From the NCBI RefSeq assembly GCF_024204685.1, contig NZ_CP100350.1, positions 1,364,001 through 1,428,000 of the forward strand: 64,000 nt of DNA. Direction: 5' to 3'. Under the pieces are notes generated by a model. It had not been told where the DNA came from. It saw only the letters and a program-made list of their open reading frames with translations, and did not search any database. Each line of letters starts with the position of its first letter. The stretch's first letter is position 1. Origin of the DNA: Gilvimarinus sp. DA14 (GTDB taxonomy: Bacteria > Pseudomonadota > Gammaproteobacteria > Pseudomonadales > Cellvibrionaceae). Positions 1 through 64,000 of this stretch are shown here, in pieces. The position numbers and the translations under genes were made by a program.

Positions 1-1322
1 CGCTCACCGGTTATCTCCAGCGCTGCAAGCAAATCGCCGGTAGATTCCAATACCTCTGCGTAAGCGATGTTCAGATCATGCTCACCATTAACCAGAGCAC
101 GACTGGACTGAAAGTATTCGTTTTCCGCATCCAATAGGTCTAACAAGCTTCGCTGGCCTATCTGGAACTGTTCGTTATAGGCTGCACGCACACGATTACT
201 GGCATCACGATGGTTGCGCAGAGAAACGAGCTGATCGGCCAACTGCTTGGTATTGTTGTAGGATATTTGTGCGGTCTGACGCAGGTTGATACAAGCCTGA
301 TCGCGCTGATCCTTGGCCGCATCCACTTCTGCCAACGAGCGCTTCACCGCCGCGCGGTCACTGCCGCCGTTAAAAAGGTTGTAGGTCAGAGCGAGCTCTA
401 CGGCCCCCTCATTACCAAAATCGTCTGGATCGTAACGATCGTCAAACACGCCTAAGTTCTGCTCAGTACCATAGCGGGCACGCAATTCTAATTTAGGATA
501 GTAGTTAGAGCGCTCCACTTTAACCGAGGCGTGGGCCGCGGAAATATTCTTTACCGCCGCGTGAAAACCAGGGTTACCTTGATAAGCGGCGTAGAGGACC
601 TGCTTGATATCAGCGGGCAGATTTTGCTCGGTCAGATCTACGGGCACCAGCAACTGCGGTGGCAGCTCGCCCACCAAGCGCAGGTACTTGGCGGTCACAT
701 CGTGCAGGTTAGAAGCCTCAGTAATCAAGTTCGACTCAGCCAGGGCGACCCGGGCATCAACTTGGTCCAGGTCAGCGCGACGGCCCACCCCTTGGTCGAC
801 CCGATCTTGAATTTGGATTTTGACATCGAGATGCTCATCGTAATTATCTCGCGCCAAATCCAGCAGCTTGCGGTAACGAACCAAATGCTCGGCAATGGTG
901 AAGGCTTCCAAGGCGACATTGTCAACGGAGTCCAAAAACTCCAGGTAACGCACCTGGCGCAAACCATCGAGTTGCGATACTTCGCCTACGGTTCGAAAGC
1001 CATTAAACAGCAATTGGGTGACGGATATCTCGGCACGATTAGTGGTGTAATCATCCCGATCGTCATAATCGCGCTCCATCTTGCCGGTACCAGCGGTCAA
1101 GTCAACTGAGGGAAAATAGTTGCCGCGGGCAGTACCCACATTGTGATCAGCGGCATGAAATGAATGAAGCGCCTCGCGCACCTGAGGGTTGTAATCCAGC
1201 GCGGTGATTACCGCGTCGCGACTATTATACGATTGCTCTTGCGCCAGAGCGTTTGCCCCCAGACCACAGGTAGCTGCTAAGCAGGCAATGACAGTTCCTT
1301 TTAAACGTGTTACTAAACGCAT
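1..1322 (-). CDS. TolC-family outer membrane efflux/secretion channel, 3' end cut by window edge
   Basis: Partial gene of about 440 visible codons. The reading frame stays open to position 1, so the C-terminus lies outside the window. The product starts with a signal peptide ending near ALAQ (about residue 27). It then shows TolC-type features: an early NPQVREA segment, long alternating helices, and NYFPSVD and NGFRTVGE elements typical of outer membrane efflux proteins. Such trimers form the outer membrane exit duct for type I secretion or RND/ABC efflux. The start is supported by GAGGG nine bases upstream of the ATG. No membrane fusion partner is in view, so the substrate cannot be told; a type I secretion channel (AggA/LapE-like) is one option. 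Confidence 0.88.
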   Translation of the reverse strand, partial: MRLVTRLKGTVIACLAATCGLGANALAQEQSYNSRDAVITALDYNPQVREALHSFHAADHNVGTARGNYFPSVDLTAGTGKMERDYDDRDDYTTNRAEISVTQLLFNGFRTVGEVSQLDGLRQVRYLEFLDSVDNVALEAFTIAEHLVRYRKLLDLARDNYDEHLDVKIQIQDRVDQGVGRRADLDQVDARVALAESNLITEASNLHDVTAKYLRLVGELPPQLLVPVDLTEQNLPADIKQVLYAAYQGNPGFHAAVKNISAAHASVKVERSNYYPKLELRARYGTEQNLGVFDDRYDPDDFGNEGAVELALTYNLFNGGSDRAAVKRSLAEVDAAKDQRDQACINLRQTAQISYNNTKQLADQLVSLRNHRDASNRVRAAYNEQFQIGQRSLLDLLDAENEYFQSSRALVNGEHDLNIAYAEVLESTGDLLAALEITGE

Positions 1323-1733
1323 AATTTTCCCTCAAAAATAACTTTTTTCAGATTCTAGCCTACTTAACGAACGAGCGTAGCCAATCGCTTAGCTTGCTAA
1401 CTAATTAGCAGCTATTAGCTACCTAAATAACCAATCCAGGTCACCCAAAACGACAGACGCCAGACTGCTCGAACTCGCCCAAACAACACCAGGTAACGAT
1501 CAGGCCAAAACACTATAGATATAAAAAATGAAAAGCAATGCTGCCAAGACTTGCCGACAAGGGCACATTTTTCATCATTCTACAGACAGCAAGGCATAAA
1601 AAACAACATTTTCCTTACATTGGCTTATAAGAATTGGTTGTATAGTAAGCGAATTTATATGCCTTGGCTATGCTCTGGCAATTACAGCTCATAACACAAA
1701 GGATCTGAAAGAAGAGAGATGCAAAAAGAGGGA
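1323..1733. other. Intergenic region between the TolC-like gene and phoH; only a weak promoter candidate
   Basis: About 410 bp with no credible coding region on either strand. It is more AT-rich than the flanks. On the minus strand a possible sigma-70 site for the TolC-like gene has TTGCCA at 1676-1681 and TATAAA at 1654-1659, 16 bp apart, but it would leave a leader of more than 300 nt. A short hairpin (GCTAA-CTAA-TTAGC) lies near 1400. Nothing else is recognised. Confidence 0.5.
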
Positions 1734-1753
1734 GCGACCCTCGCAAGGGCCGC
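1723..1753 (-). terminator. Rho-independent terminator after phoH-like gene
   Basis: Read on the minus strand, GCGGCCCT-TGCG-AGGGTCGC forms an 8 bp stem (one G-U pair) at 1734-1753. It is followed by TCCCTC and a TTTTT run, 19 bp after the phoH-like stop codon. Confidence 0.65.
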
Positions 1754-1771
1754 GATACTTGAAGAGACAAT

Positions 1772-2575
1772 TTAACTCAGTTCATAGCGGTCGATAATAT
1801 CCCGCACCAATCCACTGCGTACAATGTCCTCACGCTCAAACTTATGTACGTAGACCGAGGCAAGATCACCGAGCTTATGCACGGCATCCGATAATCCGTT
1901 AGGACCGCGGATATCACTCTGCTCGACGTCGCCGTTGATAACAACTTTGCAGTCCTCACCAATACGAGTCAAAAACATCTTCATTTGCGCAACCGAAGTA
2001 TTTTGTGCCTCATCCAACACTACAAAAGTTCGGTTATTGAAGGTCTTGCCACGCATAAATGCCAAAGGCGCTGCGACAATCCGCCCGTGGCGCAGGCAAT
2101 AATCCACGGTTCCTGCTCCCAAACGCTCGTTTAAAATATCGCGAAAGGCATCGATATAAACCGAGAACTTCTCATCCAGAGCACCGGGTAAAAAACCCAG
2201 CTGCTCACCCGCCTCTACCGCCGGACGGGTCAGGATAATACGTTCGATGCGCCCCGACTCTAGCGCCTCTGCTGCCAAAGCCCCGGCACAATAACTTTTA
2301 CCCGTACCGGCCGGGCCGATACCAAAAGTTAAGCTGTGGGATTTAATAGCGTCTATATATTGTTGCTGGGCGGAGGTTCTGGCGTGGAGGGGTTGGTTGG
2401 CACGCTGGGGAGCGTAGGCGGTTTCAAGTTGCTGGGAGCGGGATTTCATTTCGACAATATTGCCGTCATCCCTTCGCTGCTTTCGCCCCGATTTGCTGCG
2501 GCCTTTGCCGGGGGAGTAAGCGTCATCCATATCGTAGTGGTGGTTACTGCGTCTTGCGTGAGATCTTTTCGCCAT
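1772..2575 (-). CDS. PhoH family ATPase
   Basis: A 267-residue P-loop ATPase of the PhoH family. The Walker A motif GPAGTGKS is at about residues 87-94 and the Walker B-type VVLDEAQN at about 185-192, with the family motif TRPAVEAGEQLGFLPG between them. The first 60 residues are a basic, low-complexity tail unlike the core. PhoH proteins are cytosolic ATPases linked to phosphate starvation and RNA metabolism; the substrate is unsettled. The frame is open to 2683, but the start at 2575 is preferred because AAAGGGA lies upstream and the extra N-terminus shows no family likeness. It has its own promoter (2759-2788) and terminator (1723-1753), so it is probably monocistronic. Confidence 0.9.
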   Translation of the reverse strand: MAKRSHARRSNHHYDMDDAYSPGKGRSKSGRKQRRDDGNIVEMKSRSQQLETAYAPQRANQPLHARTSAQQQYIDAIKSHSLTFGIGPAGTGKSYCAGALAAEALESGRIERIILTRPAVEAGEQLGFLPGALDEKFSVYIDAFRDILNERLGAGTVDYCLRHGRIVAAPLAFMRGKTFNNRTFVVLDEAQNTSVAQMKMFLTRIGEDCKVVINGDVEQSDIRGPNGLSDAVHKLGDLASVYVHKFEREDIVRSGLVRDIIDRYELS

Positions 2576-2758
2576 GGGTATTGTCCCTTTCGGTTCAAAG
2601 TTAACACTGGCGCATCGCGTGTCAGGCCATTTTTTGTCTGCGGCCCGCGACGAGCCATTCCAGATTACGCGAAGAAAAATCACTCCTGTGGTTGGATGGA
2701 TTGAAGATAACCCGGGTTATTGCTTGTTTGGAAAACACAATATATACCCTCGAAATTG

Positions 2759-2788
2759 ATACTAAGCCCAATTTATTGTGTTGGTCAA
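2759..2788 (-). promoter_or_regulatory. Predicted sigma-70 promoter for phoH-like gene
   Basis: Minus-strand TTGACC (2783-2788) and TAGTAT (2759-2764) are separated by 18 bp. The transcript would carry a leader of about 175 nt that includes a perfect 14 bp palindrome, ATAACCCGGGTTAT, near 2708-2721. It is a sequence match only. Confidence 0.5.
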
Positions 2789-2905
2789 CGGCTTTTAACG
2801 TTTTTCTGCGCCCGCGTACCTTTTGCACCACAAACTGTCATAAAGCCTTAGCGAAAACGTAACACGCCCTAAATAAAGGCGTAATCTTAAGGGTATTTAG
2901 CCGCT

Positions 2906-3673
2906 TTAGGTCAGTCTGTGCTCGGGGTTTTGGCGGTAAAAGGCCACGTAAAGACGAAAGACATCAGGGTACTCTGACTTTAAAAGAGTGGGTAATTCAA
3001 AGAAAACTTCGGATGTTACCGCCACAAATTCCGCCGCGTTGGTAGCTGCGTAGCGATCAATGGGCGTCCTTTCACCTCGCGCCAGGCGGTCAGTTAAATT
3101 CTGGTAGGCACCGCTGAAGGTTTCGTGCCAGTCCTTAGGGGAGATCTCTGGCGGCAGAGGAAAAAAACCATCGGCGGCACCGTTGAGCATATCCAGCTTG
3201 TGCACGAACTCGTGGATCACGAGATTGTGACCATCAATAACGCCGGCGTGTGCGGTATCGTCCCAAGCGAGAATAACGCCGCCATGGCTCCAAGCCTCAC
3301 CCAGTAAGTCGTGCTCAACCTCGTGAGCAATTCCGTATTGATCCACCTCGGTGCGACTGGCTTTAAAAGCCGCAGGATAGACAATCACAGACGACCAGCC
3401 CCGGTACCAATCGATCCCCAAATGCAAAATGGGCAAGCAGGCCTGCAAGGCGATCAATAATGCCATATTGCCCGTTAATACTTGCCCCTGAATACCGACA
3501 AAATCTTTGTCGTGCATAAACAGAATTGCCAGGCGGCGCAGCTGCGAGAGCTCGCTATCCGTCAAACCACGCAGCAAGGGAAGCTGCGACAGCACCTGCT
3601 GCCAGTCGCGCTCATCAATAGGGTTATTGCGTAATATTCGACGCTCACGCCACTGTTTGATCCACTGCAACAC
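2906..3673 (-). CDS. mtfA: Zinc-dependent peptidase MtfA (DgsA/Mlc anti-repressor family)
   Basis: A 255-residue cytosolic protein with the MtfA zinc-binding motif HEFVH at residues 154-158, followed by KLDMLNG, and conserved WSSVIVYP and AAEFVAVTSEVFFE segments. In E. coli MtfA binds the glucose repressor Mlc and relieves repression of ptsG; it also has aminopeptidase activity. Length matches the family (about 265). The gene lies 21 bp downstream of the helicase on the same strand, so the two may be co-transcribed. Whether Mlc exists in this organism cannot be seen here. Confidence 0.92.
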   Translation of the reverse strand: MLQWIKQWRERRILRNNPIDERDWQQVLSQLPLLRGLTDSELSQLRRLAILFMHDKDFVGIQGQVLTGNMALLIALQACLPILHLGIDWYRGWSSVIVYPAAFKASRTEVDQYGIAHEVEHDLLGEAWSHGGVILAWDDTAHAGVIDGHNLVIHEFVHKLDMLNGAADGFFPLPPEISPKDWHETFSGAYQNLTDRLARGERTPIDRYAATNAAEFVAVTSEVFFELPTLLKSEYPDVFRLYVAFYRQNPEHRLT

Positions 3674-3694
3674 TGGCTTATCTCCTTGCGTGTT

Positions 3695-5035
3695 TTATTT
3701 TTCGGCAGAGCTATCTTCGTCTTTGGCTTTATTTTCGCTTGGTTTGCGGCGCTTGCCGATATTTTTCCGATCGCGCAAGCGTTGCTTCATTTTAGGCTTG
3801 TCATCTTTTTTAGACTTAGCGGCCTTTTTCTTTTGCGCTGGAGATTTCTTGGTCCCCGCCACCTTACCAGAGGCGCGAGTTTTTTTCGGGCCTTTGTAGT
3901 TGGCCTCAAAGCCAGTCACTTTTACTTTATTAGCCGGCCGCCCCAAAAACTGTTCAATTGCAGCCATACGATTCCAGGCTGGAGCGCTGACCAGCGAGAT
4001 CACACACCCCTCTTTACCCATTCGGCCGGTGCGTCCGGCGCGGTGAATAAAACTCGGCACATTGTAGGGAAGCTCGGCATTGATGACTAAATCCACCCCG
4101 GAAATATCCAACCCACGCGCGGCCAGATCAGTGGCCACCAGTATGTTGGCTTCACCCGAGGTAAAAGCTTTGTGTACTTGCTTGCGTAGTTGGGCATCCA
4201 TCTCGCCGTGCAAGCTTGCGGCGCGACAACCGGCCTGTTTTAACGATTCATTCAGAGCATTAGCTTGCTCACGCTTATTGACAAAAATAATCGCCCGGCG
4301 GAAATCACGCTGCTGCAAAAGTGCGGGTAATAAGCGCGCCACATGCTCGCGATCGTCCACCAGTATTTTTTCCATGGTGCGATTATCCATGGCGTTTTTC
4401 ACCTGAATATCCGCCCGCTTATCGGCGTCGGTTAGGGCATTGATAAATTCCTCTACCCCAGCGCCCTGCAAGGTGGCGGAGAACAACAAGGTCTGCCGCT
4501 CGGGGTTGCAGTTCAGGGCAATCTGCGTCACCTCATTGGCAAACCCCATATCCAGAGTGCGGTCGGCTTCATCCACCACCAAAAATTCAAGCCCACTCAA
4601 ATCGATACGCGCTTCACCCACATATTCGGCCAAACGGCCGGGGGTGGCCACGAGCAAATCCGCATCGCGTAAATAAGCCTCTTGGGTTTGTTTGTGATCG
4701 CCACCGGTAAGCGCCACCACGTTCACCGACTCGCGTTCACTCAGCTTGCGCCCCTGCTCAACAATCTGGCGCGCCAATTCACGCGTGGGCGACAACACCA
4801 AAGCGCGAATACGCCCGGCTTTACGCCTTTGGCTATGCAGCGACTGCATTATCGGCAGCAAAAACGCCAAAGTTTTACCCGAGCCGGTAGGCGCAGAAAC
4901 CACGCAGTCTGAGCCGTCCAGTACCGCTTCTATAGTGCGCTCCTGCACTTCGGTGGGTTGCTCAATTCCCATACGCTGCAAGTTCTGCAACAGGGCTGGA
5001 TGCTCAATATCGGAGAAAAAAGAAAAGTCGGACAC
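3695..5035 (-). CDS. DEAD-box ATP-dependent RNA helicase (SrmB/RhlE-like)
   Basis: A 446-residue protein with the full superfamily II motif set: APTGSGKT (48-55), PTRELA, TPGR, DEAD (155-158), SAT (186-188), a DLAARGLD segment and HRAGRTGR. The last ~60 residues are a lysine-rich tail, as in helicases that act on ribosomal RNA or in the RNA degradosome. Translation starts at GTG with AAGAGG six bases upstream. The subfamily is not certain; SrmB, RhlE and RhlB are the closest alternatives. An oad-operon terminator-like hairpin sits immediately upstream of the ribosome-binding site, so the gene needs either read-through or a promoter inside oadB. Confidence 0.9.
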   Translation of the reverse strand: MSDFSFFSDIEHPALLQNLQRMGIEQPTEVQERTIEAVLDGSDCVVSAPTGSGKTLAFLLPIMQSLHSQRRKAGRIRALVLSPTRELARQIVEQGRKLSERESVNVVALTGGDHKQTQEAYLRDADLLVATPGRLAEYVGEARIDLSGLEFLVVDEADRTLDMGFANEVTQIALNCNPERQTLLFSATLQGAGVEEFINALTDADKRADIQVKNAMDNRTMEKILVDDREHVARLLPALLQQRDFRRAIIFVNKREQANALNESLKQAGCRAASLHGEMDAQLRKQVHKAFTSGEANILVATDLAARGLDISGVDLVINAELPYNVPSFIHRAGRTGRMGKEGCVISLVSAPAWNRMAAIEQFLGRPANKVKVTGFEANYKGPKKTRASGKVAGTKKSPAQKKKAAKSKKDDKPKMKQRLRDRKNIGKRRKPSENKAKDEDSSAEK

Positions 5036-5050
5036 GGCGTGCCTCTTGAA

Positions 5051-5076
5051 AAGCGCCGCACCTTAGGTGCGGCGTG
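5051..5076 (-). terminator. Strong hairpin between oadB and the helicase start
   Basis: A perfect 9 bp stem (cgccgcacc / ggtgcggcg) with a 3 nt loop at 5056-5076 is followed on the minus strand by CTTTTC. It looks like the terminator of the oad operon. It lies only about 20 bp from the helicase GTG and directly abuts its Shine-Dalgarno sequence. Confidence 0.6.
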
Positions 5077-5099
5077 TAAAGAAAGGAGTATAGAGCGAA

Positions 5100-6410
5100 T
5101 TAACTCAGTGACGAGACGATTGAAATCATCACACCCGCGGCAATAGCTGAGCCGATCACCCCGGCCACATTCGGCCCCATGGCATGCATCAGCAAATAGT
5201 TTTGCGGGTTAGCCTCAAGGCCCAGCTTGTTGGAAACACGGGCCGCCATAGGCACCGCGGATACCCCGGCCGAGCCGATCAGCGGGTTAATTTTCTGCTT
5301 CACAAACAAGTTCATAAACTTGGCCGTTAGCACACCCATGGCGGTACCAATACCAAAGGCGACAATACCCAAGACCAGAATGCCCAGTGTTTTCGGGTCC
5401 AGAAATTTATCCGCAGCCAGCTTTGAGCCCACGGACAAGCCCAGAAATATCGTGGTGATATTGATCAATGCGTTTTGTGCAGTATCGCTCAAACGCTCCA
5501 CCACGCCACACTCACGCATCAGATTACCGAAACAGAACATCCCCAACAAAGGCGCGGCGCTGGGCAGAATAAGTGCCACCAGAATCAGCAGAATCAGCGG
5601 GAAAACAATTTTCTCGCGGCGCGATACCACACGCATCTGCTCCATCCGGATCACCCGCTCTTCCTGGGTGGTCAGCAAGCGCATAATCGGTGGCTGAATC
5701 ATTGGCACCAGGGCCATATAAGAATAGGCCGCCACCGCAATGGCCCCCAACAGCTCGGGCGACAAGATACTGGCCACATAGATAGCTGTAGGTCCATCGG
5801 CGCCACCGATAATACCAATGGCTGCAGCATCGGCAATGGAGAAATCGATAATACCGGTAACGGACAAACCCACTGCCCCCATTACCGTTGCGAAAATACC
5901 AAACTGCGCCGCCGCCCCTAAGAACAAGGTTTTAGGGTTAGCCAACAGCGGGCCAAAATCGGTCATTGCCCCCACGCCCATAAAAATTACCAAGGGCGCA
6001 ACGCCACTGCCAATGGCTACGCTGTAAAAGTTGTACAGCATGCCATTGGCGTAGCCTAAATCGGTGGCCAGACGGTAAGCATCAGCTTGCACCGCCGCGG
6101 GCGCCTGTTGATAAGCGGCTGTCAGCGCTTTGATTCCGGCATCCGCTTGCTCTCCTAGCAGTTGCGCCAGCGGGCCTATGACCTCTGGGTAGCCGGAATA
6201 AAAGGCGTTTTCCACCGCCGACATGGACAAGCCAGCACCGGGAATGTTGGACAAAATACAGCCAAAACCAATGGGTACCAGAAGTAGCGGCTCAAAGCCT
6301 TTACGGATGGCGAGGAATAATAATCCCAGGCCGATCAGCATCATAAAACCCTGGCCCATGTCCATGTGGTAGATGCCCGAGTCGTGCCAAAGACGTAAAA
6401 AATTCTGCAT
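5100..6410 (-). CDS. oadB: Oxaloacetate decarboxylase sodium pump, beta subunit
   Basis: A 436-residue polytopic membrane protein of the sodium-ion-translocating decarboxylase beta family. It carries the hallmark segments [28 protein letters not shown] and a C-terminal [14 protein letters not shown]. OadB carries out carboxybiotin decarboxylation and couples it to Na+ export across the inner membrane. It is the last gene of the oadG-oadA-oadB operon, 27 bp after oadA, and is followed by a hairpin terminator. Length agrees with the family (about 430). Together the three subunits turn oxaloacetate into pyruvate and a sodium gradient. Confidence 0.96.
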
Positions 6411-6437
6411 AGTCTTCTCTCAAATTAAGCGGGCAAA

Positions 6438-8222
6438 TTAGCTGATGCTCAGCAGGTTATCACCGGCGGCAACGGCGTCGCCGGCCTGCACGTTAATAGA
6501 AGCCACAGTACCGGCGCGCGGCGCACTTACCTCGGACTCCATTTTCATGGCCTCGAGTATCAGCAGAGTATCGCCTTCGCTAACCTGATCACCGGGCTTA
6601 ACGGCCAAGCGCACGATAGTGCCACCCAATGGCGCGGGAACTGGCTCACCAGCGCCACCTGCCGCAGGCGCCGCTGCAGCACCTGCGGACGAACCGCCCA
6701 CAGGGCCAATGCCGGTTATATCACCGCCGTTAGACACGGTGACTGTGTACTTCTGACCCTCGACCTCAACGGTGTAGATTTCATCACCGCCATCGGTGGT
6801 AGGGGCGCTGCCCTCTTTACCGGTAGGCACAGGTTCGAAGGCGTCTGGGTTACCGCGATTTTGTAAAAACTTAAGGCCAACCTGGGGAAAGAGCGCGTAG
6901 GTCAATACATCGTCTACCTGGCCTTCGCCTTCGGTCAGGCTGATGCCTTTTTCTTTAGCTTCGTTGAGCAGCTCGTCGGTCAACTTACCAAACTCCGGCT
7001 CGATCAGATCGGCCGGACGGCAGGTAATGGGGTCTTTATCGCCCAACACTCGCTGCTGCAATTCTTTGTTAACAGGCGCCGGAGCCGAACCATACTCGCC
7101 CTTTAACACGCCTTCGGTCTCGCGGGTAATGGTTTTATAGCGCTCGCCGGTCAAAACGTTCATAACCGCTTGCGAACCAACAATTTGCGAAGTAGGCGTC
7201 ACCAGCGGAATATAGCCCAAGTCTTCACGCACGCGGGGAATCTCGGCCAGCACGTCATCGAGTTTATCGGTGGCGTTTTGCTCGCGCAGCTGATTTTCCA
7301 TATTGGTCAGCATGCCGCCCGGCACCTGAGCTACCAGAATGCGTGAATCGACGCCTTTGAGGGCGCCTTCGAATTTCGCGTACTTCTTCCGCACTTCGCG
7401 GAAGTAACCGGCAATATCCTCTAGCAAATGTATATCCAAACCGGTATCGCGCTCGGTGCCTTCCAGCGTAGCCACCAGAGTTTCGGTGGGGCTGTGGCCG
7501 TAGGTCATGGACATGGAAGAAATAGCGGTATCGACGTTATCAATACCCGCCTCTACACACTTAAGGTTAGTGGCGTGAGCCAAACCGGTGGTGGCGTGGC
7601 TTTGCATATGAATGGGGATAGAACAGCTTTCTTTGAGACGCTTAACCAGCTCATAGCCCACATAAGGTTTCAGCAGGCCAGCCATGTCTTTAATGGCTAT
7701 GGAGTCGGCGCCCATATCTTCAATGCGCTTACCCTGCTCGATCCAGCCTTCCAATGTATGTACCGGGCTAAGGGTATAGGCGATGGTCCCCTGAGCGTGT
7801 TTGCCCTGATTTTTAACCGCTTTCAGCGCCGCTTCGATATTGCGCATATCGTTCATGGCATCGAATACGCGGAATACATCCACACCGTTGGTAGCAGCAC
7901 GCTCGACGAATTTCTCTACAACATCGTCGGCGTAGTGACGATAGCCCAACAGATTTTGTCCGCGCAGCAGCATTTGCATTTGCGTTTTGGGCATGGCTTT
8001 TTTCAGCTCGCGAATGCGGTGCCAGGGGTCTTCGCCCAAGTAGCGGATACAGCTGTCAAAAGTGGCGCCGCCCCAGGTTTCCAATGACCAGAAACCAACG
8101 GCATCAAGCTTTTCTGCGATTGGCAGCATGTCGTCTAAGCGCATGCGGGTGGCAAACAGTGACTGGTGCGCATCGCGCAGGACCACATCGGTAATACCCA
8201 GTGGTTTTTTAGCCTCGCTCAT
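6438..8222 (-). CDS. oadA: Oxaloacetate decarboxylase alpha subunit (carboxyltransferase and biotin carrier)
   Basis: A 594-residue protein. The N-terminal carboxyltransferase domain begins [20 protein letters not shown] and carries zinc-binding MQSHATTG. A conserved linker follows. The C-terminal biotinyl domain carries the biotinylation motif EAMKME with the lysine at residue 560. The ~40-residue Ala/Gly/Pro hinge ([19 protein letters not shown] region) is typical and lets the biotin arm swing to OadB. It transfers the carboxyl group of oxaloacetate to biotin. Biotin carboxylase is not encoded next to it, which fits a decarboxylase rather than a pyruvate carboxylase. It is the middle gene of the oad operon. 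Confidence 0.96.
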
Positions 8223-8281
8223 GGCGTTTCTACCCCAAGTTGATCTGTCTTATTACGGTGCATAGAGCGCGCAAAGCGCGA

Positions 8282-8533
8282 TTATTTATGCGAGTTACGG
8301 TGTGTGCGGATCGCTTCTTCAATTACCCTCTGAATACGCGGTTCCACCTGAGCACTGGCAGGACTAGCCCGGCGCTCTTTTTTGGGTTCGATCACAACCG
8401 GATCGGGAAAGTAGCGCAGCATTACTCGGGACATAGCGCCCGTGGCAATCACCAACAATGTTAAAAACACTAAGACGGTGCCCATGCCATAGATCATCAG
8501 ATCCATGCCCTGCTGCAATAATGTTTCCTGCAT
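8282..8533 (-). CDS. oadG: Oxaloacetate decarboxylase gamma subunit
   Basis: An 83-residue protein with one N-terminal membrane segment (about residues 11-33, MGTVLVFLTLLVIATGAMS) and a charged cytoplasmic tail, the standard OadG layout. OadG joins the alpha and beta subunits and binds Zn2+ through its tail; histidines remain at the C-terminus (THRNSHK). The frame is open to 8569, but the ATG at 8533 has AGAAGG upstream and gives the normal N-terminus. It is first in the operon, 59 bp before oadA. The 270 bp upstream is shared with divergent dusC and should hold both promoters. Confidence 0.9.
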   Translation of the reverse strand: MQETLLQQGMDLMIYGMGTVLVFLTLLVIATGAMSRVMLRYFPDPVVIEPKKERRASPASAQVEPRIQRVIEEAIRTHRNSHK

Positions 8534-8805
8534 AGCAACTACCTTCTGAAATTCTAGATACCGGAGCACAGCTAGGCCCCGCGCGCCCTAAAAACGGCCG
8601 TGCATTTTCTCTTATCTTTCATAAACTTACAAGACGGGCAAAACAGCCTGTCAATTCATTAGGAACTTTTAGCCACTCTTTCAGCGAAAATCGACCCTTT
8701 TCAATCGGATTTAATAGAAAATTAACAATTCCCGAACCACATCTAAGGCCTTGATTTACGCTAGAATGCCCGCCCCAATGCAAACGGAGCCAAGCCATCA
8801 CGATT

Positions 8806-9783
8806 ATGCGCATACATCTTGCCCCTATGGAGGGCGTGATCGATTACCTAGTGAGAGACATATTGACCCAGACGAAAGGAATCGATCAATGCGTCACCGA
8901 GTTTGTGCGGGTGGTGGATCAACCATTACCCAGGCGTGTGTTCCGCCGCTTCTGCCCTGAGTTAGAAAACCAGTGCAGAACCCCCTCTGGAGTCCCGGTA
9001 AAGCTGCAATTGCTGGGCGGCCAACCAGAGCCCATGGCCGAGAATGCCCGCCGCGCGGTGCGCGCCGGAGCGCAAGCGATAGACCTTAATTTTGGCTGCC
9101 CCGCCAAAACCGTCAACAAAAGTGACGGCGGCGCCTGCCTACTGCGCGACCCCAACCGTGTATTTAACATCGTTAGCGCCGTACGCAATGCAGTCCCGAG
9201 CGACATCCCCGTCAGCGCGAAGATTCGCCTCGGCTTTGCCGACCGCTCCAACTACATGGATAACGCCCGCGCCTGCGAAGACGCCGGTGCCGATGAACTC
9301 GCCGTACACGCCAGGTCCAAAGCCGATGGCTACAAGCCCCCAGCCTACTGGGAGTGTATTGGCGAGATTAAGCAAAAGCTCACTATACCCGTTATTGCCA
9401 ACGGTGAAATTTGGAGCGTGGAGGATTATAAAAAGTGCCGCGCACAATCTGGCTGCGACGATATTATGCTCGGGCGCGGCCTGCTGGCCTGCCCGAATCT
9501 GGCTCAGCAGATCAAAGCCTACCTCACCGGAACCCATTCCAGCCCAATGACTTGGCATCAAGCCTGTCAAATCTTGCACCACTACTTTCGCATTAGCCTA
9601 CCAATCTACCCGCAAAAGCACGCCGGTAACCGCATCAAGCAATGGCTTATGTATTTAAGGCTAAATTACCCCGAAGCCCGTGACTTTTTCGAAGCCATCA
9701 AGCGTGAGAGGAACCCACAAGCGCTGGAAGCGGCTTTCCAACGGCAGCTGGCAGACACCACCGATGCACGCATCCGCGCCTAA
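8806..9783 (+). CDS. dusC: tRNA-dihydrouridine(16) synthase
   Basis: A 325-residue FMN-dependent Dus enzyme: N-terminal LAPMEGVIDYLVRDI, FMN-site QLLGGQPEPMAENA, active-site segment NFGCPAKTVNKSDGGA with the catalytic cysteine, then HARSKADGY, NGEIWS and MLGRGLLACPNL. The LAPMEGV start and the C-terminal helical domain match the DusC subgroup, which reduces U16 of tRNA. The gene is transcribed away from oadG. Its stop codon overlaps the end of the convergent ggt gene by 4 bp. Confidence 0.93.
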   Translation: MRIHLAPMEGVIDYLVRDILTQTKGIDQCVTEFVRVVDQPLPRRVFRRFCPELENQCRTPSGVPVKLQLLGGQPEPMAENARRAVRAGAQAIDLNFGCPAKTVNKSDGGACLLRDPNRVFNIVSAVRNAVPSDIPVSAKIRLGFADRSNYMDNARACEDAGADELAVHARSKADGYKPPAYWECIGEIKQKLTIPVIANGEIWSVEDYKKCRAQSGCDDIMLGRGLLACPNLAQQIKAYLTGTHSSPMTWHQACQILHHYFRISLPIYPQKHAGNRIKQWLMYLRLNYPEARDFFEAIKRERNPQALEAAFQRQLADTTDARIRA

Positions 9784-11459
9784 TGTTTATTGCGCTGCTC
9801 CAGGCGCGGCTCCGATACGGCCGTAAATTTTCCATCGCGCCACTCGATAGCCTGAGTCGATCCGTAGGGCCCCAGCGGCTTAACAGTATGGCCCAAAGCT
9901 TCAAGCCCGCCGCGCAAGGCATCACTGGCCACAGGCTCCAGATATAACGTATCCGGCTGCCACTGATGATGGATACGCGCACTGGCTAACGCCTCGTAGA
10001 GCGGTTTACCTAAGTCGATATGCTGAATAATGCCCTGCACAACCTGGGTAATGATAGTCGGACCGCCTGCCGCCCCAAGCGTCATTACCGGCTTGCCCTC
10101 TTTTAACAACAGGGTCGGACTCATACTCGACAGCGGCCGCTTACCCGGCGCAATAGCATTAGCCTCACTCCCAACTAAACCATAAATGTTCGCCACGCCG
10201 GGCTGGGCGACAAAATCGTCCATTTGATTATTCATTACCACTCCAGTGCCCGGGATAATCACCTTAGAGCCGAAGTCGGTGTTTACTGTGGTGGTAATTG
10301 CCACCCAATTACCCGCACGGTCAGCCGTGGCAATATGGGTGGTGTGCTTATCAAACAGATTGGTTTTGGCATCTGCTGGAGTGCCGCGCGTAGCGCTGTC
10401 GATCACCTTTTCCAGGCTGATCAGCTCGGCGCGCTTGCGAGCATAGGCATTGCTCACCAGACCTTTGGGAACATCCACATATGCTGGATCCCCCAACCAG
10501 TAGGCCCGGTCGGCAAAAGCCAGCTTCATCGCCTCGGCAATCACGTGATAGCGGGACACTTCATCGAGCTTGGCCAGCTCGAACGGCTCAAGCGTATTGA
10601 GAATTTCGGCCACATGAACCCCACCAGAGCTGGGCGGACCGAAACCAATGACTTCATAGTCGCGATACTGGCTGCGTACAGGCGTACGCTGCAACATTTG
10701 ATAATTGGCAAAGTCCTTTGCGGTTATCAATCCGTGATTGGCCTGCATCCAGCGCTCTACCGCCCGAGCAAAATCGCCGTGATAAAAGTAATCCGCGCCC
10801 TGCTCAGCCAGGGCACGATAAGTGGCAGCCAAGTCGGGTTGCTGCAACCTATGGCCTGCGGGCCAGGGCTTACCCTCTGGGCTCAGTAACACCTCAGCCG
10901 AACCGGCAAACCTTGCCAAAGTCTCTCGATGCCGAGCCAGGCGATCGGCATAAATCTGATCAATGGCAAAACCCCGCTCAGCCAACTCAATAGAGGGGGC
11001 GTAGACTTTCTGCCGAGGCAGCGCCCCGCCTTTTTGCAGCATGTAGTCGTAAACCGCCACCGACCCTGGAATACCCGAGGCCAGCGCCCCGGTGCGGCTT
11101 AAGCTTTTTATCACCTTGCCATCTTTTACATACATATTTCGGCTGGCGGCAGCGGGAGCCATTTCGCGCCCATCCAGCGCCTCAATGGTGCCATCGGCCC
11201 AGTGCACAATGGCAAAACAGCCGCCACCAATACCCGAGTTATGGCCATCCACAACCCCCAGTGCCAGAGCGGCGGCTACTGCCGCATCCACCGCATTACC
11301 ACCTTCGCGCAACACCGCCATGGCGGCCTCGGTCGCGCGTGGCTGTACAGTCGCCACAGCAGCCTTGCCGTCTTCGCTCACCTGGGCGTAACCGGACATA
11401 TCAGCCCAAACCCAGGAACTTAAAAGCAGGCTTAGCAGAACGACCCCTGACACTCGCAT
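9780..11459 (-). CDS. ggt: Gamma-glutamyltranspeptidase, periplasmic
   Basis: A 559-residue precursor with a signal peptide (MRVSGVVLLSLLLSSWVWA). The Ntn-hydrolase core carries the autocleavage site KHTTHIA. The N-terminal nucleophile of the small subunit is predicted at Thr373, and the substrate pocket segments PLSSMSPT and GAAGGPTI follow. It hydrolyses or transfers gamma-glutamyl groups from glutathione and related peptides in the periplasm. The frame is open to 11504, but the ATG at 11459 has GGAGAGAG just upstream and gives a clean signal peptide. A terminator (11514-11540) separates it from the small ORF upstream. Confidence 0.94.
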   Translation of the reverse strand: MRVSGVVLLSLLLSSWVWADMSGYAQVSEDGKAAVATVQPRATEAAMAVLREGGNAVDAAVAAALALGVVDGHNSGIGGGCFAIVHWADGTIEALDGREMAPAAASRNMYVKDGKVIKSLSRTGALASGIPGSVAVYDYMLQKGGALPRQKVYAPSIELAERGFAIDQIYADRLARHRETLARFAGSAEVLLSPEGKPWPAGHRLQQPDLAATYRALAEQGADYFYHGDFARAVERWMQANHGLITAKDFANYQMLQRTPVRSQYRDYEVIGFGPPSSGGVHVAEILNTLEPFELAKLDEVSRYHVIAEAMKLAFADRAYWLGDPAYVDVPKGLVSNAYARKRAELISLEKVIDSATRGTPADAKTNLFDKHTTHIATADRAGNWVAITTTVNTDFGSKVIIPGTGVVMNNQMDDFVAQPGVANIYGLVGSEANAIAPGKRPLSSMSPTLLLKEGKPVMTLGAAGGPTIITQVVQGIIQHIDLGKPLYEALASARIHHQWQPDTLYLEPVASDALRGGLEALGHTVKPLGPYGSTQAIEWRDGKFTAVSEPRLEQRNKH

Positions 11460-11513
11460 AACTCTCTCCACCATTATCTCTTGACGGCTCCAGATTACCT
11501 GCATAGCCCAGAT

Positions 11514-11540
11514 ACAAAAAGCCCCCGCAGGGCGGGGGCT
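11514..11540 (-). terminator. Rho-independent terminator upstream of ggt
   Basis: Minus-strand AGCCCCCGC-CCT-GCGGGGGCT forms a GC-rich stem at about 11520-11540, directly followed by TTTTT. It ends any transcript entering from 11.6-11.7 kb before ggt, and lies about 40 bp after the stop of the candidate small gene. Confidence 0.8.
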
Positions 11541-11580
11541 AAAGCTTTTTCCAGGAGCCTGGCTGCAAGTTAAACCCTAC

Positions 11581-11700
11581 TTACACCCAAAACACATTGC
11601 CACGCACACCTTCCAATCCCATAAAGGCGCTCAATTTACCGCGGCGAACAACACGAAAATTCATTAACATCAACAACAAGTACTGCTTTACCTTGTTCAT
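11581..11700 (-). CDS. Candidate 39-residue small protein, unknown function
   Basis: A 39-codon reading frame from ATG at 11700 to TAA at 11581. The N-terminus is basic then hydrophobic (MNKVKQYLLLMLMNF). It is followed by RVVRRGKLSAFMGLE and the ending GVRGNVFWV. AGAGG lies three bases upstream of the ATG and a second AGAGG lies eight bases further, so the ribosome site is plausible though close. A strong terminator follows 40 bp after the stop, giving the layout of an independent small gene. A second 29-codon frame (11636-11725, starting MELEVIEVDEQGKAV) overlaps it in another register, so a frameshifted or recoded product is also possible. No homologue is recalled. Confidence 0.4.
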   Translation of the reverse strand: MNKVKQYLLLMLMNFRVVRRGKLSAFMGLEGVRGNVFWV

Positions 11701-11753
11701 CTACCTCTATTACCTCTAGCTCCATCGGGCAGGTTCATTACTACAAAAACACA

Positions 11754-11787
11754 AAAAGCCCGCCAAACAGTGGCGAGCTTTTTATTA
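11754..11787. terminator. Bidirectional terminator-like hairpin in the ggt–tRNA-Arg spacer
   Basis: AAAAGCCCGCCA-aacag-TGGCGAGCTTTTT has a 10-11 bp stem with one mismatch, flanked by A and T runs on either side. It would terminate in both directions. On the minus strand it lies about 55 bp upstream of the 39-codon frame, so it could also act as an attenuator for that gene. Confidence 0.55.
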
Positions 11788-12087
11788 TTTTGCTTTTGTT
11801 ACCTTATTGTAACGTAAATAGCTGCACCTCTAGCCTGCCAAAGGGATTAAATCACTAATCAATATTTATAAGATATAAGAAGCTTATAGATTGAACGACC
11901 AGATCACCGCCTACCCTGAGGGATGCCCCTATATATTTCGATTCAGGTTTTTGTATATGCCACTCGGCCAGAGAGTTCTGCCTGCTTCTTAATGCCACCG
12001 CTATGCTGACACCATCGTGGGCCCAGACAAACTGCAGCACTTACGGATTGTCGGGCTAGCGGGTCTAGCTAGTCGTGTGAGCGAACA
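11788..12087. other. Non-coding spacer
   Basis: About 300 bp without a believable gene. A 61-codon minus frame at 11855-12040 has no ribosome-binding site and no recognisable likeness. On the minus strand a TACAAT element near 11803 could be the -10 of a promoter for the small gene, but no matching -35 is clear. Confidence 0.4.
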
Positions 12088-12121
12088 TAAAAAAAGCCCA
12101 ACCTTACGGTTGGGCTTTTGT
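12088..12121 (-). terminator. Terminator of tRNA-Arg
   Basis: An 8 bp stem GCCCAACC-TTAC/GTAA-GGTTGGGC is flanked by an A run on the left, giving a T run on the minus strand. It lies just downstream of the tRNA 3' end, as expected for a single-gene tRNA transcript. Confidence 0.75.
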
Positions 12122-12126
12122 TTATA

Positions 12127-12203
12127 TGGCGCACTCGGGAGGATTCGAACCTCCGACCGCTCGGTTCGTAGCCGAGTACTCTATCCAGCTGAGCTACGAG
12201 TGC
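12127..12203 (-). tRNA. tRNA-Arg (anticodon ACG)
   Basis: A 77 nt cloverleaf with acceptor stem GCACTCG/CGAGTGC, D-arm GCTCAGCTGGATAGAGT, anticodon loop CTACGAA between CTCGG and CCGAG, T-arm GGAGGTTCGAATCCTCC, and an encoded CCA. Anticodon ACG (A34 edited to inosine by TadA) reads CGU/CGC/CGA. A sigma-70 promoter lies at 12221-12249 and a terminator follows. Confidence 0.97.
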
Positions 12204-12220
12204 GTCGTTAGGAGGCGCGT

Positions 12221-12249
12221 ATAGTAGTTAGTCACCTGCCCAAGGTCAA
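12221..12249 (-). promoter_or_regulatory. Promoter of tRNA-Arg
   Basis: On the minus strand TTGACC (12244-12249) is followed after 17 bp by TACTAT (12221-12226) and a GC-rich discriminator (ACGCGCC), the signature of a stable-RNA promoter under stringent control. Confidence 0.75.
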
Positions 12250-12413
12250 GCGCTTATAAGAAAAAAATCAGCTTTTTTGCAAATTTTAGCGGCTATCGAC
12301 CAAGCGGTGATCAAGTTGTCGATCATACACTCAACCACCGCGGTTAAGGCGCCGCTGAGTGAATCAGATAATGACAAACACAGCCTCATACTTATGCCTC
12401 CCGCTTACCTTTG

Positions 12414-12482
12414 GCGCAATAAAAAACCGCCGGAGGTCATTTTACCTGCGGCGGTTTGTTTTATATGGCGGTGAGGGAGGGA
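12414..12482 (-). pseudogene. Broken copy of the tRNA-Ser 3' end with its terminator
   Basis: This 69 bp stretch matches 12599-12667 at all but two positions, at a period of 185 bp. It contains the tRNA-Ser terminator hairpin (aaaccgcc…ggcggttt) plus the last ~30 nt of tRNA-Ser up to the T-loop. The T-arm is then interrupted: its other half (GAGGGTTCGA on the minus strand) reappears about 70 bp away, near 12556-12566. No complete cloverleaf can form. It looks like a duplicated tRNA-Ser later disrupted by an insertion. Confidence 0.6.
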
Positions 12483-12598
12483 GACACCAGGGCGCGTCCA
12501 TGCGCCCTGCCCTTCGGGCTCGCTTCGCTCGGTACCAAACGCTCCCGGCGTTTGGTCGAACCCTCTTTCGGATTCGAACGCCTCCCGCACAGCCTTTT
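12483..12598. repeat. Palindrome-rich insert between the two tRNA-Ser terminator copies
   Basis: This 116 bp segment separates the two direct repeats. It holds three short inverted repeats: GGGCGCGTCC-ATG-CGCCC; GCCCTTCGGGC; and CCAAACG-CTCCCGG-CGTTTGG. There is also a CGAGC/GCTTCGCTCGG motif and two GGTTCGA/TTCGAA T-arm-like boxes. The structure resembles REP-type or tRNA-associated palindromic elements. No gene is seen in it. Confidence 0.5.
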
Positions 12599-12605
12599 GC
12601 GCAAT

Positions 12606-12643
12606 AAAAAACCGCCGGAGGTGATTTTACCTGCGGCGGTTTA
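12606..12643 (-). terminator. Terminator of tRNA-Ser
   Basis: Minus-strand AAACCGCC…AGGT-aaaatc-ACCT…GGCGGTTT forms a two-part stem followed by a TTTTTT run, immediately after the tRNA-Ser 3' end. Confidence 0.75.
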
Positions 12644-12650
12644 TTTTATA

Positions 12651-12738
12651 TGGCGGTGAGGGAGGGATTCGAACCCTCGAACGGTTTCCCGTTACACACT
12701 TTCCAGGCGTGCGCCTTCGACCACTCGGCCACCTCACC
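12651..12738 (-). tRNA. tRNA-Ser (anticodon GGA)
   Basis: An 88 nt class II tRNA with acceptor GGTGAGG/CCTCACC, D-arm GGCCGAGTGGTCGAAGGC, anticodon loop CTGGAAA (GGA, reads UCC/UCU), a long variable arm (ACGGGAAACCGT), T-arm GAGGGTTCGAATCCCTC, and encoded CCA. No strong promoter could be picked upstream. A partial duplicate of its 3' end lies 185 bp downstream. Confidence 0.97.
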
Positions 12739-12846
12739 AATGCAAACGGCAGTTTTTTTATTTTGCAGCGGTTTATCCGCCGAAAACAAAGGGTTACCCC
12801 CGTTTAGGAAGGGCGCAATCCTACACAAACATAATTGGAAACGCAA

Positions 12847-13410
12847 TTACTTATTGGGCCAGACCTGCAGTAACGACGCAACGTCTGGAGCTTTAGGCTC
12901 TGCCGGGGAGGTTGCCGGAGTGCCCAGATAAATATACCCAACCAGCTCTTCGTTGGCACCCAGCCCCAATGCGTCGGTGACCCTATGGTTGTATGCCATA
13001 TCACCAGTACGCCACATAGCACCAAGACCCAAGGCATAGGCAGCGTTAATAATGTTTTGCGCCGCCGCTCCGGCCGAGATTATTTGCTCTTGAGCAGGCA
13101 CTTTGGGATGCTCTTGCACTGAGGCAATCACCAGTAATAGGCAGGGTGCCCGCAGCGGCATATTGCGAAACTTCTGTTGGGCAGCTTCGCTCATATGAGG
13201 CGAGTCCGCCACCGCCGCCTCACAAAACACCTGCCCCAGCTTTTGGCGACCCTCGCCCTGCACCAACAAAAAGCGCCAGGGGCGCAGTAGACCATGATCT
13301 GCCGCTCTGACAGCCGCACCTAACATCTGAGCCAACTGCTCTTCAGATGGCCCAGGCTCCTGCAGTTTAGCCACCGACACTCGTTGAGTTAATGCGGTTA
13401 TCGCATCCAT
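12847..13410 (-). CDS. Nitroreductase family protein (YdjA-like)
   Basis: A 187-residue flavoprotein of the small YdjA-type nitroreductase group. It has an FMN-contact segment DHGLLRPWRFLLVQGEGR near residues 40-60, SAGAAAQNIINAAYALGLGAMWRTGD, and the C-terminal GYIYLGTP motif. YdjA-like enzymes are NAD(P)H-dependent FMN oxidoreductases whose natural substrates are unknown. The ATG at 13410 is chosen over 13431 because GGAG lies eight bases upstream. It stands alone between tRNA-Ser and a divergent gene. Confidence 0.88.
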   Translation of the reverse strand: MDAITALTQRVSVAKLQEPGPSEEQLAQMLGAAVRAADHGLLRPWRFLLVQGEGRQKLGQVFCEAAVADSPHMSEAAQQKFRNMPLRAPCLLLVIASVQEHPKVPAQEQIISAGAAAQNIINAAYALGLGAMWRTGDMAYNHRVTDALGLGANEELVGYIYLGTPATSPAEPKAPDVASLLQVWPNK

Positions 13411-13552
13411 TGACCACTCCAAAATCGCCAAAAACGCTATTGTAACAAGCTCACAACCTATTTCGGCGCAAGAATTCGCACTTCTAAGCCGCTTAGACCA
13501 TAATAACCTTTATGTACAGACAGGCTGGGCCATAACAATTATTTGAGGTCAC

Positions 13553-14743
13553 ATGCAGATACCATCAATCTTGCTGATTGTCGGACTGGAAATTGTTCTG
13601 GCACTAATACTCGTGTGTCTGTTGGGCTTCTTCCACCTACGCAAATTGCGACGCCTTCTCAACCGTCAACAAGAGCAACTGCGCCAGAGCTTAGAGGCGC
13701 CCGCTGCAGACAATCAAACCCCAAACCCTCTCGACCACCAACTAAAGAGCGCCTACAAACATTTCTACGATCAAGAGCCTGAGGCCGACATCAACACTCC
13801 CAGCAGGGACCTGTCTCCCAGCGCTCAGCTGGCGGCTATCCACTACCACCTGCTCTCACACCTAGGCCCCGAAGCTGCCGAGGGCACGTGGGAACAAGCC
13901 GACGAAAAACTGCACAACCTATTAGAGACACAAGCCTCTGACGAGACTGCCCCAGAACTGGCGCAGGCACAAAAGCGCATCCAAAACTTAGAAAAGTTTA
14001 AAAAGCTGTTCTTCGATATGGAACAGCAGTGGGAGCATGCCCGTAGCGAGGCGCAGCAATATTACGAGCAACTCATGGCTATGAGCGCTGAGGTCGAGGA
14101 TCCGGAAAAATTTAACCAACTACTCAACCAGTACAACAGCCTCTACGACGACATTCATCAACATTTTACGTCAGCCGTTAGCGCCCCCACTGACACAGGA
14201 CAAAGCGACGCAACCAGACTAGTTACTGTCACCCGCGCCGACCCTCGCACGGCCGAAGAATTAAACAAGCTGCGCAATGTCGCCGCAGATCAACACAAAA
14301 TTATTGGCAAGCTGCAAAAACAACTGCAAGACGCTCAAAGTGCCGAAGAAAAGGAGGCCGTTATCCAACAGCTGCAGGGGCAACTGGAACAGCAGCTGCG
14401 CTATGTCAAAGAGTCGGAAACCTGCGTGCAGCTACTAGAAAGCGAACTGGAAGCCACTATCTCTAAACTTAACGAACTGGAAAACCAGCAGGAAGGCGGC
14501 GCCGATAAAGACCAGGAGATAGAGGAAATGCGCGCCACGCTGCATCAGTTCACCCTGGAAACTAAAGATCTTTTACTACACCTAGAAACCCTGGAAAAAG
14601 AGAACCTAGAATTAAAAGATACTACAAATAGAGACGACAGCCCCGCCCTATCACAGCTGCAACAGAGCTATACAGAGCTGCAAGCGCAGTACACCGAGCT
14701 CGAAGAGCGCTACCTGGAGCTGCGCAGTAAAGGCTCAACATAA
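13553..14743 (+). CDS. Membrane-anchored coiled-coil protein, unknown function
   Basis: A 396-residue protein with a single N-terminal membrane segment (about residues 4-24, SILLIVGLEIVLALILVCLLG). The rest is almost entirely helical and rich in Gln, Glu and Leu. Long heptad-like stretches at about 135-200 and 240-395 predict coiled coil, and the C-terminus repeats a motif of the form QxxYxELQAQYxELEERY. The body is probably cytoplasmic. AGGTC-type spacing upstream of the ATG is weak (GAGGTCAC). The gene is followed after 90 bp, on the same strand, by the adenylate cyclase gene, which suggests a functional link. No family is recognised. Confidence 0.8.
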   Translation: MQIPSILLIVGLEIVLALILVCLLGFFHLRKLRRLLNRQQEQLRQSLEAPAADNQTPNPLDHQLKSAYKHFYDQEPEADINTPSRDLSPSAQLAAIHYHLLSHLGPEAAEGTWEQADEKLHNLLETQASDETAPELAQAQKRIQNLEKFKKLFFDMEQQWEHARSEAQQYYEQLMAMSAEVEDPEKFNQLLNQYNSLYDDIHQHFTSAVSAPTDTGQSDATRLVTVTRADPRTAEELNKLRNVAADQHKIIGKLQKQLQDAQSAEEKEAVIQQLQGQLEQQLRYVKESETCVQLLESELEATISKLNELENQQEGGADKDQEIEEMRATLHQFTLETKDLLLHLETLEKENLELKDTTNRDDSPALSQLQQSYTELQAQYTELEERYLELRSKGST

Positions 14744-14833
14744 CCTCATCCAGCATAGACGCCCAAGGCGGTTAGTGTATAAGATGTTGCTCCGGATTCA
14801 TCCGCACTACGCGCGACCCAGGCCCGAACGACA

Positions 14834-16210
14834 ATGATTACAGCCGACGAACAAAAACACACAGACTCTACTTTGCAGCAGTATTATTTCCGCACCCTTA
14901 TGTGCTTTGCCACCGGTGGAACCCTGGCGGCAATGATGGACTGGAAAGACATTAACTGGATTTATGTCGCGGCGATTATTTTTCTTTTGCTTTATGCCTA
15001 CGGCAGCTTCGCCTACACTCGTCGGCAAGAACCGGAGCAGCAGCAAAAAACTCAGCGCTGGCTCGCGTACGCCGATGCCGCTATTGTCGGGGTCATTCTT
15101 AACCTTATTAACTTCTCCCTCCTGCCCTGCATCTTATTTTTTGCCATGATTCAGTTCAATGCGCTGCTAAATGGCGGTCTGCGGCGCTGGCTGGAAGACA
15201 ACACGGCTCTCGCCTGCGGGGTGGGACTCAGCCTTTTAGTGCACAAACCACAGTTAATCTTTAACAGCAACTTTGAAATCAGCGCTGTCAGCCTGATTGG
15301 CATTTTGACTTATTTTCTTGCCTACGCAGCTTATATGCACCAACGCTTCCACCGCTTAAAACTTAACAACGCCAAACTCGTCAACGAACAAAAATGGCAC
15401 AAAATCCGCGCCTATAAGCTGTCGCGCTATCTAGCCCCCGCCGTGTGGCAGGCGGTAAATCAGGGGCGCGACGAAACTCTGCAGGCCGAGCGTAAAAAAA
15501 TAACCGTCTTTTTCTCCGACATTAAAGATTTCAGCCAGCTTTCCGAAGAGATGGAAGCCGAAGCGCTTACCGAACTGCTCAACCAATACTTGACCGAGAT
15601 GACCAAGATTGTTGCTCACTTCGGCGGCACCATCGATAAATTTATGGGCGATGCGGTTATGGTATTGTTTGGCGATAGCGCCAGCAAAGGCGTAAAAGAT
15701 GACTGTTTACGCTGCGTACAAATGGCCATCGCGATGAAAAAACGCATGAAATCCCTGCAGCAAGAATGGTGGAATCAGGGTATCAAAAAGCCGCTGCAAA
15801 TTCGCATGGGCATTAACACTGGCTACTGCACCGTGGGCACTTTTGGTACATCCAGTCATTTGGACTACACCGTACTGGGCACCCACGTAAACTTGGCCAG
15901 CCGCCTGGAATCGGCCGCCGATCCGGATGAGATTCTTATCTCCCACGAAACCTGGTCTCTGGTAAAAGACTCAGTACTGTGTCGCGATAAAGGTGAGATT
16001 ACGGTAAAAGGCTTTAGCGCGCCGGTTAAAGTTTACCAAGTAGCCGGGCTGCGCAAGGACTTAGGGCGCAACCAAACCTACTTTGAGGACCGAGCCGAGG
16101 GCTTTTCCATGTACCTCGACCTAGATAAAGTTAAAAACTACGACAAAGACCGCGTTATTACCGCGCTCAAAAAAGCCGCTGAAAAGCTCGACGACAAGGT
16201 TATTGTCTGA
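14834..16210 (+). CDS. Membrane-bound class III adenylate cyclase
   Basis: A 458-residue protein. The N-terminal ~190 residues hold about five to six membrane segments. A class III cyclase domain occupies about residues 215-410. Metal-binding aspartates are in FFSDIKDFS and GDAVMVLFGD. The adenine-selecting Lys/Asp pair is likely in DKFMGDA and LDYTVLG, and transition-state Asn/Arg in NLASRLES. These residues favour cAMP over cGMP. The membrane part differs from the 7TM or CHASE sensor types and is not recognised. It follows the coiled-coil gene, and its 3' end overlaps convergent queF by 11 bp. Confidence 0.9.
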   Translation: MITADEQKHTDSTLQQYYFRTLMCFATGGTLAAMMDWKDINWIYVAAIIFLLLYAYGSFAYTRRQEPEQQQKTQRWLAYADAAIVGVILNLINFSLLPCILFFAMIQFNALLNGGLRRWLEDNTALACGVGLSLLVHKPQLIFNSNFEISAVSLIGILTYFLAYAAYMHQRFHRLKLNNAKLVNEQKWHKIRAYKLSRYLAPAVWQAVNQGRDETLQAERKKITVFFSDIKDFSQLSEEMEAEALTELLNQYLTEMTKIVAHFGGTIDKFMGDAVMVLFGDSASKGVKDDCLRCVQMAIAMKKRMKSLQQEWWNQGIKKPLQIRMGINTGYCTVGTFGTSSHLDYTVLGTHVNLASRLESAADPDEILISHETWSLVKDSVLCRDKGEITVKGFSAPVKVYQVAGLRKDLGRNQTYFEDRAEGFSMYLDLDKVKNYDKDRVITALKKAAEKLDDKVIV

Positions 16211-17027
16211 TCAGTCTTACTCTGGGCGCCGCGTTTTCAAAGCTGGAACGATAGGGGTTAATATCCAAACCGCCGCGGCGGGTGTAGCGCGCGTACACCT
16301 CCAGATTTTGCGGCTGGCACTGCTCCATCAGATCACAGAAAATCCGCTCTACACAGTGTTCGTGAAAATCCTGGTGCTCGCGATAGGAAACGATATAGCG
16401 CAACAGCCCTTCGGGATTGATATCCACCCCCGTGCAACGGACCCACACACTGGCCCAATCTGGCTGACCGGTTACCGGGCAATTAGATTTTAATAAGTTA
16501 CTGTACCAACTACTTCCGTCGCCCTGGCTCGCCGAGAGCAGCTGAGGATCGGGGCTGTACTGTTCCACCGCAATATCCAGCTCATCCAGGCACTGTGCGT
16601 TAAACGGCGCTTGGGCGAAGTTTACAATGCCGCCAAAGCCTTGGTTTAACGTTCGCAGCTCCACCGCCACAGAAGCACCAGCGGCCGCAGACAAGTCGCG
16701 CGCAATAAGCGCTTGAACCTCGGAAAAACTTTCGAAACGGCTCTGATTAAACGAATTCAAATACAATTTGATGGACTTGGACTCAACAATATTGGGACTG
16801 TTGCAGGGCAAAGCAAATTCGATAAGCGCCACCTGCGGTAGGCCCTTGGGGTTGAGCCAGGAGAGCTCATAGCCGTTCCAGATATCTTCGCCACAAAACG
16901 GCAGCGCGTCTTTGAGACCAAGCGCCCCACGCGAACTGCTGCGCGCGATGGGGTACAACAACGAAGCATCGTATTGAGCAATATACGCGCTGGTTTTGCC
17001 CAGTGGGCTGTCTTGAATAGTCGCCAT
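16200..17027 (-). CDS. queF: NADPH-dependent 7-cyano-7-deazaguanine reductase
   Basis: A 275-residue enzyme of the long YqcD/QueF type. It reduces preQ0 to preQ1 in queuosine synthesis. The active-site cysteine lies in the C-terminal half in NCPVTGQPDWASVWV, the family signature, with EHCVERI and YTRRGGLDINPYR further on. Length matches E. coli QueF (282). It is the last gene of a minus-strand run after the ABC exporter, with an 11 bp gap, so it is likely co-transcribed with it. Confidence 0.95.
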   Translation of the reverse strand: MATIQDSPLGKTSAYIAQYDASLLYPIARSSSRGALGLKDALPFCGEDIWNGYELSWLNPKGLPQVALIEFALPCNSPNIVESKSIKLYLNSFNQSRFESFSEVQALIARDLSAAAGASVAVELRTLNQGFGGIVNFAQAPFNAQCLDELDIAVEQYSPDPQLLSASQGDGSSWYSNLLKSNCPVTGQPDWASVWVRCTGVDINPEGLLRYIVSYREHQDFHEHCVERIFCDLMEQCQPQNLEVYARYTRRGGLDINPYRSSFENAAPRVRLIRQ

Positions 17028-17038
17028 AATACCTCCGC

Positions 17039-17812
17039 CTAAGCCCGCAAACGCTTGCCCGATTTCAACAAGTGCAACCCAACCACAAACAATACTGCGG
17101 TAAACACAATCAAACCGGCAAAGGCAAAGCCTAGGTTTTCACCGCCGCTGCCCAGCAGGCCGTAGCGAAACGCACTGACCATATGCAAAATAGGATTTAA
17201 CTGCGACACCCATTGCCAAAACTCCGGCAGTAAACTCACCGAGTAGAACACACCACCAAGATACGTTAGCGGGGTTAGCACGAAGGTGGGGACAATGGAG
17301 ATATCGTCAAAGGTGTTGGCGTAAACTGCGTTAATAAAACCCGCCAGAGAAAAAAACAACGAGGTTAAGAAAATAATACTTACCGTAAGCCACCAGCTAT
17401 ACACCTGAATATCGGTAAAAAACAGGGCGACAACCGTTACCAGAGCACCTACACACAAACCACGTGCCATACCACCGGCGCAATAGCCCAGTAAAATAAT
17501 GACATTGGGTGTGGGCGACACCAGCAATTCCTCAATCGAGCGCTGGAATTTTGCGCTAAAGAATGACGACACAACGTTTGAGTAGGAGTTGGTCAGCACC
17601 GACATCATAATTAAACCAGGCACTACAAATTGCATATAGCTTATGCCATCCATGGTGCCGACCCGCGAGCCAATCAATTTGCCGAATATCACGAAGTACA
17701 GCGACATAGTAATTACTGGAGGCAACAGAGTTTGCACCCAGATACGAGAAAAACGCTTTATCTCTTTGCGAACAATGGTGGCAAGCGCCACCAACTGAGC
17801 ATTAAACTCCAT
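17039..17812 (-). CDS. ABC-2 type transporter permease (YadH-like)
   Basis: A 257-residue inner membrane protein with six predicted membrane segments and the ABC-2 signature near TPLTYLGGVFYSVSLLPEFW. It is close in length and pattern to E. coli YadH (256). The ATG at 17812 is preferred over 17851 because GGAGGTGG lies upstream. This start overlaps the end of the ATPase gene by 11 bp, implying translational coupling. With that ATPase it forms an exporter of unknown substrate. Confidence 0.92.
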   Translation of the reverse strand: MEFNAQLVALATIVRKEIKRFSRIWVQTLLPPVITMSLYFVIFGKLIGSRVGTMDGISYMQFVVPGLIMMSVLTNSYSNVVSSFFSAKFQRSIEELLVSPTPNVIILLGYCAGGMARGLCVGALVTVVALFFTDIQVYSWWLTVSIIFLTSLFFSLAGFINAVYANTFDDISIVPTFVLTPLTYLGGVFYSVSLLPEFWQWVSQLNPILHMVSAFRYGLLGSGGENLGFAFAGLIVFTAVLFVVGLHLLKSGKRLRA

Positions 17813-18740
17813 TCGCCACCTCCGCACGACTACTGGCCACCAGCGACACAAACAGCTCTTCCAAACGATTGGCCTTATTGCGCATACTGACTACCTCTAC
17901 CCCCTGGTGAGTGAGCGCAGCAAACAAATGATTGAGACTCTGACCTTTTTCCACTTCCACCTCAAACGAATGCTCGTCTAACCACTCTACCGCGTGGCCA
18001 GGTAATTCAGGGGCTGACTTTAAGTCCCCCGCCACATCAAAAATAAACACTTCTTTATTCAGACGCTTCAGCAGTGATTTCATACTGGTGTTTTGCACGA
18101 TCTCTCCATGATCGATAATCGCCACATTACGGCACAGACTTTCGGCTTCTTCCAGGTAGTGAGTGGTGAGAATAATCGTCGTGCCCTGGGCGTTAATTTC
18201 CCGCAAAAAGTCCCACATGGAGCGGCGCAATTCGATATCCACTCCAGCGGTAGGCTCATCAAGAATTAATACCTTCGGCTCATGCACCAATGCGCGGGCG
18301 ATCATCAGGCGCCTTTTCATACCGCCTGACAGCATGCGCGCGGGCGTGTCCCGTTTATCCCACAGCCCCAGTTTCTTTAGATATTTGTCGGCCTGCTCGG
18401 CCGCCTTAGCACGCGGCAGCCCGTAGTAGCCGCCCTGCTGCAAAACAATATCGCGTACTTTCTCAAACTGGCTAAAGTTAAATTCCTGCGGCACCACACC
18501 CAGCTCTTGCTTGGCAGAGGAAAAGTCGGTGTCGATATCGTGTCCAAATACGCTCACCTGTCCCGAACTCTTACGAACCAGCGAGCAGATAATGCCAATG
18601 GTGGTAGATTTACCGGCCCCATTTGGCCCCAACACGGCAAAAAAATCGCCGGCCTGGACTTCCAGGGATATCCCCTTAAGCGCCTCAAAATTATTGCCGT
18701 AAGTTTTGCGCAGATTTTTAATCGCAAGCGCAGCTGTCAT
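17802..18740 (-). CDS. ABC transporter ATP-binding protein (YadG-like)
   Basis: A 312-residue ATPase with Walker A GPNGAGKST, signature LSGGMKRRL, Walker B VLILDEPTAGVD and the switch histidine in TTHYLEEAE. The C-terminal ~80 residues are the DUF4162-type extension seen in this exporter group. It is cytosolic and pairs with the downstream permease. YadGH-type systems are conserved but their cargo is unknown. The promoter should lie in the 57 bp between it and the divergent PA2817-like gene. Confidence 0.94.
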   Translation of the reverse strand: MTAALAIKNLRKTYGNNFEALKGISLEVQAGDFFAVLGPNGAGKSTTIGIICSLVRKSSGQVSVFGHDIDTDFSSAKQELGVVPQEFNFSQFEKVRDIVLQQGGYYGLPRAKAAEQADKYLKKLGLWDKRDTPARMLSGGMKRRLMIARALVHEPKVLILDEPTAGVDIELRRSMWDFLREINAQGTTIILTTHYLEEAESLCRNVAIIDHGEIVQNTSMKSLLKRLNKEVFIFDVAGDLKSAPELPGHAVEWLDEHSFEVEVEKGQSLNHLFAALTHQGVEVVSMRNKANRLEELFVSLVASSRAEVANGV

Positions 18741-18797
18741 AATGACCCCTGAATTGACTTACTAACTAGATGACTGAACTCACTCTCTGGAGCCGAA

Positions 18798-19202
18798 ATG
18801 TCGAACACCAGTGCCGCCGATACCTATCGCCAAGCCATGCAACAATTGCTGGCGCGGTTTATTTACGCCGTGCAGCAGCAACCGCCGTTTATTCATGACG
18901 ACTGCGACCAAGATGCCCTGCAGTACTTGCAGCAATTAGAGTCGCTGCCCCAACTCAGCGGCATTGAATACGCCGAAACAGGTCAACTGCTGATGTGCCG
19001 CACTGTGGCAGCTTACCCACATTTGACACCGCTACTGCCACGCGATTTGCTCTGGCACTTCGGCGGCGACTGTCTGCACTATATGCCCGATGAGGAAATT
19101 GAGAAATTTCAGCAACTGGATGAACAACTGCACGAGTCTATAGCCACAGAACAGGCCTTTGACTACGAACAGGAGCGCACCCGGGTATTAGGTCTGCACT
19201 GA
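18798..19202 (+). CDS. Conserved protein resembling the PA2817 family
   Basis: A 134-residue soluble acidic protein with a conserved central block LICRTVAAYPHLTPLLPRDL (approximate) followed by LLWHFGGDCLHYMPDEEIEKFQQL. This block is recalled from a Pseudomonas family of unknown function (PA2817). There is no signal peptide or membrane segment. It is alone on its strand, divergent from the ABC exporter, and ends 17 bp before the GCTGAAC tandem repeat. The family assignment is from memory of motif similarity and is moderate. Confidence 0.75.
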   Translation: MSNTSAADTYRQAMQQLLARFIYAVQQQPPFIHDDCDQDALQYLQQLESLPQLSGIEYAETGQLLMCRTVAAYPHLTPLLPRDLLWHFGGDCLHYMPDEEIEKFQQLDEQLHESIATEQAFDYEQERTRVLGLH

Positions 19203-19219
19203 GGCGGGGGAGTATAACA

Positions 19220-19296
19220 GCTGAACGCTGAACGCTGAACGCTGAACGCTGAACGCTGAACGCTGAACGCTGAACGCTGAACGCTGAACGCTGAAC
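19220..19296. repeat. Perfect tandem repeat, 11 copies of GCTGAAC
   Basis: The 7 bp unit GCTGAAC is repeated 11 times without a mismatch (77 bp). It lies 17 bp after a stop codon and about 50 bp before the tRNA operon terminator. It is outside any coding region, so copy-number change would not shift a known frame. Perfect identity suggests recent expansion or active slippage. Confidence 0.97.
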
Positions 19297-19344
19297 AGCG
19301 TTGGTGTTCGCGCCGCAGCCGTCAAATACTGGCAGTCGCTCAAA

Positions 19345-19378
19345 CCAAAAAAGGGCCAGCGCATGGCGCTGGCCCTTT
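19345..19378 (-). terminator. Terminator of the tRNA-Glu/Gly operon
   Basis: A stem GGGCCAGCGC-AT(G)-GCGCTGGCCC at 19353-19375 is followed on the minus strand by TTTTTTGG. It closes the tRNA transcript that starts near 19768. Confidence 0.85.
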
Positions 19379-19384
19379 CGAATT

Positions 19385-19460
19385 TGGAGCGGAAAAGGAG
19401 GCTCGAACTCCCGACCCCAACCTTGGCAAGGTTGTGCTCTACCAACTGAGCTATTTCCGC
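19385..19460 (-). tRNA. tRNA-Gly (anticodon GCC), copy 2 in transcription order
   Basis: A 76 nt cloverleaf: acceptor GCGGAAA/TTTTCCGC, D-arm GCTCAGTTGGTAGAGC, anticodon loop TTGCCAA, T-arm GGGAGTTCGAGCCTCC, encoded CCA. It is identical to the copy at 19596-19671. Confidence 0.97.
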
Positions 19461-19462
19461 AA

Positions 19463-19538
19463 TGGCGTCCCCTAGGGGAGTCGAACCCCTGTTACCGCCG
19501 TGAAAGGGCGGTGTCCTAGGCCTCTAGACGAAGGGGAC
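19463..19538 (-). tRNA. tRNA-Glu (anticodon TTC), copy 2 in transcription order
   Basis: A 76 nt cloverleaf: acceptor GTCCCCT/AGGGGAC, anticodon loop CTTTCAC, T-arm CAGGGGTTCGACTCCCCT, encoded CCA. It is identical to the copy at 19674-19749 and lies two bases upstream of tRNA-Gly. Confidence 0.97.
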
Positions 19539-19595
19539 TTAGGACTTAACCTATCTCTCTTTTAACTTTGACACTGCCGCCCCCAAAAGGGGGAA

Positions 19596-19671
19596 TGGAG
19601 CGGAAAAGGAGGCTCGAACTCCCGACCCCAACCTTGGCAAGGTTGTGCTCTACCAACTGAGCTATTTCCGC
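19596..19671 (-). tRNA. tRNA-Gly (anticodon GCC), copy 1 in transcription order
   Basis: Same sequence as the 19385-19460 copy. It belongs to a 154 bp Glu-Gly cassette duplicated at a period of 211 bp. The 57 bp between cassettes contains a short CCCCC-AAAA-GGGGG hairpin. Confidence 0.97.
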
Positions 19672-19673
19672 AA

Positions 19674-19749
19674 TGGCGTCCCCTAGGGGAGTCGAACCCC
19701 TGTTACCGCCGTGAAAGGGCGGTGTCCTAGGCCTCTAGACGAAGGGGAC
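19674..19749 (-). tRNA. tRNA-Glu (anticodon TTC), copy 1 in transcription order
   Basis: First gene of the Glu-Gly-Glu-Gly tRNA operon, with the standard tRNA-Glu cloverleaf and encoded CCA. A strong promoter lies 26 bp upstream. Confidence 0.97.
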
Positions 19750-19774
19750 AAGCGTCTCGTCAAAAGAGGGGCGC

Positions 19775-19803
19775 ATTCTAAGTAGACCAACGCCAGCTGT
19801 CAA
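19775..19803 (-). promoter_or_regulatory. Promoter of the tRNA-Glu/Gly operon
   Basis: Minus-strand consensus TTGACA (19798-19803), a 17 bp spacer and TAGAAT (19775-19780), followed by a GC-rich discriminator (GCGCCCC). This is the pattern of a strong, ppGpp-sensitive stable-RNA promoter. Confidence 0.88.
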
Positions 19804-19997
19804 CACTTTCGTAACGATTTTTTTTAAGAGCTTAAACAATGACTTAGAGCTGTCGGCCGAACTGCTCAAGATAACCTCAAAGCGCCTAAAAGGCGCTCAA
19901 CTCACAGTCGTTAAGGCGCCCAGGCGAATAAGGTAATGCTGCGCCATAAGCCAAAATGCGATACTCTCAAGCTTTGATCGTTCACCGGTAATAGACA

Positions 19998-20762
19998 ATG
20001 TCATCTGTATATCTGATCGCCGGGCTGGTATTTCTGCTGACCGCGCTGGTCTGCTATGTTTTTATCAACCAGCACCTGGCGAAAAAGCGCAAACAACAAA
20101 ATCGCGTTCTCAGCGCGCTGCACAAGCGTCAGGCGCTCTTCAAGCATATGGCGAAGAGCTTTCCGCTTGGCTTTCTCTCCGACGATCTGCACAAGTTTGT
20201 CTACCGTATATTACTAAACACCAGCGAACAGCTTGCCAGGCTGGAGCCACAAGGCGGTCACGACGCTGAATTTCAGCTATTTAATAAGCAGATGGAGAGC
20301 CTGCCCAGCACCCAGGAGAAGGTTCGCCTGAACCCTGAGCAAGTTACCCAGACCCGGCCCCTACTGCAGGAATTACAGCGCTACATTGCCAGCCAAAGCG
20401 AAAAAGGCCGGCTACCCAAGGCCGAGTCAACCCATTACAGCACGCAAATCCGTCGCCTCTTGCTACAAAGCACCATTGACAGCTACACCCAACAAGCCAA
20501 GCAGGCGCGCAGTGAAAATAAACTGCGTCTAGCCATCCACTATTACACGCTGGCGCACAAACTACTGTTAAAAGAAGCGGCGCGGCAAAACGTTAAAAAA
20601 CAGGTAGAGCAACTCAGCGCAATTATTAACAAGCTGGAGTCGGAATACAGTGAGCAGCAGGCTATCCCCGACCCCACCGCTGAGGAGGAACAAAAAACTC
20701 AGAAGCAGTGGGAAGCGTTTGACGAGGACGAAGACTGGAAGAAAAAGCAGATTTACGACTGA
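19998..20762 (+). CDS. Conserved membrane-anchored protein with C-terminal helical domain, unknown
   Basis: A 254-residue protein with one N-terminal membrane segment (about residues 5-25, [19 protein letters not shown]) and a basic stretch after it. The remainder is helical and charged. A TPR-like segment, [21 protein letters not shown], lies near residues 170-190, and the C-terminus is very acidic then basic. The body is probably cytoplasmic. No family is assigned. It ends 10 bp inside the convergent msrB gene. Placement beside msrB and alaA recalls Pseudomonas gene order, but a functional tie is not evident. Confidence 0.8.
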
Positions 20763-21157
20763 TCGGTCTCTTCCAGCTCAATAGAAGCTGAGTTAATACA
20801 GTAGCGCAAACCCGTCGGTGCTGGGCCATCCGGAAAAACATGCCCCAAGTGGCTGCCGCAGTTTTGACACAACACTTCTGTGCGACGCATGCCGTGGCTC
20901 GCGTCAAACTCTTCGCGAATCACGCCCTCACTTGCAGGGGCGTAAAAGCTAGGCCAGCCGCAGCCTGCATCAAATTTAGTCTGCGATTCAAACAGAGGCT
21001 CTCCACAAGCGCGGCAGCGGTATTGCCCGTCGCTAAATACGTTCCAGTATTTACCGGTAAATGGGCGTTCGGTGCCCTTTTCCCGCAGTACGTAATACTC
21101 TTCGGGGGAGAGCTTTTCGCGAAAATAGCTTTCTGAGAACTTATCGGACTCGGACAT
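20753..21157 (-). CDS. msrB: Peptide-methionine (R)-S-oxide reductase
   Basis: A 134-residue MsrB. It has structural zinc motifs CRACG and CQNCG, the core CGWPSF, and a C-terminal RYCINSAS segment carrying the catalytic cysteine. It reduces methionine-R-sulfoxide in proteins, using thioredoxin. The ATG at 21157 has AAGGA upstream and is preferred over 21187. It is transcribed away from alaA, with a 100 bp shared upstream region. Confidence 0.96.
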
Positions 21158-21260
21158 AATGATTTCCTTGACACCTACGCCCGGCAAACAGGATGATTGC
21201 TACCATTTGGCGCAGAAATAGTGCGCGGGCTCAAATTATTTTGAAGGCAGTTTACTGTAA

Positions 21261-22475
21261 ATGAATACGATTAAAAAATCCGACAAGCTCAATGGCGTGT
21301 GCTACGACATTCGCGGACCCGTACTTGAGCACGCTTATCGGCTGGAGGAAGAAGGTCACCGCATCATGAAACTGAACATCGGCAACCCAGCGCCGTTCGG
21401 TTTTTCGGCGCCCGATGAAATTATCCAAGATGTCATTTACAACCTGCCCAATGCCGAGGGTTACGTCGCCTCTCGCGGTCTATTCGCGGCGCGCAAAGCC
21501 ATCATGCAAGAGTGCCAGAAACTGCGTATTCCCAACGTAGACATTGACGATATTTACCTCGGTAACGGCGTTAGCGAATTGATTGTGATGTCGATGCAAG
21601 CGCTGCTCAACAACGGCGATGAAATGCTGATTCCGGCCCCGGACTACCCTCTATGGACCGCCGCTGTAAATCTGGCGGGCGGCAAGGCCGTGCACTATTT
21701 GTGCGACGAGCAATCGGACTGGTATCCGGCCATTGACGATATTAAAGCCAAGATCACCGATAAAACCCGCGGCATTGTGTTGATTAACCCCAACAATCCC
21801 ACTGGTGCGGTCTACAGCCAGGAGGTTCTCGAGCAACTGGTGAAGCTGGCCGAAGAAAAAGGCCTGATTATTTTTGCCGACGAGATCTACAGCAAGATTC
21901 TCTACGATGACACCGAATTTGTGCCCCTGGGGCGTTTAGTGCGCGATACCTTGTGCATCAGCTTCAACGGCCTGTCCAAATCCTACCGCTTAGCGGGTTT
22001 TCGCTCTGGCTGGATGATAGTCAGCGGCGCCAAACACAAAGCCAAAAACTACCTCGAAGGCATAGAGATGCTCGCCTCCATGCGCCTGTGCGCCAATGTG
22101 CCGGCCATGTACGCGGTGCAAACGGCACTCGGCGGTTATCAGAGCGTTAACGAGCTGATTATTCCCGGCGGCCGCTTGCGCGATCAGCGCGATGCAGCCT
22201 TGGCAGCGCTGGCCGACTTACCGGGTGTGAGCTGTGTAAAACCCAAGGGCGCCATGTACCTGTTCCCCAAAATCGACCTGAACCGTCACAAAATTATCGA
22301 CGACCAGCAGATGGTGCTGGATTTTCTGATTCAGGAAAAAATTCTGCTGGTCCAGGGCACCGCTTTTAACTGGCCAGAGCGCGATCACTTACGCATCGTG
22401 TTCCTGCCCCGCGAAGATGAACTGACCCGCGCCATCGAGCGGTTGGGACACTTTTTAGAGCGCTACACGCAGTAA
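21261..22475 (+). CDS. alaA: Alanine-synthesising aminotransferase (AlaA/YfbQ type)
   Basis: A 404-residue PLP-dependent class I/II aminotransferase, nearly the length of E. coli AlaA (405). Diagnostic segments are NIGNPAPFGF, NPNNPTGAVYS, ADEIYSKILYDD and the PLP lysine in SFNGLSKSYRLAGFRSGW. It makes alanine from pyruvate and glutamate. The next gene, 15 bp downstream on the same strand, is an unrecognised small protein, probably co-transcribed. Confidence 0.94.
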   Translation: MNTIKKSDKLNGVCYDIRGPVLEHAYRLEEEGHRIMKLNIGNPAPFGFSAPDEIIQDVIYNLPNAEGYVASRGLFAARKAIMQECQKLRIPNVDIDDIYLGNGVSELIVMSMQALLNNGDEMLIPAPDYPLWTAAVNLAGGKAVHYLCDEQSDWYPAIDDIKAKITDKTRGIVLINPNNPTGAVYSQEVLEQLVKLAEEKGLIIFADEIYSKILYDDTEFVPLGRLVRDTLCISFNGLSKSYRLAGFRSGWMIVSGAKHKAKNYLEGIEMLASMRLCANVPAMYAVQTALGGYQSVNELIIPGGRLRDQRDAALAALADLPGVSCVKPKGAMYLFPKIDLNRHKIIDDQQMVLDFLIQEKILLVQGTAFNWPERDHLRIVFLPREDELTRAIERLGHFLERYTQ

Positions 22476-22490
22476 CAGGCAGTAGAATCA

Positions 22491-22955
22491 ATGGGCGACA
22501 TTCATATCAGCGACTTTCATAAGGACACCGCCAAGGCGCTCAACCTGCTTTACAACAGCTTTCCCCGCAAGCTAACGCTGTTTGTAGAAGACATTGCCGG
22601 GCCGGACTCACCCGATGAGTTTGGCCTCCACAGTCCGCGGCATATGGCATGTTTAAGTGCGTTAATTTGGCTCGCCGACGAAGGCTATATCCGCTACGAA
22701 GACACTATTCGTCAGGAAGCTGTCGACCAGGTCACGCTAACTCATAAGGGTTTTACCTTACTCAGCGGTTTTATTAGTTGCCGCTCACGCCTGGCAAATC
22801 AGGCCACGCACATTAATGCTCAACTTGACCCGATACTGGACAACAGCGATATCGACGGAGATTTTGCCCCGGCCATCGACCTTGTGCGCGCCGCCCTTAA
22901 AGGTGGCTCGTCAAACGCAGTGGATGCCATTATGCAGATTCTGCTGAATCGTTAA
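22491..22955 (+). CDS. Small conserved protein, possible winged-helix fold, unknown
   Basis: A 154-residue soluble protein. Residues ~10-100 have a helix-helix-strand pattern with SALIWLADEGYIRYEDT, VDQVTLTHKGFTLL, like a winged-helix domain. The C-terminal part is helical and ends GGSSNAVDAIMQILLNR. No DNA-binding specificity can be inferred. It follows alaA by 15 bp. Its last 26 bp overlap the 3' end of the convergent methyltransferase gene, the largest such overlap in the window. Confidence 0.75.
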   Translation: MGDIHISDFHKDTAKALNLLYNSFPRKLTLFVEDIAGPDSPDEFGLHSPRHMACLSALIWLADEGYIRYEDTIRQEAVDQVTLTHKGFTLLSGFISCRSRLANQATHINAQLDPILDNSDIDGDFAPAIDLVRAALKGGSSNAVDAIMQILLNR

Positions 22956-23874
22956 GACCCGGATAAGCGTAGTGCAACAGTTTTAACTGTCGCGCAGGGT
23001 CGGCATCGGGAAAATCAGGCGAGCCCGGCAACCGCGCGACAAAACTAGCCTCAGGGCATTCAGCGGCAAAGACCTCAGCGATAAACTCGGGCCCCAACTC
23101 CGGGGCGTTTAAACAGGCCAATACATCGCCGCCTGCGGGCATTAGCTCGGGTAAGCGTCGCACCAGTTTGGCGTAATCGCGGCTAGCTACAAAGCTGCCT
23201 TTTTGAAAACTCGGCGGATCAAAAATCACAATATCGTAAGGTCCGGGGCGGCGCACCCGGCTCCAGGATTTTAAAATCTGCTCAGGCAGAAATTGACTGC
23301 GCTTTTTATCCAGTCCATTCAAATGATGATTATCCCGCCCGCGTGCCAGCGCCGCTTTGCTCATATCCACGTTAACTACACAGTCCGCGCCAGCTGCCAC
23401 CGCCACCACCGAAAAAGCGCAAGTGTAGGCGAACAAATTGAGAATGCGCTTGCCTTCAGCGCGCTGCTCCAACCACTGTCGGCCGGGCTCCATATCGAGA
23501 AAAAAGCCCGGGTTCTGCTGTCCTTCCAGCGCCAGCTGAAATCGCAAATCACCCCGCCTGGCAAACCAGTTTGCTGGCATCTCGCCGTAAATTACTTCTG
23601 CCGGGGCACCGCTCAGGTAACGCCGCTGCAGCAATACCGCAGTGGCGGCCTTACCCAACAAAGGACTTAGCTCGGCCATCACCTGCTCCAGCTCTGTGGC
23701 CGCAGGCGTGGCAAAAAGGGTCAGCAAGATAACCGGTTGGTAGTAATCCACTACCCAGTGTTCATACCCCGGGTAACACTGGCCTCGACCGTGAAACAGG
23801 CGCCGACTGTCGGGGGCCTGCTGCGCCTCCCACTCGGCCAATAGTCGCGCCACTGGCGCAGAATCAAGTATCAA
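22930..23874 (-). CDS. Class I SAM-dependent methyltransferase (RlmI/RlmK-like)
   Basis: A 314-residue protein. It has an N-terminal RNA-enzyme-like part and a C-terminal Rossmann methyltransferase domain. The SAM motif I is in ILNLFAYTCAFSVVAVAAGA, motif II VNVDMSKAALARGRDNHHLNG, and the catalytic-loop motif DIVIFDPPSFQKGSF. FDPPSF is typical of the RlmI/RlmK and YccW-type rRNA m5C or m2G methyltransferases. The PUA domain of RlmI is absent and the protein is shorter, so the target is unknown. Its start overlaps the upstream NAD-kinase-like gene by 4 bp (ATGA). Confidence 0.85.
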   Translation of the reverse strand: MILDSAPVARLLAEWEAQQAPDSRRLFHGRGQCYPGYEHWVVDYYQPVILLTLFATPAATELEQVMAELSPLLGKAATAVLLQRRYLSGAPAEVIYGEMPANWFARRGDLRFQLALEGQQNPGFFLDMEPGRQWLEQRAEGKRILNLFAYTCAFSVVAVAAGADCVVNVDMSKAALARGRDNHHLNGLDKKRSQFLPEQILKSWSRVRRPGPYDIVIFDPPSFQKGSFVASRDYAKLVRRLPELMPAGGDVLACLNAPELGPEFIAEVFAAECPEASFVARLPGSPDFPDADPARQLKLLHYAYPGLNDSAESA

Positions 23875-25004
23875 AAGGTATCTCCCACTGGGTAAAGCAC
23901 TTGGGTTTGGTAGCCGGTCGTTACCGACATAACACCGGCCAGAGCGCGATCCAACTCGGGGTCGTTGGTATCCACCAACAGGGGGCGGCCATCCAGCGCT
24001 TTGAGCTTCTCCGCGGTCGCCACCACCTGAATATTCTCGCGTCCCACGCGGGCAATAATGTCGCAGGCAAGCTGCTGGTTGCCGCGCCCGAAAATATGCC
24101 CCTGCCCGCCAATGGCAGTAACAATAATAGCCACGGGGCCTAGGTGCCCATCAAGCAGGCGGCGAATATCGGCGGCACTGACATCACAGGCCAGAAGCTT
24201 GCCGTCTTGGAGAACATCCACCCCCAGCAGTGTGCCTTCGAGCCCTAGCTGCTGCAAAATGACCTGGGTAGTCGAGCCGGGGCCCAGCAAATACAGAGTG
24301 TCTGGGTTCAGGGTCTCGATGACACCATCGGCCAAGTCTAATTGAGCCAGTTCGTCCACCTGAGCCCCGGCATTTTTTACCTGCTGCAAGGCGTCGGGCA
24401 TTTCTGGCACCAAAAGCTCACTGTAATGGCGCGCTTTTACCCTGCCCTGACGGAAGGCGCGCTCATCAATATCGCGCACTTCGCGCTCCACCAGTGGCGC
24501 CCACTGCCCCCGTGCCAATCGCTCCAGCACTCTGCCAGCAGCCTCGGGACTGGTAGTGTAAACGCCGGAGTGAATTTTCACCCCAGCAGGTACCCCCAGG
24601 CAGGGCAGCGACATCCCCACGGCATCGGCAATAACGCGGGCCGTGCCATCGCCACCGGCAAATACCAGTAAATCTACCTGAGCCTCCCGGAAACATTGTG
24701 CGGCGCGAAGGGTATCGTCTGCACGAGTGATTTCCCCTTTGGGTTGGCCAAGCACTTGATGGATGAATCCCATACTCTGCAGAAGGCTTTCCCCCATCGA
24801 CGCAGCGAAGGTGAAAAAGCGCACATCATCGCGATAGGTGAGCAGCGGAGTAAGGGCCCGCTGCATTCGCAAAGGTGCCTGCGGCTGCACTCCGGCCTGC
24901 CGCGCCAACACAAGGGTATCGGGCGCATCGCTGCCCTTAAGGGCCAAGCTGCCGCCCAGGCCGGCACAGGGGTTAACGATTAAACCGAGGGTGAGTTTCG
25001 TCAT
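23871..25004 (-). CDS. ATP-NAD kinase family protein (AcoX-like)
   Basis: A 377-residue protein with the NAD kinase/diacylglycerol-kinase fold: N-terminal GLIVNPCAGLGGSLALKGSD, GGDGTAR in LLVFAGGDGTARVIADA, and GVPAGVKIHSGVY. This is the longer subgroup found in many proteobacteria and annotated as AcoX-like ATP-NAD kinase. Whether it phosphorylates NAD is untested, and a canonical NadK is usually encoded elsewhere. It is the first gene of a two-gene operon with the methyltransferase. Confidence 0.85.
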   Translation of the reverse strand: MTKLTLGLIVNPCAGLGGSLALKGSDAPDTLVLARQAGVQPQAPLRMQRALTPLLTYRDDVRFFTFAASMGESLLQSMGFIHQVLGQPKGEITRADDTLRAAQCFREAQVDLLVFAGGDGTARVIADAVGMSLPCLGVPAGVKIHSGVYTTSPEAAGRVLERLARGQWAPLVEREVRDIDERAFRQGRVKARHYSELLVPEMPDALQQVKNAGAQVDELAQLDLADGVIETLNPDTLYLLGPGSTTQVILQQLGLEGTLLGVDVLQDGKLLACDVSAADIRRLLDGHLGPVAIIVTAIGGQGHIFGRGNQQLACDIIARVGRENIQVVATAEKLKALDGRPLLVDTNDPELDRALAGVMSVTTGYQTQVLYPVGDTF

Positions 25005-25070
25005 AAATATTTCATAAACTGGCGTTAAACTGGCCGCAGATAAGCGTAACCGCGCCTCTGTCAGTCATAT

Positions 25071-26210
25071 TCATTTGTTCAAATGAAATCCCAAAGCCGC
25101 TAGCGATTTCGCCAGCGGCTCTTTTTTTACTTTCTCGGCCACCTGGTAATTGTTAAATTCGCGCCGAATAGCATAGTGCTTACGCAGTAAATCAAACCCC
25201 TGCCCCAGGTCGACACCATGGTCGCGATTTTGCCGTGCCAGCTTGCGCATAGCGCGGTCGTCATCGTCGATATCGTAAACCTGCCCCACTAAATCGCAGA
25301 TAACCGCCCAGTCTGATGCGCTCATGTCCGTATGCAACTGATTGTTCGCCACTCGGGGGGTAACGCTTTGCAGATGCGTTTTTTCAGTCAGCCCAAAGTG
25401 GCGGCAAAAAGCTTGGTAAATCATCGCCGTACCCTTGAGTTTGCCATCAAAGCTATACCCGGCTATGTGCGGCGAGCCAAGACTGACGCGATCCAGCAAG
25501 GGCAGGGAAAAGTTGGGCTCGGTCTCCCACACATCCAACACCACCTGCAAATCATCGCGCTCGCGCAGCACCTGCAGCAGAGCCTGGTTATCAATCACCG
25601 GCCCGCGACCACAATTTAGCAGTACCGCGCCCGGGGCGAGCTGCACAATTTTCTCTTTGGTCAACAAATGCCTGCTAGGATAGGGGCCTGTGGTCGTCAG
25701 CGGCGTGTGCATACTGACGATATCGGCCTGCAGCACTTCTTCCAAGTCGGTTAAATCCGGGTTATCCGCCGTAGTTAGAAAGGGGTCGTAACAACGACAC
25801 TCAACCCCCTGAGCCTTTAACGCCCGGTACAGAGCGCCGCCCACATTGCCGCAGCCAATAATGCCTACTGTGCGGTTGCGCCAGTCGACATTCAGACGGC
25901 AAAGTGCGGCGTACACATACTCAACCACCGAGTTGGCATTACAACCGGGGGCGTTGGTGTAGGCGATGCTCTGTTTATGCAGGTAACTTTGGTCGAGATG
26001 GTCCATGCCAATGGTACACGTACCGACAAATTGAATATCTGACCCCGCCAAAAGCGCCTCATTGACCTGGGTTACCGAGCGTACCAACAGCGCCTGGGCG
26101 TCTCCCAGCTGCTCGCGGGTAAGTGAACGCCCAGGCAGACGGGCAACTTGCGCGTCGGCCGCAAAAAACTCTTCCACCAGAGGGATATTTTCATCGGCGA
26201 TTATTTTCAT
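25071..26210 (-). CDS. pdxB: Erythronate-4-phosphate dehydrogenase
   Basis: A 379-residue D-2-hydroxyacid dehydrogenase. Features are NAD-binding GIIGCGNVGGALYRALKAQG, catalytic Arg in LLNCGRGPVIDN, Glu in VLDVWETEPN and His in SPHIAGYSFDGKLKGT. The C-terminal dimerisation domain (FNNYQVAEK) is specific to PdxB. It performs the second step of DXP-dependent vitamin B6 synthesis. It is last in an epmC-exonuclease-pdxB run, with a 4 bp overlap to the exonuclease gene. Confidence 0.96.
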   Translation of the reverse strand: MKIIADENIPLVEEFFAADAQVARLPGRSLTREQLGDAQALLVRSVTQVNEALLAGSDIQFVGTCTIGMDHLDQSYLHKQSIAYTNAPGCNANSVVEYVYAALCRLNVDWRNRTVGIIGCGNVGGALYRALKAQGVECRCYDPFLTTADNPDLTDLEEVLQADIVSMHTPLTTTGPYPSRHLLTKEKIVQLAPGAVLLNCGRGPVIDNQALLQVLRERDDLQVVLDVWETEPNFSLPLLDRVSLGSPHIAGYSFDGKLKGTAMIYQAFCRHFGLTEKTHLQSVTPRVANNQLHTDMSASDWAVICDLVGQVYDIDDDDRAMRKLARQNRDHGVDLGQGFDLLRKHYAIRREFNNYQVAEKVKKEPLAKSLAALGFHLNK

Positions 26211-27118
26211 TGGTATTCATCCTGTACATCTATTAAGCGCTGGGCTCGCTTGGCCACAGCGGGCCAGCCCATACGCTGGCAAAAATCGGTAAAAGCTAAG
26301 ATATCCGGCACGCGACGGGATATATCGTTGCGTTCGCTTATCAGCGCCAAATCTGCTTTGAGAGTGACCAGTGACAATGCTAGCTCTATCTGCGGGGTAA
26401 ACTGCGCTACTTTAACAGCCAAGGTACGAGCACCGCGAATGGGAAAATCCGCAATCTGCTGTGGATTTTGCAACAATTGCTGCAAACTCCGCCCCTGGTT
26501 TAAGAGCGCGGCGGCGGTTTTAAGGCCCACTCCGGGGACCCCGGCAATGTCGTCAGAGGGGTCACCCACCAGTGCCTGTAAGTCGGCCATCTGCGCAGAT
26601 GACACTCCGAATCGGGTTTCGATATCAGCCAGGTAGTGCTTTCTATCGCCGCTGTAATCCCACAAAAAGTCCTGCTCCCGGGTCAGAACTTGCCCCAGGT
26701 CTTTATCGCGGCTGAGCAGCGCAATAGCCCCCTCGTCCGCCGCACAATCACGATAGAGACTGGCGAGTAAATCATCGGCTTCGTAGGCATCACTGGCGAA
26801 GGTGCGCAAACCCAACAATTGCGTGGCCGTTTTGCAGGCCTCTAATTGAAAGGCCAGTGCCTCGTCGGGCAGCGCCCTGGAGGCCTTGTAGTCGGGCGAG
26901 AGTTGATGGCGAAAACCAGACCCCAGGCTCTCATCAAAACAGGCGGCCACCCAGCGGGGGTTGTGCCGTTCCATAAAGCCCAGTAAAAAGTTGGTATAGC
27001 CGTAGACCGTTTCGGTGGAATAGCCATTGTCTTGGCAAAACCAATTGGGCGGCATAGAAAAATAATAGCGGAAAATGTAGATAGAGGCGTCTATCAGACA
27101 CACCGGGGCGAGACTCAA
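26207..27118 (-). CDS. 5'-3' exonuclease/flap endonuclease (Pol I N-domain type)
   Basis: A 303-residue protein of the FEN family: N-terminal CLIDASIYIFRYYF with a metal-binding Asp, AYEADDLLASLYRD with the acidic cluster, LLSRDKDLGQVL, and helix-hairpin-helix VGDPSDDIAGVPGVGLKTAAALL. It is a stand-alone homologue of the DNA polymerase I 5'-nuclease domain, longer than E. coli ExoIX/Xni (251). It probably trims flaps in DNA repair or replication. It overlaps both neighbours by 4 bp, in the operon with epmC and pdxB. Confidence 0.9.
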   Translation of the reverse strand: MSLAPVCLIDASIYIFRYYFSMPPNWFCQDNGYSTETVYGYTNFLLGFMERHNPRWVAACFDESLGSGFRHQLSPDYKASRALPDEALAFQLEACKTATQLLGLRTFASDAYEADDLLASLYRDCAADEGAIALLSRDKDLGQVLTREQDFLWDYSGDRKHYLADIETRFGVSSAQMADLQALVGDPSDDIAGVPGVGLKTAAALLNQGRSLQQLLQNPQQIADFPIRGARTLAVKVAQFTPQIELALSLVTLKADLALISERNDISRRVPDILAFTDFCQRMGWPAVAKRAQRLIDVQDEYQ

Positions 27119-27684
27119 AGCTTATCCCTCGCAAAGCTCCCGCTGCTTTCAAACAGCCACGGCAGGTCTACTCCCGGCCGGTAAAAATTTAACAGAGCCT
27201 GGGTAAAGCGCGCGGCGCGCGGCGCCAACCCCTGCTGATTCAAATGCTGGAGCTGACTGAAAATGGCGTCTTTAAATTCCTCTGAGGGCCCCAGGCCGAG
27301 ATTAAGGTTGTCGGCACTGACCCGAAACTGGAAAACGGCGGCCGCCGAAAATACCCACTCCAGCGCCTGGGGCCTGGCTTCAACCCGCTCAAACTCGGCC
27401 TGCTGCTCCGCACTGCGCCCATCCGGCGCATACCAGTAACCGTAATCCTCCTGTTTGCGGCGCTCGAGCCCGGCGACACACCAGTGAGCGACCTCGTGCA
27501 GCGCACTGGCAAAGTAATCGTGGCTAAAGAAAATTTTGGCCGGCTGGCCTTTGCCTGCCGGCGTGTAAAGCGGCTCACTCGCGCCGCCGATCAGGCAGGT
27601 GGCTTCATCGCGTTCGAAACACTCATTAAAGATTCGAATTAAATCGCGGCAATCATGGCTAACTTGGGGGACAAAAGCAGTCAA
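27115..27684 (-). CDS. epmC: Elongation factor P hydroxylase
   Basis: A 189-residue protein matching EpmC/YfcM. Motifs are YFASALHEVAHWCVAGLERRK with a metal-binding HExxH, DYGYWYAPDGRSAEQQ and PQALEWVFS. EpmC hydroxylates the beta-lysylated lysine of EF-P, the last step after EpmA and EpmB. The start is a TTG at 27684 with no clear Shine-Dalgarno sequence; no better in-frame start lies before the conserved region, so this start is provisional. It is the first gene of a three-gene overlapping operon. Confidence 0.9.
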   Translation of the reverse strand: MTAFVPQVSHDCRDLIRIFNECFERDEATCLIGGASEPLYTPAGKGQPAKIFFSHDYFASALHEVAHWCVAGLERRKQEDYGYWYAPDGRSAEQQAEFERVEARPQALEWVFSAAAVFQFRVSADNLNLGLGPSEEFKDAIFSQLQHLNQQGLAPRAARFTQALLNFYRPGVDLPWLFESSGSFARDKL

Positions 27685-27887
27685 AATCTAAAACTCGTTC
27701 GCGCTTTGCTGAGCGCTTTGGGTAAACGTCAAATCTGTTCGCGGGCAAGCAGCGGAAAAATTGCATCACAGGTATTGTGCTACGACTGTTTAGCATATAC
27801 CTTATGTAGTGATGGCGCGAAATTTTCCGGCTAGCCTTCCCGACGCCGCCTTCGGCGATGTCATCGGCCTCATCCAGGAGGTGTATT

Positions 27888-28583
27888 ATGAAGACCCCCA
27901 CTAAAAGCCACAACGACAATGTCGTGGACTTTTTCTCTGGCAAATCTTACCGCGAGCTACACGACGAGCGTTTTATTCGCCTGTCGGCTGAGCTGGACGG
28001 CCTGGAAATGCTCTACTCCAACGAGAGCAACCCCGACAAACTGTTTAGCCTCAAGGTGCTCGCCTGGGGTTTACGCGCCAACGGCGAAGTGGTCGGCCTG
28101 GTACCCTGGCTCAACGACATTGTGGCCTGCACCGATGTATTCGACCCGCTCAACGGTCAGTGGGAGGGATACTACGATGCAGGAATCGACGAAGTATTTT
28201 TCGACGCTCCCATGCACAAAATCATCGAGCTGGAAACCGCCGCCGAATACTACGAACTTGAGTGCGACAATGACGACGACGTAGTGCAAGAGTTGCCGGA
28301 CACCATTGGCACTCACGCGGTGCTCGCCAATGAAACCACCCATCAATTAACCCTGGTGGAGGTGGTCAGCTGGCGCCTACTGCACGACGGCAACATCTAC
28401 GGCATGCTTACCGATGCCAGTAAAGTCAGCAGCACGCCGGTACTGCCGGGTGATGACTGTCTCTACCCGGCGCAGTTAAACGACGAATTTCGTTACTTTT
28501 TCCAGCACCAGATTGCCAACAAAATCAAAGCCGAAGACCCGGAAGCCCTGGCAGCCATTTCCATGTTAGTGGACGAAAGTTAA
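27888..28583 (+). CDS. Conserved acidic protein, unknown function
   Basis: A 231-residue soluble acidic protein. The ATG at 27888 has a near-perfect AGGAGGTG seven bases upstream, so expression is probably strong; the longer frame from 27858 is not needed. Visible blocks are DNVVDFFSGKSYRELHDERF, SLKVLAWGLRANGEVVGLVPW and EVVSWRLLHDGNIYGMLTD, the latter two looking like an internal duplication of one motif (xxLxWxLxxNGxxxGLxx). No known domain is recognised. Confidence 0.8.
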   Translation: MKTPTKSHNDNVVDFFSGKSYRELHDERFIRLSAELDGLEMLYSNESNPDKLFSLKVLAWGLRANGEVVGLVPWLNDIVACTDVFDPLNGQWEGYYDAGIDEVFFDAPMHKIIELETAAEYYELECDNDDDVVQELPDTIGTHAVLANETTHQLTLVEVVSWRLLHDGNIYGMLTDASKVSSTPVLPGDDCLYPAQLNDEFRYFFQHQIANKIKAEDPEALAAISMLVDES

Positions 28584-28601
28584 GGACCTTAAACACTTAA
28601 C

Positions 28602-28844
28602 CTACTCTTCTTTTTGCAGCCGAATGGTGTAGCTATATGCACCTTCGGCCTCGCTCTGCTCGATCAACTCATGCCCTAAAAACAAACAAAATTTGGGAAT
28701 ATCCCTAGTGGTGGAAGGGTCCGTGGCTTTCACTTCAATCACCTGCCCGGCCGCCATCGAGCGCACCGCCTGATGCAGCATCATCACAGGTTCGGGACAA
28801 AGCAAACCACTAGTGTCTAAAAAATTATCAATCTGTTGTTTCAT
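28602..28844 (-). CDS. tusA: Sulfurtransferase TusA
   Basis: An 80-residue TusA/SirA family protein with the active-site motif LLCPEPVM, catalytic Cys16. It relays sulfur from IscS to TusBCD for 2-thiouridine in tRNA, and to molybdenum cofactor synthesis. The ATG overlaps the TGA of an upstream small frame (ATGA) and lacks a clear Shine-Dalgarno sequence of its own, which suggests coupled translation. A 13 bp inverted repeat lies in the leader. The nearest neighbour is a convergent gene ending 18 bp away. Confidence 0.95.
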
Positions 28845-28942
28845 AGCGTCAGATCATCTATTAATACGCGGCTGGACAGGGCAACCGTTGCTAAACTCAC
28901 AGTGATGCAACTTGCACTGTTGCCCTGTCCAACCCTCTTCAT
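28841..28942 (-). CDS. Candidate 33-codon upstream ORF coupled to tusA
   Basis: A small frame beginning [12 protein letters not shown] and ending RVLIDDLTL. Its stop codon TGA shares two bases with the tusA ATG. It could also start further upstream (frame open to 29041). It spans both arms of the inverted repeat at 28873-28931. No Shine-Dalgarno sequence is obvious for it, so it may be a chance frame. The ATGA overlap with a gene lacking its own ribosome site is the only support. Confidence 0.25.
28873..28931 (-). promoter_or_regulatory. 13 bp inverted repeat in the tusA leader
   Basis: Arms at 28873-28885 (TGGACAGGGCAAC) and 28919-28931 (GTTGCCCTGTCCA) are perfectly complementary with a 33 bp loop. 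The position, about 30-90 bp upstream of tusA and about 95-150 bp upstream of the divergent 29024 gene, suits an operator or a transcript hairpin. There is no T run, so it is not a terminator. Confidence 0.5.
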
Positions 28943-29023
28943 ATAAAACAGCGACGAGTTGTAGAACACCGCCAGGTGTGCGTTTTCATGGCGTAGCGCG
29001 TCTTTGACGCGGGAGTCTGTATC

Positions 29024-29383
29024 ATGCCATCGCTGTATCAAAGCTCAACCGAAACGTCCGTATCCATATCCGGGCTCTACAGTCAGACCCTGCAACTGAC
29101 AGCCATCATGCTGCGTGAATCCGAGCCCGCCCTCGCGCGTTCGCTGAACGAGCTGGTGCACGTACAGGATCCACATGCAGATCACCCCATTGACGGCTAT
29201 TTACTCTTCGACAGTCTGGGCGCTGAACAAATCGGCAAAATAATCGCTTCCCTCACGTCTATTGGCAACAGCTGGCTTGCCGCGCCTAGCCACTCCCCCA
29301 GCTCCATGCGCTCGATGCAAGCCCTGCTTAAAGAATGGATTGAGCTTGCTGAGTGGCTGATCAAACACGGTGAAATACATTAG
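29024..29383 (+). CDS. Hypothetical small protein
   Basis: A 119-residue mostly helical soluble protein with no recognised domain. It has Ser-rich patches at both ends (ESSTETSVSIS-like N-terminus, SHSPSSMRSMQ in the C-terminal part). The ATG at 29024 lies in a weak context. The stop codon sits in an ATTAGTGTT sequence that resembles the end of the palindromic element next to it, so the C-terminus may have been set by that element. Coding status is likely but not certain. Confidence 0.55.
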   Translation: MPSLYQSSTETSVSISGLYSQTLQLTAIMLRESEPALARSLNELVHVQDPHADHPIDGYLLFDSLGAEQIGKIIASLTSIGNSWLAAPSHSPSSMRSMQALLKEWIELAEWLIKHGEIH

Positions 29384-29393
29384 TGTTCATAGC

Positions 29394-29668
29394 CCCTAGG
29401 GCCTGTTAACACTAATTAGATGCAGCCTGTTGCGACTAAAAATTTGCCAAGCAAGGCGCGAGGAGAGTGGTTTGGTAACTCCAAATGAACGACGAGCAAC
29501 GCAGAGTGGCGGATTTTTAGCCGCAACCCGAAGGGCTGGAGCCAGTTTTATCCCCAGCGTTGTTGCCGATCGCTTATTTGGAATAACCAAACTTCGCTCA
29601 CGGCGCCTAGCTGGAAACAAAAGTGGCTTCCAGCAGGCGCATCTAATTAGTGTTAGCAGGCCCTAGGG
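29394..29668. mobile_element. MITE-like palindromic repeat element, 275 bp
   Basis: The two ends form 30 bp terminal inverted repeats (29394-29423 and 29639-29668) differing at one position, each beginning CCCTAGGGCCTG or its complement and running through CTAATTAGATGC. Inside are further nested inverted matches: GTTGCG-CTAAAAAT at 29429-29443 against 29511-29527, and CCAAAT…GCAACGC against its complement near 29560-29581. No transposase is encoded. Short frames on both strands give similar peptides ending HLISV(N/S)RP because of the symmetry; they are by-products. The left flank (29381-29400) resembles the right end in direct orientation (17 of 21 bases). Confidence 0.75.
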
Positions 29669-29760
29669 TCTTTCGCCGTGACGGTTTTGCGTTACAATAA
29701 AAGTTCAGGCGCCATTGTATCGGACGCGCGCCTAAACCGGTATTAAAGGCAAGCCCAGCA

Positions 29761-30042
29761 ATGATCTACGTTTTGGTTGAAAGACACATCGCCGACGGTA
29801 TGGAAGGCAATTACGACTTAGCCGCACAACAGGCGCTGGAGGCGGCGCACCGAGCTCCGGGGTTTATCAACGGCGAAACGTTGGAAGACATACAAAGACC
29901 CAACCACCGCTATCTGTTGTCTAAGTGGCGCTCACTGCACGACTGGAAACAGTGGTACTACAGTGACGAGCGCCACGAAACGCTGAACCAGCTTAATCCC
30001 ACGCTCGCCGACTTTGAGAAAATCACCCTACTGAAAAAGTAA
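29761..30042 (+). CDS. Antibiotic biosynthesis monooxygenase (ABM) domain protein
   Basis: A 93-residue single-domain protein of the dimeric alpha-beta barrel ABM fold. It starts MIYVLVERHIADGMEGNY, continues AHRAPGFINGETLED and RYLLSKWRSLHDWKQWYYSDER. Such proteins include heme-degrading and quinol monooxygenases as well as uncharacterised oxidative-stress proteins; the residues seen do not decide. A TACAAT -10-like box lies at about 29693, just outside the palindromic element. It abuts convergent rlmM with no gap. Confidence 0.85.
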   Translation: MIYVLVERHIADGMEGNYDLAAQQALEAAHRAPGFINGETLEDIQRPNHRYLLSKWRSLHDWKQWYYSDERHETLNQLNPTLADFEKITLLKK

Positions 30043-31095
30043 TCAGCCTGTCACGCGAATATGCCCGGTGATTTCTTCGCGGTCATGGTACAGCTGGCGA
30101 AATGCTAGCTGTACATTCAGCTCATTCTCGGCAAACAGTTCTTGCAAACGCTGTCGCAGCTTAACGACCTCAGCGTAACGTTGCTTCATGGGCAGCTTTA
30201 AATTAAACACAGCCTCGCGAAACTGGCCCTGTACCGCCCGCTCACCAATCATTTGCGCCACGCGAGCGGGCTTATCGGCAATATCACACACCAGCCAGTC
30301 CACCGGCTTTTTAGGCTGGTAAACGAACCCATCCACCACATGATGCTTCACCTGGCCGGTTTCCATCAGCGACTCTGCCATGGGGCCATTATCGACCGCA
30401 TCGACAAACATGCCGCGATTGACCAACTGCCAGGTCCAGCCGCCGGGTGCAGCCCCCAGATCGATACCACGCATTCCCCCGGCCAGGCGCTCCTCCCACT
30501 CGACTGCAGGAATAAAATGATGCCATGCCTCTTCCAGCTTTAATGTCGCACGACTGGGCGCCTGCGATGGCTGACGCAGCCGCGGTATGCCCATCGCCCA
30601 GCGGGCGCTGTTTGCCACGGGAGAAACGCCCACCAGCGCTTCGGCTCCTGACAGGAACAATAAATGCAAACGCAATGGGCTGCTGGCCCTAAGTAACGAA
30701 CGCGCTTTTAAACCCTGAGCAAAAGGTCTGCTGAATTTTTTACTCAAGGCAGAGAGGGACTTGCCCTCGTTGGTATCAAGGGTTTCGCTCCACCAATCGG
30801 CGCAGCTGGGCAGTTTTTCAACTTCTGCCAGTAGCGGGGTCAATCGATCTTTGGGGTCAGGCAATGCCACCGCCTGACCGGCAAACCACTGGCGAGTAAA
30901 AATTAAGCTGGCAAAATCCAGCTCGCGTATTAACTGGTAAGCGCCTTCCGGCTCGTGCGTGACATAGGTCACCAAGGCGGTGCCGGGTTCGGCCTTACTG
31001 TAGCCAAAAAAACCGGTGGCATTCGCCAGGTCGGTAATCTCGGCGGCGCACTCTTTTTCAAAGCCCGGACGACAGTGCAAATACAGGTGGTTCAC
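30043..31095 (-). CDS. rlmM: 23S rRNA 2'-O-ribose C2498 methyltransferase
   Basis: A 350-residue protein (E. coli 366). It has an N-terminal THUMP-like region with LYLHCRPGFEKECAAEI, and a C-terminal Rossmann-fold methyltransferase with GIDLGAAPGGWTWQLV, DWLVCDIADKP and FNLKLPMKQRYAEV. It methylates C2498 in the peptidyl transferase centre. Its start overlaps the upstream hydrolase gene by 4 bp, in a yheU-hydrolase-rlmM operon. Confidence 0.96.
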   Translation of the reverse strand: MNHLYLHCRPGFEKECAAEITDLANATGFFGYSKAEPGTALVTYVTHEPEGAYQLIRELDFASLIFTRQWFAGQAVALPDPKDRLTPLLAEVEKLPSCADWWSETLDTNEGKSLSALSKKFSRPFAQGLKARSLLRASSPLRLHLLFLSGAEALVGVSPVANSARWAMGIPRLRQPSQAPSRATLKLEEAWHHFIPAVEWEERLAGGMRGIDLGAAPGGWTWQLVNRGMFVDAVDNGPMAESLMETGQVKHHVVDGFVYQPKKPVDWLVCDIADKPARVAQMIGERAVQGQFREAVFNLKLPMKQRYAEVVKLRQRLQELFAENELNVQLAFRQLYHDREEITGHIRVTG

Positions 31096-31721
31096 AAACC
31101 TTCTCCCGTTAACATAAAGTTGGCGCTTAAGTGCGCGGCGGTTTGAATGTGGGCTTGATGGGTAAAACCGCTTTTAACCCGCGGTTTCAAGTCGTGGTCA
31201 CCATCTTCGAGCCAGTGAATACTGACATTCGGCGCCAATGAATAGCCTGCCACTTCATCGCGGCAACCCAGCTTATCGCGACTGCCCTGAATAATTAGCA
31301 CTGGAGAGCCCGGCTTTTGCAACGGTTCCAGGCGCAGCTTGTCTGGCTTGGCCGGCGGGTGAAAGGGATAACCCAGACAAATAACCCCCGCCTGCTGGCG
31401 CTCATTATTCAAAGTCGCCGCCATGCGCCCCCCCATGGATTTACCGCCAATAAATACCCGCTCGTTTGCCAGTTTATCGAGCACTGTGTGCCAAGCATCC
31501 AAAAGTACAGGCTGGCGATCGGGTGGGCGCTTTTTGCCGCTGCGACGACGCTCTTGCATATATGGGAATTCAAAACGGCACACACTCACCCCGGCCGCCA
31601 GCAGCGCGCTGCTAAATTGGTTCATAAATTCACTGTCCATAGGCGCGCCCGCACCATGGGCAAGGGCGAGTACGGGCGCTGCGGGGGCGGCACGCTCTAA
31701 TAATAAATCTAACTCAGCCAT
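31092..31721 (-). CDS. Alpha/beta hydrolase (KAT/TEX30-like, dienelactone hydrolase-like)
   Basis: A 209-residue alpha/beta hydrolase. The nucleophile elbow is FIGGKSMGGRMA with the catalytic Ser; the acid is likely in IQGSRDKLG and the His in EDGDHDLKPR. The N-terminal ALAHGAGAPMDSEFM carries the oxyanion-hole glycine, and the layout matches the conserved bacterial family related to human TEX30. Substrate unknown. It overlaps yheU by 8 bp and rlmM by 4 bp, so is translated from the same transcript. Confidence 0.88.
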   Translation of the reverse strand: MAELDLLLERAAPAAPVLALAHGAGAPMDSEFMNQFSSALLAAGVSVCRFEFPYMQERRRSGKKRPPDRQPVLLDAWHTVLDKLANERVFIGGKSMGGRMAATLNNERQQAGVICLGYPFHPPAKPDKLRLEPLQKPGSPVLIIQGSRDKLGCRDEVAGYSLAPNVSIHWLEDGDHDLKPRVKSGFTHQAHIQTAAHLSANFMLTGEGL

Positions 31722-31950
31722 TCATCAGCCCCATGGCCTCGGCTTCGCGCTTAGCAACCAGACTGGTGGTTTCCAATGCCGGGTCAAATACAATCACCAC
31801 CTCGCCGCGTTTTAGCTGTTCGAGCAATTGTGCCACCTTGGTGGCAAGATCAATTTCCCGCTCACCGTAATCCGTGCCCTCGCGGGTAATAAATTCTTCT
31901 AACAGTGCCTGTAGAGTACTTTGGGGTAAATGCTGGTAAGGAATGATCAT
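31714..31950 (-). CDS. yheU: YheU family protein (UPF0270)
   Basis: A 78-residue protein with the YheU pattern: MIIPYQHLPQSTLQALLEEF, TREGTDYGE, VVIVFDPALETTSLV. The family is small, cytosolic and of unknown function, and in many gammaproteobacteria it is found beside an alpha/beta hydrolase, as here. It is the first gene of the operon. Confidence 0.93.
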   Translation of the reverse strand: MIIPYQHLPQSTLQALLEEFITREGTDYGEREIDLATKVAQLLEQLKRGEVVIVFDPALETTSLVAKREAEAMGLMNG

Positions 31951-32056
31951 ACTCGCCTATGATAAGGTTGTGCCTTGATGCCTTTTCCCGGCCCGGCAGA
32001 AATCAAGCTCGGTCACCGGGCAGTATGTAGCCACTGAACAACAATAAGGAAACCCT

Positions 32057-32593
32057 GTGAACCAGTATCTCGTTCTTACCGTTATCAGCGACGACCGCCC
32101 CGGGGTGGTACAAAAACTGGCCAAAGTGATCAGTGACCATCACGGCAACTGGCTTGAGAGCCGGATGTCGCACCTGGCGGGAAAATTTGCGGGTATTCTA
32201 CAGGTTGGGGTCGCTGAGGAACATCGCCAGGCTTTGCAACAAGCTCTCAAGGCATTATCCAAGGATGGCTTACAGGTCGTGGCAGAACCGGCCAACCCCG
32301 GTGCTGCGGGGCAATATCAAGAGTTTCACTTTAGCGTAGTGGGAGCGGATCGTACCGGTATTGTGGCCGAGATTTCCCAGGCTTTTGCCGAGCGCAATAT
32401 CAGCGTAGATGAACTGGAAACCGACACCTCCAGCATGCCCTGGTCCGGCGAGCCTATGTTCGAAGCCACGGGGATTATTCATGTACCTGCCGGTGTCAAC
32501 CTAAACGATCTGTACGACAATCTGGATCTGATTGCCGATGAGCTCGCCATAGACGTACGCCTGGAAACGCCACCGGAATCACAGACCGCCTAA
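32057..32593 (+). CDS. gcvR: Glycine cleavage system transcriptional repressor-like ACT protein
   Basis: A 178-residue protein made of two ACT domains: QYLVLTVISDDRPGVVQKLA near residues 3-22 and FHFSVVGADRTGIVAEISQAF near residues 92-112. This is the GcvR architecture. In E. coli GcvR binds glycine and antagonises GcvA at the gcvTHP promoter. No gcv genes are in the window, so the role is inferred from family. Its end overlaps the convergent VIT gene by 15 bp. Confidence 0.88.
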   Translation: MNQYLVLTVISDDRPGVVQKLAKVISDHHGNWLESRMSHLAGKFAGILQVGVAEEHRQALQQALKALSKDGLQVVAEPANPGAAGQYQEFHFSVVGADRTGIVAEISQAFAERNISVDELETDTSSMPWSGEPMFEATGIIHVPAGVNLNDLYDNLDLIADELAIDVRLETPPESQTA

Positions 32594-33334
32594 CAGGTGC
32601 CCAACCCAGTAGGCAAGCATAGCCGCTCCGCCGCCGACGGCCAGCGTTTCCAAAGCTGACCACACGGGGGAGCGTTTCACCTGCGCCCCTTTAATTGCGC
32701 CAACGACTACAAAACCCACCAGTGTAAGCGCAACGCTCAAACCATAGGGCTCAGCAGAAACAGAGGGAATGAGCGCACCGATACAAAATGGCAGCAAGGG
32801 CAGCGCACCCAACAACACGAAAGCGATAAAAGTGACCCCGCCCGCATGCAGAGGTTTTTGATTCTGTAGCGACAGACCGTGCTCATCCTGCAGCATTGTA
32901 TTTACCCAAAGCTGCCGATCGCGGGTAATGGTGGTCACAATATCTTCTAGCTGTGCCCCGGAAAACCCCTTGGCCGCAAATATTTGTCGCACCTCCTCTC
33001 GCTCCCCCTCAGGATAGAGGCGAATTTCTTCGTACTCCTCACGGCGAGTTTTTTCTTTAAGCTGATTGTCCGCCCGCACCCCCAAATAGTTACTGGCCCC
33101 CATGCTAAAACCGTCAGCGAGTAAATTGGCAGCGCCCAAAATAATCACTACAGCTGGTGATAACCCAGCACCTGCCACACCCGCTACAATGGCGAAGGTG
33201 GTGATCAATCCATCCGTCGCGCCGTAGATAAAATCGCGCAGATAGCTATTGCCCGGCCCATCGGATAAACGACGGGCAATAGCGTGTGGTTGATGTAGAC
33301 GGATTAACTCCGCCTTAGTGCGAGTACTGGACAT
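32579..33334 (-). CDS. VIT1/CCC1 family transporter
   Basis: A 251-residue membrane protein with five predicted membrane helices. The VIT motif is in YLRDFIYGATDGLITTFAIVAG and ILGAANLLADGFSMGASNYLG, and a hydrophilic cytoplasmic domain lies between helices 2 and 3. Relatives move Fe2+ or Mn2+ out of the cytosol. Bacterial members are probable exporters, so metal detoxification is the best guess. Confidence 0.92.
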   Translation of the reverse strand: MSSTRTKAELIRLHQPHAIARRLSDGPGNSYLRDFIYGATDGLITTFAIVAGVAGAGLSPAVVIILGAANLLADGFSMGASNYLGVRADNQLKEKTRREEYEEIRLYPEGEREEVRQIFAAKGFSGAQLEDIVTTITRDRQLWVNTMLQDEHGLSLQNQKPLHAGGVTFIAFVLLGALPLLPFCIGALIPSVSAEPYGLSVALTLVGFVVVGAIKGAQVKRSPVWSALETLAVGGGAAMLAYWVGHLLGGL

Positions 33335-33402
33335 AGCGCTCCCTTTTACGCTAAGTATTGTGCAGTAAAACTAATAAGGCCAGTAGCCGAGGAATATGTC
33401 AC

Positions 33403-34365
33403 ATGAGCCGTAGCAATCCTTCCCGAGCAGGAGTATCTCCGCGCAGGGGCGCAACTAGGCACAAGCCTTTATCGGTTTTCTTTGTGATGACGTTGCTATG
33501 TGTTTTAGCGTCGTTGAGCCAGGCTCAGGAGCTCGCCCCCAGGGCTTATTGGCCCGCGCCCGATGGTACTAATGTTGTGGTTTTAAGTTACCAGCATTCC
33601 CAGGGAAATGTATTGGCCGACGCCTCTACCCCTATCACAGGCGCTGAAGCCAAACTCGACTTTTTATCACTCACCTACCAGCGCACATTCAATCTGCTCG
33701 GGCGTACAGGCAATCTGCAACTTAACACGCCTTTTGTCAGCGGCGAAGCACACGCCGATATCAATAATGAATTTAAACGGCGTTCAATTACGGCCGCCGC
33801 CGACCCGCGTGCACGTCTGGCCATCAATTTAGTAGGCGCTCCCAGTATGGACAGAGACGATTTCCGCTTACTGGTAGCAAACCCGGAGTTAATTGTCGGC
33901 GCCAGTATGTTAGTCAGCATTCCCACCGGAGAATATGATGGCGACCGGCTATTCAACGCAGGAAGCAACCGTTGGGCGGTAAAACCAGCGCTCGGGGCTA
34001 TCCTGCCTCTGGATAATCGCTGGCTACTCGAAGGAGAGATCGGAGCCTGGTTTTACCAGGACAACGATGACTTTTCAGGCCAAACTCGTAGCCAAGAGCC
34101 CCTGTTATCATCGGAGTTTCATCTGGTTCATGTGCTGCAAAGCGGTACTTGGATTTCTTTTGATATCAACTGGTATCAGGGCGGGGCGGCGCAAGTAGGC
34201 GCGGGGCCGAAACAGACAGAGCTAAAAAATTCGCGCGCGGGCTTGACCTTTCTCAAGCCCCTGGCGAAACAGCACGCCATTCGCGGCGCCTACAGTACGG
34301 CCGTTGAATCAACCATTGCCGGGCAGTTTGACAGCCTTAGTCTGAGCTATATGTATATCTGGTGA
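33403..34365 (+). CDS. Outer membrane protein of the phenol MetA-pathway family
   Basis: A 320-residue precursor. A basic N-terminus precedes a hydrophobic segment (LSVFFVMTLLCVLASLSQAQ) with cleavage likely after SQA, so the signal peptide is unusually long. The mature part alternates beta-strand patterns and ends SLSYMYIW, an outer membrane C-terminal aromatic motif. It resembles the Phenol_MetA_deg (PF13557) transporter-like family of unknown substrate. The ATG at 33403 has GAGGA nine bases upstream and is preferred over 33358. It runs convergent to the nitrate reductase gene, 15 bp away. Confidence 0.82.
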   Translation: MSRSNPSRAGVSPRRGATRHKPLSVFFVMTLLCVLASLSQAQELAPRAYWPAPDGTNVVVLSYQHSQGNVLADASTPITGAEAKLDFLSLTYQRTFNLLGRTGNLQLNTPFVSGEAHADINNEFKRRSITAAADPRARLAINLVGAPSMDRDDFRLLVANPELIVGASMLVSIPTGEYDGDRLFNAGSNRWAVKPALGAILPLDNRWLLEGEIGAWFYQDNDDFSGQTRSQEPLLSSEFHLVHVLQSGTWISFDINWYQGGAAQVGAGPKQTELKNSRAGLTFLKPLAKQHAIRGAYSTAVESTIAGQFDSLSLSYMYIW

Positions 34366-34380
34366 AACGCTTACAGCAAA

Positions 34381-37035
34381 TTAGCGCAGTAGAGCTTTTA
34401 GCTCCGGGATACACGAGCCGCAATTGGTGCCACACTTTAGCTTTTCCCCCAGGGCCTCAACACTGTTGCAGCCATTTTTAATTGCCTTGGCAATAGTGTT
34501 TTGCCCGACCTGGTAACAGGAGCACACCATAGGGCCTTCGTCTTCTACACCGCCACCGGGTATGCCCGCCAAAATGGCAAACCGCGTATTACTGTCAATT
34601 TGCTGCCCCAACTGCTGTTCCAACCAACGCATTTCGCGGGCCGTGGCTTTATCCGTAGCCGCGCTAAACACCACTTGCAATTTACCCTCAACAAACCCAG
34701 CCGCACGAAAAAACTGCTGTTGCGAGTCGTACACATCAACCCAGTCATCGATAGCGGGAAACTGACTTTTCACCCATTCGGCCCAGTCATCCGGACACTG
34801 GCCATCGGCAAGGCGGAACTTATAGCCGCCATCGAGTGTAATTTTGGCCCAATATTCGGCAGCCGGTTCAATATCATCGGCGCATACTAAAAAGCCGTTC
34901 CAGGCTTGCTTAAAAGCTTTGAGCCGCACCGGACTGTGTTTGAATTCAGGTTGCCCACAAATAGGATCAACCACCGCGTTAATCAGGGCATCGGCACAAC
35001 TAGAGGCGGCGTATTTTCCGTTCCAGTGCATAGGCACAAACACTTCGCCCGGGCGCTGAGCGCTGGTGGCTTTGACGCGGCCGAAGTAGCGCTGCCCCTG
35101 ATTGGACAGTACCGCCAAGTCCCCTTCTGTTAACCCAAAGCGTTCAATATCGTGCGGATTTATATCGATATAGGGCTCATCCACATGCCCCAGTAATTTA
35201 GCCGCCGTGCCGGTACGCGACATAGTGTGCCATTGATCGCGGATGCGCCCAGTGTTCAGAATCACCTGTTCAGCGCCGGGTTCATTAACCGGCAATCGCG
35301 CCTCAATAGGAATTAAACGCGCACGACCATCGGGGGTGTAAAACCGGCCATCGGCGAACAGACGGTCGGTACCGGCTGGCGCGCTGTCGGTAACCGGCCA
35401 GCGTAGCGGCGCCAAATTCTCATAGGCATTTTGTTCAATATTCGCCAGCGCCGAAATATTAAAGCCGCGACTGTGATTATTATCCAGCCCGGACAAGGCA
35501 GCGTGCTCGCGAAAAATTTCTACTTGGTGGCGATAATTAAAATGTTCGCCATAGCCTAACTTTTCGGCGAACTGACACATAATTTGCCAGTCGTGTTGCG
35601 CCTCGCCGGGTGCACTCAAAAAACCTTTTTGCAGCGAAATACAGCGTTCGGAGTTAGTAACCGTACCGTGTTTTTCGCTCCAGGTAGTCGCGGGTAAAAC
35701 CACATCAGCAAGCTTCGCTGTATCGGTGTTACCAATGCAATCACTCACCATAACAAGATCGCATTTTTTTAATGCCTCACGAACCCGGCCAGCCTCAGGC
35801 AAAGTTACGGCCGGGTTGGTGGCCATAATCCACACCGCCTTAATCTGTCCCTGCTCGATGGCGCGGAACATATCAACGGCCTTTAGCCCCTCTTTGCGAG
35901 CCATATTTGGCGCTTGCCAAAAGTTTTCCACCCGCTGAATATCCTCGGGTTTGTCATAACCCATGTGCGCTGCCAGCTGGTTCGCCAAGCCGCCAACCTC
36001 ACGCCCGCCCATGGCATTGGGCTGGCCGGTAATGGAAAAAGGTGTCGCCCCCACCTTGCCGATTTTGCCCGAGGCCAGGTGGCAATTAATTAGGGCATTG
36101 CCTTTGTCCACACCAGAGGAGGACTGATTAACCCCCTGCGAAAACACGGTAACAACCTTGTCATTTTGCGCAAACCACTGGTACACCTGCTCCACATCGG
36201 CGCGCTCGAGCTGGCAAAGGTGAGCCGCCGCAGTAATGTCCGGCACTTGGCCACGAGCGGCGGCCAGCGACTCGTCAAAGCCGTTGGTGTGGGCGTCGAC
36301 AAACGGCCGATCAATAGCATCGTGATCAGCCAGATAGGTAAGCAGGCCATTAAAAAAGAAAGCGTCGCTACCCGGACGCAACGGCAAGTGAATATCGGCA
36401 ATTTCGCAGGTCGCGGTGCGACGCGGATCCAGCACCACAATTTTCATCTCGGGCCGTTCTTCTTTGGCCTTGGCAATACGCTGGTACACCACCGGGTGGG
36501 CATAGGCGGTGTTGGAGCCCACCAGAATCAGCACATCGGTTTGCTCTAAATCCTCATAGCAGCCGGGTACGGCATCCGAGCCAAAGGCACGCTTATGAGC
36601 CACCACCGCCGAGGCCATACAAAGGCGCGAGTTTGTGTCGATATTGGCGGTGCCCACAAAGCCCTTCATGAGCTTGTTGGCCACATAGTAGTCTTCGGTT
36701 AGCAGCTGGCCTGACAAATAAAATGCCACCGCATCCGGGCCGTGCTGCTCAATAATATCGCGAAATTCAGCGGCGCCGTAATCCAGCGCGGTATCCCAAT
36801 CCACCGGCTTGCCGTGTAGCATTGGGCTTAGCAAGCGGTCGGGTGAGCTCTGGGTTTCGTGCAATGACGAGCCTTTAATACACAGGCGCCCTTTATTCGC
36901 CGGGTGCTGGTTATCTCCCGCTACCGCTACGACTTGGTTATCGGCGACCGCCGCCGTTACCCCGCAACCTACGCCACAGTAACAACAGGTGGTATTGACC
37001 GTATCGGATGCTATTAACTTCTCGGGCAAATTCAT
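34381..37035 (-). CDS. nasA: Assimilatory nitrate reductase, catalytic subunit
   Basis: An 884-residue molybdopterin oxidoreductase. The N-terminal [4Fe-4S] cysteines are C17, C20, C24 and C52, exactly the C-x2-C-x3-C-x27-C spacing of Nas/Nap enzymes. Then come the bis-MGD motifs SRLCMASAV and QGVNQSSSGVDKGNA. The C-terminal ~60 residues carry a BFD-like [2Fe-2S] domain (CSCYQVGQ…CGTNCGSC). It is cytosolic, with no twin-arginine signal, and reduces nitrate to nitrite for assimilation. Its ATG overlaps the stop of the flavoprotein gene (TAATG). No nirBD or transporter gene is visible. Confidence 0.95.
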   Translation of the reverse strand: MNLPEKLIASDTVNTTCCYCGVGCGVTAAVADNQVVAVAGDNQHPANKGRLCIKGSSLHETQSSPDRLLSPMLHGKPVDWDTALDYGAAEFRDIIEQHGPDAVAFYLSGQLLTEDYYVANKLMKGFVGTANIDTNSRLCMASAVVAHKRAFGSDAVPGCYEDLEQTDVLILVGSNTAYAHPVVYQRIAKAKEERPEMKIVVLDPRRTATCEIADIHLPLRPGSDAFFFNGLLTYLADHDAIDRPFVDAHTNGFDESLAAARGQVPDITAAAHLCQLERADVEQVYQWFAQNDKVVTVFSQGVNQSSSGVDKGNALINCHLASGKIGKVGATPFSITGQPNAMGGREVGGLANQLAAHMGYDKPEDIQRVENFWQAPNMARKEGLKAVDMFRAIEQGQIKAVWIMATNPAVTLPEAGRVREALKKCDLVMVSDCIGNTDTAKLADVVLPATTWSEKHGTVTNSERCISLQKGFLSAPGEAQHDWQIMCQFAEKLGYGEHFNYRHQVEIFREHAALSGLDNNHSRGFNISALANIEQNAYENLAPLRWPVTDSAPAGTDRLFADGRFYTPDGRARLIPIEARLPVNEPGAEQVILNTGRIRDQWHTMSRTGTAAKLLGHVDEPYIDINPHDIERFGLTEGDLAVLSNQGQRYFGRVKATSAQRPGEVFVPMHWNGKYAASSCADALINAVVDPICGQPEFKHSPVRLKAFKQAWNGFLVCADDIEPAAEYWAKITLDGGYKFRLADGQCPDDWAEWVKSQFPAIDDWVDVYDSQQQFFRAAGFVEGKLQVVFSAATDKATAREMRWLEQQLGQQIDSNTRFAILAGIPGGGVEDEGPMVCSCYQVGQNTIAKAIKNGCNSVEALGEKLKCGTNCGSCIPELKALLR

Positions 37036-38369
37036 TAAGCGGCCTCTGTCTCGTCACTGCTTTGGGGCTGTTCATTGGTTTGGTAAAAGGCGCGTCCCAT
37101 CAATAAAAAGGGCGCGATCTCGGCCACGTCTTTTTTCTCGGTAAGCATGGAAAAGTAATCCTGACCGTCGCGAGCATCGCCGATTAATACCGCGCCCACA
37201 ATGCGGTTATCGCGCAGCAATAATTTACGGTAAATACCGGCTTTATCATCTTGGTAAATAAGCTCGCGGTGTTCATCGGTGGTCAGGTACTCACCGGCGG
37301 AAAATAAATTCACCCCCGACACTTTCAACTTGGTGGGCACCGGATTATTTTCAAAAGGTAGCTTGATGTTGTGGCATAGGCGCTCGGCCAGCGTTATACA
37401 CTGTTGCCAGATTGGCTCGACCAAACCAAAAGTATCGCCCTTAAACTCCACGCATTCGCCTAAGGCGCTAATGCTTTCATCTGAGGTCGCCATAAACGCG
37501 TTCACTGCCACACCGCGCTCACCTTTTAGGCCAGCTGCCAACCCTAGCTCTTTATTAGGAGTAATGCCTGTGGCAATCACACACAGCTTGCAGGATAATT
37601 CTCGACCAGATTTGAACTCAGCGCCTTTTAACTCGTGTGTGCCGGTGAAACGACTCACTTCATCGCTCAATATAAAGTCGATGTTCTTCGCTTCCAGGGC
37701 GCGCTTTAAATAACCGCCCGCTGTGGGATCGAGCTGGCGGTTTAGCAGCCAGCCCGAGCGGTGAACCAAAGTAACCCGCAAGCCTTTTAACGCCAAGCCA
37801 TAGGCAGCCTCTAAACCCAGCAGGCCGCCGCCAATCACCAGCGCGTCGGTATCGGTTTTACGCCCGTGCATTTCATGAAAGCGCGCTTTATTTAGTAAGC
37901 GATCCACATCTCGCAGGGTACGAAAGCTGTAGATATTATCCAGCTGCTGGTTTTCGGCGGGGATTTTCGCCGGACGCGACCCCACGGCCAGCACCAAATG
38001 ATCGTAGCGCAGGCGGTTACCTTCAGAGGTTAAAACACACTTTTGCTCCCGCTCTATTGCCTTGACCTGAACGCCACTGACAAAACGAATACCCCGATCA
38101 CGATACCAGCTGCTGGGTTTACCGATAATCGCGGGCACATCGGTCTCCCCCGCAAGCACGGGCGAGAGCATTATCCGGTTATAGCTGCCCTGGCGCTCAT
38201 CGCCAATGACGGTCACCTCAAAGCCGGAAATATCCCGCTTAATCAACTCGTCTAAAAAACGACCTGCAGCCATGCCGTTGCCGACTATCAGGAGCTTTTG
38301 CTTAGCTTTACTCAAACCTGCCACCTTTTGGTGCCGACCGCACCATATTTCACACCCCCAAAGCCCCAT
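37035..38369 (-). CDS. FAD-dependent NAD(P)H oxidoreductase partner of nitrate reductase (NirB-like N-domain)
   Basis: A 444-residue pyridine-nucleotide-disulfide oxidoreductase: FAD motif KLLIVGNGMAAGRFLDEL, NAD motif ALVIGGGLLGLEAAYGLAL, and a second FAD motif SALGECVEFKGDTFGLVEPI. It matches the N-terminal half of NirB and NasB-type proteins that pass electrons from NAD(P)H to nitrate reductase. The start is uncertain: ATG at 38369 has weak GGTGG upstream, whereas a TTG at 38315 has AAGGTGGCAGG directly upstream and begins close to the family core. It is translationally coupled to nasA. Confidence 0.88.
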   Translation of the reverse strand: MGLWGCEIWCGRHQKVAGLSKAKQKLLIVGNGMAAGRFLDELIKRDISGFEVTVIGDERQGSYNRIMLSPVLAGETDVPAIIGKPSSWYRDRGIRFVSGVQVKAIEREQKCVLTSEGNRLRYDHLVLAVGSRPAKIPAENQQLDNIYSFRTLRDVDRLLNKARFHEMHGRKTDTDALVIGGGLLGLEAAYGLALKGLRVTLVHRSGWLLNRQLDPTAGGYLKRALEAKNIDFILSDEVSRFTGTHELKGAEFKSGRELSCKLCVIATGITPNKELGLAAGLKGERGVAVNAFMATSDESISALGECVEFKGDTFGLVEPIWQQCITLAERLCHNIKLPFENNPVPTKLKVSGVNLFSAGEYLTTDEHRELIYQDDKAGIYRKLLLRDNRIVGAVLIGDARDGQDYFSMLTEKKDVAEIAPFLLMGRAFYQTNEQPQSSDETEAA

Positions 38370-38490
38370 TATGACGCCACCAGCTCACCGAGAAACGCAC
38401 CCAGATGGAATAAAAATACGGGCAAACGCACTTTTTTTGTGCTCATCCGCAGTGATTTTGGGAGTTAAATAGATTTGATTAGGAAGGAGC

Positions 38491-38516
38491 AAAAGCCAGG
38501 CCAAAAAGCTTGGCTT
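38491..38516 (-). terminator. Possible terminator of the msh operon
   Basis: A short stem AGCCA…TGGCT (about 38494-38516, with internal GCC/GGC) is followed on the minus strand by TTTTG. It lies 30 bp after the mshQ stop codon. The stem is weak. Confidence 0.4.
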
Positions 38517-38545
38517 AGAGAGGCGGGCAAAAATCGAGCAAAAAG

Positions 38546-41500
38546 CTAATCCAGCACTTCGCGCCAGTAGATAATTCGATCGTGGCCGCGGTAGGAACCA
38601 AAGCGATAGGTGCCAGAAACCGATGTATCCGAGCCGGCTTCCCAATCGAACTGAAGCCAGGGGTAGTCGATCAAATCGATAGTGACATCAAACTGCCCAG
38701 TGTTACCCGCCCCCGGTGCGGAGAAATAGTGGTCGATTTCACCACCGATGAAATTGAGGTTATCCGAGTCAATGTGGCCCGGATATTCACCCCTAGTACT
38801 ACCGGCGCCAATGGTTACACTGCGATTGGCATCTTCATCGATCCTGCCAGCCGGATAATCCACGGCCGCGCGGGCGATTTGCGTACAATCGTCCTGGCTA
38901 TTTGTCTGCCAGCGCACACCGTTGAAGTATTCAGTCGCCAAAGGCACTGGCAGATCCAGACTTTCCGGGCCGTAGGCACTTGCTAGATTGAGCCGGCCGT
39001 AACGCAAATTCAAAAGCCCACCGATTGCCCTTGCGGAGCAATTGCCCGACGCAGTGCAATCTCCCATGGTGCCGGGGTTGATATCCGGGTCAGCGAATGG
39101 CCGCCCGTCCAACGGATCGTTCAGTGCAAGCCCAAGCTGCAACAGCGACAGCGGCGCCTCAACCGATGGACCTCGAGTAAACAATGCATCGGTTATAGAA
39201 ACCGTCTTCACGCCCCCCACCCAGGGCTCTGTACCGGCACTAATGCGACTGCTCAAATCATTGCCATCGTCATCGTTTTCGGCCGTGTAGTCGACCACCG
39301 CCGTTCCGGTGTAACCAAACCCGTCGTCATAGTTGCTCAAGACTCCTACGTCCTGTCCGCGCGCCTCCAGGGTGTAGCTCAGCGAAATAGTCGGCTCGTC
39401 CATATAGGTATAACCGCCGCAACTGTTGTCGGAGCTCGAAGCGGTGACGAAATAGTTTTGCGGGTAAAACCGACCTACTGTCTCGCTTTCGGAGTAGCTG
39501 GCAATATCGCCCGAGGCCAGGTAACTGTCACCGACCAGCCTTGGAGTCAGGGTAAAACTGCCCGCCTCGTTCCAGAAAACACTGGTATTTTCGAAAGAGC
39601 CCGTGTTGGCGCCGACAATACTCATGGCCTCCGTGTTGGCAAGCGCCCCGGGATTCCCCGACGCTGGGTAAACCAACTGCTCCAGTGTCAAACGTGGCGA
39701 CTGACGCGGGCTCTCGTTACCGAAATTGGGAGTGACAACCCCACTGGCGTTGCGTGATTCCACCACCACTCGGAAGGCTTCCCCTGCGGCTAAGAATCCC
39801 GGAGAACCAGACGTCGTCCTCGGGTTGGGCGTGCCGTCCAATCGCTCGATTCGCGAGGCAACCAAAGTATAGGGTCTGACGACGAACTCATCGCTGCTAC
39901 CAGTCACCGTGACCGCCGGGTCCTCACCACTGGCAGGCAATGCAAGACGCGCATGCAGCCGCACTTGCCCTACATCGGAATACGCCAGCGGAACAGCGGC
40001 AAAACCTTGATTATCAAAGTTGAGATCGACGCTGGTGTAGTTGGCCACGCTGCCGGCGCTATTGGCTGCGGTGGCAGTCTCCGCGAGGATTAATGTCTGC
40101 CCCGACACGCAGTTGATTGGGTTGCGACATTCGTGGGCCAAGTCGACCTCCAGGGTTTGATTTTGCACACGCGCCTCACAAGTGCCCGTATCGGTATCGC
40201 GCTCTACAACCCTCAGCACCGGATCGGGGTCCAGCTCGCCGGCCACTTGATTAGGAATCGGGTCTGTTGTGGCGCTATTGGCGTAGAATCGAATCCCCGT
40301 GTCCTTAAAATTAAGGTCTGGATCTGCATCGGGAGCTTCACTCGCCTGGCCATCACTGACATTGATATTGAGAACCGCGGGTGTCGACTGTTGTAAATAC
40401 AGTAAGATTTGTGACTCGTTGCCGTCGAAGACATAAGGCGATCCCCCAACCCAGGCGCCAGTAGCCGGCGCCGTAGCCAAATCCAAAACCGTGCCCGCCG
40501 GAGGCTCTACTGGTGTATCGGATTCGTCGAAGGCCGTAATAGTGATTGGTTCGGCCTCACAAGTTACACCTTCCCCACTGTGCTCAATGGTGTAGTAGGC
40601 AACCCGATCCACTTTACAATAATAAAGCCCCTGGCCAAGTGAGGGCGTAGAACCCCGGGCGATGGGGACGAAGCCACTGCTTGATGGGGTTTGCCAGCGC
40701 AATCGTATTTCGGCTAAGCCACCGTTTTCATAGAACTGCAAGCGCACCGGGTAAACCTGCCCAGCGGAGAGCGCTACACCAGCGCTGGTATCAGTTTGTA
40801 CCGCGTGATCATTCCAGCGTTCAATCAACAATTGATTATCAACATAGAGTCTCACACCGTCATCGGAGTCGGTCTGAAACCGGTAGGTGCCCGACTCAGT
40901 GACGCGGATATACCCGCTCCACTCAACGGAGAACTGATTAGCGTTGACACTGTTGACACCGGGATTTCCCGACGCCCAATCAAAGTCCACAGGTCCATCA
41001 ACCCTCGCTCCCACGACGCCACCAGAGAAGTTTGTACTGTTGTAATATTCACCCAGCAAACCACCGGTAATTTGCTCGTCATCCCCCGGACAGAGGGGCA
41101 AAAGACACTCGTGTCGCTCGGAGGCGAGCGCACTCACCTCGTCGGCGGTCAGTGCGCCCTGATAAACGCGCACCTCATCTATATCACCTTGAAAAAAATA
41201 CTGCGCCGTACCCACTCGCTTGCCGATGATCAAAGGGTCAGTTGTCTGTATCAACTGAGTTCGCGAAAAACTAGTCGACCCAACCTGCCCACCGTTGACA
41301 TACAGCTTCAACTCATCGCCCTCAAATACAGAGGCCACATGCACCCAATTACCACTCGCCGGAAGCGTAGCTGCGACGTCGTAACGCCCGGCATCAGTTT
41401 CTACCCTAGCCTTGAGTGAACCACCTTCAGAGAAAAGTCCCATTTGTGCACGACCACTACCGCCGCCGTGAACCGACTTTGCCATAATCTGGCGCACCCC

Positions 41501-42601
41501 GGTCCAGGTATCGGCCCGGACCCAAGCGCTGTAGCTCAAACCCTCAAGGCCATTGAGTAAAGGATCGTGAGGTACTCGTATATAGTCGGTACTGCCGTTA
41601 AATGCACCATAACCACAGGTGCCGGGATTACCACTCAAAGCCGGTGTCGCGTCGTCAGTCATGGCACTGACTGGGGTGCCGTGCAGCGAATTACCCGACG
41701 AATCTAAAACCTCATCCACAGCCCCAGTCCACTGGGGCTCGTCCATTTGCCAGTAGCCCGTCAACACGGCAGGGGGCTGACCACCACTACAAAAGGGCGC
41801 AAAATCCGCATCGGCCAACACACCTTGGGGATAATTAATAGTTGTTTCGTTATCCAAAGTGACGCTAGCGCCCGAAACAGCTCCCTGAATTGCGGCTCGG
41901 AAGTTTGCCTGCACGTTACCCGCCGCATAGAGAAAACCTGAGATTTCCACCTCGTTCGCCAAAGAAATATTACCGGTGCTATAGATCAGCAGCTGGTCCG
42001 GATTAAAACCTGAGGTTGCAGCCCGGAAACCGAAACTGACATTGCCATTAACAAAAATGCGGGCCGTGCCGCTACCGAGCATTTCCATGCTGGTTTCCTG
42101 CGCAACGGTCAAATCGCCGTCTATCCAGTAATCACCAGCCCTGAATCGAATGGATGAGCGATAATTGGTCGACAAGCTTTCCATCAAATAAAGCCCATCG
42201 GTGGTAGTAAAGGTTAACTGCCGCTCTTGCCTCACATTGATATTGCGGTAGTCGCCAGCGGCGACATTGGTGTTGTTACCCACCGGCCCGGTCGCATTAA
42301 CATTGCCCTCCGAGCCGCTGCCAACAACGAATGAGGGACTGCTGGTCGCCGCCGGCGTCCCGCTCGCCTGGCAGGTTCCGCCGGCACAGGTAACCTCGTT
42401 CGCAGTATTTAGGTTGACCGTATCGATTTGCGAGCCACCGCCGTTAACCTCGCTTCGAAAACGGAGCGTAACAGTACCGTTGTTGGAATGGCTCTGAACA
42501 CCGCTGGTAAAAATATCCTCACAAGCCTGGGCCCAGGCCAACGAGGGCAGCAGCAAGCTACCGAGTAGGCACCATCGTGCGGTTACACCTCTAAGGAGCA
42601 T
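38546..42601 (-). CDS. mshQ: MSHA-associated giant adhesin-like protein MshQ (LamG, PA14, DUF6701)
   Basis: A 1351-residue exported protein. A signal peptide ends at LAWAQ. An N-terminal beta-helix-like region (RFRAGDYWIDGDLTV, NGNVSFGF) fills about residues 30-270. A LamG-like domain follows at about 280-500 (YWQMDEPQWTG; SYSAWVRADTWTGVRQIM; DIDEVRVYQG). A PA14 domain lies at about 505-660 (LLGEYYNSTNF; DSDDGVRLYVDNQLLIERWN). The last ~600 residues are the DUF6701 region of MshQ. LamG and PA14 domains bind carbohydrate or protein, so an adhesive tip or surface role is likely. The ATG at 42601 has GGAGGTGGAGG upstream and overlaps the end of mshP by 11 bp. Confidence 0.9.
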   Translation of the reverse strand: MLLRGVTARWCLLGSLLLPSLAWAQACEDIFTSGVQSHSNNGTVTLRFRSEVNGGGSQIDTVNLNTANEVTCAGGTCQASGTPAATSSPSFVVGSGSEGNVNATGPVGNNTNVAAGDYRNINVRQERQLTFTTTDGLYLMESLSTNYRSSIRFRAGDYWIDGDLTVAQETSMEMLGSGTARIFVNGNVSFGFRAATSGFNPDQLLIYSTGNISLANEVEISGFLYAAGNVQANFRAAIQGAVSGASVTLDNETTINYPQGVLADADFAPFCSGGQPPAVLTGYWQMDEPQWTGAVDEVLDSSGNSLHGTPVSAMTDDATPALSGNPGTCGYGAFNGSTDYIRVPHDPLLNGLEGLSYSAWVRADTWTGVRQIMAKSVHGGGSGRAQMGLFSEGGSLKARVETDAGRYDVAATLPASGNWVHVASVFEGDELKLYVNGGQVGSTSFSRTQLIQTTDPLIIGKRVGTAQYFFQGDIDEVRVYQGALTADEVSALASERHECLLPLCPGDDEQITGGLLGEYYNSTNFSGGVVGARVDGPVDFDWASGNPGVNSVNANQFSVEWSGYIRVTESGTYRFQTDSDDGVRLYVDNQLLIERWNDHAVQTDTSAGVALSAGQVYPVRLQFYENGGLAEIRLRWQTPSSSGFVPIARGSTPSLGQGLYYCKVDRVAYYTIEHSGEGVTCEAEPITITAFDESDTPVEPPAGTVLDLATAPATGAWVGGSPYVFDGNESQILLYLQQSTPAVLNINVSDGQASEAPDADPDLNFKDTGIRFYANSATTDPIPNQVAGELDPDPVLRVVERDTDTGTCEARVQNQTLEVDLAHECRNPINCVSGQTLILAETATAANSAGSVANYTSVDLNFDNQGFAAVPLAYSDVGQVRLHARLALPASGEDPAVTVTGSSDEFVVRPYTLVASRIERLDGTPNPRTTSGSPGFLAAGEAFRVVVESRNASGVVTPNFGNESPRQSPRLTLEQLVYPASGNPGALANTEAMSIVGANTGSFENTSVFWNEAGSFTLTPRLVGDSYLASGDIASYSESETVGRFYPQNYFVTASSSDNSCGGYTYMDEPTISLSYTLEARGQDVGVLSNYDDGFGYTGTAVVDYTAENDDDGNDLSSRISAGTEPWVGGVKTVSITDALFTRGPSVEAPLSLLQLGLALNDPLDGRPFADPDINPGTMGDCTASGNCSARAIGGLLNLRYGRLNLASAYGPESLDLPVPLATEYFNGVRWQTNSQDDCTQIARAAVDYPAGRIDEDANRSVTIGAGSTRGEYPGHIDSDNLNFIGGEIDHYFSAPGAGNTGQFDVTIDLIDYPWLQFDWEAGSDTSVSGTYRFGSYRGHDRIIYWREVLD

Positions 42602-43082
42602 AGGCCTCCACCTCCAGAGTGCGCACAGCGGATGTACTGCCACTGCCACACTGGCCCACACTGGTTAACTGATAGAAGCTCTCTGCCGATACGCCCGTGG
42701 GGCCGTAGTTAGCATTAACGCTAGCGTCACAAGTGGATGCCGTATCGTAACGACATACGCAAGAAACCGATGCCGAGCACTGATTCAAGCCGTCATCAAC
42801 AAAATTCAAATTAAGAGTCATAGTGCTGCAGCGGTTATCTATCGCCTGCCGATCGGAGTCGTCAGGAAAAAAAAGGCTGGCCATAGCGCGCTGCGCACCG
42901 CTTTCGGCCGCGTAAAAGCTCTGGACACTGATCACCTCTTGCACGGCGGAGATATTACTACTGGCCGTCACACGCCACAGAGCCAAGGCCATAACACTGA
43001 GGCCAACCAACAAAAAAATAGCGAAGGGCAATAAAAAGCCGCCCTGCCGGTTGAGCTCCAACGAAGGTGCACTAAGGAACAT
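42591..43082 (-). CDS. mshP: MSHA biogenesis protein MshP (minor pilin-like)
   Basis: A 163-residue protein with a type IV pilin-like N-terminal helix, LNRQGGFLLPFAIFLLVGLSVMALAL. It lacks the Glu5 of classical pilins, as PilX/MshP-type minor subunits often do. It is Cys-rich in the C-terminal half (about eight cysteines, including VSCVCRYDTASTC), suggesting disulfides outside the membrane. The ATG at 43082 has GAGGTGG upstream and is preferred over 43124. It overlaps mshO by 11 bp and mshQ by 11 bp. Confidence 0.88.
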   Translation of the reverse strand: MFLSAPSLELNRQGGFLLPFAIFLLVGLSVMALALWRVTASSNISAVQEVISVQSFYAAESGAQRAMASLFFPDDSDRQAIDNRCSTMTLNLNFVDDGLNQCSASVSCVCRYDTASTCDASVNANYGPTGVSAESFYQLTSVGQCGSGSTSAVRTLEVEAYAP

Positions 43083-43824
43083 TTCGAAGCGCCACCTCTT
43101 GAAAAAACTCCGCCCGCTCTCCACCCTCGCTGAAACCCAGGTTGATACTCACGAGAAAATTGTTTTCTGCCGTATTCCCGCTAATCACGAACGGATCGGC
43201 TGCACTGGCGCTTGCATTTCGTGCCATCAGGCTGTGACCTGCCGCCAACGCAACGGCACCGTCCTGCGGGTCAAGATCTTGGTAAAAACGCAGCTCACTA
43301 TTCACCAGGCAAAAAGCCTGGGGCTGCCCCACCAGGTAGAACCGCTGAGATTCCGAGTTTCGTTGCCATTGGTGAGCGCTAAAGTCTACCTGCGTGGCGG
43401 CGACAGACGCCACCACTGCCAAAGAATCAGGTGAAGCACCGTAAATTTCCAACGGACTTAACGCACCAATAGACAGGTATTCGGCTTGATCAAAATCCAC
43501 TGTAAAAGGACTGGTCTCAATGCTGCTGATGGCGGTATCGGTGGGGACCGGCTGTAAATAAAAACCGCCGGCAGCCAGAGGCAGGAACTGCAGGCAATCG
43601 CCTCCGTTAGTAATGCGTAAACTGTAGGGCATGGCACCGCGTAGCTGTCGACTGATTCTTTCAATGGCTTGACGACCGGTCGCTGCCAGTCTGGCCCGGT
43701 TTTGGGATTGATCGTAAGACTCGACCGCACTAACGATAAACTGCGAACCTATAACACTCACAATTCCCAAAATAACGATGACCGTTATCAGCTCGATAAG
43801 TGTAAACCCCCGCATGCTACGCAT
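43072..43824 (-). CDS. mshO: MSHA minor pilin MshO
   Basis: A 250-residue prepilin with class III-type short leader MRSMRG and cleavage before FTLIELITVIVILGIV, including Glu5. The rest is soluble beta-rich and longer than the major pilin, matching PilW/MshO-type minor subunits that prime pilus assembly. Stop and start codons overlap with mshD and mshP respectively. Confidence 0.92.
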   Translation of the reverse strand: MRSMRGFTLIELITVIVILGIVSVIGSQFIVSAVESYDQSQNRARLAATGRQAIERISRQLRGAMPYSLRITNGGDCLQFLPLAAGGFYLQPVPTDTAISSIETSPFTVDFDQAEYLSIGALSPLEIYGASPDSLAVVASVAATQVDFSAHQWQRNSESQRFYLVGQPQAFCLVNSELRFYQDLDPQDGAVALAAGHSLMARNASASAADPFVISGNTAENNFLVSINLGFSEGGERAEFFQEVALRNVP

Positions 43825-44294
43825 CAGAAATTTACCCGATAGGCGGTGAGCGTCAGCGTTTCACCGTCACTGCTAGTAACCGTAACGCTAATCCTCTTAG
43901 CTGCGGAGCCATCTAAGGTTGTGGTTTGTACCGCAACATTGCGACTGTAACCGGGCGACGGCGTGTCTCCAAAGCCAGCGTAATCATCAACATCATCCAA
44001 ATCGGCTTCTGGCACATTAGTGCAGACTAAGCCGCTAATGCTATCGCAGGCAGGAACGCCGCCAGAAGGGGTAGCTTCGTCATAGCGAAGCGCCATAACG
44101 CGATCGAGCTGCGCCTGCGCCAGTTCCAACATGCGCACCCGTTTTATCGGGTCGACGCTGTTAACCACCGCTATTTGATACACGCCCGTCAGGCCCGCTA
44201 GGGCGACCGAGATAATCACAATAAATACGATTAACTCAACCAAGCTGACGCCCTGCTGAAGAACACGTGATCTTGTCTCGTCTCTAATACGCAT
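43824..44294 (-). CDS. mshD: MSHA minor pilin MshD
   Basis: A 156-residue prepilin with leader ending VLQQG and mature N-terminus VSLVELIVFIVIISVALAG, keeping Glu5 and a long hydrophobic helix. It is in the MshD/PilV position. The ATG at 44294 overlaps the mshC stop region by 11 bp; GTG and ATG codons upstream (44309) are less likely. It probably forms a tip complex with MshC, MshO and MshP. Confidence 0.9.
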   Translation of the reverse strand: MRIRDETRSRVLQQGVSLVELIVFIVIISVALAGLTGVYQIAVVNSVDPIKRVRMLELAQAQLDRVMALRYDEATPSGGVPACDSISGLVCTNVPEADLDDVDDYAGFGDTPSPGYSRNVAVQTTTLDGSAAKRISVTVTSSDGETLTLTAYRVNF

Positions 44295-44709
44295 AACCAC
44301 TGGGCTCAATGGTTATTGTGGCCGAGGTACTACCTTTTTGCAGGGTTACCTGTTCCGGTTCAGTGAGGCCAACAATGGCCCCCAACTTATTGTAGGCAAA
44401 GCTCAAGGTGTTAGTTGCGGTTACGCCTGACGCAAAAGCCCGAGGGTAGGCATCCTGATGAACGATTATGTCATTGCCACCGCGTGCGACGGAAACGCTA
44501 CCGGTATTAATCTCAAGGGAAATATCACTTTGAGCCATGGCTTTTTGCTGAGCAAAAAATAAAGCCGCGATAAGATCATCGCGGCTTGATTGCACGGCGG
44601 CTATATCGCCGTCGGGCATGCGGGCGGAGATTGTGATTCCGATAACGCCTAGAATCACAATAATGGCGATTAGCTCAATAAGCGTAAAGCCCGACTGGCC
44701 CCTTGCCAT
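44284..44709 (-). CDS. mshC: MSHA minor pilin MshC
   Basis: A 141-residue prepilin: leader MARGQSG, mature FTLIELIAIIVILGVIG with Glu5, followed by a GspH/FimT-like soluble domain. It sits 25 bp after mshA. The leader is nearly the same as in MshA, as expected for substrates of one prepilin peptidase. Confidence 0.92.
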   Translation of the reverse strand: MARGQSGFTLIELIAIIVILGVIGITISARMPDGDIAAVQSSRDDLIAALFFAQQKAMAQSDISLEINTGSVSVARGGNDIIVHQDAYPRAFASGVTATNTLSFAYNKLGAIVGLTEPEQVTLQKGSTSATITIEPSGYAY

Positions 44710-44734
44710 AACATACCTAACACAATTTCAGATT

Positions 44735-45142
44735 TTAAGGGGTTGTATTTGGAGCCGCAGCGTAAGCAATGAATTCCGCAGTCAATGTATTATCGGTTTC
44801 ACTAGTCAAAGTACATGTAGTGCCTTCTTCGGTAGCCGTTGCAGCGGTAATAGTGTACTTATCTGTGTCCAGTGGGGGTTGCAACAAATCACCCACATCG
44901 GTGCAGTTTGTCACTTCTATTACTGGAGTATCGATAGTCAAACCTGCGTCTTCGGCAATATTATTCGCGTGATTTAGAGCAGAAGCGCTAGATAACCCGC
45001 CAGCAACACCTTGAATAGCCGCCTCCTCGGCAGCAGTGGACAAATCCACAAAACGCGGTACAGCGGTGGCCGCCAAAATGCCCAAAATCACAATAACGGC
45101 AATCAGTTCAATCAGGGTAAAACCACTTTGTTGGTGTTTCAT
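44735..45142 (-). CDS. mshA: MSHA major pilin MshA
   Basis: A 135-residue type IVa-like major pilin. Leader MKHQQSG is cleaved before FTLIELIAVIVILGILAATA with Glu5. The globular domain has two cysteines (NCTDVGD and TCTLTSE) that probably form the C-terminal D-region disulfide. Composition is rich in Ala and Thr. It has its own sigma-54-like promoter at 45252-45266 and a ribosome site, TGGAGAG. It forms the MSHA pilus used for surface attachment. Confidence 0.95.
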   Translation of the reverse strand: MKHQQSGFTLIELIAVIVILGILAATAVPRFVDLSTAAEEAAIQGVAGGLSSASALNHANNIAEDAGLTIDTPVIEVTNCTDVGDLLQPPLDTDKYTITAATATEEGTTCTLTSETDNTLTAEFIAYAAAPNTTP

Positions 45143-45251
45143 ACTATCTCTCCAGTGTTAAAAAATTTGGCGGAGCGTCTCCTTACCCCTACTGACCTGC
45201 ACCCCTTGCTGCCAGAATCTTGACGGCTTTAATCGCGCGATATGTTAACAG

Positions 45252-45266
45252 ACAAATAATGTGCCA
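45252..45266 (-). promoter_or_regulatory. Sigma-54-like promoter upstream of mshA
   Basis: On the minus strand TGGCAC-ATTAT-TTGT matches the RpoN consensus TGGCAC-N5-TTGC at all but one of the core positions (GG at -24, GT instead of GC at -12). Transcription would start about 100 nt upstream of mshA. Type IV pilin genes are often RpoN-dependent, which makes the match credible. Confidence 0.55.
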
Positions 45267-45315
45267 AATAGAACTAACTGTTTCTGTCTGTGGCAATAAT
45301 CACACTATCTACATC

Positions 45316-45819
45316 CTAAGTGGTATCGCCATCAGGCAAAACAAGTGTCACCTCACCACTTATTTGATCGTAGTCAAAATAACCCCGACTTTCCTCGCCC
45401 GCCTCTGCAAAATAGCGGCAAATTCCACCGGAAACTTCACGCCCCTGAACGCGCCAAAGGCGCGCGCTGGTCGATTGATATTGCATCAGTCCCTGCCACA
45501 ACCTGTGACAGCGGCGGGCGTTTCCCGCACCCCCGGCCTGCACGCGCGGCCTGTCTTGTGCATCGCGCGGCCAGCCAGATGCGGTGAACTGCAAATCGAC
45601 GCTGTCGTAAGTCATGGTCAGCCCAGGTTTGACCTGTAGGCGCCACAAAGTGTGTGCCGCACGCAACGATTGTCGAAAACTATCGGCCTGTAGTTGCAGT
45701 GCCTGGATCTGAGCCTGCAGCAAAAGCCGCTGATACACGCCGGAAATTTGCCACAGCAGCAGTACGGCAATTAGCGAAATCAGAGCCAGCTCTAGCCAGC
45801 GGCGGTCTCGGCGCGTCAC
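45316..45819 (-). CDS. mshF: MshF-like MSHA biogenesis protein
   Basis: A 167-residue inner membrane protein with one N-terminal membrane helix (about residues 11-30, LALISLIAVLLLWQISGVYQ) and a periplasmic domain with three cysteines. It lies between mshG and mshA, where Vibrio and Shewanella carry mshF (and mshB). The mature domain is poorly conserved and the name rests on position and layout. It lacks a prepilin motif and so is not MshB. Confidence 0.7.
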   Translation of the reverse strand: MTRRDRRWLELALISLIAVLLLWQISGVYQRLLLQAQIQALQLQADSFRQSLRAAHTLWRLQVKPGLTMTYDSVDLQFTASGWPRDAQDRPRVQAGGAGNARRCHRLWQGLMQYQSTSARLWRVQGREVSGGICRYFAEAGEESRGYFDYDQISGEVTLVLPDGDTT

Positions 45820-45829
45820 ATAGCCCCCG

Positions 45830-47050
45830 CTACTTTTGAATGTTATACATCTCCCACATGGGCAAAAAGATGCCCAGTGCCAGGACCAATACGAAACCTG
45901 CCATTACGGTGATCAGTATTGGCTCAATTTTATCCGAGAGCTTTTTCACGTCGTAATCGACTTCGCGCTCGTAGAATTCGGCCACTTCAACCAGTAGGCT
46001 ATCCACCTGGCCGCTCTCTTCACCGACGTTAATCATCTGCAACACCAAAGGTGTAAACATTCCGCTCATCAAATGCGTCTGATAAAGGCCTTCACCCCTT
46101 TCAATACCCGAGCGAATACCGCCAATTTTTTGCGCTAAATACTCGTTGTCTATCGCTCTGGCGCATAGGTCTAAGGCTGTGGTCAGGGGCATGCCCGCCT
46201 GCAGCATTAAACCAAAGCTGCGCGCGTAACGTGCCATAGAGGCGCGCTCGATAATATCGCCCATTATTGGCAGCCGGAGTTTCAGGCGCCCCCAGCGAAG
46301 TGCCCCGGCCTCGGTCTGCACATAGCGCCAGGCAGCCACGATCGCCGCCACCAAACCCGCTAATAAATAGGGCCAGAACTCGACAAAAAAGTTGGATAAG
46401 CCAATTAAAATACGGGTGGGCAGGGGTAATTCGGCACCAAAGCGGCTAAACATGCCGGCAAATGCGGGGATGACCTTGATATTAATAATCACCATGGCAC
46501 CGGCTAAAAATAGCAACACAAACGTGGGGTAACGCAGCGCCTGGCGAATGCTGCGCACCGTTTCCAGATCGCGCTCCAGATATTCGGCAAGCTGTAAAAA
46601 CGTTAAATCTAAGCGGCCACTGTTCTCGCCGACTGCCACCAGCGAAACAAATAAATGGTTAAATATTTTGGGGTGGGCTCGCATCGCCACCGATAATTCG
46701 AGCCCCGACTCCAGGCGGTCGGCGATATCGTTAAGCGCTTGCTGCAAGGTGTAGTGTTTGAGCGATGCCGCCAGCGAGCGGATGCCTTTAATCATGGGGA
46801 TACCCGCCTTGATGATGGTATACATCTGCCGGCAGAACATGATTAAGTCTGTGGGTTTTACTCGGGTTTCACGGGATAGCGCTGACAGCTTCTCGCCGGT
46901 TTTGGCGCGGGCTCGGTACTCGTCAATCGTCGTGGGGATTACTCCCCTAGCCGCCAGAGTATTGGCCGCAGAGTCTGCATTAGCCGCTTCTACCTGGCCT
47001 GTGACCAGGTTACCTCGGGCGTCGCGGCCTTTGTATTCAAAGATGGCCAT
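45830..47050 (-). CDS. mshG: MSHA platform protein MshG (PilC/GspF family)
   Basis: A 406-residue polytopic inner membrane protein with two T2SSF domains, each ending in membrane segments. Family segments are FCRQMYTIIKAGIPMIKGIR, VGENSGRLDLTF, RSFGLMLQAGMPLTTALDL and GEESGQVDSLLVEVAEFYE. It is the assembly platform on which MshE acts. It follows mshE by 2 bp. Confidence 0.95.
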   Translation of the reverse strand: MAIFEYKGRDARGNLVTGQVEAANADSAANTLAARGVIPTTIDEYRARAKTGEKLSALSRETRVKPTDLIMFCRQMYTIIKAGIPMIKGIRSLAASLKHYTLQQALNDIADRLESGLELSVAMRAHPKIFNHLFVSLVAVGENSGRLDLTFLQLAEYLERDLETVRSIRQALRYPTFVLLFLAGAMVIINIKVIPAFAGMFSRFGAELPLPTRILIGLSNFFVEFWPYLLAGLVAAIVAAWRYVQTEAGALRWGRLKLRLPIMGDIIERASMARYARSFGLMLQAGMPLTTALDLCARAIDNEYLAQKIGGIRSGIERGEGLYQTHLMSGMFTPLVLQMINVGEESGQVDSLLVEVAEFYEREVDYDVKKLSDKIEPILITVMAGFVLVLALGIFLPMWEMYNIQK

Positions 47051-47052
47051 AG

Positions 47053-48789
47053 TTACTCTTCAGCAATCGATTCCGGAACTTCATCTTCCACCTGAGCACT
47101 GACGCGCATCACCTCGGCTAAAGACGTAACTCCCTGACAGGCATAGTCAAAGGCGCTAAAGCTAAGTGGACGAAAATAGGTACTGGATGCAGCGGCGACA
47201 CTAAAGCGCGAAATATCGTGAGTGCGCAGCGCTTCAGCCATTTCTGCGGTGATTTCGAGCATTTCAAACACACCAATACGGCCACGGTAACCGGTGTTAT
47301 GGCAGTGGGGACAGCCGCTGCCGGTTTTAAATTCTACACCGCTAATATCTTCACCGTGGGCGAGGCTGCGGGCCAATTGCATTTCGTTGGCATTTGGTGT
47401 GTGCGGCTGAATGCAACTTGTACAGATTTTTCGCACCAGCCGTTGGGCGACAATTGCTTTTAGCGCGGCAGCCACCAAATAACCGTCTACACCGATATCG
47501 ATCAAGCGCATGGCCGAGGTAATGGCGTCGTTGGTGTGCAAGGTAGATAGTACCAAATGACCGGTCATGGCGGCGCGCAAAGCAATTTCGGCGGACTCGG
47601 CGTCGCGAATCTCACCCACCAGGAGAATATCCGGGTCTTGCCGCAAGGTGGCACGAAGTACGCTGCCAAAGTTTAAGCCAATTCTCTCGTGCAGCTGCAC
47701 TTGATTAATCCTGGGCAGTCGGTACTCAACCGGATCTTCTACCGTAATAATTTTAGTTTCCGGCTGATTCAATTCACTCAACGCACCATACAAAGTGGTG
47801 GTTTTACCCGACCCAGTGGGGCCTGTAACCAAAACTAGGCCGTGAGGGCGGGTGATAATCTTGCGAAAGCGTTGCATCATCGGTTTGGGCATGCCTACTT
47901 GCGGCAGAGGCAGCACACCATCGCTGTGATCCAACAGCCGCATGACTACCGACTCACCAAACTGCACCGGCATAGTAGAAAGGCGCACATCTATATTTCT
48001 GCCCGATACTTTCAAGTTAAAACGGCCGTCCTGGGGAATGCGCTTTTCCGAAATATCCAAACCAGAAATTAATTTCAAACGCACTACCAGCGCCGAGGCG
48101 ATGCGCTTTTCGTTCATTACCTGCTCTTGCAGCACGCCATCAATACGGTTGCGAATTCGCAACACGCTTTCGTCCGGCTCGATGTGAATATCCGAGGCGC
48201 GTGCGCTGATAGCCTCTTTGAAAATAGTCTGCAAAAGTTTTACTACTGGAGCGTCGGAGTCAGTCGCCTCTTGCACCACATCGGCCAGGTTTACCGCCGT
48301 TTCCTGCAGTTCGTCGTCCAGTTCCTCAGCCAAAGACGCGATCTCTCCGGCGCGGGTGTAGGCAATATCTAACACATCCAGCAAGTCGGACTCGCGCACC
48401 ACAGCGGGCGCCACAGGTTTATCCAACTGCCGCTGGATATCATCCAGGCAGAAAATATCGGTGGGGTCTGCCATACCCAGTAAAAAGCTGTCGGCCTCTT
48501 CGCGCAAAATCATAACGCGGTAGCGGCGCGCGGTGGTCTCGGGCAAACGTTTGACCAAATCCGTATCAAAACGAAACTGCTTTAAATCCACAAATGGGAT
48601 GTCCAGCTGATCCGACAGCAAGGTCAGTAACGCCATTTCATCCACAAACCCCAACTCAACCAGGGTGTGCCCCAGCTTGCGGCCGCTCAGTTGTTGCTCC
48701 TGCAGCGCGTGTTGCAATTGCGCCTCGGTGATCATCTGTTTGCTGACCAGCAAATCACCTAAACGAATTTTTTTGGGAGTCTGAACCAT
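47053..48789 (-). CDS. mshE: MSHA extension ATPase MshE with c-di-GMP-binding MshEN domain
   Basis: A 578-residue GspE/PilB-type ATPase. The N-terminal MshEN region has the binding pattern RLGDLLVSKQMITEAQLQHA, then RKLGHTLVELGFVDE, which in Vibrio MshE binds c-di-GMP. The ATPase core follows with Walker A GPTGSGKTT, the Asp box, Walker B and His box (LSTLHTNDA). A tetracysteine zinc motif (CTSC…CPHC) closes the core. The ATG at 48789 is chosen over the long open frame to 48930, since it starts exactly at MVQTPKKIRLGD and lies 7 bp after mshN. c-di-GMP therefore probably controls pilus extension. Confidence 0.95.
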   Translation of the reverse strand: MVQTPKKIRLGDLLVSKQMITEAQLQHALQEQQLSGRKLGHTLVELGFVDEMALLTLLSDQLDIPFVDLKQFRFDTDLVKRLPETTARRYRVMILREEADSFLLGMADPTDIFCLDDIQRQLDKPVAPAVVRESDLLDVLDIAYTRAGEIASLAEELDDELQETAVNLADVVQEATDSDAPVVKLLQTIFKEAISARASDIHIEPDESVLRIRNRIDGVLQEQVMNEKRIASALVVRLKLISGLDISEKRIPQDGRFNLKVSGRNIDVRLSTMPVQFGESVVMRLLDHSDGVLPLPQVGMPKPMMQRFRKIITRPHGLVLVTGPTGSGKTTTLYGALSELNQPETKIITVEDPVEYRLPRINQVQLHERIGLNFGSVLRATLRQDPDILLVGEIRDAESAEIALRAAMTGHLVLSTLHTNDAITSAMRLIDIGVDGYLVAAALKAIVAQRLVRKICTSCIQPHTPNANEMQLARSLAHGEDISGVEFKTGSGCPHCHNTGYRGRIGVFEMLEITAEMAEALRTHDISRFSVAAASSTYFRPLSFSAFDYACQGVTSLAEVMRVSAQVEDEVPESIAEE

Positions 48790-48796
48790 GACTGTC

Positions 48797-50164
48797 TCAC
48801 TGATTGAGCTGCGCCAGACGCTGGCGGGTAAAGTTTTCGATGGTCGCGTTGCTGTCGGAAGCCGCCTGAGCGCGGCGATAAGCGGCAGCGGCAGCGCTGT
48901 AGTCGCCTTGTCGATCAAGCGCCAGGCCAAGGCCTAACCAATAGCGCGCCTTGTTGCCAAACACCTCCAACAGGCGAGTGTAGTAAATCTGAGCCTCGGC
49001 GGAGCGCTCCAGACGCTGATACAAACTGGCCATAAGCGCGCGGTACTGCTCATCTTCCGGGGAGACTTGCGCCAGTTTTGTCTCCAAAACGGCCAGTGCG
49101 CTGTCGTAATCGTCCTGCTGCTTCGCCAGCTGTGCCTGTAAATACGCCGCTTGAAGGCCAGGCAAACCATCGGCAATTAAGGCGCGCGCTGCGGCCGTAT
49201 CACCCCGGGCGAGATACCATTGCTGCAAGGTGCGGCGACTTTGTTGGGGCCATTTCCCCTGCTCCTGCATAGCGCTGACAAAAGTCTGCAACTGCAGCTC
49301 TGCCTGCTGGGTTTCGCCGCGCTGGCGCAATCGCCTTGCCGCCTCTAACTGCTCGGTATCGGCCGAATCCAAGGTTTGCGTCACCGTCGCAGTTTGGCCT
49401 GCGGAGCTTTGCGTTACCGCAGGGTCGGTGGCAGGACTTGGCGATTTTGCCGCAGCAGCACGGGGCTCGGGTTCAGCGTCAGTTAGTTCGGAATCTGGGC
49501 TTGGCGTGGGGTTTTCTGACGCCGACGCGCGTGAGTCTAACCGCTGCTGCAAAAGAGCAACTCGCTCGCGCCCAGGCCAAACTCCCTGGGCCCGATCCAG
49601 CAAGTTTTGGGCATCACGATACTGGCCAGCACTGAGCTGCCGCTGCGCCAGCGTCGCGTAGCGGTCCGCAATCGCCTTCAGACCTGCAATGGCCTCAGGG
49701 TTTTGCGGCTCGATACTCAACGCCTGTTGGTAAAAAAGATAAGCACTGGCATCAATAGGCTGGGTCAACTGATCCGCCAACAACGCCGTTTTTGCTTTAA
49801 TGAGATACTCCTGCAGCGCTTCTGACGGCTCGCCGCTATCGCTCGCCCCGGTTACTGTGGCATCAAGCGCAGCGATATCAATCGCAACCGGCGCGGGTTG
49901 CACGCCCGTTTGTGCCACCGGGCTGCCAGGGACGGTTTCTTCGGCAGCTGGCACAGGCTCGCCGGTCTCTGCGTTGTTGCGCGCTTGCCACAGCAGCAGA
50001 GACAAAAAGCACAAGCTAAACACGACCGCAAAACTGATCGCGGTATAGCGCCAGGCCGGATTACGACTGCGACGAGCTGTAAGGCTGACGCTGGCGCCAG
50101 CCGCTTGGCGGCGCTCGCCATCGCGAGCTTCTAAGTCACGCAACATATCGTTGACCAGACTCAC
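48797..50164 (-). CDS. mshN: MSHA biogenesis protein MshN (TPR)
   Basis: A 455-residue membrane-anchored protein. A short cytoplasmic stretch (MSLVNDMLRDLEARDGERRQ) precedes one membrane segment (about residues 36-62). A long Pro/Ala/Glu-rich linker and several TPR units fill the C-terminal half (LDRAQGVWPGRERVALL; YLQAQLAKQQDDYDSAL; WLGLGLALDRQGDYSAAAAAY). This matches MshN. It may bridge the periplasmic parts of the machine. It overlaps mshM by 4 bp. Confidence 0.92.
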   Translation of the reverse strand: MSLVNDMLRDLEARDGERRQAAGASVSLTARRSRNPAWRYTAISFAVVFSLCFLSLLLWQARNNAETGEPVPAAEETVPGSPVAQTGVQPAPVAIDIAALDATVTGASDSGEPSEALQEYLIKAKTALLADQLTQPIDASAYLFYQQALSIEPQNPEAIAGLKAIADRYATLAQRQLSAGQYRDAQNLLDRAQGVWPGRERVALLQQRLDSRASASENPTPSPDSELTDAEPEPRAAAAKSPSPATDPAVTQSSAGQTATVTQTLDSADTEQLEAARRLRQRGETQQAELQLQTFVSAMQEQGKWPQQSRRTLQQWYLARGDTAAARALIADGLPGLQAAYLQAQLAKQQDDYDSALAVLETKLAQVSPEDEQYRALMASLYQRLERSAEAQIYYTRLLEVFGNKARYWLGLGLALDRQGDYSAAAAAYRRAQAASDSNATIENFTRQRLAQLNQ

Positions 50165-51072
50165 TTAAACACCCCAACCCAAAGTGCTGTTGCCAGCGCT
50201 AGCGCCGCCACCGCCCCCAGGAGTATCCAGCCCCATAAGTGTCGCGCCGCATAACGGCCGCCAGCGCGCGCTTCGGAGGTATCCAACACTGCCTTGGCCA
50301 TATGCCGACGCTCTATCTTACGGGCACCTTCGCCGTAGGCAGCCATCAAGGCTTTGTGGCAGAGCACGTTGATTAAGCGTGGTATTCCCCCCGAGGCTTT
50401 CGCCAGCAGGCGAACCGCGCTGTTACTAAACAGGGGCGCACCGCGATAGCCCGCCGCGGTGAGGCGTGCCTCCAGGTAATCGCCTATGTTACTAGCCGAA
50501 ATAGCCTGCAAGTATTCGGAAAATACAATACGCTGTTTCAACTGGCGCAAATCCGGACGCTGCAGCACTTCATCCAACTCGGGCTGCCCCAGCAGTACTA
50601 CTTGCAGCAGCTTGCGTTTGGCGGTTTCCAGGTTGGTTAGCAGCCGCAGCGCCTCAAGAGTTTCGCGGGGCATAGCCTGGGCTTCATCCACAATCAACAC
50701 CACCTGGCGCTTTTCAGCGGCCAGCTCGATTAAACGCTGGTTAATATCATTCAGCAGTTTATGGGCAGGTTTATCTTCCGTGGCGACGCCAATTTCTTCG
50801 GCGAGAAACCATTTTAGTTCGTCGGGAGTTAAATAAGGGTTGGGTATATAAGCTGTAAGACACTGACCCTCAAGCTGGTCTAACAGTTTGCGCCCGAGCA
50901 AAGTCTTGCCAGTGCCCACTTCACCGACAACTTTTACAAACCCCTCACTGTGGCGCAGAGCAAGTACTATTGTGCCCAACACCTCGCGGTGACTTTGGTT
51001 GTTAAAGTAAAACTGCGTATCGGGCGTGAGCGAAAACGGCTTTTCAGTGAGACCAAAATGCTGGCGATACAC
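50161..51072 (-). CDS. mshM: MSHA biogenesis ATPase MshM (ExeA-like AAA)
   Basis: A 303-residue AAA protein: MYRQHFGLTEKPFSLTPDTQ start typical of ExeA/GspA, Walker A GEVGTGKT at 50-57, Walker B VLIVDEAQAMP, sensor RRLLTNLETAKRKLLQ. A C-terminal membrane segment (LWGWILLGAVAALALATALW) anchors it. ExeA-type proteins help insert the secretin through peptidoglycan, so it probably assists MshL. Confidence 0.94.
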   Translation of the reverse strand: MYRQHFGLTEKPFSLTPDTQFYFNNQSHREVLGTIVLALRHSEGFVKVVGEVGTGKTLLGRKLLDQLEGQCLTAYIPNPYLTPDELKWFLAEEIGVATEDKPAHKLLNDINQRLIELAAEKRQVVLIVDEAQAMPRETLEALRLLTNLETAKRKLLQVVLLGQPELDEVLQRPDLRQLKQRIVFSEYLQAISASNIGDYLEARLTAAGYRGAPLFSNSAVRLLAKASGGIPRLINVLCHKALMAAYGEGARKIERRHMAKAVLDTSEARAGGRYAARHLWGWILLGAVAALALATALWVGVFK

Positions 51073-51075
51073 GAC

Positions 51076-52806
51076 TTAGAGCTCCTCGAGCATTTGCCGG
51101 TGTGCATCACCAATATTGTTCACCCGCTCAAGCGCGCTGTTCACTTCATTTGTCCAAGTTTCGTCGTCTGTGACTGTGGGCCGCAGCAAAATAACCAGCT
51201 CAGTTTTTTCGCTGCTGCGAGTGGTGGTGCGAAACAAAGAGCCTAACAGGGGAATATCGCCCAGCCCTGGATTCTTACCGTCTTCGTTGTTCTGAATTTC
51301 TTGCATTAAACCGCCCAGTACAATCACCTGCCCCGAACGCGCTCGCACAATGCTATCGGATTCGCGCACACCACGCAGGGCCAGCGGCAAGGCAAAATCT
51401 TCACTACCAATGGTAAAGACTTTCTGCTGATCTGTGACGTCGCTCACCACCGGATGAATATGCAAAATCACGCTGTCATCATCGGAAATCTGCGGGGTAA
51501 CATCCAGCGAGATGCCGCTAAAAAATGGCGAAAGTTCAATATTTGGCGTGCTGGTAACAGCCGAGGCGTTGGCGGTGGTATTGCTGGAAATTCCGGTAAT
51601 AAAGTATTCGTCCGAACCTACGCGAATGACCGCTTTTTGGTTGTTCACCGTGGAAATACGTGGGCTCGACAACACCTGCACATTGCCCTGGGTTTGCAAC
51701 AGCGAAATCAGCTCCGAAATATCCGGCACCTGTAAAACAGAGGTAAACAGACGGTCCGTTTGTTTTAAAATACCGTCGGTCACTGTTTGCTGTGCACTCA
51801 AATCTCCGTTTAAGCTTTCCGTCCAGGTAATCTGGTCGTTGAGAGTACGGCCCAAGTCTCGGTTGTAACCATAGGCCAGCTGTCCGGAAATTTCGCTCCA
51901 GTCAATACCCGTGTCGTAGCCCTCGCTCAAGCGCACCTCGAGTATTTTAGCTTCCAAAATAACCTGTCGCCCCACCGATAACTCGGAGCGCTCGAGAAAA
52001 TCCCGCACCGAGTTGAGTTCATGGGGCAGCGCTTTAACCACCAAGATACCCGCCTGGGGAGAGACCATCACCATTCGGTCTTCGCTTTCACCGCCAATAA
52101 TAGCGGCAACGGCGGTGCGCACCGAGAGCCAAAAATCCGTTCGGTTTAGAGTTTGCACTCGCGAGCCGGGGGTCAGGGCGGTGGATCTTTCCGACGTATC
52201 ACCGTCAGCCATGCTAAGCAGATTTTGCGTATCGCCGGAATTGTTGCCTATATTACCCGCCGAGCCGCTCACACCACCGCTTTGCGATTCGCCGCGGCCA
52301 ATTAACACGCTGGTGTCGGAGACCCCAACCCGCTGCACATCGAGATAGTTAAGATGAAAAACTTCGGTGCGCAGATGATTCGGGTATACCGTATAAATAC
52401 CGTTCTTGACTTTAAAATCGTAACCGTAAATATCCCGGGTAACGTCCAGCACCTCGGCCACACTAACATCTTTTAGGTTGAGGGTTATTTGCCCGCTGAC
52501 CTCTGGATGCACCACGACATTCACACCGGTACCGTCCACCAACGAGAGAAAAAACGCGCGCGCCGGAATATCATTAACCGCAACATCAAAACGAGCCGCA
52601 GTAGACGGCGCCGCAGGGCTGTTGCTGTGCAGTTCGTTGTGCACCTCATCGGGTACGCTTACCGGTACAGGCTCATTGGCCGCAGTGGCCACCTGCGCCA
52701 TTTCAGATTCGATGCTAAGGGTTTTATCCTGTGGTTGGGCGCAGGCAGCCAATAACAGCGCACCGATCAGGGCCATTGAAAACCGCCCCAAAAACTTCCA
52801 AATCAT
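51076..52806 (-). CDS. mshL: MSHA secretin MshL
   Basis: A 576-residue lipoprotein secretin. A lipobox (LLLAAC) lies about 22 residues in. N-domains include DIPARAFFLSLVDGTGVNVVV. The C-terminal secretin core contains VPDISELISLLQTQGNVQVLSSPRISTVNNQKAVIRVG and GRSGQVIVLGGLMQ. It forms the outer membrane pore for the pilus. Either ATG at 52830 or 52806 is possible; 52806 has GAAGG upstream and gives a normal signal. It follows mshK directly. Confidence 0.94.
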   Translation of the reverse strand: MIWKFLGRFSMALIGALLLAACAQPQDKTLSIESEMAQVATAANEPVPVSVPDEVHNELHSNSPAAPSTAARFDVAVNDIPARAFFLSLVDGTGVNVVVHPEVSGQITLNLKDVSVAEVLDVTRDIYGYDFKVKNGIYTVYPNHLRTEVFHLNYLDVQRVGVSDTSVLIGRGESQSGGVSGSAGNIGNNSGDTQNLLSMADGDTSERSTALTPGSRVQTLNRTDFWLSVRTAVAAIIGGESEDRMVMVSPQAGILVVKALPHELNSVRDFLERSELSVGRQVILEAKILEVRLSEGYDTGIDWSEISGQLAYGYNRDLGRTLNDQITWTESLNGDLSAQQTVTDGILKQTDRLFTSVLQVPDISELISLLQTQGNVQVLSSPRISTVNNQKAVIRVGSDEYFITGISSNTTANASAVTSTPNIELSPFFSGISLDVTPQISDDDSVILHIHPVVSDVTDQQKVFTIGSEDFALPLALRGVRESDSIVRARSGQVIVLGGLMQEIQNNEDGKNPGLGDIPLLGSLFRTTTRSSEKTELVILLRPTVTDDETWTNEVNSALERVNNIGDAHRQMLEEL

Positions 52807-52829
52807 ATTGTCTGTACCTTCACGCTGCA

Positions 52830-53174
52830 TTATTGAGTCGCCTGAGATTGTGTAGTGTATGAATCCACCAACGTTAACTGCATTTGCTGCCCGTTGCGCT
52901 GCACGGTTACCGAGCGAGACGATATGTTTATCAGCTGGGTATTTTGCATCCCGGCAATTACATCGCCCTCATGCAACAATTCACCATTAATCACGGCCAA
53001 TTTTCGCCCATTCCCCTGAATAATAGAGTGCAATACGAGCTCGCGCTCACTGCTGGCAACGGTGGCGGTAAGAGGCATGGTCGGGTCGCGCATGCTCTGT
53101 GCCAAAGCCTCGATCGATAACAGCAGCGCGGCCGCGATATAAACCAGAGATAAAAAGGGAACTTTACACACCAA
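52830..53174 (-). CDS. mshK: MSHA biogenesis protein MshK (PilP-like)
   Basis: A 114-residue secreted protein with an N-terminal hydrophobic signal/anchor (FLSLVYIAAALLLSIEALA) and a small periplasmic beta domain (MRDPTMPL, LVLHSIIQGNGRKLAVINGE). The pattern matches MshK and the periplasmic domain of pilus alignment proteins that contact the secretin. It overlaps mshJ by 11 bp. Confidence 0.9.
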   Translation of the reverse strand: MVCKVPFLSLVYIAAALLLSIEALAQSMRDPTMPLTATVASSERELVLHSIIQGNGRKLAVINGELLHEGDVIAGMQNTQLINISSRSVTVQRNGQQMQLTLVDSYTTQSQATQ

Positions 53175-53802
53175 AACGACCCTCCGCAGTGCTGAGCGTA
53201 AACAGACGAATAGTTACCTCGGCGCTGGGATAATTTGTCACCGTATAGGCCAAAGACTCCCAGTAAAAACGCTGCGACAGAGACTCTAGACGAATCAAGT
53301 AATCCAGCACCTCGAAGTAACTACCGCTCACTGTCACTTCTACGGCATGGCGGTAAACCGACGGACCCTCTTGCTCCTGTTGCGGCAAAGGCGAAGCCGC
53401 CTCGGTACGCAGCGACACCAGTGTAAGACTGCCCGTTTGTATCAGCAGCGCTTGCAGTGCTGAGGTAAGCTGCTCGACCTCAATGAGGCCCTGACTCAAG
53501 CCAGCCAATCGCTCATCGACCAACGTCAGCTCTTGCCGGGCACGCTCCAGCTGTCTTTGTTTGCCTTGCAGGGCTTCCCCACTCAACAACTTTTTAAAAG
53601 TATCTATCTGCAGTTGCAACTCGTCATTGGCTTGCTGGGTCGAATCGATCTCGCTGTGCAAAGCTTCGCGCTTTGCCGTGGCGTGGTTAAACCACAACAA
53701 CTGCCAGAGACCGAAAATAACCAGCAGCGCAGCGACAAAAACGATAATGCGCTCGCGCAGGCTGAGCGCTGCGACTTTCTCATTGGCTTGGGCCCAGTTC
53801 AC
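53164..53802 (-). CDS. mshJ: MSHA biogenesis protein MshJ (PilO-like)
   Basis: A 212-residue protein with one N-terminal membrane segment (about residues 18-38, RIIVFVAALLVIFGLWQLLW), a coiled-coil segment, and a ferredoxin-like C-terminal domain (VEVTVSGSYFEVLDYLIRLES), the PilO layout. It probably pairs with the PilN-like protein in the inner membrane alignment complex. A 4 bp overlap links it to the upstream gene. Confidence 0.92.
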   Translation of the reverse strand: MNWAQANEKVAALSLRERIIVFVAALLVIFGLWQLLWFNHATAKREALHSEIDSTQQANDELQLQIDTFKKLLSGEALQGKQRQLERARQELTLVDERLAGLSQGLIEVEQLTSALQALLIQTGSLTLVSLRTEAASPLPQQEQEGPSVYRHAVEVTVSGSYFEVLDYLIRLESLSQRFYWESLAYTVTNYPSAEVTIRLFTLSTAEGRFGV

Positions 53803-54398
53803 GGCTTCACCTCACCCTGAGTGGGTCGGCCGAGGCTAAATGCAAAAAAACTATTTTCACCGGGGGACAGGTTTAACACCCCAAAGCGAGTCAGAGAAAA
53901 GGCCTGATCACGTTCCAGTTTTTGCAAATAGGCGGGCACCGCCGCAGGCGATTTTGTCTGTCCGGACATGGTGATGTAGCGGCCGTCTTGTAAAAGTCGA
54001 AACTCGTGCAGAGCAAAGCTGCTATCGGACGCCTTTGCCAACGCCTGCAGCTGGGCGGAAAATCCACCGCTGTTGCCCAAGCTTTGATCGCCCAACAGAC
54101 TTGAAAGAGATTTGCGCGCGGCTATATCGCGGCGCAGTTGATCGAGCTTACGGTCCAGCTCTGTGCTGGCCGCACCGCTACTGGCGGCTGCGAGTGAGTC
54201 CCGTTCGGCGGTCAACTGGGCCCGGCGATCCTGCAGCTGTTGTAATTGATTCTCCAGCTGGTGATTGCCCCACAGCCCCCAGGCGCTGAAAACGATCAGA
54301 AGTAAGATAAAGCCCGTCGCCAGCAACAGCATATGCCCAAGCTGCAGGGGTGAACGATCCGGCTGAAACTCGGCCTGATAAAGGTTAATGCTCTGCAT
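53799..54398 (-). CDS. MSHA PilN-like inner membrane protein
   Basis: A 199-residue PilN-like protein. It starts MQSINLYQAEFQPDRSPLQL (cytoplasmic motif like the PilN INLLPWR segment), then one membrane helix (LLLATGFILLLIVFSAWGLW), a coiled coil and a C-terminal alpha-beta domain. It corresponds to the second MshI-type gene found in several MSHA loci. The ATG at 54398 overlaps the mshI stop (TGATG) and has GGAGGGAG upstream; the longer frame is rejected. Confidence 0.85.
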   Translation of the reverse strand: MQSINLYQAEFQPDRSPLQLGHMLLLATGFILLLIVFSAWGLWGNHQLENQLQQLQDRRAQLTAERDSLAAASSGAASTELDRKLDQLRRDIAARKSLSSLLGDQSLGNSGGFSAQLQALAKASDSSFALHEFRLLQDGRYITMSGQTKSPAAVPAYLQKLERDQAFSLTRFGVLNLSPGENSFFAFSLGRPTQGEVKP

Positions 54399-55312
54399 CA
54401 GCTCGCTCCCTCCTGCCGCAGTGCAGCGCCCAAAGCCCGCAGACATAGCGCCTGACAACGCTCTGCTACATCAGTCTCGGCGGTGACCACCGTTTCCAGG
54501 GAAAGCAATTCACTGCGCACGCCTATGCCTTCGCGCAAGTCGCTGGTGAGTTTATCAGCCGTGAGATTGTCGCCGCAAAAATATAAACCTGATAATGGGG
54601 GCTGGCGCATCTGACGCTCAAAATAATCCATTGAGCGCTGCAGCTCTAACAGCAGCGGCTCGCTGGGTAGCTCATCAAAAATGCCGCCACGGTAGTTCAA
54701 TTTAAAATTACGTGCCAAATATAACTCGCCGGCTTTTACCACCATTAAGCTACCACCGCCCGGAAAAAGGTTGACCAACCCCTGGGGGCGAGCCGTATCA
54801 ACACCCTGATCCAATAACCTTGCCAGCGCCAGTTCAGGTATTTCAATAGCGCTCAGGTTGAGATCGGCTTCTTTTATCTGCTCTACCAGCGCCGCTACCG
54901 GGGCGCGCCGCGCGGCGACAACATAGGCGAGGCGCTCGTCGCCGCGACTGCAGGATTCTGGCAGCAGGAAGGCATCAATAACGGCGTCAGCCACGGGAAA
55001 GCTCACCAGATCTTTGATCTTCCAGCGAAGTGCTGAATTCAGTTCGGCGGCGGGCACATTGGGAGCATCGCCCAGCAATAGTTGATAATCGGGAGCGGCC
55101 ATCACAGCGGTGACGGGCAGGCCGCGCAAATTGTATTTGGCGACGCAGTCGCACAATCGGGCGCTGATCTGATCGGGTTCGGCCGCTAAAAAGTCAGCTT
55201 GTAACAGGCGCGGTAATTGGCCCGCCACTCGCTCGACGTGGACAAAAGCTATGCCTTCGGCGGCCACCTCAATACCAACCATTTCAAAGTGTCGCTTACG
55301 GGCGCGAAACAC
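54398..55312 (-). CDS. mshI: MSHA biogenesis protein MshI (PilM-like)
   Basis: A 304-residue actin-like PilM-family protein with VGIEVAAEGIAFVHVERV and a C-terminal ATPase-fold region. It is cytoplasmic and binds the PilN N-terminus. Translation likely starts at GTG 55312 with GGGGAC upstream. It is the first gene of the msh cluster; the promoter should lie in the 137 bp shared with divergent trmL. Confidence 0.9.
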   Translation of the reverse strand: MFRARKRHFEMVGIEVAAEGIAFVHVERVAGQLPRLLQADFLAAEPDQISARLCDCVAKYNLRGLPVTAVMAAPDYQLLLGDAPNVPAAELNSALRWKIKDLVSFPVADAVIDAFLLPESCSRGDERLAYVVAARRAPVAALVEQIKEADLNLSAIEIPELALARLLDQGVDTARPQGLVNLFPGGGSLMVVKAGELYLARNFKLNYRGGIFDELPSEPLLLELQRSMDYFERQMRQPPLSGLYFCGDNLTADKLTSDLREGIGVRSELLSLETVVTAETDVAERCQALCLRALGAALRQEGAS

Positions 55313-55449
55313 AATCTCTGTCCCCTACTGTTCTTGAACTCTGTCCGCGAGAGTATGGCACATCTGTCCTCAAGGAATAACCTGTTATTGTATTCTACTA
55401 GTTTAGAATAAGCGGCTTTGCTCTAGCGCATCAACTCAGAGTTTATTTT

Positions 55450-55920
55450 ATGTTCCATATCGTACTATTTGAGCCGGAAATCCCACCTAATACCGGCAAT
55501 ATTATCCGCCTGGCGGCCAATACCGGCTGCCAAGTGCACTTGATTGAACCGCTTGGGTTTGAACTGGACGATAAACGTCTGAGGCGCGCCGGCCTGGATT
55601 ATGGCGAGTGGCGCGATATGAAAACCTACCCGAGCTGGCAGGCTTTTTTGCAAACCGCTAAACCTGAACGCATTTTTGCGCTCAGCACCAAAGGTAAAGC
55701 CTGCCCCAGTGACACTGCATTTATCGCTGGCGACTATCTATTATTTGGCCCCGAGACGCGGGGCCTACCCGCCAATATTCGCGAATCCCTGCCGCCTGAA
55801 CAGGTGCTGCGTATTCCCATGTGCCCAAACAGCCGCAGCATGAATTTATCCAATGCGGTTTCGGTGATTGTCTACGAAGCCTGGCGCCAGTTAGATTACT
55901 GCGGCGCGCAGCCAACTTAA
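55450..55920 (+). CDS. trmL: tRNA (cytidine(34)-2'-O)-methyltransferase
   Basis: A 156-residue SPOUT methyltransferase: [52 protein letters not shown] and the knot segment [19 protein letters not shown]. It methylates the wobble position of tRNA-Leu isoacceptors. Length equals E. coli TrmL (157). It is divergent from the msh cluster. Confidence 0.96.
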
Positions 55921-55971
55921 CGAAAACCGGCAAAACCATTATCATGGGCGCCTTTTGGCAGGAGTCTATGT

Positions 55972-56418
55972 ATGCCCCGCATTCAAATTCTGGTGGGTTC
56001 GGAAATGGGTACCGCCGAAATGGTCGCCGCCAGCGCCAAAGATTATCTCGAGAGCAGCGGCTTTGAGGCGATCGTTAACCCGCTGCCAGAGGTAGCGGAT
56101 ATCACCGATAATCCCGATGACATTCTCTTGATCTGCACCTCCAACACAGGCGCGGGCGACTTGCCCGGCAATATTCAGCCGCTGTATTTGGGGCTGACCC
56201 GCGACTTTCCCTGCATTGCCGGACGTCGCTACGGCGTTATCAATCTCGGCGACAGCAGCTACGCCACGTTTGCCGAGGCCGGCCGCGCCATTGACCACGC
56301 CATGTGCGAGCTGGGCGCCGAACGCGTGGGCGAGCCATTGGTGCTGGACGCCTGCAGCGGCGACGACCCAGAAGCCGCCGCCATAGAGTGGCTCGGACAA
56401 TGGACGACCGCCCTGTGA
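55972..56418 (+). CDS. mioC: MioC-like flavodoxin
   Basis: A 148-residue flavodoxin domain: FMN loop GSEMGTAEMVAASA near residues 9-22, CTSNTGAGDLPGNIQ (second loop) and NLGDSSYATFAEAGR (third loop). It resembles MioC, which supports biotin synthase activity in E. coli. It overlaps the next flavodoxin gene by 19 bp, so the two are co-translated. Confidence 0.9.
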   Translation: MPRIQILVGSEMGTAEMVAASAKDYLESSGFEAIVNPLPEVADITDNPDDILLICTSNTGAGDLPGNIQPLYLGLTRDFPCIAGRRYGVINLGDSSYATFAEAGRAIDHAMCELGAERVGEPLVLDACSGDDPEAAAIEWLGQWTTAL

Positions 56419-56936
56419 GCCGTGCCCCTATCGCGCTGTTTTACGGCAGCTCCACCTGCTACACCGAAATGGCTGGAGAAAAGATTCGCCAAACCCTAGG
56501 CGAGTCTCTAGTGGATATTTATAACATCGCCGAAACCCCCATTATTGAGGCTAGCTTTTATCAGCTGATAATACTCGGTATGCCCACCTGGGATTATGGC
56601 GAGCTGCAGGAGGATTGGGAGGAGATTTGGGACGAGATTGACCAAGTCGACTGGCAGGGTAAAAAGGTCGCTCACTACGGTTTGGGCGATCAGGTCGGTT
56701 ACCCGGAGTGGTTTCTCGACGCCATGGGCTACTTGCACGCCAAGCTTGTTGCGTTGGGAGCAACACCCTGTGGTTACTGGAGCTGCGAAGGCTACGAGTT
56801 TGAAGCCTCCAAAGCACTGACTGCCGACAACACTCTATTTGTCGGCCTGGCGCTGGATGACGAAAACGAGTTCGATCTGAGTGAAGAGCGCATCAATTTG
56901 TGGTGCGAGCAACTAAAGCGTGAATTTGGCCTGTGA
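56400..56936 (+). CDS. Flavodoxin
   Basis: A 178-residue long-chain flavodoxin: ALFYGSSTCYTEMAGEKIR (phosphate loop), LGMPTWDYGELQEDWEE, VAHYGLGDQVGYPEWFLDAMG. It resembles FldB-type flavodoxins. A start at ATG 56400 is chosen (weak GAGTGG upstream); GTG 56415, forming GTGA with the mioC stop, is an alternative. It overlaps mnmC by 4 bp. It is an electron carrier for radical SAM or reductase enzymes. Confidence 0.88.
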   Translation: MDDRPVSRAPIALFYGSSTCYTEMAGEKIRQTLGESLVDIYNIAETPIIEASFYQLIILGMPTWDYGELQEDWEEIWDEIDQVDWQGKKVAHYGLGDQVGYPEWFLDAMGYLHAKLVALGATPCGYWSCEGYEFEASKALTADNTLFVGLALDDENEFDLSEERINLWCEQLKREFGL

Positions 56937-58963
56937 AGCAAAGCTCCCACGACAGCGCCAAGCTCACCTGGGATGAACAGGGTCAGCCCCTGTCCTCCGC
57001 ATTCGGCGATGTGTACTTTTCCCGCCACGATGGCTTAGCCGAAACCAGGCACGTTTTTCTAAAGCACAACCAATTGGCAGAGCGTTTTTGTCAGTTAAAA
57101 GCTGTAGCAAGCGGGCCACACCCGGTCTTTACTATCGCCGAGACCGGCTTTGGCACCGGCCTGAATTTTCTTGCCGCCTGGCAACTGTGGCAACAGCAGG
57201 CGCCATTATCGGCCAAGCTGCATTTCGTCAGCTGTGAGAAATTTCCCCTCGGCAAAGCCGATTTAGTTCGCGCATTGGGGCTGTGGCCCGAGCTTACGCC
57301 CCTGGCCAAGCAATTGATAGAGGCCTATCCGGACTACCTGCCTCCCGGTGTGCACCGCCTAAAGTTCGCTGGCGTCAGCTTAAGCTTAATTATCGCCGAC
57401 GCCGCCGAAGGCTTCGCACAGTTACTGCCGAGCGGTGATTCGCGCTGGCAAACACCTAATTTCAACGTAGATGCCTGGTTTTTAGACGGCTTTGCGCCCA
57501 GCAAGAATCCGGATATGTGGTCCGACGAGCTCTTTCAGACAATCGGCGTACTGTCGGCCAAGGGCACAACCGCAGCCACTTTTAGCGCCGCCGGGGTCGT
57601 GAAGCGTGGGCTGACAACGGCGGGCTTTCGCATTCAAAAGGTGCCGGGGTTCGGCAGAAAGCGGGAAATGGTGTGCGCCTTACATGCGGGAGTGGCCGCA
57701 CCCACCGAACAAGCACCATCGGCGTATCACGAACCCGGGGTTTATCACCGTATCACCCACAGCGCGAGTGCACGCACGGCCATTGTGGTTGGCGCAGGTC
57801 TTGCCGGTTGCCACACGGCCCGAGCCCTGGCCGAACGCGGCTGGCAGGTACAAGTATTAGATAGCGAACCGGCGCCCGCGCAACAAGGGTCCGGCAATCG
57901 TCAGGGCGTTCTCTACGCCAAGTTAAGCCACCGCAATGAAACACTACCCAATTTTAACTTGCACGCGCTTTTGTATGCGCAAAGGCACTACCAAGGCTAC
58001 TGGCAGGCGGATCAAATTTTCGGCGATGCCTGTGGCGTTATACAGCTTGCCTGCGATGAAAAACAACAGCGCCAGTATCGGCAAATTAGCGAACAGCATC
58101 CTTTTGCTGCCTGGCTTGACGCACGCGCAGCCAGCGCCCGAGCCGGTGTCGAGCTGCCTACCGGCGGGCTTTACTTTTCCGCCTGCGGCTGGCTCAACCC
58201 ACCGGCCGTTTGCCGCGCACTGCTTGAGCACCCTCTTATCGCCTTTACAGGTAATTGCGAAGTTACGGCCATAGAACGAGCTGATGCGCAGTGGCGCACC
58301 CTCAATGCGCAAGCCAACTGCAGCGCCAGTGCGGATATTCTGATCCTCGCCGGCGCGCATCAATGCCGTAACTTTTCCCAGCTAATGCACCTGCCATTAA
58401 AAGCCATTCGCGGGCAGGTGAGTCACTTGCCGGCCTCCCCCGCCAGCGAGAAGCTACAGACGGTGCTCTGCGCCAAAGGCTATATCGCGCCGGCATCGCA
58501 GCGGCAGCACAGTCTGGGCGCCACGTTCAATCTGGGCCAGACAGACACTCAGCTGCGATCCGAAGATCATGATAAAAATATCGAGCACCTCGGAGATTTC
58601 GGCGCCGAGCTGCAACACAGCTTGACCCCCATAGGGCATGAGCAACTAGACGGCCGTGCCGCCTTGCGCTGCACCACACCGGACTATTTACCCATCGTGG
58701 GCCCGGCGCCGGATGCAGCAGCGCTCGAACGCGACTTTGCACCATTAAGCAAAAACGCCAAAGCGCGCCTGAATGCCGAGGCCAGCTACTACCCGGGGTT
58801 ATATCTGAACACCGGCTTTGGCTCGCGTGGCCTTGCCTACACCCCCTTATGCGCCGAATTTCTCGCGGCTCTAATCAACGCCGAACCACCACCTCTGCCT
58901 CGGCAGCTATCCCAGGCGCTGCACCCTGCCAGATTCATTCTCCGCGATTTGATCCGACGTTGA
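56933..58963 (+). CDS. mnmC: tRNA 5-methylaminomethyl-2-thiouridine biosynthesis bifunctional protein
   Basis: A 676-residue fusion. The N-terminal methyltransferase has TIAETGFGTGLNFLAAWQLW and NVDAWFLDGFAPSKNPDMW. The C-terminal FAD oxidoreductase starts AIVVGAGLAGCHTARALAERG and contains GSGNRQGVLYAKLSHRN. MnmC2 (oxidase) removes the carboxymethyl group and MnmC1 methylates, finishing mnm5s2U34. It starts at GTG overlapping the flavodoxin stop (GTGA). N-terminus MKQSSHDSAKLTWDEQG fits the family. Confidence 0.96.
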   Translation: MKQSSHDSAKLTWDEQGQPLSSAFGDVYFSRHDGLAETRHVFLKHNQLAERFCQLKAVASGPHPVFTIAETGFGTGLNFLAAWQLWQQQAPLSAKLHFVSCEKFPLGKADLVRALGLWPELTPLAKQLIEAYPDYLPPGVHRLKFAGVSLSLIIADAAEGFAQLLPSGDSRWQTPNFNVDAWFLDGFAPSKNPDMWSDELFQTIGVLSAKGTTAATFSAAGVVKRGLTTAGFRIQKVPGFGRKREMVCALHAGVAAPTEQAPSAYHEPGVYHRITHSASARTAIVVGAGLAGCHTARALAERGWQVQVLDSEPAPAQQGSGNRQGVLYAKLSHRNETLPNFNLHALLYAQRHYQGYWQADQIFGDACGVIQLACDEKQQRQYRQISEQHPFAAWLDARAASARAGVELPTGGLYFSACGWLNPPAVCRALLEHPLIAFTGNCEVTAIERADAQWRTLNAQANCSASADILILAGAHQCRNFSQLMHLPLKAIRGQVSHLPASPASEKLQTVLCAKGYIAPASQRQHSLGATFNLGQTDTQLRSEDHDKNIEHLGDFGAELQHSLTPIGHEQLDGRAALRCTTPDYLPIVGPAPDAAALERDFAPLSKNAKARLNAEASYYPGLYLNTGFGSRGLAYTPLCAEFLAALINAEPPPLPRQLSQALHPARFILRDLIRR

Positions 58964-59048
58964 ATAAGGCTGCCGCGGCTGATCTATACTGATTAAGCCA
59001 AAGCAGCAACTCACTGCTTTCACGCTCATATCACTACGGGGATTCACT

Positions 59049-59393
59049 ATGCTTGCCACAACCGCTCGCCCAAACCCTAACCGCCGGGAGGACGTCGACA
59101 ACATTCACAATTACTACGAAAGACATGTTATTGAGGCCATACTGGAAGCCAGTGAGAGAGCCCGCCAGGGCGATCGGGACTTTCTTGCCGACGTCGCCTG
59201 CGTTGCCCTTAACCACCTGCCGCCAAAGTATATTCGTCACGATGTAGATATGAGCTTTTTTATGTCGCCGCAAGAACTCGAAGAGGTGAACGACAAGATA
59301 GCGCGCGCCGTAAACCATGCTATTAGCTACGTCAGTGAACGCGAAACCGAGAACAGTGCCAAAGACAGCGAAACCGAGCCAACAAATACTTGA
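59049..59393 (+). CDS. Late competence protein ComFB family (putative c-di-nucleotide receptor)
   Basis: A 114-residue ComFB-family protein: DDVDNIHNYYERHVIEAIL-like start, DFLADVACVALNHLPPKYIRHDVDMSFFM. Family members in cyanobacteria and elsewhere bind cyclic dinucleotides and control surface appendages; this is known from the family and is not shown by this sequence. Single gene, 85 bp after mnmC, GGGGATT upstream. It could link c-di-GMP signalling to motility or adhesion, as with MshE in this window. Confidence 0.88.
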   Translation: MLATTARPNPNRREDVDNIHNYYERHVIEAILEASERARQGDRDFLADVACVALNHLPPKYIRHDVDMSFFMSPQELEEVNDKIARAVNHAISYVSERETENSAKDSETEPTNT

Positions 59394-59435
59394 GCGGCCA
59401 GCCACTCGGTAGGCTTGGCCGAGAATCATTCATCG

Positions 59436-60065
59436 CTATTTCGCGGGCGGCTCAAGCGGTGCCTGCATGATAATTTGCGAGCCACTGCCACAGGCAATCA
59501 CAGTGCGCATTGCCGCCTCGACCGAAATATCGGGCAACAAAGTGACGCAATCGCCAGGCAAATGGTAGACAAACCCCGAAGTGGGCACTGGGGCCGTCGG
59601 GACATAAACGGTATAGCCACCGTCATTGTGTTCAGCAGTCACAATCCCGGTGACGCACACCGGACTGGAGGCGCCCATGATATACGCCCTGCAGACCTTG
59701 CCGTTGAGTAAAGAGGCGTTGCCCTCGCCTCCCATAATTTGCACCACCATCTCTTTGATGGTGCTGTAGCCAGGCGCGAGACGCGACAAGACACCATCGA
59801 CAAGTCGTTGCAACCAGCGTCCCACGCCGGTTTTTACCAATAAACCAATACAGAAGCAGCCACTTAAAACCAATGCTACACCGAGGATGTCAGCGGTGTA
59901 ATCATTCACGGTGACATAATTAGCCAGCCAAGCGCTAAGCGGCGCCGTCAGATCAACAATTACCCCCACCAGCCACTGCAATAGCAAAACAAAAATCGTG
60001 ATGGGCAAGACGACCGCCAGGCCGCCGAGCAGAGTGAGTATCACAAACGAGCGCAAACGCTTCAT
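59436..60065 (-). CDS. DUF502 family inner membrane protein
   Basis: A 209-residue protein with two membrane segments (about residues 9-38 and 58-80: LLGGLAVVLPITIFVLLLQWL; DILGVALVLSGCFCIGLLVKT). The DUF502 motif PGYSTIKEMVVQIMGGEG and the C-terminal GFVYHLPGDCVTLLPDISVEAAMR follow. Function unknown in bacteria; plant relatives are involved in ER/membrane organisation. It converges toward comFB. Confidence 0.92.
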   Translation of the reverse strand: MKRLRSFVILTLLGGLAVVLPITIFVLLLQWLVGVIVDLTAPLSAWLANYVTVNDYTADILGVALVLSGCFCIGLLVKTGVGRWLQRLVDGVLSRLAPGYSTIKEMVVQIMGGEGNASLLNGKVCRAYIMGASSPVCVTGIVTAEHNDGGYTVYVPTAPVPTSGFVYHLPGDCVTLLPDISVEAAMRTVIACGSGSQIIMQAPLEPPAK

Positions 60066-60139
60066 AGTAATGCCTTGTTATTTATAACCCGGTGTTTATT
60101 ATGGCCAAACTGATATAGCCAGACAACGCGCGAACCCGC

Positions 60140-60922
60140 ATGTTTTCAAATTTACGTCATCACGTTTTCTATTGTTTAACGGCCTTGATGCTGCTTAGCA
60201 AGCCCTGTTTAAGTGCCGCACCCGCGCTGGAGTACAAGCTTGTAGATTCTATTTCACGCGATCCCCGCCCTTTTACTCAGGGGCTGGAATTTGACGGTGA
60301 TTTTTTGTTCGAGAGCAGCGGCCTGAGGGGCAAGTCTTATCTGATCAAGATTGACATCAGCCAGCCACGGGGGGGAAAAGTTCTCTGGCAGAGATCCCTC
60401 CCCGCCCGCTATTTCGCCGAGGGCTTAACCCAGTTTGACAAGTACATTTACTTACTCAGCTGGCAACAGCAAACCGGCTGGATAATCCGCCCCGACAACG
60501 GCGCTGTCGAGAGGCAATTTGCCTATCGAGGCCAGGGGTGGGGGCTGGCAGCGGTGGACGGCAAGCTTGTGCGCAGCGATGGTAGCGACTCACTGTTTTT
60601 TCACTCTGCGGATAATTTCGAGCTGATAAAAAAGCTAAGCGTGAAATGGGACGGTAAACCCGTGACCCGCCTAAACGAGCTGGAGTACGCCGAGGGTTTA
60701 ATTTGGGCCAACATTTGGCAAAGCTCGGTAATTGTTGCGATTGAACCGGACAGCGGCCAAGTAGCGGGCTGGCTCGATTTATCCGAGCTTAGCGAGCGCG
60801 AGGCCATGGGCGATCGCGATAATGTCTTAAACGGTATCGCTTATCACCAAGCCAGCGACACTTTGTGGGTAACCGGCAAACGCTGGGCACACTACTACAA
60901 GATAAAAGTACGGCTGCCTTAA
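60140..60922 (+). CDS. Glutaminyl-peptide cyclotransferase
   Basis: A 260-residue periplasmic beta-propeller enzyme. The signal peptide ends near CLSAAPA. Family blocks are RPFTQGLEFDGDFLFESSGL, ARYFAEGLTQFDKYIYLLSWQ, LNELEYAEGLIWANIWQSS and NVLNGIAYHQASDTLWVTGKRW. It converts N-terminal glutamine to pyroglutamate on exported proteins. Probably monocistronic; fnr follows by 76 bp. Confidence 0.92.
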   Translation: MFSNLRHHVFYCLTALMLLSKPCLSAAPALEYKLVDSISRDPRPFTQGLEFDGDFLFESSGLRGKSYLIKIDISQPRGGKVLWQRSLPARYFAEGLTQFDKYIYLLSWQQQTGWIIRPDNGAVERQFAYRGQGWGLAAVDGKLVRSDGSDSLFFHSADNFELIKKLSVKWDGKPVTRLNELEYAEGLIWANIWQSSVIVAIEPDSGQVAGWLDLSELSEREAMGDRDNVLNGIAYHQASDTLWVTGKRWAHYYKIKVRLP

Positions 60923-60998
60923 AGGCCGCAAACTTAAATACCACCACAATTTCACGTAAGATAAGGCGCTTATGCCCACCACCAACTAACCCTACACT

Positions 60999-61751
60999 AT
61001 GCCTAACATGCAACATACCTGCACAACTCAACCAGGGCTTCGCGATTACAATCACTGCAGTAATTGTCGCCTCAACGGCATTTGCCTACCCCTGGCACTG
61101 GAGTTCTCTGACATCGACCGGTTGGACGCCATTGTGCAGCGCGGCAAACCGCTACAAAAAGGCGAAACCCTGTACCGTGCGGGCGAAGCGTTTACTGCCA
61201 TTTATGCCATCCGCTCCGGCGCGGTTAAGACCTGGCGCACCAGCAGAGATGGCGAAGAACAAATCACTGGCTTTCACCTTGCAGGAGAAGTCATCGGCCT
61301 GGACGGCCCAGCCGACAACCGATATAGCAACAGCGCCCAAGCGCTGCAAACCACTTCGGTATGCGCCATCCCCTTCTCCAAGTTGGAATCCCTGAGTCGC
61401 CAGGTACCTGGCTTGCAGCGCAATTTGCTGCAACTGCTAAGCCGTGAAATCACCAGCGAGCAAAGACAGTTCGGGCTTTTAGGTCACGCCAGCGCCGATA
61501 CCCGAGTCGCTGCGCTGCTGCTCAGCTTGTCAGTGCGACACGAGCGGCACAAACTGTCACCAACACAATTCACGCTTCCCATGTCTCGCGGCGACATGGC
61601 CAATTTTCTGGGGCTTACCCTGGAAACCATCAGCCGGGTTTTCGCGCGACTGCAAAAACAGAACACAATTAATGCCAAGGGCAAGGAGCTCGAGATTCTC
61701 GATTTGAACAGTCTGCGCCAGATTGCCCACAACCCTGAGGATGCCCCATGA
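60999..61751 (+). CDS. fnr: FNR/Anr-type oxygen-sensing transcriptional regulator
   Basis: A 250-residue CRP-FNR family protein. Four cysteines for the [4Fe-4S] cluster are at C20, C23, C29 and C122, the same numbering as E. coli FNR. The cNMP-like sensor domain is followed by a helix-turn-helix MSRGDMANFLGLTLETISRV with the FNR-type ETISR. It should dimerise on TTGAT-N4-ATCAA boxes under low oxygen. Its stop overlaps the DUF4202 gene start (ATGA). Confidence 0.95.
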   Translation: MPNMQHTCTTQPGLRDYNHCSNCRLNGICLPLALEFSDIDRLDAIVQRGKPLQKGETLYRAGEAFTAIYAIRSGAVKTWRTSRDGEEQITGFHLAGEVIGLDGPADNRYSNSAQALQTTSVCAIPFSKLESLSRQVPGLQRNLLQLLSREITSEQRQFGLLGHASADTRVAALLLSLSVRHERHKLSPTQFTLPMSRGDMANFLGLTLETISRVFARLQKQNTINAKGKELEILDLNSLRQIAHNPEDAP

Positions 61752-62329
61752 ACCAAACAGCCAAGCTAGACGCGGCGTTGGCAGATATCGATGCCGCCAA
61801 CCGGCAGGATCCCAATCTCGAAGGCGACGGCACGCCCAAAGAGCTGCTATACGCCCAGCGAATGAGCGATGAACTAATGGCGTTCGCCCCTGATGCGTCT
61901 GCGAATTTGCAGATTGCGGCGCGGGCGCAGCACATTGAGCGCTGGGTAATCCCCCGTTCTGAATATCCAATGGATAAGGCTGGCTACAAGAAGTGGCGCA
62001 CCCAGCTGGCTAAGCACCACGCCCAGCGTACTGTTGAGATTATGCAAGCGCACGATTTTAGCGATCAAGACTGCCAGCGTGTGGCTGATATGCTGCAAAA
62101 AAAGCGGCTCAAACTGGACAGTGAAGTACAGGCTCTGGAAGACGTTATTTGCTTAGTATTTATCAAATACTACCTGGAAGAGTTTGCCGCAAAGCACGAC
62201 GATGACAAGTTGATCGATATTATCCGAAAAACCTGGAATAAAATGTCGCCCCAAGGACATGAAGCGGCTCTTAAAATAGAGCTGCCTCCGGCAATGGCGA
62301 GCCTGGTCCAAAAAGCTTTAGGAGCTTGA
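61748..62329 (+). CDS. DUF4202 family protein
   Basis: A 193-residue helical soluble protein matching DUF4202: IDAANRQDPN, YAQRMSDELMAF, ARAQHIERWVIPRSEYPMDKAGYKKWR, HDFSDQDCQRVADML. The conserved His/Asp/Glu pattern (AQHIERW, LEDVICLVF) suggests a metal-dependent HD-like phosphohydrolase fold, which is inference only. Tight coupling to fnr implies an anaerobic role. It is followed by a 9 bp hairpin at 62346-62373. Confidence 0.9.
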   Translation: MNQTAKLDAALADIDAANRQDPNLEGDGTPKELLYAQRMSDELMAFAPDASANLQIAARAQHIERWVIPRSEYPMDKAGYKKWRTQLAKHHAQRTVEIMQAHDFSDQDCQRVADMLQKKRLKLDSEVQALEDVICLVFIKYYLEEFAAKHDDDKLIDIIRKTWNKMSPQGHEAALKIELPPAMASLVQKALGA

Positions 62330-62345
62330 ACCTACCTCCAGAATA

Positions 62346-62373
62346 CAGCGGCTGATAGCCACCCCAGCCGCTG
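62346..62373 (+). terminator. Possible terminator after fnr-DUF4202
   Basis: Perfect 9 bp stem CAGCGGCTG/CAGCCGCTG with a 10 nt loop, 16 bp after the stop codon. The following bases (TGCTTAAAA) lack a clean T run, so termination would be weak or Rho-dependent. Confidence 0.45.
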
Positions 62374-62450
62374 TGCTTAAAACACTTCGAAATAGCATTC
62401 CCCTAAAATCGCGCAAAATCTCATAAAAATACGTAAAATTCAGTAAAGAC

Positions 62451-62479
62451 TTGACCCAAAATGCAAAGTCCTTTATACC
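62451..62479 (+). promoter_or_regulatory. Predicted sigma-70 promoter for the secreted protein gene
   Basis: TTGACC (62451-62456), a 17 bp spacer and TATACC (62474-62479). The upstream 50 bp is AT-rich with A tracts (possible UP element). It overlaps the longer reading frame start at 62461, which supports the downstream ATG at 62527. Confidence 0.7.
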
Positions 62480-62526
62480 CAATGTGTGAAACAAATAACA
62501 AAAAAGATAAACAGGGTGATGCTCTT

Positions 62527-63060
62527 ATGAAAAAACTACCAATAACAGCGATATCTTTTCTTCTCGCCCTATGCGGTAGTAACTTGGCGAGTGCTTGTGA
62601 CGAGGCTTGTGAAAAAAAAGCGGAAGCCGAGCATGGGGTTAAGTTTGCAAGTTACCTAAATGCCGATTTCTGCAGCAGCACACGGGCCGATTTCCTGATT
62701 CAGGACTACAAAAGTTTGGACAAGTACCGTGCCGAACAGCTGCCCAACGGCCATAAAGGCGGTATGAACAATATTCGCAAGATGCTGGAACAGCGCAAAG
62801 ACTGGCTGCAAGAGTGCGACGATTACCTGCGCCTGACTAACCAGGGGCGAATTTTCCGGGATAAAGCAACCACCGATAAAATCTTTGCCGCGATCGACAA
62901 GACCAACGAAGAACTAAACAACTTGGTGTACAACGGCAACCCGGATGTGATCGTAACCAACGGCTTGGATATCGCCCAGCAGGATTTTAACCAGATGATG
63001 CAACTACTAGATCAGCACAAAACCCAACTGCAGTTGCGTGGCCAACTGGTCAATCGCTAA
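62527..63060 (+). CDS. Small secreted protein with two likely disulfides, unknown
   Basis: A 177-residue exported protein. The signal peptide MKKLPITAISFLLALCGSNLASA is cleaved before Cys24. The mature part has cysteines at 24, 28, 49 and 97, suiting two disulfides in a helical periplasmic domain (RADFLIQDYKSLDKYRAEQL; HKGGMNNIRKMLEQRKDWLQ). C16 in the signal lacks a lipobox. Start chosen for GGGTGATG and the promoter at 62451. It overlaps a convergent gene by 11 bp. No family is recognised. Confidence 0.82.
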   Translation: MKKLPITAISFLLALCGSNLASACDEACEKKAEAEHGVKFASYLNADFCSSTRADFLIQDYKSLDKYRAEQLPNGHKGGMNNIRKMLEQRKDWLQECDDYLRLTNQGRIFRDKATTDKIFAAIDKTNEELNNLVYNGNPDVIVTNGLDIAQQDFNQMMQLLDQHKTQLQLRGQLVNR

Positions 63061-63418
63061 CAGGTTGTGGCTGGCGCTTTTTTAACGACAACACTGCGCG
63101 TTTGGGCTTGCCCGGGTTTTCGGCAAACATTCGCGCTTTACGCTCCAGCTCCTGCGCGGTGCGGCTTTTCACCTTAATCGAGGCATCATCGCGACCGCCA
63201 ACCTGCCCCTGAAACCCATGTTCACGGGCGGCGGCGGCCAGGGCCTCGATACCACAGCGCAACAATCGAGCCTGGTCAATAAAGTTCAGATTCTTGGGAA
63301 AATTGCTGGGATCTACCGACATGGGGTTTTGCGGGTCCCCCTCAACGCGAATCACACAACCGCAGTCGTGCTTCGCCTCACCGGATGTCAGGTCGACATC
63401 CCAGGTTTCAAAGTCCAT
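63050..63418 (-). CDS. Small conserved soluble protein, unknown
   Basis: A 122-residue protein. The N-terminal half has an MDFETWDVDLTSGEAKHDCGCVIRVEGDP segment, with a CGC pair, that looks like a beta structure. The C-terminal half is helical and basic (RTAQELERKARMFAENPGKPKRAVLSLKKRQ). No known domain. It is alone on its strand between convergent genes; its 5' side faces the trhO end. Confidence 0.7.
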   Translation of the reverse strand: MDFETWDVDLTSGEAKHDCGCVIRVEGDPQNPMSVDPSNFPKNLNFIDQARLLRCGIEALAAAAREHGFQGQVGGRDDASIKVKSRTAQELERKARMFAENPGKPKRAVLSLKKRQPQPVSD

Positions 63419-63529
63419 TGCTCTGGCCTATTTTGAATGGAAATACCCCCCATGCCTGACGACACGGGGTTAAAAGAATAGCCCTACAGTATGACAGTTT
63501 TACGACACCGCCATCTCTAGGTCAAAGCC

Positions 63530-64000
63530 TTAGGCGTCATTTAACCTAGCTTTACGCTGACGCGCCGGGGGCGGCGCGCCAATATGAGCTTCGTTGCGGG
63601 CCTTAGCCAGCTCGATTTGCTTTTGCCTTTCAGCAAAACGCTTCTTTTGATCTTCACTGAGCGAATCATAGCAGCGCGGGCAGCAAACACCCTTTAAATA
63701 CAGTGGCGACGCTTTCTCATCCTCAGTGATCGGATGTCGACAGCCATAACACTGGTCAAAAGAACCCTTCTCGAGATTGTGGTTAACGGCCACTCTGTTA
63801 TCAAACACAAAGCACTCGCCGCGCCAAAGGCTTTCCTGCTCAGGCACTTCCTCCAGGTATTTTAAGATACCACCTTCGAGGTGATAGACCTCATCAAAAC
63901 CCTGCTCTTTCATATACGCTGTGGCTTTTTCGCAGCGAATGCCACCGGTGCAGAACATGGCCACTTTTTTATGCTTTTGCGGGTCCAAGTTCTGATTTAC
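63530..64000 (-). CDS. trhO: tRNA uridine-5-hydroxylase TrhO (rhodanese), N-terminus outside window
   Basis: Only the C-terminal ~157 codons are visible; the frame runs off the right edge. The rhodanese loop [23 protein letters not shown] carries the catalytic Cys. A Cys-rich region follows with CYGCRHPI and VCCPRCYD. This layout is TrhO (YceA), which with O2 makes 5-hydroxyuridine at wobble positions. Partial. Confidence 0.9.

Follow-up and report, generated by a model that had tools for sequence, protein, structure and literature searches.

A MITE-like element with a covarying pair of inverted hairpins in Gilvimarinus sp. DA14 and its relatives

MITEs are usually seen as deletion remnants of insertion sequences (IS) with an unimportant interior. 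NEMIS, ERIC and YPAL are 70-300 bp long and carry terminal repeats, and the accessible part of the same source describes MITEs as often transcribed, able to fold and affecting neighbouring genes (PMC3733652). MITEPsy1 of Pseudomonas syringae is gene-less, its ends resemble those of the IS5-family element ISPsy2, its targets are CTAG or YTAA, and its transposition has been seen, according to the available portion of its description (PMC3189936). R0, R2 and R178 of Pseudomonas fluorescens are dispersed intergenic repeats, the last being 101 bp long with 11-bp internal inverted repeats in the part of the account at hand (PMC2718517). The Paracoccus members of the IS427 group listed in the accessible part of a further source measure 832-865 bp and in most cases carry a direct repeat of 2 bp; two overlapping ORFs occur in part of the group (PMC3281130). 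A search of the open-access literature, with subscription papers and ISfinder outside its range, found no description of the element presented here.

The element is located in a window of 64,000 nucleotides (the whole stretch of DNA analysed, positions 1,364,001 to 1,428,000 of contig NZ_CP100350.1), to which all coordinates refer. It occupies 265 bp from 29399 to 29663, reads GGGCC...GGCCC, has no assigned strand and is flanked by the target dinucleotide TA on the left (29397-29398) and on the right (29664-29665). This boundary is common to the dispersed copies, other copies stop there, and the locus is empty in congeners. The palindromic element of 275 bp that the initial annotation had placed at 29381-29668 is real, but its limits are better drawn as given here. 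The element begins with GGGCCTGTTAACACTAATTAGATGC and its other end is the near-inverse. The left terminal inverted repeat spans 29399-29423 (+ strand), and its first 18 nt match the ends of IS5-family elements in relatives to within one or two bases; the right one spans 29639-29663 (- strand). The wider terminal arms, 29391-29423 and 29639-29671, comprise 33 nt at 94% complementarity, which agrees with the near-matching repeats of about 30 bp reported initially and with the terminal inverted repeats of a MITE. Short size and lack of a transposase gene, also typical of MITEs, apply as well: the ORF check of the interior bears out that no transposase is encoded, and the sole open frame spanning the element (+ strand, about 29430-29666) is spurious. 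The foldability that had been claimed is pronounced on the + strand, with z-scores of -8.9 (DNA energies) and -11.6 (RNA energies) against dinucleotide shuffles, none of which (0/200) equals the native fold with either energy set.

In the host genome (3.96 Mb, one contig) DNA matching found 11 full-length copies, a partial one and a single isolated end, and looser searches recovered further isolated ends or fragments. The full-length copies measure 271 to 385 bp including three flanking bases per side. The copy-number check proposed with the initial annotation therefore yields the multiple dispersed copies with conserved ends that characterise a MITE, namely 11 full-length ones and at least two fragments. 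At the locus itself the element is absent from seven of seven congeners, as judged from the region that includes the upstream gene and the ABM gene, in which searches for an end (up to four mismatches) and for the hairpin module described below were both negative; congener G007 aligns well across the unoccupied site. Two other insertion sites of the host are empty in both G003 and G007. Three of the 13 host places were compared in this way, and all three are unoccupied in at least one congener.

Among 70 rows (69 left ends), drawn from the host's own genome, relatives and other genera, 52 are flanked by TA left and right. This represents the target-site duplication of a MITE, although the flanks at the unoccupied sites are too diverged to read the exact pre-insertion bases. 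Since the outer bases are other than C and G in 22 of the 52 TA-flanked rows, the duplication is TA and not CTAG; a 4-bp CTAG duplication was ruled out on this ground, in a sample that is itself biased to CTAG by 31 rows from loci found with a pattern starting with CTAG. Insertion would mostly take place at YTAR sites with duplication of TA.

As the initial annotation had pointed out, the left flank (29379-29396, + strand) resembles the right end in direct orientation, with 81% identity over 26 nt (29379-29404 versus 29646-29671), and the flank of congener G007 showed no such repeat. Perhaps it is what is left of an older copy whose end received the present element; tandem or nested copies at this locus are only possible. 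The upstream ORF (29024-29383) encodes 119 amino acids without a match in a Pfam search and has likely orthologues in congeners, where they lie beside the ABM monooxygenase gene. Its stop codon does fall in the junction, as had been stated, but was not supplied by the element, because the orthologue of the element-free congener G007 stops at the aligned TAG with the same terminus (...HGEIH*).

Isolated exact ends (CTAGGGCCTGTTAACACTAATTA) for which a search over 1.8 kb gave no second end were observed at eight loci (L110, L116, L119, L121, L122, L127, L132, L143) and are possibly remnants. At two of them (L132, L143), on inspection by eye, each of the two convergent genes seems to terminate within the isolated end.

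The search for an autonomous partner with the same ends, which had been recommended initially, was successful in relatives (G024, G010, G181) and, with PF13340 and a Nitrosomonas europaea transposase fragment as queries, gave nothing in the host. The element ends match those of IS5-family (IS427-like) insertion sequences of about 800 bp; the IS found here measure 785-822 bp, encode PF13340 proteins and share the ends of the element. Two examples come from the host's family, a decayed IS of 785 bp in G024 and an IS of 803 bp in G010. Genome G181 exhibits five PF13340 matches, of which three were examined and represent IS of about 808 bp ending in GGGCGTGTTAACACTAAT, one base off the ends of the G181 elements. 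Likewise, an IS ending in GGTTCTGTTGACGTTT and an element ending in GGCTCTGTTGACGTTT, one base apart, occur together in G335. Nitrosomonas europaea has a partial IS at three contig ends, where a transposase C-terminus (PF01609, PF13586) is delimited by the end of the element. The ends common to an autonomous element that are expected of a MITE are hence present (decayed in G024, partial in N. europaea), as are the 2-bp direct repeat and matching ends of an IS427-group derivative. Only the ends were seen to agree, however; the 12 loci searched around such IS give no sign that the interior was left by deletion. In these searches, chance repeats in G335, G227, G181, G080 and G381 were not counted, and no pair of IS ends was obtained at L262, L268, L263 and L269. 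PF13340 is present in four of 56 relatives. The IS of G381 with this domain has ends that differ from those of the element, and the PF13340 IS copies of G010 (L188, L196) have these ends, yet no module match. Neither PF13340 nor the N. europaea transposase fragment matched in the host genome; the host copies may thus now be immobile, since no IS427-type transposase was found there. IS630/Tc1-type elements also use TA, and a partner of this type had been considered and was dropped after IS5-family elements with the same ends had been found.

The interior of the element is an inverted pair of ~107-nt hairpins. Module H1 extends from 29425 to 29531 on the + strand and H2 from 29531 to 29638 on the - strand, inverted relative to H1; a conserved mini-hairpin CCC-GAA-GGG marks their junction (29527-29535, + strand; helix 6, 97.9% of cells paired). 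The consensus of 24 diverse elements comprises a terminal stem, H1, the CCC..GGG mini-hairpin and H2. These 24 elements (set A1) remained from 70 rows, which were reduced to 61 by removal of L111, L159, L010 and lengths outside 255-320 bp, and then by exclusion of elements longer than 272 bp and of copies at least 90% alike to a kept one; set A2 leaves out two of the 24. Pairing amounts to 91.2% of cells compared with 75.4% in shuffled and 33-43% in slid controls, and two-sided changes occur in 56 of the 80 consensus pairs, in a structure that was derived from family members and to which the alignments A3 and A4 were fitted, and with counts that are inflated by relatedness. One long hairpin over the whole element was rejected as an alternative fold, because it pairs 76.8% of cells with a covariation score of 0.211, whereas the two hairpins reach 91.2% and 0.469.

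The covariance model R1 was built from H1 alone and gives 114.7 bits for H1 of the window, which is one of its 22 rows. It also matches H2, which was not used to build it, on the opposite strand and abutting H1 (71.2 bits). H1 and H2 thus represent a single module in two copies of opposite orientation. The 112 modules aligned to R1 show 95.9% of cells paired, versus 67.0% when shuffled and 35-41% when slid. Recurrent tandem G.A oppositions were read by eye in the inner loop. An element with two modules in direct instead of inverted orientation was observed at L213:1501-1704. Conservation as a structured RNA with covariation had been named initially as evidence against a MITE; the covariation is present, but mobility is not refuted by it.

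Which strand folds can be approached by comparing G.T with A.C oppositions. In the 65 top modules the ratio is 94 to 26, or 42 to 25 without one constant pair, an excess that is then weak, and by columns over all pairs it is 9 to 6; the 47 lower-scoring modules show 119 to 15 and, by columns, 16 to 2, all in a setting where G.T was counted as a pair when the structure was chosen and where relatedness makes p-values too small. Of 108 modules (four short ones were left out), 89 have a forward strand that is more stable than the complementary one when RNA energies are used, and 78 when DNA energies are used. Neutral change of double-stranded DNA predicts neither a G.T nor a strand bias, and the bias therefore favours a folded single strand. 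This suggests that the folded single strand of the core is under selection, be it RNA or DNA, between which the bias does not separate.

The module is widely distributed. Within the host's class R1 has matches in 69 of 369 genomes, the host among them, which represent 58 of 272 genera; in the sample of the phylum it has matches in 82 of 398 genomes, of which 47 lie outside the class. Among named records it was found in Ghiorsea and, by partial DNA match, on a Magnetococcus plasmid. Plasmid records contain partial matches to the element of the window (three records) and to L200 (six records), and L253 matches four records from Azotobacter, Pseudomonas and Halomonas over ~245-274 of its 391 bases, in most cases taking in the complete element; the rows of these plasmid matches name no annotated feature, the gene table being incomplete. 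A viral collection yielded one contig, which carries the element but no transposon, and two element copies used as queries found no match in phage records.

In order to compare core and ends, 58 loci, one per genome, were taken from the best-scoring R1 matches. Two gave no ends and three of the remaining 56 had poor arms, which left 53 elements for sizes, 46 of them being used for identities. With one element per genome, 33 of the 53 measure 264-266 bp and 40 measure 260-270 bp. Shortened elements of ~172-219 bp were observed at L217, L235, L243, L251, L211, L210 and L317. Mean pairwise identity among the 46 core-picked elements is highest in the inner motif (0.79), with 0.65 in the first 18 nt and 0.63 in the stem arms. 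Of the 1035 element pairs, 194 have ends that are less than 50% alike, and these pairs retain an identity of 0.78 in the inner motif. Elements that were picked by their ends harbor the module in 32 of 32 loci (10 used for R1 and 22 not, many from one species); here, with one module from each of 16 organisms, the identity is 0.65 for the inner part and 0.49 for the arms, the ends being alike by selection. Judged from these alignments, the core persists across differing ends, and in both samples its inner part shows higher identity than the arms. With respect to core against ends, each sample favours the part by which it was picked.

These observations bear on an alternative in which the element is an ordinary MITE and its pairing is kept by mutation alone, with template switching copying arm onto arm and no selection on the core. 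Long, near-perfect hairpin arms favour such correction, and the stem arms do vary much while staying paired. The partly unpaired inner part nevertheless surpasses the arms in conservation, G.T exceeds A.C, folding is better on the forward strand than on the complementary one, and the narrow size class of 264-266 bp takes in 33 of the 53 elements, each from a different genome. Arm correction by mutation would account for the pairing, but less well for the conservation of the inner part or for the bias between strands, and we regard it as unlikely.

Less likely still is a structured RNA, regulatory or terminator-like, that spread as a mobile unit and is kept mainly for its RNA function at gene ends. 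Covariation and strand asymmetry are consistent with it, as is the location of eight of the 13 host places at most 20 bp from the 3' end of an ORF (according to a simple ORF rule). No Rfam match of a bacterial family was obtained, however: the window region 29000-30100 gave no match at E up to 1, and the four matches from four other loci all fell below the gathering score and concerned miRNA or lncRNA families. The same loci are also empty in congeners, and the terminal repeats with TA make the element a transposon in any case. A palindrome pair of the REP/BIME type, moved by a tyrosine transposase (RAYT), is highly improbable. Two palindromic units arranged as an inverted pair in intergenic DNA do recall REP doublets, as far as these are described in the accessible part of the source (PMC3733652), but the element has long terminal repeats, TA on both sides, a size of 265 bp and ends common to IS5-family DDE elements instead of being a set of 20-40 bp palindromes without long terminal repeats.

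The reading that we prefer, with a probability of roughly 0.8, is a MITE that depends on an IS427-type transposase acting in trans and has a core that probably helps its persistence. The comparison of genomes establishes its ends, its TA context, the dispersed copies, the empty loci of congeners and the same-ended IS of relatives, and mobility is accordingly well supported at the level of sequence. The MITE reading of the initial annotation is upheld by the copies, their conserved ends and the same-ended transposons of relatives. It was nevertheless incomplete, as the interior is a covarying hairpin pair that is wide in the phylum and occurs also with other terminal repeats. According to the preferred reading, a DDE transposase, probably of the IS5 family and IS427-like, would recognise the ~18-bp end GGGCCTGTTAACACTAAT and move the element in trans. 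A single strand of the core, as RNA or lagging-strand DNA, would fold and aid the persistence of the element, either by helping transposition or by making gene-side insertions tolerable.

A bolder variant, for which the odds are somewhat unfavourable, would make the core the actual selfish unit: old, phylum-wide, folding as RNA or single-stranded DNA, and parasitising many IS427-type transposases, with ends diverging or being exchanged to match each resident IS. Owing to the inverted arrangement of the pair, either strand would then present a single correctly folded module when read. Three genomes (G335, G411, G203) each have elements with clearly different ends. In single linkage, 46 of 53 ends form one chain, so that gradual divergence of the ends is as possible as exchange.

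A structured interior in about one fifth of the sampled genomes of the class, including elements with ends less than 50% alike, makes testable the concept of a gene-less element with a working nucleic-acid structure that aids spread or host tolerance, and a covariance model is now available to annotate such elements. Compared by description, NEMIS, ERIC and YPAL differ in that a core common to differing ends is not mentioned in the accessible part of their source (PMC3733652). MITEPsy1 is unlike the element in its length of 100 bp, its 4-nt duplication and its other ends, and the available portion of its description does not mention a conserved double hairpin (PMC3189936). R178 of P. fluorescens, likened here by the accessible part of its description, might at a guess be one of these hairpin modules. 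The loci of IS427-type IS differ by the absence of the hairpin module, for which the 12 loci around such IS gave no match (E up to 10, default filters). The IS themselves resemble the IS427 group, as far as its source was available, in size and in the 2-bp repeat, and it is by these features, not by a tree, that they are assigned to it.
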